From an uncultured Bacilli bacterium (GTDB lineage: Bacteria > Bacillota_I > Bacilli_A > RF39 > UBA660), in the NCBI GenBank assembly GCA_947629115.1, contig CANRCL010000008.1, forward strand, positions 1 through 21,324: 21,324 nucleotides of DNA, given 5' to 3'. Below are positions 1 to 21,324 of the stretch, piece after piece; position 1 is the stretch's first letter, and each line of letters opens with the position of its first letter. Under the pieces are notes generated by a model. The model ran no database searches, was not told the DNA's origin, and saw only the letters and a list, made by a program, of their open reading frames with translations. Made by a program: the position numbers and the translations under genes.

Positions 1-51
1 TTCTTTTTCATTTGGATACATTCTAAATTTATAAGCCCGATTTATTAACAT
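1..51 (-). CDS. tnpB: TnpB (IS200/IS605 OrfB) N-terminus, partial
   Basis: Only the first 17 codons lie in the window; the frame runs off the left edge. The peptide MLINRAYKFRMYPNEKE has the start typical of the TnpB/OrfB family of IS200/IS605 elements (a YKFR-x-YPN block within the first 15 residues). TnpB is the RNA-guided nuclease carried by these elements. A strong AAAGGAGG ribosome site sits at about 60-67 and a near-consensus sigma-A promoter lies upstream. The element lies immediately after the point where the DGR reverse transcriptase frame breaks off, so I infer that its insertion truncated that gene. The family call rests on a short peptide. The transposase tnpA and the right end would be outside the window. 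Confidence 0.7.
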   Translation of the reverse strand, partial: MLINRAYKFRMYPNEKE

Positions 52-80
52 AATTCATTCCTCCTTTAGGTTATATCAAA

Positions 81-109
81 ATTATAGCATACATTTGTTT
101 GCTGTTCAA
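81..109 (-). promoter_or_regulatory. Promoter of the tnpB element
   Basis: On the minus strand a -35 box TTGAAC (104-109) and a perfect -10 box TATAAT (81-86) are separated by 17 bases. They are followed by the AAAGGAGG ribosome site and the tnpB ATG at 51. This promoter lies inside the left end of the presumed insertion element. Confidence 0.7.
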
Positions 110-141
110 TACTTTTTATATTAATTTTTTTAACTTTCCTA

Positions 142-840
142 TTATATAAAAAAATCCAATTTACTTAAATAATAAATGGATAAAAATTGACTAGTCATAT
201 TTCCAATAGGTAAACCTTTATTTAGAGCATATTCTGGTAATTCATTTATTTCTTTTCTAAAATTATATTTTTTAATACTATAATAATTTTTAATTTCTCT
301 AATTGTTTCATTAATATATTTATGATTTGTACTATCTAATATTTTATTTAAAAATTCATATTCTTCTTTATCTAATTTATCTTTTAATAATTGTCTTAAA
401 ACATTATGGTCGATACTATAAAAATATTTACTAATATCTAATTTTAAAATATAGAAATGTTTATATTTTTTATTTTTTTCTAAATACTTTTTCAGTAATT
501 TTATTCCATAATCAGTTCCCATATTTCTTCTAGTGGCTATATTTCTACTATCTAGATATTTAGATAATTTTTGTTCTAAAACATATTTACAAAAGAAATG
601 ATTTATTACTTTATCTTTTATTGGTAATGACATTACTATCCGATATTTAGGTTCACTAATTAAAAAAATATTATATTTACCACCATCATAATTATCACTT
701 TTTAAAGTATTAACTATATCATTGATATTTTGCATTTTATTTCTTTCAAACATAAAGACTTTTTGTTTATTTTTAACATTTTTACTTATTTCTTTTTCAT
801 AAATATCTAAAACGTTTTTTAAATTAACATATTCTTTCAT
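142..840 (-). pseudogene. DGR reverse transcriptase, truncated before the YxDD motif
   Basis: The 232-residue product has the N-terminal part of a diversity-generating-retroelement reverse transcriptase. Motif A is KLDISKYF (about 133-140, with catalytic Asp135). Motif 4 is LPIGNMTSQF (210-219), with the SQ signature that marks DGR enzymes in place of the QGxxxSP of other reverse transcriptases. The frame stops at SKLDFFI, a few residues before the expected YxDD box, so two of the three catalytic aspartates and the thumb are missing; full-length relatives have roughly 300-400 residues. The start overlaps the end of the Avd-like gene by 17 nt. An IS200/IS605 tnpB gene begins about 90 bp past the stop, which explains the truncation. 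The enzyme should be inactive unless the rest is supplied another way. Confidence 0.88.
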
Positions 841-1180
841 TCTTAATCCATTTATAAATCATTCTATTAATAATACTTATCTCATTAGTTTTATTTAAAC
901 ATTGTTTTTCACTAATATATTTCTTTTTATAGGCTCTTTCCATATAAAAATCTAACATATTTAATTTAACAATTATATTTTTTTGAATTCTTATTTTTTC
1001 TTTTATATCTTTTATTTCATTAGCAAGGTAAACTAATTCTAAAACATTTAAGGCATCTTTATAAATCATATCTTTATTTAAAAATTCTTTTTTAGGAAAA
1101 TTAACTAACATTGTTTCTAAATCTAAAATAAACTTTTTAATATTTTTAACTATTAAAAATTTTTCAGTTTGATACTGCAT
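824..1180 (-). CDS. avd: Avd-like DGR accessory protein
   Basis: This small (118 residues), basic, almost entirely helical protein sits between the template repeat and the DGR reverse transcriptase. That is the size and position of the accessory variability determinant Avd, a pentameric four-helix-bundle protein that binds the reverse transcriptase and template RNA. Four helical stretches can be drawn (about 3-28, 36-62, 64-87 and 92-114). I place the start at ATG 1180, ten bases after GGAG. A TTG six bases upstream (1186) is also in frame but would have too short a spacing. The 3' end overlaps the reverse transcriptase start, and the 5' end lies inside the end of the MutS-like frame, so the three genes look translationally coupled. 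Identification rests on context and fold-level resemblance, not on a sharp motif. Confidence 0.75.
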   Translation of the reverse strand: MQYQTEKFLIVKNIKKFILDLETMLVNFPKKEFLNKDMIYKDALNVLELVYLANEIKDIKEKIRIQKNIIVKLNMLDFYMERAYKKKYISEKQCLNKTNEISIINRMIYKWIKNERIC

Positions 1181-1545
1181 TTTCAATTTTCTCCAACAAA
1201 GATATTAATTCTTCGACACTCATTTGTTGTACTATTTCAGCAATTTTTTGAAATCTTACTTCAATTTCTAATTTTTTTAAGCCATCCCTAAATATTTTTT
1301 TATACTTATTTAATTTTTTAAAATCTTTATTGGCCGTAATATTTTCTTTATCATATACTATGTATGATTACTTTATTATCTTCTAAAGTATTTAACACTT
1401 TACTTAAAGATGTTTCTGGAAATCCTACTCCGCCTTTAGAGTCAACAATTCGATAACCTAAAAGATGGTGCAATATAATTGCATCATTTGAAAAAGTATG
1501 ATAAAACTTACCACTTTTGTGTAATTTTATAACTTCATTTTTCAT
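1164..1545 (-). pseudogene. MutS-like (MSL) DGR accessory gene with a one-base frameshift
   Basis: The intact first frame starts at ATG 1545 (AAAGGG ribosome site upstream) and gives 64 residues ending at TGA 1351. It resembles MutS domain I: GKFYHTF, then a Leu/Gly-Tyr strand, then GVGFPETSLSKVLNTLEDNKV. Removing one base in the codons after NKV (near 1372) restores a continuous frame: NKV-SYIVYDKENITANKDF and on to a coiled-coil-like tail ending at TGA 1164, inside the avd start. The repaired protein would be about 126 residues. The span of 382 nt is 3 x 127 + 1, as expected for one extra base. MutS-like accessory proteins are known in some DGRs. The shift may be an inactivating mutation, a programmed frameshift or a sequencing error. 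Confidence 0.68.
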
Positions 1546-1882
1546 AAATATAAATCCCTTTCTTATTCGACAAAATTTATATTTATTTTATAGAACTCGA
1601 ACTTGATGGAGGTGCTAGGCATTTTCGTAAAAATAACCCTCTCCATCCCTAATTTGGAATATATTCCTAGATAATCTTTGTCCTCTATCTCCCTAAATAT
1701 ATAGCCATAACCATATAATCATTCAAGTAATAGTGGGCTGGACGGACCCGCAAACGTAATCGTCAGATTGTTGTTGTTCACGTTGCCGTTTGAATTCACA
1801 TTCCGCGCATCATAATTCCCGTTCGAATTGTAACCATAACGCGATTTTTGTCTTCAAGATTACCTAACTATAATTTATATTA
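1546..1882 (-). ncRNA. DGR template RNA region (TR plus downstream spacer)
   Basis: This gene-free stretch contains the TR followed on the minus strand by about 190 nt before the MutS-like gene. In studied DGRs the RNA downstream of the TR is needed to prime and structure cDNA synthesis. The spacer can fold: GATGGAG (1605-1611) pairs with CTCCATC (1641-1647), and a perfect 12-nt palindrome GGAATATATTCC lies at 1656-1667. RNA ends are inferred from the upstream promoter candidate and are not directly visible. Confidence 0.6.
1738..1844 (-). repeat. DGR template repeat (TR)
   Basis: This is a near-copy of the end of the 901-residue surface-protein gene, offset by exactly 300 bp. Over 1751-1844 there are 18 mismatches to 2051-2144, and 16 fall where the TR coding strand has adenine. 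Read in the target frame, the TR encodes 11 AAY (Asn) codons, the usual sign of a template built for adenine mutagenesis. The TR carries no gene of its own. Its 3' end (TTTGCGG, then CGTCCAG on the minus strand) matches the VR apart from a one-base length difference, which suits an IMH/IMH* pair. Confidence 0.95.
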
Positions 1883-1887
1883 AATTA

Positions 1888-1915
1888 ATTATAGCCAATT
1901 GTTAATTTCACCCAA
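1888..1915 (-). promoter_or_regulatory. Candidate promoter for the template RNA
   Basis: On the minus strand a perfect TATAAT (1888-1893) lies 16 bases after TTGGGT (1910-1915), about 45 bp before the TR. The -35 box matches consensus only at TTG. Because it lies after the hairpin that closes the target gene, it could give the template RNA its own transcript. Confidence 0.45.
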
Positions 1916-1919
1916 AACC

Positions 1920-1953
1920 CATCGCCCGGGCGACTCCGCCCCCCAGGGCGATG
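1920..1953 (-). other. GC-rich hairpin just past the VR/target stop
   Basis: CATCGCCC-GGGCG (1920-1932) pairs with CGCCC (1937-1941) and GGGCGATG (1946-1953). The loop is four bases (ACTC on the plus strand, GAGT on the coding strand), and CCCA (1942-1945) is bulged. The 13-bp GC stem stands out in very AT-rich DNA. DGRs such as that of phage BPP-1 have a hairpin or cruciform shortly after the VR that promotes retrohoming, and the position here fits. It lacks a U-tract on the minus strand, which argues against a plain terminator. Confidence 0.75.
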
Positions 1954-1967
1954 TCATACCGGTGTCC

Positions 1968-4673
1968 CTAAAATATCGTGTAAGGTGTTTCTAATGTTCC
2001 CTCGCCAGATAATGCTACACCGGACGATAGATAGAAGACTGGACGCACCGCAAACGCAATCGCCAGACGGCGGTTGGCCACGTAGCCGTCGGAAATCACA
2101 CTCCACGCATAATAACTCCCGCTCGAAATGTAACCATAACGCGAGATTAACCATTCATTAGAATTTGAAGTATCATTATGGCTTATATGTATCCACGCAT
2201 TTTTAGCAGTTGTATAATTTCCGGGATTTCCATTTGGATATGCGTATATATAATCGTGAATGTATTGTAATCCGATATAAGCATTTACTTTTTTACTCCA
2301 TGTATATGGTTGCTCTGTATAATTATTATCACTTTCATTCTTTACTCGGTGGGTTGTTGCTTCAGCACCAGTTTCTACATTATACATTTTATTACCATCA
2401 TATAAGTCTGAAGATGTATACATTAAATCTATATCTCCATACATCCAATCTTTTTTTACGATATATGGTTTTAATTGTTCACTTAATGTACTATAAAATG
2501 ATGTACTATCATATGTATGTGAACCATATTCACTTTCTGCATAATCATTTAATTGATGGAATAAATCACTATCTGGCCATTCGGTATCTGTAGTATCTAC
2601 TGTATGCCATTTCATTCCATTCGTTAAGGCAGTTTTCTTTATAACCTTTAGTTCCCCTTCTTTTGTTATTCCTATTATACGATATAAATCTTTTCCATTT
2701 TCACTACATTCACTACCTAAACAAATGTAATTATTTACATCTCCAATTCCTTGATAACGATGCATACCTCCAACTAATGATTGACTTAAAAAGGCCGGTT
2801 TCTTTTCTACCAATTGGGCTGGTGTTAATGATAACGTTATTGTCTTATTTATAGTTGTTGATACATTTCCAGATTTATCTTGTACATAGACATATATTGT
2901 ATTTTTTGAACCAGATGCTACTGTAAATGATTTTACTTTTCCTGTTTGACATGCAAAATTGCCACTTGTTCCATTTCTAAAACAATACTTATAAGGGTTT
3001 GTTTCTGTTACTGTTCCTATTGTTGCTGTTACATTTGTTGACCCAGTACTACTTAATGTGAAATTTGCTGCCGTTAATACCGGACTTGTCTTGTCTAATG
3101 TAATTGTTTTACTTATTCCTTCTGATATATTATTTGCATTATCTCTCACAAATGCATATATTGATTTTGGACCATCTCCACTTGGTAATGTATAATTGAT
3201 ATTTTCGGTTGTTGCTGTTTTCCAATCACATCCATCGGTTGTATCACTTGTCATTAAACAATATTCTTTTACTCCTATACTATCATTATATTCTAATTTT
3301 ACATTTATACTTTCTGTCTTGGTAAATAAAGTATTTTGTGTTGTATCTGCTGCTGTTCCCGTTAATGTTATAGAACTAACAGTTGGATTATTTAAATCTA
3401 ATATTACTTCATTACTTTCTTTTTCTAAAGATACATTACCAGCTTTATCTTTGACAAATAAATATAATTTTTTATTTCCTTCTCCTTCTGGTAATATTAC
3501 ATCTATTTCAGATAAAGAGTCTGTTATTTCTTTAAAGTCACAACCATCAGTTGTATTTGTTTCACTTACACAGTATGTTTCTATTTCTCCATATTCATCA
3601 CTATATGTTATATCGGCTTTTAAATTTCTTTCACTAGTATATCCATTATTTGCTGTTTTTATATTAAAATTACTTACTGTCGGTATTGTTTTATCTAATA
3701 TGATTGTATGTTCTTTTTTATCTGATACATTTCCTCCTGTATCTTTTAAGAAGACATTTAATTTCTTTTCTCCATTATTTGTATCTTTAAATGTATAACT
3801 TTCTGTTATTGGAGTTTTTCCTTCTACTTTTGTCCATACACATTCATCTGCTGTGTCATCCTCTGTTATACAATAACTATCTACATCGTTGTCTTCATAT
3901 GTTATATATACTAAATTTGTTTCATCATTGGTATATTCTGAATTATTTTCTCTTATATAAAAGTCAAAATTATCTGGTGCTGCTATATTCACTTTTTCTA
4001 CACTACATACTAAATTTTCATTTGTTATATTTATATCTAATTCTTTACCTGCTATTTTTGTTTGATCTTTTTCTGTATTACTTATTTTTATATCGGTTGT
4101 TAATGTTACTTTACTATTTCCTATTATTGTATATTCTATCTTTCTTTTATATCCTCCATCTACTTGTTCATCTATTACTGCTTTAAAATCTATTTCATTA
4201 GGATTTATTACTAAACTATTTCCATATGTTGTTATAGAACTTCCAAAATATATTCTGCCATCACTTTCTACTATTTCACTTGTCATATTTCCTATTGCGG
4301 TTATAGTTAAATCACTTGTACATTTATACATTATATCTTCTGTTTCACTACCTGTCACACCTACTGTAGAGATTTCAAAATTACTTTCATTTGTTCTAAA
4401 TGATTCGTTTGTTTCATTGGTTGCCCAGTAATCAGTTCCTATTTTACCCGGTGCCATATCACTAGCTTTTAAATTGATATGCAAATTATCTATTCCTTGG
4501 TTTAAATATGCTTTTCCATATTTACTGACATCTTCTAAATTACCTTCAAAGTTAGATGTACTATTTCCACTTGCACTATTAAGTGAAAAATAAGCAAAGG
4601 CTGAACCTATTACTAATAACATAAGGGTTGCTACACCTATCATTGTTAAAACAATTGTCTTTTTCTTTTCCAT
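1968..4673 (-). CDS. DGR target: large surface protein with Ig-like repeats and variable C-terminal domain
   Basis: This 901-residue protein has an N-terminal membrane/signal segment (about 6-29, ending GSAFAYFS, reminiscent of TasA/camelysin-type precursors). Four tandem Ig-like repeats of about 90-100 residues follow (near 230-327, 328-427, 428-527 and 528-615). Most share an LDKTxP boundary and a VKDxxGNVS strand, and each has a Cys pair about 10 residues apart (YC...C). The C-terminal region (616-901) contains GLQYIHDYI, NEWLISRYGY and AVRPVFYLS. This suits the C-type-lectin/formylglycine-enzyme-like fold that carries the VR in known DGR targets. Residues 845-875 are the VR. I infer an exported, surface-displayed ligand-binding protein whose binding face is diversified; the ligand is unknown. 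GGAG precedes the start. It is transcribed from its own promoter, which holds a G tract. Confidence 0.85.
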   Translation of the reverse strand: MEKKKTIVLTMIGVATLMLLVIGSAFAYFSLNSASGNSTSNFEGNLEDVSKYGKAYLNQGIDNLHINLKASDMAPGKIGTDYWATNETNESFRTNESNFEISTVGVTGSETEDIMYKCTSDLTITAIGNMTSEIVESDGRIYFGSSITTYGNSLVINPNEIDFKAVIDEQVDGGYKRKIEYTIIGNSKVTLTTDIKISNTEKDQTKIAGKELDINITNENLVCSVEKVNIAAPDNFDFYIRENNSEYTNDETNLVYITYEDNDVDSYCITEDDTADECVWTKVEGKTPITESYTFKDTNNGEKKLNVFLKDTGGNVSDKKEHTIILDKTIPTVSNFNIKTANNGYTSERNLKADITYSDEYGEIETYCVSETNTTDGCDFKEITDSLSEIDVILPEGEGNKKLYLFVKDKAGNVSLEKESNEVILDLNNPTVSSITLTGTAADTTQNTLFTKTESINVKLEYNDSIGVKEYCLMTSDTTDGCDWKTATTENINYTLPSGDGPKSIYAFVRDNANNISEGISKTITLDKTSPVLTAANFTLSSTGSTNVTATIGTVTETNPYKYCFRNGTSGNFACQTGKVKSFTVASGSKNTIYVYVQDKSGNVSTTINKTITLSLTPAQLVEKKPAFLSQSLVGGMHRYQGIGDVNNYICLGSECSENGKDLYRIIGITKEGELKVIKKTALTNGMKWHTVDTTDTEWPDSDLFHQLNDYAESEYGSHTYDSTSFYSTLSEQLKPYIVKKDWMYGDIDLMYTSSDLYDGNKMYNVETGAEATTHRVKNESDNNYTEQPYTWSKKVNAYIGLQYIHDYIYAYPNGNPGNYTTAKNAWIHISHNDTSNSNEWLISRYGYISSGSYYAWSVISDGYVANRRLAIAFAVRPVFYLSSGVALSGEGTLETPYTIF
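2039..2144 (-). repeat. DGR variable repeat (VR)
   Basis: This is the mutated copy of the TR inside the target gene, covering residues 845-875 and the following IMH-like stretch. Compared with the TR, 10 of 11 Asn codons changed: to Ile, Ser, Ser, Ser, Ile, Asp, Tyr, Ala, Arg and Arg, with one Asn unchanged. Thr codons changed to Ala twice. The block is far richer in G+C than the rest of the gene. Homology stops abruptly at 2144/1844. Confidence 0.95.
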
Positions 4674-4734
4674 ATCTTTAGTCTCCTTTAAAATATTTTT
4701 TAATCAAAAGATGTATACTTACTCCTATAATGTT

Positions 4735-4765
4735 AGTATAAAATATTCCCCCCCCCGAAAATCAA
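4735..4765 (-). promoter_or_regulatory. Target-gene promoter with nine-base G tract in the spacer
   Basis: On the minus strand TTGATT (4760-4765) and TATACT (4735-4740) are the best boxes, 19 bases apart (18 if TTATAC is used). The spacer contains nine consecutive G (C at 4748-4756 on the plus strand). Loss of one or two G would bring the spacing to the 17-base optimum. A leader of about 55 nt and a GGAG ribosome site follow. Confidence 0.6.
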
Positions 4766-4766
4766 G

Positions 4767-4782
4767 AAATTTTCGAAAATTT
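4767..4782. promoter_or_regulatory. Perfect 16-bp palindrome upstream of the target promoter
   Basis: AAATTTTCGAAAATTT lies directly upstream of the -35 box of the DGR target gene. It could be an operator or an AT-rich upstream element. It has no U-tract, so it is unlikely to be a terminator. Confidence 0.4.
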
Positions 4783-4805
4783 ATAATTTACTTAACATAA
4801 ATTGA

Positions 4806-4833
4806 CAAAAAAGAGAGAAATTATCTTTCTCCC
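4806..4833 (-). terminator. Intrinsic terminator of spoIVB
   Basis: On the minus strand GAGAAA and TTTCTC pair around a GATAA loop that includes the spoIVB stop codon, and the stem is followed by six T. It separates spoIVB from the DGR target gene. Confidence 0.65.
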
Positions 4834-5789
4834 TCTTCTAACATAGTAGTTATAAATAAACCATAACCCGAGATAGGATTATCAACAATAACATGAGTGA
4901 CAACTCCAATTATTTTATTATTTTGAACTATTGGTGAACCACTCATACCTTGAATAACTCCTCCCGTTTTATCTATTAAATTTTTATCTGTTATTTCAAA
5001 AGTTATATTTTTAGTATCACTAGTTTCATTAATTCTTTTAATATTAATTGTAAATTCTTCTACTTTTTCTCCCTCTAATACTGTATATATTTTTGCATTA
5101 CCAATTTTAACTTCTTTACTTTGAGCAACATCTATTAAATTTAAATTAGGTATAGTATTATTATAAAGACCAAATATACCATGATTAGTATTTTTAATTA
5201 TTGTTCCATAAACAGTATTATAAAAATATTTAGCATTCTTACTTCCCGCATAACCTACTTTAGATTTATCAATTGATTCAATATAATTTCTAAATATTTG
5301 TCCATCTTTAATTTCTACCATACTTTTACTATTATTTTCTACTATCTCATGCCCTAATGCTCCATATATATGAGTTTCTGGGTCAATATAAGTAAGAGTA
5401 CCAATACCAGTTATACTATCTTTTACAAATAACCCAGTTTTATATACTCCATTTTCATTTATTAAATCTAATTTAGTATCATATTCTTTCTTACCTCTTT
5501 TATAAGTAATATTAACATAACCTAAATTAGTATATTTTTCTATTTCTTTAGTTAATTCTTGTAAAGTATTAACTTCAACATCATTAACTTTTTTAATATA
5601 ATCTCCTACTTTTAATCTTGGATTACCTTTATTAAATTTACCATCAATTTGATAAAAACCCACTATTAAAACACCATCACAATCAATTTCTATTCCTAAA
5701 GTATTACCTCCTAAATAAATTTGATTAGAATAGGCTAAAACATTTAAAGGTAAAAATAAAATACTTAAAAATAAAAATATTTTTTTCAT
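4821..5789 (-). CDS. spoIVB: SpoIVB-type stage IV sporulation serine peptidase (S55)
   Basis: This 322-residue protein has a cleavable-looking signal peptide (KKIFLFLSILFLPLNVLA, 2-19). It has a PDZ-like region (about 25-100: GFYQIDGKFNKGNPRLKVGD, then NDVEVNTLQEL) and an S55 peptidase domain. YGALGHEI (143-150) carries His147 and GMSGSPI (281-287) carries the serine. In Bacillus the enzyme is secreted from the forespore and cleaves SpoIVFA, which lets SpoIVFB activate pro-sigma-K. It is shorter than the roughly 425-residue Bacillus protein, mainly in the N-terminal linker. It lies downstream of the DUF218 gene with a terminator between them, so it probably has its own forespore promoter, though I could not identify that with confidence. 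AGGGATGATG precedes the ATG. Confidence 0.88.
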   Translation of the reverse strand: MKKIFLFLSILFLPLNVLAYSNQIYLGGNTLGIEIDCDGVLIVGFYQIDGKFNKGNPRLKVGDYIKKVNDVEVNTLQELTKEIEKYTNLGYVNITYKRGKKEYDTKLDLINENGVYKTGLFVKDSITGIGTLTYIDPETHIYGALGHEIVENNSKSMVEIKDGQIFRNYIESIDKSKVGYAGSKNAKYFYNTVYGTIIKNTNHGIFGLYNNTIPNLNLIDVAQSKEVKIGNAKIYTVLEGEKVEEFTINIKRINETSDTKNITFEITDKNLIDKTGGVIQGMSGSPIVQNNKIIGVVTHVIVDNPISGYGLFITTMLEEGER

Positions 5790-5829
5790 TTATACATCAT
5801 CCCTATCAATATTATTTTGGCTAATTTTA

Positions 5830-5874
5830 AAATAAATAAAAAACCAATAATTGGCTTAATACCAAAAATTGGTT
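5830..5874 (-). terminator. Intrinsic terminator of the DUF218 gene
   Basis: AACCAAT and ATTGGTT arms (5842-5848 and 5868-5874) enclose a second TTGG/CCAA pairing. On the minus strand they are followed by TTTTTTATTT. The stem begins at the DUF218 stop codon. Confidence 0.7.
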
Positions 5875-6451
5875 ATAAAGTTTTAAAAAAATCTTTAACT
5901 CTGGCTAATATTTCTCTTACTTCTCGGTACATTGCTCCATAATAATGAACTTTTTGAGATGCTACTCCTATGGCTTGTATATCCATTCTAGAGGCAATAT
6001 ACAAGGCTCTATATAAATGATATTGTTGAGTAATAATAATTACTTTTTTATCTAAATATTTATCTTGATAATTTTTCATACTTATACTAGTAGAATAACC
6101 AACTTCATCAGTTAAAATAATATCTTCTGGTATATCATTATCTATTAAATACTCTTTCATAATAGATACTTCTTTATCAGTTTCATCCCCAGTTAATAAA
6201 ATATACTTTATCTTATTTTCTTTATATAATTCTATTACTTTAAGAAGTCTATCTTTAAGCATTAAACTAGGTTTATTATTTTTAACTCCACATCCTAAAA
6301 CCATTGCCATATCATAAGTATCTTTTATCTCATTTACTTCATATATATTTTTACTAGTTTGCATAATTACATATAAATTAATACCTAAAGGAATTAATAA
6401 TACTAATAATAACAATATTATACTAATTTTAATAATATTCTTTTTTTTCAT
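5873..6451 (-). CDS. SanA/YdcF-like DUF218 membrane protein
   Basis: The protein has one N-terminal membrane segment (about 6-26 from the chosen start) and then a DUF218 domain. That domain begins AMVLGCGV and has KDRLLKVIELYK, LLTGDE, then EVGYSTSISMKNY and a late IITQQYHLYRALYIA block. Family members (SanA, ElyC, YdcF) act at or near the cell envelope, with ElyC linked to lipid-carrier and peptidoglycan metabolism; the biochemical reaction is unsettled. An upstream in-frame ATG at 6475 would add eight residues, but it lies on the far side of the -10 box TATACT (6466-6471). The ATG at 6451 is therefore the better start, read with GTGAT (6455-6459) as ribosome site. The gene is divergent from the DUF368 transporter, which handles the same lipid carrier and suggests a shared envelope role. 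Confidence 0.75.
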   Translation of the reverse strand: MKKKNIIKISIILLLLVLLIPLGINLYVIMQTSKNIYEVNEIKDTYDMAMVLGCGVKNNKPSLMLKDRLLKVIELYKENKIKYILLTGDETDKEVSIMKEYLIDNDIPEDIILTDEVGYSTSISMKNYQDKYLDKKVIIITQQYHLYRALYIASRMDIQAIGVASQKVHYYGAMYREVREILARVKDFFKTL

Positions 6452-6454
6452 ACC

Positions 6455-6471
6455 ATCACATTTAAAGTATA
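6455..6471 (-). promoter_or_regulatory. Short-leader promoter and GTGAT ribosome site of the DUF218 gene
   Basis: The -10 box TATACT (6466-6471) ends 14 bases before the ATG at 6451, and GTGAT (6455-6459) lies in between. GTGAT complements the anti-Shine-Dalgarno end but is downstream of the usual AGGAGG core. The spacing and bases match those in front of lspA. Confidence 0.5.
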
Positions 6472-6514
6472 ACATAAAAATATTATTAATACATATTATT
6501 AAGGAGTATTTTAA

Positions 6515-7303
6515 ATGATTATTAAAAATTTCTTATATGGTTTAATTATTGGTCTTGGTTTTATTATACCCGGAGTAAGTGGTGGCGTTTTAGCCACTAT
6601 TTTAGGTATTTATGAAATAATTATTGAAAAAATATTAAATTTTAATCAAGATATTAAAAATAATCTTTTATATATTAGTCCCCTTATTTTAGGTATTATT
6701 TCTAGTATTATACTATTTAGTAAAGTTATTCTTTATCTAATAGATTATCATATCGAATATATTTCTTATGTATTTATTGGTTTAATACTAGGTTGTATTC
6801 CTTATTTAGCCCTTGAAATTAAAAATAAAACCCATAAAAATATTTCTTTAAAATCATTTATTATTGCTTTTTTATTTGGTTTAAGTTTATTTATATTAGG
6901 AGAAAAAATACCTAGTACTTTAAATACCCCTAGTAATTTTAAAATGTTTGTAGCCGGTTTTATTTATGCTTTTGGTAAAATAGTTCCTGGTGTAAGTGGG
7001 GCTTCTTTATTAATGTTTATTGGGGTTTATGAATATTTTTTAAAAATAATTGCTAATCCTTTAAGTATCAATATATCTTTAATTATTCATTTTATTCCCT
7101 TTATTATATCTTTTTTATTAAGTGCTTTTATAATTTTAAAACTAATGAATTATTTATTAAAGAATTATTTTCAACTTACTTATAGTGCTATTATAGGTTT
7201 TGTTATTTCTTCAATTTTATTTTTAATTCCCCATTCTTTTAATTTAATTAGTCTAATTATTGTTATTTTAGCCTTTTTAATTTCTTATGAAATTAGTACA
7301 TAG
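6515..7303 (+). CDS. DUF368 polyprenyl-phosphate transporter
   Basis: This 262-residue integral membrane protein has about eight hydrophobic segments and the internal repeat diagnostic of DUF368. GFIIPGVSGGVLATILGIYE (about 16-35) is echoed by GKIVPGVSGASLLMFIGVYE (about 154-173). DUF368 proteins (PopT group) have been shown to return undecaprenyl phosphate across the cytoplasmic membrane so that the cell-wall lipid carrier can be reused. The start follows AAGGAGT with good spacing. The gene is alone on the plus strand, divergent from the DUF218 gene and convergent with the 190-residue membrane protein, sharing a bidirectional terminator. Confidence 0.88.
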   Translation: MIIKNFLYGLIIGLGFIIPGVSGGVLATILGIYEIIIEKILNFNQDIKNNLLYISPLILGIISSIILFSKVILYLIDYHIEYISYVFIGLILGCIPYLALEIKNKTHKNISLKSFIIAFLFGLSLFILGEKIPSTLNTPSNFKMFVAGFIYAFGKIVPGVSGASLLMFIGVYEYFLKIIANPLSINISLIIHFIPFIISFLLSAFIILKLMNYLLKNYFQLTYSAIIGFVISSILFLIPHSFNLISLIIVILAFLISYEIST

Positions 7304-7328
7304 AAAAAATGCTTTTAACAAGCATTTT
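7304..7328. terminator. Bidirectional terminator
   Basis: AAAATGCTT (7306-7314) and AAGCATTTT (7320-7328) form a 9-bp stem with loop TTAAC. A and T tracts flank both sides, between two convergent genes. It overlaps the stop codon of the minus-strand gene. Confidence 0.75.
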
Positions 7329-7899
7329 AACGTCTTAAGTGTTGTCCTGGAGTTTTTCTAGTTCTACTCATTCCTTTATCTTCAGTATAAGTAGAAGCAT
7401 TACTCCATTCTTCTTCAGTCATATCCCAAATGTCAGCATTATTACGGTCTAATATTTCAATTTCAACACTAGGATTTTCCAACATTTCGGCATTTTCTTC
7501 TGTAAATTGTTCATATTTTCTTTGAACATCTTCAATGACATAAGTTTCAGTGACAACTTTTTGTTTTTCTACTTCTTCAGTTTTAGTTTCTTCTTTGGCT
7601 AATAATTCTTCTTGTTCTTCTTTTAATTTTCTTTCATAATATTGAACTTCGATTTTAGCATCTCTTTCACTAGAACTTAAAGAAAATATAACTCCCCCAC
7701 ATACAAGGGAACAACTACCTGCCCCTAAAAATAAAACTACTACATCGACAAAATTATTTATAATTCTGGTTTCATTAATCCAGTCATATAGGCCCGTACC
7801 TAATGAAATTACTCCTAACACACTCATTAAAAAGATAAAGAAATATTTTAACTTTTTAATTTCATAATAATTATTTTTTGCTTTTTTTAAATCACTCAC
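7327..7899 (-). CDS. Unrecognised two-pass membrane protein with coiled coil and acidic tail
   Basis: I do not recognise this 190-residue protein. Visible parts are a membrane hairpin (about 17-38 and 50-74), a Lys/Glu coiled-coil stretch (about 78-113) and an acidic region (EIEILDRNNADIWDMTEEEW, 146-165). The tail is basic and polar, ending SRTRKTPGQHLRR. Both termini should face the cytoplasm. The start is GTG at 7899, seven bases after a GGGGG ribosome site, and a consensus promoter lies upstream. It has the same layout as the 317-residue protein on the other side of the two small-RNA candidates, but no obvious sequence similarity to it. Confidence 0.75.
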   Translation of the reverse strand: MSDLKKAKNNYYEIKKLKYFFIFLMSVLGVISLGTGLYDWINETRIINNFVDVVVLFLGAGSCSLVCGGVIFSLSSSERDAKIEVQYYERKLKEEQEELLAKEETKTEEVEKQKVVTETYVIEDVQRKYEQFTEENAEMLENPSVEIEILDRNNADIWDMTEEEWSNASTYTEDKGMSRTRKTPGQHLRR

Positions 7900-7930
7900 T
7901 TTAAAACCCCCTTTTTTAAAGTACGTTATA

Positions 7931-7959
7931 ATTTTAGCATATTTTCCCTATTTTGTCAA
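7931..7959 (-). promoter_or_regulatory. Sigma-A promoter of the 190-residue membrane protein
   Basis: On the minus strand TTGACA (7954-7959) and TAAAAT (7931-7936) are separated by 17 bases, about 30 bp before the GTG start. Confidence 0.75.
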
Positions 7960-7963
7960 ATTT

Positions 7964-8009
7964 TGTAAAACGAGTAAAAGTAAAGGTGTAAAACGAGTAA
8001 AAGTAAAGG
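7964..8009. repeat. Perfect tandem duplication of a 23-bp unit
   Basis: Two identical 23-bp copies (7964-7986 and 7987-8009), each containing AAAACGAGTAAAAGTAAAGG, lie directly upstream of the 7899 promoter and just past the first small-RNA terminator. They may be slippage or a doubled regulatory site. Confidence 0.8.
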
Positions 8010-8019
8010 TTTGAAAATT

Positions 8020-8090
8020 AAAAACAGAATGTTCCGACCGGTATGGTTGATAACAACTATTAAACCGGTTTGTAGAACACTCTGTTTCTA
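8020..8090 (-). ncRNA. Small hairpin RNA candidate, copy 1
   Basis: On the minus strand the element starts CTAGAAACAG and ends CTGTTTTT. Its outer stem is 13 bp with one mismatch (8022-8034 with 8075-8087). A conserved middle helix pairs AACCGGTT with ACCGGT, and the tip is a GTTG/CAAC helix with a four-base loop. Transcription should start near 8090 from the promoter at 8097-8125 and end at the U-tract near 8020. Copy 2 shares the conserved blocks but has different stem bases that still pair. Confidence 0.65.
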
Positions 8091-8096
8091 GTTAAA

Positions 8097-8125
8097 ATGT
8101 TATCATAAACGACTTTTAGAGTCAA
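8097..8125 (-). promoter_or_regulatory. Promoter of small-RNA copy 1
   Basis: TTGACT (8120-8125) and TAACAT (8097-8102) are separated by 17 bases on the minus strand. The -10 ends seven bases before CTAGAAACAG, so the RNA would begin at its conserved 5' block. Confidence 0.65.
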
Positions 8126-8171
8126 TATAGGTCAAATTGATAAATAGTATTAATATTTGTTCTAAAATAAA

Positions 8172-8242
8172 AAAACAGGATAACTTCGACCGGCAAGGTT
8201 AATAAATAACCAGTAAACCGGTTAGAAGAATATCCTGTTTCT
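8172..8242 (-). ncRNA. Small hairpin RNA candidate, copy 2
   Basis: This has the same architecture as copy 1: CTAGAAACAG at the 5' end and an AACCGGTTTA / CCGGTCG middle helix. The tip helix is GGTTA/TAACC and the 3' end is CCTGTTTTTTT. The outer stem pairs AAACAGGATA (8173-8182) with TATCCTGTTT (8231-8240). Differences from copy 1 keep the base pairing, which argues for selection on RNA structure. It lies 152 bp from copy 1. Confidence 0.65.
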
Positions 8243-8248
8243 AGTAGA

Positions 8249-8278
8249 ATATTAGCATAAAATAGCCATTAATGTCAA
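8249..8278 (-). promoter_or_regulatory. Promoter of small-RNA copy 2
   Basis: TTGACA (8273-8278) and TAATAT (8249-8254) are separated by 18 bases on the minus strand. They lie between the stop of the 317-residue gene and the conserved RNA 5' block. Confidence 0.65.
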
Positions 8279-8285
8279 CAAATGC

Positions 8286-9239
8286 TTAATTATTTTTTCG
8301 TAAATATAACCCATTAATTCTTCTTTGTTCTTTATTTTGCCAATATTCATTTAATTCACTGCCCCTTGGGCTAAAATAAATAACTAAATCGATTAAAGAA
8401 TAAATTTTTTGATTAATTAAAATATACATACTTTTTATATTTTCAAAATCTCCCACACTGGCTCTTTGTAAATTAGTTTTTAAATTAGTAATAAATAGAT
8501 TATCAGAAGAAATCATGGCTAATAAATTATCAAATTCCATTTCTAATGCTGGCTTTACTATTAAATTACTTGATGTATTTGCTTCCAAAGGAGTATATAA
8601 ATTCATTTTATCTTCTTTAGAATTCATTATAAAACGATTTAAAATACTCGAAACAGAATAAATATGCCCCTCAAAAGTAAAATATTCATCTCTTATTTCT
8701 TCTCCCTTAACTATTTTTTCAAAATTTTTGATTAAATTATAAAATATCCTTGGTTCTTTTTGAATTAATTTATAAGCAAAGTTAACCCATTCTAAAAATA
8801 ATTCGGGATTAATAAATTCACTAACACTATAAATTGAAGCCTTTTTTTGTTTTTCTTCTTCTAATTTTTTTAAATCCTCTATCTTTTCTAATTCTTTTTC
8901 TTTTAAAAGTTTTAATTTTTTATTATAGGCAATTTCAGCCATATCTTCTTGAGCCTTATCAATTAAATCTTCAGTTTCTTTTACGGATTTATCTAAACAA
9001 ATATAATTTTTTATTCCCCAAGTTAAACTTGCTGAACTAGCAAGTAAGGCTAGTATTTCATACTGTAAATATTCTCTTACGAATAATGTTGAAGCCGAAA
9101 GTAATGTCAAAAAGCCAGATACAATGGTAAAATAGGCTACAAAATTAAAAGAGTCTTGTAAAGATTTTTCTTCTTCTTTTAAATATCTTAATTTAATTTT
9201 TTCTATTTGCTCATTTTTTTCGTTAAATTCCGGTTTCAT
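8286..9239 (-). CDS. Unrecognised two-pass membrane protein with coiled coil
   Basis: I do not recognise this 317-residue protein. It has a charged N-terminus, a membrane hairpin (about 32-52 and 60-80) and a long Lys/Glu coiled coil (about 84-135). A mixed soluble domain of about 180 residues follows (INPELFLEWVNFAY, then FEKIVKGEEIRDEYFTFEGH). With both ends inside, the soluble part should be cytoplasmic. The ATG at 9239 follows GGAAG. The small-RNA promoter starts immediately after its stop codon. No catalytic motif is evident; a scaffold or membrane-associated role is only a guess. Confidence 0.75.
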   Translation of the reverse strand: MKPEFNEKNEQIEKIKLRYLKEEEKSLQDSFNFVAYFTIVSGFLTLLSASTLFVREYLQYEILALLASSASLTWGIKNYICLDKSVKETEDLIDKAQEDMAEIAYNKKLKLLKEKELEKIEDLKKLEEEKQKKASIYSVSEFINPELFLEWVNFAYKLIQKEPRIFYNLIKNFEKIVKGEEIRDEYFTFEGHIYSVSSILNRFIMNSKEDKMNLYTPLEANTSSNLIVKPALEMEFDNLLAMISSDNLFITNLKTNLQRASVGDFENIKSMYILINQKIYSLIDLVIYFSPRGSELNEYWQNKEQRRINGLYLRKNN

Positions 9240-9296
9240 ATATGCACTTCCAAACGTTTAATAATGATAACATAAGAAAATAAATAATGCAATTAA

Positions 9297-9322
9297 AAAT
9301 AATGGCTTTAGACCATTATTTC
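9297..9322. terminator. Hairpin terminator after the M23 gene
   Basis: AAATAATGG (9297-9305) pairs with CCATTATTT (9313-9321) around a seven-base loop, with an ATTTTTAATT tail on the minus strand. It lies just past the M23 peptidase stop. Confidence 0.6.
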
Positions 9323-9328
9323 CTAAAA

Positions 9329-10069
9329 TTAAAGTAATTTGAGTAAAGATTTCCAAGTTTTATTTCTTTTGGTAATAATTCCATCAACAACACAGCCATT
9401 ATCTTTTTGATATTCCTTAACGGCTTTAGTAAATTTGGGACCAGCAATACCATCAGCAGTTCCAATGCTAGTATAACCAAGTTTATATAAGTAATCTTGC
9501 AAATATTTGACAACTTGATGTTTACGATTAACGGTTGCGGATACCGTTATAGTTTTGCTTAAAGTTTCTGGACCTGGGATACCATCAACTTTTGCCCCGA
9601 GTGAACTTTGAATATTTTTAACAAATTCTTGAAAAATATCATTTTGGAAGTTTTGAGTTCCAAGGAGGTATGGAAGAGGGTCTAAAGGAATGCGTTTATC
9701 ATTATAAACAGCAAAGTGTAAATGAGCACCATTACTATTACCTGTATTTCCCATGGTTCCTAAAACAGTTCCTTTTTTTACTTCATCACCTTTTTTAACT
9801 TGTAATGAATTTTTCTTCATATGTAAATACCGGGAAATATAATTATTTTGATGTTTTATTTCTACATAATAACCTGCGGTTTTAGAATATGTACTAGTGA
9901 TAACTTTTCCCGATTCAATAGCAATTACTTCATCAATACTTCGATTTTTCCCAATCATATCCATTCCATTATGACTACTTCTAGTACCTCTCGTTTTATA
10001 ATCACTAGTTAAATAATGTACACCTTTTTTTAAAACTGGTATCTTAACATCAATTTTCTTAACACTCAT
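9329..10069 (-). CDS. M23 metallo-endopeptidase with peptidoglycan-binding domain, no signal peptide
   Basis: This 246-residue protein has an M23 (LytM-like) peptidase domain in its N-terminal half. Zinc ligands are visible as SSHNGMD (His33, Asp37) and GAHLHF (His118), with His83 and His116 also in conserved places. The C-terminal half (about 145-246) has two stretches like PG_binding_1 repeats: GAKVDGIPGPETL and TADGIAGPKFTKAVKEYQKD. It should cleave peptide cross-bridges in peptidoglycan. There is no signal peptide or membrane segment, which is more like a phage-type endolysin or a spore/mother-cell lytic enzyme than a secreted housekeeping hydrolase. No holin or other phage gene is evident beside it. 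Its ribosome site lies inside the terminator-like stem that follows the rhomboid gene. Confidence 0.88.
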   Translation of the reverse strand: MSVKKIDVKIPVLKKGVHYLTSDYKTRGTRSSHNGMDMIGKNRSIDEVIAIESGKVITSTYSKTAGYYVEIKHQNNYISRYLHMKKNSLQVKKGDEVKKGTVLGTMGNTGNSNGAHLHFAVYNDKRIPLDPLPYLLGTQNFQNDIFQEFVKNIQSSLGAKVDGIPGPETLSKTITVSATVNRKHQVVKYLQDYLYKLGYTSIGTADGIAGPKFTKAVKEYQKDNGCVVDGIITKRNKTWKSLLKLL

Positions 10070-10120
10070 AAAAAATCCCCTTCACTCATAAGATATGCGA
10101 AATTTCTTAAAGTGAAAGGG
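10070..10120 (-). terminator. Rhomboid terminator that also contains the M23 ribosome site
   Basis: CCCTTTCACT (10111-10120) pairs with AGTGAAGGGG (10077-10086) over ten pairs including one G-U, and an inner TAAGA/TCTTA helix adds to the stem. ATTTTTT follows, then the M23 ATG at 10069. The 3' arm carries the AAGGGG ribosome site of the M23 gene, so the stem could also block its translation. Confidence 0.65.
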
Positions 10121-10126
10121 CTTATA

Positions 10127-11296
10127 TCATGCTAAATTAAAAATAGCATAAATCAAAAAGACAATTAAAAGAATATAAACAATAATACCATTGATAGTTT
10201 CAGTTTTAGTACTTTTATAACGTAATCCCACAATCATTGTTCCTAAATAACCACCGATTAAACCACCAATATGAGCAGCATTATCAATACCTGTCATAAC
10301 AAAACCTAAAAATAAGTTTAAAATAATTATTGGAATTATTTGACTGGTTAAAGTACTTGAGAGATATAAACGATAATGATAGCCAAAATATAAAAGACAT
10401 CCTAATAAACCAAATATGGCTCCAGAGGCTCCGATAGAATAGCCATCTAAAAAGACTAAACTTAAAAAACTACCCATTAAACCACTTAAAATATAAATAG
10501 TCAAAAATTTATATTTACCAACAAAGGTTTCTACTTGTGAACCTACAATCCATAAAGAATACATATTGATAAGTAAATGCCATAAACTACCATGTAAGAA
10601 GATAGATGACAATACTCGCCAATAAAAACCATCTTTAAATAATTCTGTATTATTCGCCCCTAAAAAGATTAAAGCCTCATTAAATCCCCAACTAGAATTA
10701 ATTTTACTTAAATAATAACCATAACCAAGAGTAATTAAATACATAATGATACATAAAGCAATTATTACTTTAGTCATAATTATTTTTTTAGGTTTAAATA
10801 CTCTTTCATATTTTAAATTTTCTCTTTCTGTTTTCATATTAATATCTTGTGTTGCCATAATAACATCTTTTAAATTATTACTTCTTTTAAATTTATTAGC
10901 AATTTTAGGAAAGATATCTTTTAAAGTTTTTTCATTTTTAATATCATCAATATTTAAAACATTAATAGTATTAATACTTTTATCATTAATTTCTTTAAGA
11001 TTAATAGCCTTATTCATATCTAAACAAATATTTAAAACATTCATTTTAAAAGATAAAGTCTTTCTTTTTATTTGTTTAATAACATAATGCATTTTAAATA
11101 AATCCATTTCATATTGTTCATTGTTATGAATATATTTAGAATTAATTCTCACAATTTTATATGGACCATTTAAGTTTTCTAACCATATTTCATCTTTAGC
11201 CCCTTGGACATTAATTGGGGTATAATCTTCTTCCGTTACAAAATAATGCACTAAACTCATTATCATTTCATCTTTATCGTTTACAATCCCGTTCAT
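10127..11296 (-). CDS. GluP/YqgP-like rhomboid intramembrane serine protease
   Basis: This 389-residue protein has a soluble N-terminal region of about 165 residues and then a rhomboid domain with about seven membrane segments. The catalytic Ser291 is in GASGAIFGLLG, the partner His342 in NAAHIGGLIGGY, and the HGSLWHLLINM block (235-245) supplies the oxyanion-side residues. The N-terminal extension is like that of Bacillus GluP/YqgP, which cleaves membrane proteins and is tied to membrane-protein quality control and metal transport. Substrates cannot be told from the sequence. The ATG follows GGAGG closely. It is divergent from the small four-pass membrane protein. Confidence 0.87.
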   Translation of the reverse strand: MNGIVNDKDEMIMSLVHYFVTEEDYTPINVQGAKDEIWLENLNGPYKIVRINSKYIHNNEQYEMDLFKMHYVIKQIKRKTLSFKMNVLNICLDMNKAINLKEINDKSINTINVLNIDDIKNEKTLKDIFPKIANKFKRSNNLKDVIMATQDINMKTERENLKYERVFKPKKIIMTKVIIALCIIMYLITLGYGYYLSKINSSWGFNEALIFLGANNTELFKDGFYWRVLSSIFLHGSLWHLLINMYSLWIVGSQVETFVGKYKFLTIYILSGLMGSFLSLVFLDGYSIGASGAIFGLLGCLLYFGYHYRLYLSSTLTSQIIPIIILNLFLGFVMTGIDNAAHIGGLIGGYLGTMIVGLRYKSTKTETINGIIVYILLIVFLIYAIFNLA

Positions 11297-11353
11297 AGAA
11301 CCTCCAGTAATAATATTTTAGCCCTTTTCATAATATTAGTAAAGGGTGAATAT

Positions 11354-11674
11354 ATGAATTTATTTTTTATTGTTTACATTGCTGTAATACTTTATATTAC
11401 AATTCCAATCTGTAAAATTGTTTGGTATGACCATTTAGATAATGACCTAATATTCTTATTAAGTTTAAATTATATCTTAATATTCTTACTATCAATTATT
11501 TTTAATTATCAATCCCATTTAATTTACAGTATCTTAACTAGTTTATGTTTAATGGTAGCGGCTTTCTTTCTTATTAGAAAGATTAAAAATATATTTGGTT
11601 TTTATCAACTTTTAAGTTTACCATACTTTATTTTTACCGTCTTCACATTTAGTAATATTTTAGTTTTAATCTAA
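11354..11674 (+). CDS. Small four-pass membrane protein, unrecognised
   Basis: This 106-residue, highly hydrophobic protein has four likely membrane helices (about 3-25, 32-50, 53-75 and 82-105). No functional motif is recognised. An AAAGGGTGA ribosome site precedes the ATG. CCCTTT at 11322-11327 could pair with AAAGGG at 11341-11346 and hide that site. The last nine bases overlap the end of the convergent pseudouridine synthase gene. Confidence 0.65.
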   Translation: MNLFFIVYIAVILYITIPICKIVWYDHLDNDLIFLLSLNYILIFLLSIIFNYQSHLIYSILTSLCLMVAAFFLIRKIKNIFGFYQLLSLPYFIFTVFTFSNILVLI

Positions 11675-12547
11675 TTTATCTAAAAAATCTTGGAAATATT
11701 GTGGGAGTTTACTTTCAAACTCCATTTTTTGATGAGTTATAGGATGAGTAAATCGCAAGACTTTAGAATGAAGAAATTGCCCAAATTCAGTGGCTTTTTT
11801 ATTACCATAAACTGGGTCATTAAAAACTGGATAACCAATATAGGCCATATGAACTCTTATTTGATGAGTTCTACCTGTTTCTAATACTAAACTTACTAAA
11901 GTATAATCTTTATATCTTTTTAAAACTTTTAAATTAGTCCGAGCCGATTTACCACCCTCCATAACACACATTTTATTAAAATTATCTTTACTTCTTTTTA
12001 TCGGAGCATCAATAAAGGCTGTATTAGAGGGAAAATTACCAACTAGTAAAGCATAATATTCGCGGTATACTCTTTTATGTTTAAAATCATCGGCTAGAAT
12101 TTCGTGGGCTCGATTACTTTTGGCAACAATCATTAACCCCGAAGTATCTTTATCTAAACGATGAACTATGCCTACTCGCTCTTCACCACCAACATCACTT
12201 AAATTATCGGTATAATATTTAAGACCATTAACTAAAGTATTATGATGATTACCACTTCCCGGATGAACAACTAACCCACTTGGTTTATCTATTACCATTA
12301 AATCTTCATCTTCATAAACAATATTTAAAGGAATTTCTTCCGGATTAATTTCATCTTCTACTTTAAAACTTTCATCAAGATAAATATTATCACCAATTTT
12401 TGTTTTATAACTTGGTTTAATTACTTTATCATTAACTAAAATATAATTGTTTTTTAACATTTTAGTAATATATTCTCGACTATAATCAGTTTTTTCACTT
12501 AAATATTTATCTATTCTAATATTATCTTCTAAAACTACTAAATTCAT
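11666..12547 (-). CDS. RluD-family 23S rRNA pseudouridine synthase
   Basis: This 293-residue protein has an N-terminal S4 RNA-binding domain (about 9-58: RIDKYLSE, then SREYITKMLKNNYILVNDKV) and an RluA/RluD catalytic domain. The active-site block HRLDKDTSG (129-137) carries catalytic Asp132, and GRTHQIRVH follows near 224-232. It converts uridines to pseudouridine in large-subunit rRNA; the family is known but the exact site is not certain. The start overlaps the lspA stop (ATGA), a lspA-rluD arrangement common in Firmicutes that implies translational coupling. Confidence 0.9.
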   Translation of the reverse strand: MNLVVLEDNIRIDKYLSEKTDYSREYITKMLKNNYILVNDKVIKPSYKTKIGDNIYLDESFKVEDEINPEEIPLNIVYEDEDLMVIDKPSGLVVHPGSGNHHNTLVNGLKYYTDNLSDVGGEERVGIVHRLDKDTSGLMIVAKSNRAHEILADDFKHKRVYREYYALLVGNFPSNTAFIDAPIKRSKDNFNKMCVMEGGKSARTNLKVLKRYKDYTLVSLVLETGRTHQIRVHMAYIGYPVFNDPVYGNKKATEFGQFLHSKVLRFTHPITHQKMEFESKLPQYFQDFLDKLD

Positions 12548-12999
12548 TTTACATCTTCCTTTTTAATAATGGCATACATTAAAAGTAATACCCCAATGAC
12601 TATAAATATATCGGCCATGTTAAAGATAGGATAATCATAACCAAAGATATTAAAATTAAAAAAATCAATAACATAACCATAAATTACTCTATCTATTAAA
12701 TTACCAATAATTCCGGCATATATTAAACTAAATGTCACCATATTACGTTTATTTTCTTTAAATTTAGTTTGATATTTTATTAAACCACATAAAATAACGA
12801 TGGCAAGTATTATTAAAAACCATCTTTGACCCGTTAAAATACTCCAAGAAGCCCCATAGTTATATACTTTAGTTAAAGAAAAAAAGTTTTTAATAAGTAC
12901 AATACTTTGCATTAACTCTAAATAATGATTAACAATTAATTTAGTAATTATATCAATTAATAAAAAAATTATCAGCAATAAGAATGTTTTCTTTTTCAT
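12544..12999 (-). CDS. lspA: Lipoprotein signal peptidase II
   Basis: This 151-residue, four-helix membrane aspartyl protease removes signal peptides from diacylated prolipoproteins. The conserved blocks GNLIDR (99-104), YVIDFF (with Asp112) and FNMADI (with Asp130) are present with the usual spacing, so both catalytic aspartates are intact. The start at 12999 has no AGGAGG; GTGAT at 13003-13007 is the likely ribosome site, just after an extended -10 promoter. It is followed by rluD with an ATGA overlap. Confidence 0.93.
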   Translation of the reverse strand: MKKKTFLLLIIFLLIDIITKLIVNHYLELMQSIVLIKNFFSLTKVYNYGASWSILTGQRWFLIILAIVILCGLIKYQTKFKENKRNMVTFSLIYAGIIGNLIDRVIYGYVIDFFNFNIFGYDYPIFNMADIFIVIGVLLLMYAIIKKEDVK

Positions 13000-13002
13000 A
13001 TA

Positions 13003-13019
13003 ATCACATTTTAATTATA
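13003..13019 (-). promoter_or_regulatory. Extended -10 promoter and GTGAT ribosome site of lspA
   Basis: TGATATAAT contains a perfect -10 box (13014-13019) with an upstream TG. The -10 ends 14 bases before the ATG, leaving a leader of only about 8-10 nt that contains GTGAT (13003-13007). Confidence 0.55.
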
Positions 13020-13052
13020 TCATAATCTAACTATTTTTGCATTCCTAGGATT

Positions 13053-13274
13053 TTATAATTCTACTAAAATGACATCTTCGCCTATTTTTTTAATTTTATC
13101 AAAATCAAAAGAAGTATCGCCACTTCTAGTCACTTTACGCATAATTTTTCTCTCTTCTGCTACAAAGTAAATTATTTTACCCGTATTATCTATTTTAGCA
13201 TCAATAATTCGTCCTAAGTTATTACCATTTTTAATATTAATAATATCTTTAGTTTGTAAATCACTTAATAGCAT
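13053..13274 (-). CDS. YlmC/YmxH family PRC-barrel sporulation protein
   Basis: This 73-residue protein has a single PRC-barrel-like domain (LLSDLQTKDIINIKNGNNLG, then IDNTGKIIYFVA and DVILVEL at the end). YlmC/YmxH proteins are found in spore-formers and usually sit directly after sigG, as here (24 bp gap). The molecular role is unknown. AAAGGTGA precedes the ATG. Confidence 0.85.
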   Translation of the reverse strand: MLLSDLQTKDIINIKNGNNLGRIIDAKIDNTGKIIYFVAEERKIMRKVTRSGDTSFDFDKIKKIGEDVILVEL

Positions 13275-13298
13275 AACTTCACCTTTCTAAATTATATG

Positions 13299-14075
13299 CT
13301 AAATAATTAATTTTCTAACTCGCTCAATAGCAGTTTTTTCAATCCTTGATACTTGGGCTTGACTAATACCTAATAAATCAGCAATTTCCGTTTGCGTTTT
13401 TCCCACAATAAAACGGGAAATTAAAATATCTTTTTCACGACCTTTAATTTTTTGTAAAGCCTTTCTTAAAGAAATAATCATATCTTTATCAGAATTTATA
13501 TCTTTAATATCGGCGATTTGGTCAGAAAGATAGATAGTATCTCCGCCATCATTATAAATAGGTTCAAAAATACTCATCGGGTCTTTTAAAGAATCTAGGG
13601 CATAGGCTATTTCATATTCATCAATACCTAGGGCTTTAGCCACTAATCTATTACTTGGTTTTTCCCCATGAACACTTAAATAATCATCTTGAAATTTAAT
13701 AATTTTATAGGCTAAATCTTTAACACTTCTACTAACTCTTACTGAAGTATTATCTCTAATAAAACGTTTAATCTCCCCAATTATTAAAGGAACAGCATAG
13801 GTGGAAAGACGAAGACCTAAAGATGTATCAAAATTATCAATGGCTTTAATTAACCCAATTACTCCCACTTGAAATAAATCATCCATATTATATTTAGTAT
13901 TAGTAAATCTTTTTAAAATTGATAAAACTAACTTTAAATTACCTTTAACTAGTTCATCTTTAGCCAGTTCATCTCCCTCTTGCATTCTTTTAAATAATTC
14001 ATTAGTTTCTTCATTATTTAACACTACTATTTCATTAGTATTTAACCCCGTAATATCTACTTTATATTTTGCCAT
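13299..14075 (-). CDS. sigG: RNA polymerase sporulation sigma factor SigG
   Basis: This 258-residue sigma-70-family protein directs late forespore transcription. The N-terminus KVDITGLNT-x-x-IVVLNNEE is the SigG-type anti-sigma contact region. DDLFQVGVIGLIKAIDNFD (65-83) is the region 2.2 core-binding block, RVSRSVKDLAYK starts region 3, and TEIADLLGISQAQVSRIEK (229-247) is the -35-binding helix-turn-helix. The FEPIYNDGGD block and the ylmC neighbour favour SigG over SigF. A forespore-type promoter lies upstream, which fits control by SigF or SigG itself. Confidence 0.93.
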   Translation of the reverse strand: MAKYKVDITGLNTNEIVVLNNEETNELFKRMQEGDELAKDELVKGNLKLVLSILKRFTNTKYNMDDLFQVGVIGLIKAIDNFDTSLGLRLSTYAVPLIIGEIKRFIRDNTSVRVSRSVKDLAYKIIKFQDDYLSVHGEKPSNRLVAKALGIDEYEIAYALDSLKDPMSIFEPIYNDGGDTIYLSDQIADIKDINSDKDMIISLRKALQKIKGREKDILISRFIVGKTQTEIADLLGISQAQVSRIEKTAIERVRKLII

Positions 14076-14096
14076 AATTTTTTACCTTTCAAACAA

Positions 14097-14125
14097 ATTA
14101 TGGCTTTTTTAAGACTTTTTTATAC
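14097..14125 (-). promoter_or_regulatory. Forespore (SigF/SigG-type) promoter of sigG
   Basis: On the minus strand GTATA (14121-14125) and CATAAT (14097-14102) are separated by 18 bases. This matches the SigG/SigF pattern (GHATR, about 18, CATnnT). It lies about 20 bases before the sigG ATG and just after the terminator of the transporter operon. Confidence 0.65.
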
Positions 14126-14126
14126 A

Positions 14127-14151
14127 AAAAAGAAGCGTTTTTTCGCTTCTT
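14127..14151 (-). terminator. Intrinsic terminator of the ABC transporter operon
   Basis: AGAAGCG (14131-14137) pairs with CGCTTCT (14144-14150). On the minus strand TTTTTT follows. It overlaps the stop codon of the 813-residue transporter. Confidence 0.85.
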
Positions 14152-16591
14152 AATCTACATCATATCTGGCTAATATAGAGGCTGGAGTCTTTCTTATCGT
14201 ATTATATACTGGTATTAAACCAACCACTAAATTAAAGATAAAGACTAATATAATACTAAATATAAGAGTAAAAATATTAGACATATATAAATCGGCAATA
14301 TAAGATACTTTAGTTATACAAGAAATAATATAAGCCATAATAACTATACCCAGAACACTTCCCACAGTAGTTATAGCAATAATTTCTCCCGAAAACATTT
14401 TATAAATATCACTTTTCTTTAAACCAATTGCTCGATATATACCAACTTCTTTAATCCTTGATAAGAATGAAGAACGTATCATTAATAAAATTTCGGTTAA
14501 AGAAATAACTAAAATAACAACGGCTACTAATAAATTGGCTTTAACTGTTAATTCTCTTTCTTCCATATAATTATCTTTACTATATTGATAAGAACTAACA
14601 GCATTGATATTTTCTTTATGAAAATAATCTAAATCTCTTTCTATATCATTACTATAAACACTTATTGCATTATTTTTACTTATTAAATCATATTTAATTG
14701 TTTCATTACTAGTAAGATAAACATTCATATAATCATTATCTGAAGAATAATAACCCACTACTTTTAATTTATGATTATTAACTGTTGTACTTATCTCTTT
14801 ACCTAAAGGCATATCATATTCATAATAACTATTAACTATTATTTCATAAGGTTTATTAGGAATATTTCCTTTAACTAATTTAACTTTATCTTTATATAAA
14901 TTATAATCAATTAAAGAATTTTCTTGATAAGTACTTCCAAAATCATCATATTCATAATAACTATTTCCATTATAAGTACCATTCGCTATAATATTAATAA
15001 AATTATCTTCACTAGCATAAATATTTGGCTCTTTTATATCACTAATACCTACTACTTTAAAAGGAGGCATATTGTCTATTAACACTTCATGATTTAAAAC
15101 ATCTTCAATGTCTAAAAATCCCGCCATCTTCACATCACTAGAATTTAAAAAGTTATCTATTACCATTTTATCAACTACTATTTCACTACTATTAGTAGGA
15201 ATTCTTCCTAACATTAAATCATTACTTTTTAAATCTTTAACATTAGAAAGAGAACCATAAAAGGCTTTATAACTATCTTTAGTTTGTAAATATTTATCAA
15301 ATTCAACATTAAAGGCTACTTGACTATTACTAGGTAAAAGATAAGCAAAGTTAGAATTCTTTTCATATTTAAGATAATCATCTACTTTAAGACTTTGATT
15401 AATTGTTAAATATTTTTTATTCATAGTAATAAAGTCAGCATCATCAATATATAAATTGGCAAATATTGAAGAGGTAGCATAAAAGACAAACATTCCCGAA
15501 AAGATAAAACCCGCTAAAAGAATTTTCTTTAACATTGGATAATCTAATACTTTTCTAATACCATAACTTATAAATGAACCTAATTTAAAAATACTACTAT
15601 ATTTAGGTTTAAAATTAGGAGTTTCTAAATTACTTAAATCAAAATCTTCTTCAAGAATTTCTTTACCTAAATCTTTTTTATGGTCATTAATTAATTCAAT
15701 ATTAGAATTATTTTCCACTACTTCAACTTTTTCTTTATTAGCATTTTCAATATAAATATTTCCATTTTTAAAAACTATTTTAATATTTAAATCTTCTGAA
15801 TTATCACGATAAATATCGATATTTACATTATCTTTATGAATATTTTTAATATCTTTAAAATCTTTTAAATATATATGATTTTCTATTTCATAATTTAATT
15901 GACCATTATTTTGATTATCATATACTTTTTCAACTACTCCATCTTTTAACTCCACTATTTTAGTAGCATAGTATCTGGCTAATTCTTCTTCATGAGTTAC
16001 TAAAATAACTAAATATTTTTGGGATATATTTTTAATAATATTCATTATTTCTAAACTATTTTTACTATCTAAATTACCAGTTGGTTCATCAGCAATAATA
16101 ATTTTAGGATTTTTAACTAGGGCTCTTGCAATTCCTACTCTTTGTCTTTCTCCTCCAGATAACATTCCGGCTGGCCTATTTTTGTATCTTGCCATATTTA
16201 CTTTTTCTAAAGTATATAATACTCTTCTTTTAATTTCTTCTTTATCTTTTAAACCAATTAATTTTAAAGAAAGAGCCACATTATCAAAAACAGACATGTT
16301 ATCTACTAATTTATAATCTTGAAAGATATAACCAATTTTTAAATTTCTAATTTCATCAATTTTATTACTTCTTCTTTTAGTTATTCTTTCCCCATCAACA
16401 TATATTTGACCACTGTTAACATTATCAAGTCCACCAATGGTATTAAGTAAAGTTGTTTTACCACTACCACTAGGACCTAAAAGAGCAATTAATCCCGTCT
16501 TAGAAAATTCTAAAGTTGTATTATTAATAACATGTATTTCATTTTTCTTATGACGATTAAAATATTTATTAACATTATCTAACTTTATCAT
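14150..16591 (-). CDS. Fused ABC ATPase-permease (MacB/FtsX type), second of pair
   Basis: This 813-residue protein has an N-terminal ATPase: Walker A GPSGSGKT (39-46), signature LSGGERQ (144-150), Walker B IIIADEPTGNLDS (164-176) and switch His200. A charged linker follows (about 225-340). The MacB/FtsX-like permease has one membrane helix (about 356-378), a large extracellular domain of about 300 residues and three C-terminal helices. Transporters of this class extrude or act on peptides, lipoproteins and antimicrobials without pumping through a channel. The substrate is unknown. The ATG is two bases after the stop of the upstream paralogue with no room for a separate promoter, so the two form an operon and perhaps a heterodimer. 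Confidence 0.88.
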   Translation of the reverse strand: MIKLDNVNKYFNRHKKNEIHVINNTTLEFSKTGLIALLGPSGSGKTTLLNTIGGLDNVNSGQIYVDGERITKRRSNKIDEIRNLKIGYIFQDYKLVDNMSVFDNVALSLKLIGLKDKEEIKRRVLYTLEKVNMARYKNRPAGMLSGGERQRVGIARALVKNPKIIIADEPTGNLDSKNSLEIMNIIKNISQKYLVILVTHEEELARYYATKIVELKDGVVEKVYDNQNNGQLNYEIENHIYLKDFKDIKNIHKDNVNIDIYRDNSEDLNIKIVFKNGNIYIENANKEKVEVVENNSNIELINDHKKDLGKEILEEDFDLSNLETPNFKPKYSSIFKLGSFISYGIRKVLDYPMLKKILLAGFIFSGMFVFYATSSIFANLYIDDADFITMNKKYLTINQSLKVDDYLKYEKNSNFAYLLPSNSQVAFNVEFDKYLQTKDSYKAFYGSLSNVKDLKSNDLMLGRIPTNSSEIVVDKMVIDNFLNSSDVKMAGFLDIEDVLNHEVLIDNMPPFKVVGISDIKEPNIYASEDNFINIIANGTYNGNSYYEYDDFGSTYQENSLIDYNLYKDKVKLVKGNIPNKPYEIIVNSYYEYDMPLGKEISTTVNNHKLKVVGYYSSDNDYMNVYLTSNETIKYDLISKNNAISVYSNDIERDLDYFHKENINAVSSYQYSKDNYMEERELTVKANLLVAVVILVISLTEILLMIRSSFLSRIKEVGIYRAIGLKKSDIYKMFSGEIIAITTVGSVLGIVIMAYIISCITKVSYIADLYMSNIFTLIFSIILVFIFNLVVGLIPVYNTIRKTPASILARYDVD

Positions 16592-16593
16592 AA

Positions 16594-18780
16594 TTAAACC
16601 CTTTCTCCATAATTTTTAATAATTGAATTTTTAAAGATTTTTCTTCCATAACGATAAGCAATTAAAACTGATATAACTATTAAAATGCCATAAATAACTA
16701 AATAAGCCGGAATATCTAAATATTTAGTAATATCAGTAAAGTATTTATTACTTATAATATTATGATTAACTAAATAAATGAAGATTAAGAATATAGTATA
16801 AGTAAAGGTTGCTAAGGTTAATAATTCATTCATTAAAATATTTATACATACTTTTTTAGTACTTCCTAAAGTTCTTAAAGTGACATAATAACTATTTCTG
16901 GATTTATAAATAATTTTAATAATAAAGTAGGTAATAAAGAATAAAGTAAAGGTTAAAAATATCGTCATCATTAAACGGAATATTTTAAATACTTGACTAA
17001 CCATTTCGGCATCATTAGATTTAGAATCTCTTAATTTTAAAGTTGTATATCCTAAATCTTCTAAAGCCTTATTAACACTATCTAAATCTTTTAAATCTTT
17101 AACAAAAACACTACTTTGATAATTACCTTTGTTATATAAATTATTATAATCTTCATTACTTATAAAGATAACATTATAATAATCATCATAATTAATATTT
17201 AATAATTTATTAGCATTATCTCTAGTATAAACATTAGTTATTTTTAAATCGGCTTTATCATTATAATAAATATTTTTTACTGATACTTTTATTTTAGCAT
17301 TTAAACAATTGTAGTTAGGACAATAACTTTCTAAATTATCTTTTACAATGGCTTCGCCTTTTTTTAATTTATCGGTTGGAATAATATAAATTTCGCCACT
17401 CATTCCCTCAACTACTCTATCATATAATTCATAACCATTATTATAATAATCTTGATTATTTAAAGTAATAATTTTATTAGCAAAATTTTCTGGAATATAA
17501 AATTTATAAATGTAATCAAAACTATTATCGTAAATAATACCTACTATTTTAACTTTACCTAATATGGCATTATCAAAACTAAAAGTTTCTTTTAATAATT
17601 CTTCAGCCATATCTGATAAATACCAATCATTTTCATTACCATAGACTACTATTTCATCATCTTTTTCTGGTAATCTTCCTACATCAACTTTCGTAGGTTT
17701 TTGATTAACAATACCCCCATCTAAATAAAATGTACTACTATTTATAGAGACAGTATAATCATTGATTAAATCATTTTCTACTAAATAATCTATATTAGCA
17801 ATATTTTTTATCTTTTCATAATCATTAGAGGTAAATAATTCATTATTAGGCTTTTTAATAATAATTCTTTTACTAGAGTCATTATGGAAATAGGCATTAT
17901 AAGAATAACCCATTTCTTCATATTCAGCAATTTTTACATTACCATAAAATGTTGTTAAACTAACCGCTATTAACATAAAAATTACAAACATTAAGATAAA
18001 TTTAACAGGAATATTAAAAGCATTACGTATACCTAAACGAATTTTACTTAAAGGATGAATATTTTTTACTTCTTTAGGATGGACATTACTATCTAAATTA
18101 ATTTCTTTTACTACTTTATTTTCTAATATTTTTCCATCATGCATTCTTATTAAACGAGTTGCATATTCTTCTATTTCACTTTTATTATGGGTTACAACTA
18201 TAACTAGTTTATCTTTAGATACTTCGTGAAGTAATTTTAAAATGCTACTTGATGCCCGACTATCTAAAGAACCAGTTGGTTCATCTGCAACAATTATAGG
18301 GGTATCATTCGCTAGGGCTCTTGCTATGGCAACTCTTTGTTTTTGGCCTCCAGAAAGTTTGGAAGCAAAAGTATTTTTATATTTAGTTAAACCTACTTTA
18401 TCAATAAGTTCATTAACATACTCTTTAACTTCACTTTTCTTTTTACCATTCATAAGCATTGTTAGTTCAATATTTTCAAAAACCGTATAACTATTTACTA
18501 AATTAAAATTTTGAAAGATATTACTAACATACTTACGACGATATTCTAAATAATCTTCTTCAGTATAATGGCTTGTTTCTTCACCATTAATATACATTTC
18601 ACCATCTTCATAAGTATCAAGACCAGATAAAACATTTAAAAGAGTTGATTTACCAGAACCAGATTCACCAGTTATAACAACAAATTCTCCCATATGAAGT
18701 TCTAAGTTAATTTTTGTAAAACCTGAGGCAATAACTCCATCTTGGTAGTAGTATTTTGAAACATTTTTTAACTTTAACAT
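16594..18780 (-). CDS. Fused ABC ATPase-permease (MacB/FtsX type), first of pair
   Basis: This 728-residue paralogue of the next gene has Walker A GESGSGKS (38-45), signature LSGGQKQ (142-148), Walker [14 protein letters not shown] (162-174) and switch His198. The linker is short (about 225-255). One membrane helix (about 258-280), an extracellular domain with two Cys in CPNYNC, and three C-terminal helices follow. Both ATPase sites look intact. The order and spacing suggest an obligate two-component exporter or a peptide-resistance pump. No two-component regulator lies next to it within the window. GGAAG precedes the ATG. Confidence 0.88.
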
Positions 18781-18808
18781 ATTCCACTTCCTTCTTTTTA
18801 ATTATATA

Positions 18809-18841
18809 GCAAGAAACTTATTTCTACTAGTCTTTTCTTGC
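18809..18841 (-). other. Leader hairpin of the ABC transporter operon
   Basis: GCAAGAAA and TTTCTTGC (18809-18816 and 18834-18841) form an 8-bp stem in the leader between promoter and ATG. No U-tract follows, so it is not a simple terminator. Confidence 0.4.
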
Positions 18842-18888
18842 CTTAAGAATATATTAAAAATTATTTAAACTTATTTTGCAATACTTTC

Positions 18889-18901
18889 GACAAAACTTGT
18901 C
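18889..18901. promoter_or_regulatory. Inverted repeat downstream of the ABC operon promoter
   Basis: GACAAAACTTGTC is GACAA and TTGTC around three bases, about ten bases after the -10 box. It is a candidate operator for a repressor of the transporter operon. Confidence 0.4.
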
Positions 18902-18906
18902 ATTTT

Positions 18907-18938
18907 TTGACATTATTATATACAATTATAAATGTCAA
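18907..18938 (-). promoter_or_regulatory. ABC operon promoter embedded in an inverted repeat
   Basis: On the minus strand TTGACA (18933-18938) and TAATGT (18910-18915) are 17 bases apart. The whole promoter lies within an inverted repeat whose ends are TTGACATT and AATGTCAA (18907-18914, 18931-18938), so a TTGACA is present on both strands. A dimeric regulator site overlapping the promoter is plausible. Confidence 0.6.
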
Positions 18939-18940
18939 AA

Positions 18941-18962
18941 GAAAATAACCCTAAAGGTTATT
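18941..18962 (-). terminator. Intrinsic terminator of valS
   Basis: AATAACC (18944-18950) pairs with GGTTATT (18956-18962) around a five-base loop. TTTTCTTTT follows on the minus strand. The stem includes the valS stop codon. Confidence 0.7.
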
Positions 18963-21324
18963 CACTTATTAATTTATTTAGCTCATCTTTTTCTTCTTGT
19001 AATTTAATTTTTTCTTTTTCCACTAAATCTTTTGGAGCTTTATTAACAAAGTTTACATTACTTAAAAGATTTTCTCTTTTATTAATTGAGGCTTTTAATT
19101 CATCAATTCTTTTTTGAACTAAGGCTTTATCTTCCTCAGTTATCTCTTTTTCATAATAAATGATGGCTTCATAATTTTTAGAATTAACTTTAAATTTAGT
19201 TATTTCTAAATCATCAGTTATTATTTTATCTTCAAGTTTTAACATCTTAATAATTAATTCTTCATTAAAATTAACTTTTACTTGATATTTAGATGGAATA
19301 TTATTTTCTTTTAAAGTATTACGATAATTTTTAATAAATTCAATTATTTCATCAACTTGTTTTTCACTATCTGTAAATATTTGTTTTTTATTAAATTCTG
19401 GATATTTACTAATCATAATATTTTCTTCTTTACAAGGTAAATATTCATAAATAGCATCAGTTACATAAGGCATAAATGGATGAAGCATTTTTAAAATACA
19501 AGTAAGGGTATAAAGTAAGGTACTTTTTGTTCCCTCTTCATTAGAGTTAAACTTAGACATTTCAATATAATTATCACAGAAATCATTCCAAATAAAGGAA
19601 TATAAAACAGCATTAACATTATTAAATTCAAATTTTTCCATATATTTGGTTACATCTTTAATAGTATGATTTAATTTAGTTAAAATCCATTCATCAGCGA
19701 TATTTAAATTATCTAACTTAATTTCTTTTAAGTCTTCAATATTCATTAAAACAAAACGAGAAGCATTCCATAATTTATTAATAAAATTCCACGTTGATTT
19801 TAATTTTTCTTCATCAAATCTTAAATCCATTCCTGGAGCAGTTGAAGTTGTTAAATAATATCTTAAAGCATCGGCCCCATATTTATCAATCATATCCATT
19901 GGGTCTACACCATTACCTAAAGATTTACTCATTTTTCTTCCTTGTTTATCTCTAATAAGACCATGAATTAAAACTTTTTCAAAAGGTCTTTTATCAGTAA
20001 ATTCTAAAGATTGGAAAGTCATTCTGCATACCCAAAAGAAAATAATATCATAACCAGTTACTAAAGTATCAGTTGGAAAATATCTTTGGAATAAATCAGT
20101 ATTATCTGGCCAACCCATTGTTGAAAAAGGCCATAAAGCACTAGAGAACCAAGTGTCTAAAACATCTGGGTCTTGTACCCAACCATCTTCTTTTGGCGCA
20201 TCCATTCCAACATAGATTTCATCACCCTTATACCAAGCCGGAATTTGATGTCCCCACCAAAGTTGTCTTGAGATACACCAATCGTGACAATCATTCATCC
20301 AATTATTCATTATTTTTTCAAACCTTGGTGGAATAAAATTAACTTTATTATCTTTATTTTTTTGATTTTCAACTACTCTTTTAGATAAACCTTCCATATT
20401 AACAAACCATTGTTTAGATAAATAAGGTTCAACCATTACATCAGTTCTTTCAGAGTGTCCAACAGAGTGTGTAATTGGCTCTACTTTAATTAATAAATCA
20501 TCTTTTTCTAAATCTTTAATTAAAGCATCTCGACATTCAAAACGATCCATACCCTCATATTTTCCGGCATAAGAATTCATTGTTCCATCTTCGTTAATAA
20601 CTTTTACTCTTTCTAAATTATGTCTTAAACCAACTTCAAAGTCATTAGGGTCATGGGCAGGAGTTATTTTAACAATACCAGTACCAAATTCCGGATCAGC
20701 ATGAACATCGCCAATAATAGGAATTAATTTATTAACAACTGGTAAGATAACATTTTTACCAATTAAATGTTTATATCTTTCATCATCAGGATTAACTGCT
20801 ACTGCTGTATCACCAAATAAAGTTTCTGGTCTTGTAGTAGCAACTTCTAAATAATTATCTTCTCCCTCAATAAAATATTTAATATGATAAAAAGCCCCAG
20901 GTACATCTTTATAAATAACTTCTTCATTAGATAAAGCCGTTTTGGCTAAAGGGTCCCAGTTAATAATTTTTTCACCCCGATATATTAAACCTTTTTCATA
21001 TAATTTAACAAAAACAGTTTTAACTGCATTAGAAAGTCCATCATCTAAAGTAAATCTTTCTTTAGTTAAATCCACAGATAAACCTAATTTAGCCCATTGT
21101 TTATGAATAATATCCTTATGTTCATCAGTCCATTTAAAGCATTCTTTTAAGAATCCATCTCTTCCTAATTCATATTTATTTATTCCTTGTTCTTTTAAAC
21201 GATTAACTACTTTAGTTTCTGTCGCAATAGCCGCATGGTCAGTACCAGGAAGCCATAAACAGTCATAACCTTGCATTCTTTTAAAACGAATTATAATATC
21301 TTGTAATGCTGTATCCCAAGCATG
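18958..21324 (-). CDS. valS: Valyl-tRNA synthetase, 5' end outside the window
   Basis: The frame is open to the right edge. Sixteen codons upstream of the Met at 21276 continue it as [16 protein letters not shown], which is the end of the HIGH-type motif region, so the true start lies beyond the window. About 788 residues are visible of a usual 870-900. Visible are [13 protein letters not shown] and the editing (CP1) domain with [14 protein letters not shown] and [15 protein letters not shown]. The KMSKS loop is [11 protein letters not shown], and the C-terminal coiled-coil arm ends at ELNKLISE. The enzyme charges tRNA-Val and edits mischarged Thr. Any T-box leader would lie to the right and cannot be checked. 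Confidence 0.95.

Follow-up and report, generated by a model that had tools for sequence, protein, structure and literature searches.

A disrupted diversity-generating retroelement in a gut Bacilli lineage and the structured RNA past its template

Two related stretches of DNA, placed 300 bp apart in a contig of an uncultured Bacilli bacterium, raise the question of whether a diversity-generating retroelement (DGR) has been at work there and, if so, whether it can still vary the surface protein that carries one of them. The window, meaning the whole stretch of 21,324 nucleotides of contig CANRCL010000008.1 (assembly GCA_947629115.1) that was analysed, holds a bacterial-chromosomal cassette in the order target (with its VR), TR, structured RNA, MSL, Avd and RT, the parts of which are as follows.

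1 to 147, minus strand: IS200/IS605-type tnpB element, left end and first 17 codons (from 51); the DNA matches annotated tnpB in plasmids
142 to 840, minus strand: truncated DGR reverse transcriptase (RT), 232 aa; phrog_1423 RT, E 1e-37
824 to 1180, minus strand: Avd accessory gene; phrog_3206 Avd, E 1e-15
1164 to 1545, minus strand: MSL, a MutS-domain-I accessory gene, frameshifted; PF01624, E 5e-5, above cut-off, first piece
1599 to 1722, minus strand: structured 3' element of the template RNA, three hairpins and four helices; model R1, 118.6 bits, E 1e-21
1748 to 1844, minus strand: template repeat (TR); repeat search and adenine-tolerant scan
1920 to 1953, minus strand: GC-rich hairpin, 8-bp stem and 18-nt loop; GC 0.79 against 0.255 in the window
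1968 to 4673, minus strand: target surface protein, 901 aa; a hydrophobic segment at the N-terminus, a stalk of weakly matched Ig-like repeats and a predicted C-terminal C-type-lectin-like domain (601-901)
2048 to 2144, minus strand: variable repeat (VR), residues 844-875 of the target

The repeat pair, its target and its host

An initial annotation had aligned a TR (1751-1844) with a VR (2051-2144) without gaps at an offset of 300, and the same pair was re-derived here with the same 18 differences, 16 of them at TR adenines; adenines occupy 30 of the 94 TR positions, which gives a hypergeometric probability of about 3e-8 for such a distribution. A repeat search extended the pair to 97 ungapped bp (1748-1844 and 2048-2144, 81% identity), and an adenine-tolerant scan to 101 bp with 20 mismatches, 18 of them at adenines. 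Ten of the 11 Asn codons of the TR differ in the VR, as had been claimed, and the final nine bases of the pair, CGTTTGCGG, are adenine-free and common to both copies. Adenine-biased repeat pairs were also found in 43 of 80 related RT loci, the control scans for C, G and T giving 0, 6 and 5, respectively. The SQ-motif RT (142-840) and the Avd (824-1180) that had been read from the sequence are both present: the RT falls in the DGR clade by its profile matches and by the SQ of motif 4, and the Avd, an accessory protein of DGRs, is matched by phrog_3206 and, below their own cut-offs, by NF033474 DivGenRetAVD (E 6e-9) and bAvd (E 3e-5). The GC-rich hairpin is located 3' of the target stop codon, 94 nt beyond the VR; its comparison with relatives took 40 TR/VR pairs, those of L030, L038, L043, L048 and L052 being left out. 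The locus is a DGR of a gut Bacilli lineage.

Structure prediction of the target C-terminus, which had been asked for, gave a C-type-lectin-like domain, and the VR lies in the C-terminal region of this predicted domain, in keeping with a DGR target. The description of the target as an Ig-repeat surface protein holds for a surface protein with a variable tip, the Ig-like repeats of the stalk being matched weakly (Big_13, E 0.11); the adhesion to host, phage or cells that was suggested from this design may be its role. A SipW-type signal peptide had been suspected and was dropped when NCBIfam gave no match, and A3 had no match among PDB sequences. Homologues of the target domain at E 1e-30 occur in one of the 291 genomes of the family draw, and the target is therefore rare in that family.

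The proposal of a chromosomal DGR in a spore-forming, gut-type bacterium agrees with the neighbourhood, in which spoIVB, a sigma factor gene and valS adjoin the cassette, with a best viral RT match of 35% identity, and with the nearest RT loci, which belong to uncultured Bacilli metagenome-assembled genomes. Among the best 12 RT loci, 11 carry the title 'Lapin' (taken as rabbit) and one comes from goat rectum. The valyl-tRNA synthetase of the window is 84% identical to that of genome G007, and 113 of the 291 G007-family genomes hold RT relatives at E 1e-20, of which the weaker need not be DGR RTs. A phage origin was considered and rejected: viral RTs are at most 35% identical among the best 80 of 351 loci, and all 57 phage records lie below 60% RT identity, the 20 examined being at 27-32%. 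The spoIVB neighbourhood is a variable slot. In G006, spoIVB and the gene after it are separated by 29 bp; G001 and G002 have other genes there, as do G005, G007 and G008, some of whose genes are surface-protein-like; and in G004 a DGR cassette is flanked by the M23 peptidase and DUF368 genes belonging to this neighbourhood. This differing gene content indicates that the cassette moves relative to its neighbours. No VR derived from the six TRs of G005-G008 themselves was found beside spoIVB in those genomes.

The RNA past the template, the MSL gene and multiple templates

Directly past the TR lies an RNA element of about 125 nt, with helices arranged around an invariant GACAAAGATTAT core. Its alignment, from which model R1 was built with the row of the window included, contains 33 copies from the window and 23 loci, with 26 pairs in four helices. 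Pairing is found in 97.2% of cells, against 42-47% after sliding of the partners; this control is biased towards a structure drawn from its own alignment. Both sides change in 22 of the 26 pairs, and two-sided changes fill 222 cells against a shuffled mean of 72; the observed value was reached by none of 500 shuffles in four of five measures and by one of 500 in the fifth. Besides the window, 68 of the 80 RT loci (45 outside the training set) are matched by model R1, always on the RT strand. The other 12 are L012, L046, L054, L056, L058, L062, L064, L066, L067, L074, L077 and L079, in several of which the contig begins just ahead of the cassette. The RNA starts 7-31 nt beyond the TR end in 44 of 45 VR-defined TRs (26 nt in the window); the exception, in L023, has no RNA within 31 nt.

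Among 80 viral loci that encode RT relatives (28-35% identity) the model matched none; it matched 29 of the 291 genomes of the G007 family, and three of 392 phylum-draw genomes under stricter filters, which lose weak matches; since these three (G007, G053 and G105) had all been matched in the family draw, no wider spread is claimed. In Rfam, the RNA downstream of the TR had no match at gathering and two at E 9.4 and 10, both on the opposite strand; the corresponding DNA had no phage match, and the open-access literature searched yielded no description of such an RNA. The three-hairpin RNA of this Bacilli family may be new. A role can be suggested for it by analogy, because the spacer RNA of the Bordetella phage BPP-1 DGR is said, in PMC12875486, to fold and to recruit the RT-Avd complex.

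Between the TR and Avd sits the MSL gene, which belongs by its PF01624 match to the class of MutS domain I proteins encoded beside a DGR RT. Homologues occupy the same place in 76 of the 80 relatives, and in each of the four other loci the RT lies within 500 bp of the contig start; Avd is found in 80 of 80, and the order MSL-Avd-RT is fixed with the exception of L060, where Avd is in two pieces. PF01624 is matched at E 0.001 by 21 of 42 aligned MSL relatives. An intact one, aligned with the 41 others, is predicted to fold as a MutS domain I with a helical tail (mean pLDDT 95.7), and the best Foldseek match of this model is MutS (E 4e-5, about 60 residues). Of the Phe-x-Glu mismatch motif, the Phe is kept in 42 of 42 sequences and the Glu in 0 of 42. 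According to PMC8744996, the Phe of MutS is intercalated at the mismatch, with the Glu presumed to form a bond to it; the same paper cites a title tying the Glu to the authorisation of repair. Full-length MutS is present as well in eight of eight genomes examined. It can be hypothesised that MSL shields mismatched DNA against repair by the host MutS; in the BPP-1 repair assay of PMC12875486, mutS is reported to have had no effect, and the insertion used was said not to be a MutS substrate.

Several templates occur together in some loci. Two to four RNA units are held by 12 of the 68 R1-positive loci, mostly each after a different Asn-rich TR, the units at L003:7012 and L009:472 having no recognisable preceding TR. 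In genome G220 the RNA is matched 11 times over six contigs, one match being a fragment at a contig end, and there is an extra TR-like match on contig C7. Compared with the TR on C4, a VR on C6 shows ten mismatches, all ten at adenines; for the VRs of C2 and C17 the figures are 14 of 16 and 14 of 17, a fit that points to action across contigs, in trans; weaker VR-like copies are present on C16 (13 of 18 at A), C3 (16 of 24) and C8 (8 of 12). No RT was found in the G220 assembly, which may be incomplete or include mis-binned contigs, so that this absence is no evidence of loss. Within a locus or a genome, the differences between TR copies fall on all bases and not chiefly on adenines, and mutagenic homing from TR to TR is therefore not supported.

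Interruption of the window copy

The RT reading frame retains motif 4 (GLPIGNMTSQFLSI, with its SQ) and ends 14 residues past the SQ, ahead of YMDD, so that the last 140 or so residues are missing; its full 232-aa length aligns with relatives of mostly about 370 aa. With no catalytic YxDD in its RT, the window is classed as a disrupted DGR and not as a working one. The left boundary of the mobile element falls within the RT gene, in a T-run at about 141-147, and the left-end block TTTTTATATAATAGGAAAGT, or close variants of it, recurs in at least five copies whose flanks are unrelated (L195, L197, L199, L201 and L202). The tnpB start and the left end, which is the part seen, the remainder lying beyond the window, assign it to the IS200/IS605 family; the window end is 73% identical to a copy in G007 over 142 of 150 bases. 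No TnpB gene was found by pattern in loci L001-L194, and the element was therefore identified through a DNA search, in which 178 of 386 genomes matched, many of them by short, AT-rich stretches, and only long matches were relied on. The MSL gene of the window has no intact reading frame, its frame changing between 1351 and 1368.

Among the 80 RT loci of other species, 68 pass a rule that asks for an RT reading frame of 330 aa or more containing YxDD in frame; among those that pass is L013, although the final part of its RT is out of frame. The 12 that fail include L075, which lies at a contig edge, and L044, whose motif reads YMND. The RT lies in two halves kilobases apart in L019, L062 and L067, and in L190 from another genome, and in adjoining halves of different frame in L009 and L056. 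The window joins a minority of disrupted DGR copies, a class already described in PMC3521204.

In its working form, as we infer it from the family, the TR would yield a transcript with a folded 3' tail, and this tail would recruit the RT-Avd complex. The cDNA made from the TR would bear random bases opposite template adenines and would take the place of the VR at the 3' end of the target gene, so that the lectin-like tip carried by the stalk acquires new binding faces. MSL would probably bind the mismatched cDNA/VR intermediate, and may keep the host MutS from reversing the change. The RT active site is required in the reconstituted BPP-1 DGR (PMC12875486), and the lack of a catalytic motif together with the MSL frameshift means that the window copy cannot work alone as sequenced. 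The initial claim that the protein tip is being diversified is accordingly upheld for the recent past and not supported for the present. Very probably, the window holds a real DGR that was recently disrupted by insertion of an IS200/IS605-family element into the RT gene upstream of the catalytic motif and by the frameshift in MSL, with a VR that would now most likely be a frozen snapshot unless an RT is supplied in trans. The sequence itself shows the adenine-specific pairing, the truncation, the IS left end, the frameshift and the RNA covariation; the order and age of the events, the functions of the RNA tail and of MSL, and the present inactivity are inferred.

Such a supply, in which another RT of the cell, with Avd and MSL, would use the intact TR RNA and go on diversifying the VR, is unlikely. 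The TR, RNA tail, VR and hairpin of the window appear intact, the VRs of G220 on C6, C2 and C17 indicate that templates and targets need not adjoin, and G008 has two full-length RTs; on the other hand, a single RT was found in seven of eight genomes examined, and the G220 copies on C16, C3 and C8 fit less well. It is improbable that a chimeric contig end hides an intact RT. The junction does lie within 147 bp of the contig end, where IS repeats often terminate contigs, but a real insertion would likewise leave the end a read length into the element, the switch from RT to IS homology falls at a left boundary known from other copies, as in a real insertion, and an identical 232-aa protein was counted on two contigs. 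IS200/IS605 elements excise precisely, and insertion at the left end of such an element would suit an off-switch from which excision restores the RT; this is very improbable, as the MSL frameshift would persist, the rest of the element and any transposase lie beyond the window, and no close uninterrupted RT allele occurs among the best 120 of 1847 proteins (best other, 71% identical). Plain tandem duplication with random divergence would provide two 97-bp copies 300 bp apart and has a negligible chance of being right, since the differences concentrate at one base of one copy and this adenine bias, set against the other-base controls, recurs in the homologous loci.

Wider reading and comparison with known systems

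With the window read as a recently disrupted DGR, the lineage around it may tentatively be viewed as a multi-template network. Short, mobile units of a TR and its RNA tail, several per locus and up to 11 dispersed in one genome, would be read through the shared folded tail by one RT/Avd/MSL machine that writes variants in trans into many lectin-like surface proteins. On that view the window would form a non-autonomous station with a dead RT and a usable template unit, and MSL a mismatch shield letting the heteroduplex escape host MutS. It is for its RNA element and its multi-template arrangement that the family is of more interest than the window copy. An RNA backed by covariation can locate DGR templates without a VR. 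The family also supplies many-template loci, one or more genomes of that kind, and a MutS-domain accessory protein with the mismatch-intercalating Phe and without the Glu of the motif. If the tail is the RT recognition site, it could serve as a portable tag directing adenine-specific mutagenesis in the laboratory and as a means of counting and tracing DGR templates in gut metagenomes.

The BPP-1 DGR (in part PMC12875486) shares with the window an SQ-motif RT, Avd, adenine-specific transfer from TR to VR, a structured spacer RNA past the TR, a hairpin past the VR and a lectin-like variable domain. The window differs in being chromosomal, in its order VR-TR-RNA-MSL-Avd-RT instead of avd-TR-brt, in the presence of MSL and in the breakage of both RT and MSL, and model R1 is unmatched in the 80 viral loci, which do not include BPP-1. 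In kind, the disrupted window copy is ordinary, inactivated DGRs being already in print: those of the DiGReF survey, with RTs cut by transposon insertion, nonsense mutation or frameshift (PMC3521204), resemble it in the interrupted RT and in VR/TR changes that are mainly at adenines, whereas the element of the window is of IS200/IS605 type and a second gene, MSL, is also broken. DGR MSL accessory proteins (PF01624) have likewise been described, in PMC10053308 after an earlier survey, as a MutS domain I next to a DGR RT; the present family differs in the fixed gene order and in the Phe kept without the Glu in all 42 aligned sequences. The Treponema denticola DGR (PMC4891356) diversifies remote targets in trans, as the Bacilli family appears to do, but with at most one TR per isolate among those tabulated, against the several different TRs of some loci and the 11 TR-RNA copies of G220.

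Reverse transcriptase genes interrupted by inserts

In three relatives, the gene for the DGR reverse transcriptase (RT) is interrupted by a group II intron inside the codons of the YMDD active site, the insertion point falling between TATATGGATG and GTGCGACT; Rfam models placed near both intron ends confirmed this identity in all three loci. In a fourth locus a 3.4-kb insert, carrying ORFs that were judged by eye to be recombinase-like, divides the RT behind GLPIG.

L062:1116-3017, group II intron in the DGR RT gene
L067:1622-3498, group II intron in the DGR RT gene
L190:2347-4259, group II intron in the DGR RT gene
L019:1881-5300, insert splitting the DGR RT

Should these introns splice, the RT would be whole at the RNA level. 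Among the titles and abstract openings of the DGR literature searched for group II introns and splicing, none named such introns in the YMDD codons of DGR RTs.

Placement and dispersal of templates

The RNA unit, a copy of the three-hairpin element modelled as R1, lies farther from the MutS-domain gene MSL in three relatives, with extra sequence intervening:

L016:1822, RNA unit
L019:128, RNA unit
L009:334, RNA unit

At L023:9100-9210, a TR whose matching VR differs at 15 sites, 13 of them at A, has no R1 match within 31 nt, and four R1 units follow beyond it at 9614-11164. A single genome, G220, has 11 TR-RNA units scattered through it, along with six VR-like copies (L226-L231, L242-L247), and no RT was found in that genome; the templates of L229 and of the second unit of L230 read identically, as if recently copied.

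The spoIVB neighbourhood

The M23 peptidase of the window identifies this neighbourhood in two relatives as well, G004 and G008, and in the spoIVB slot of G008 lies a further protein:

Window 9329-10069, M23 peptidase bearing a peptidoglycan-binding-like tail
L216:12663-14162 (G008), 500-aa protein with the C-terminal end GGFRIALAVK

The G008 protein is reminiscent of FGE-sulfatase-type DGR variable proteins; in the 18 kb of this locus that were analysed, no DGR gene was matched.
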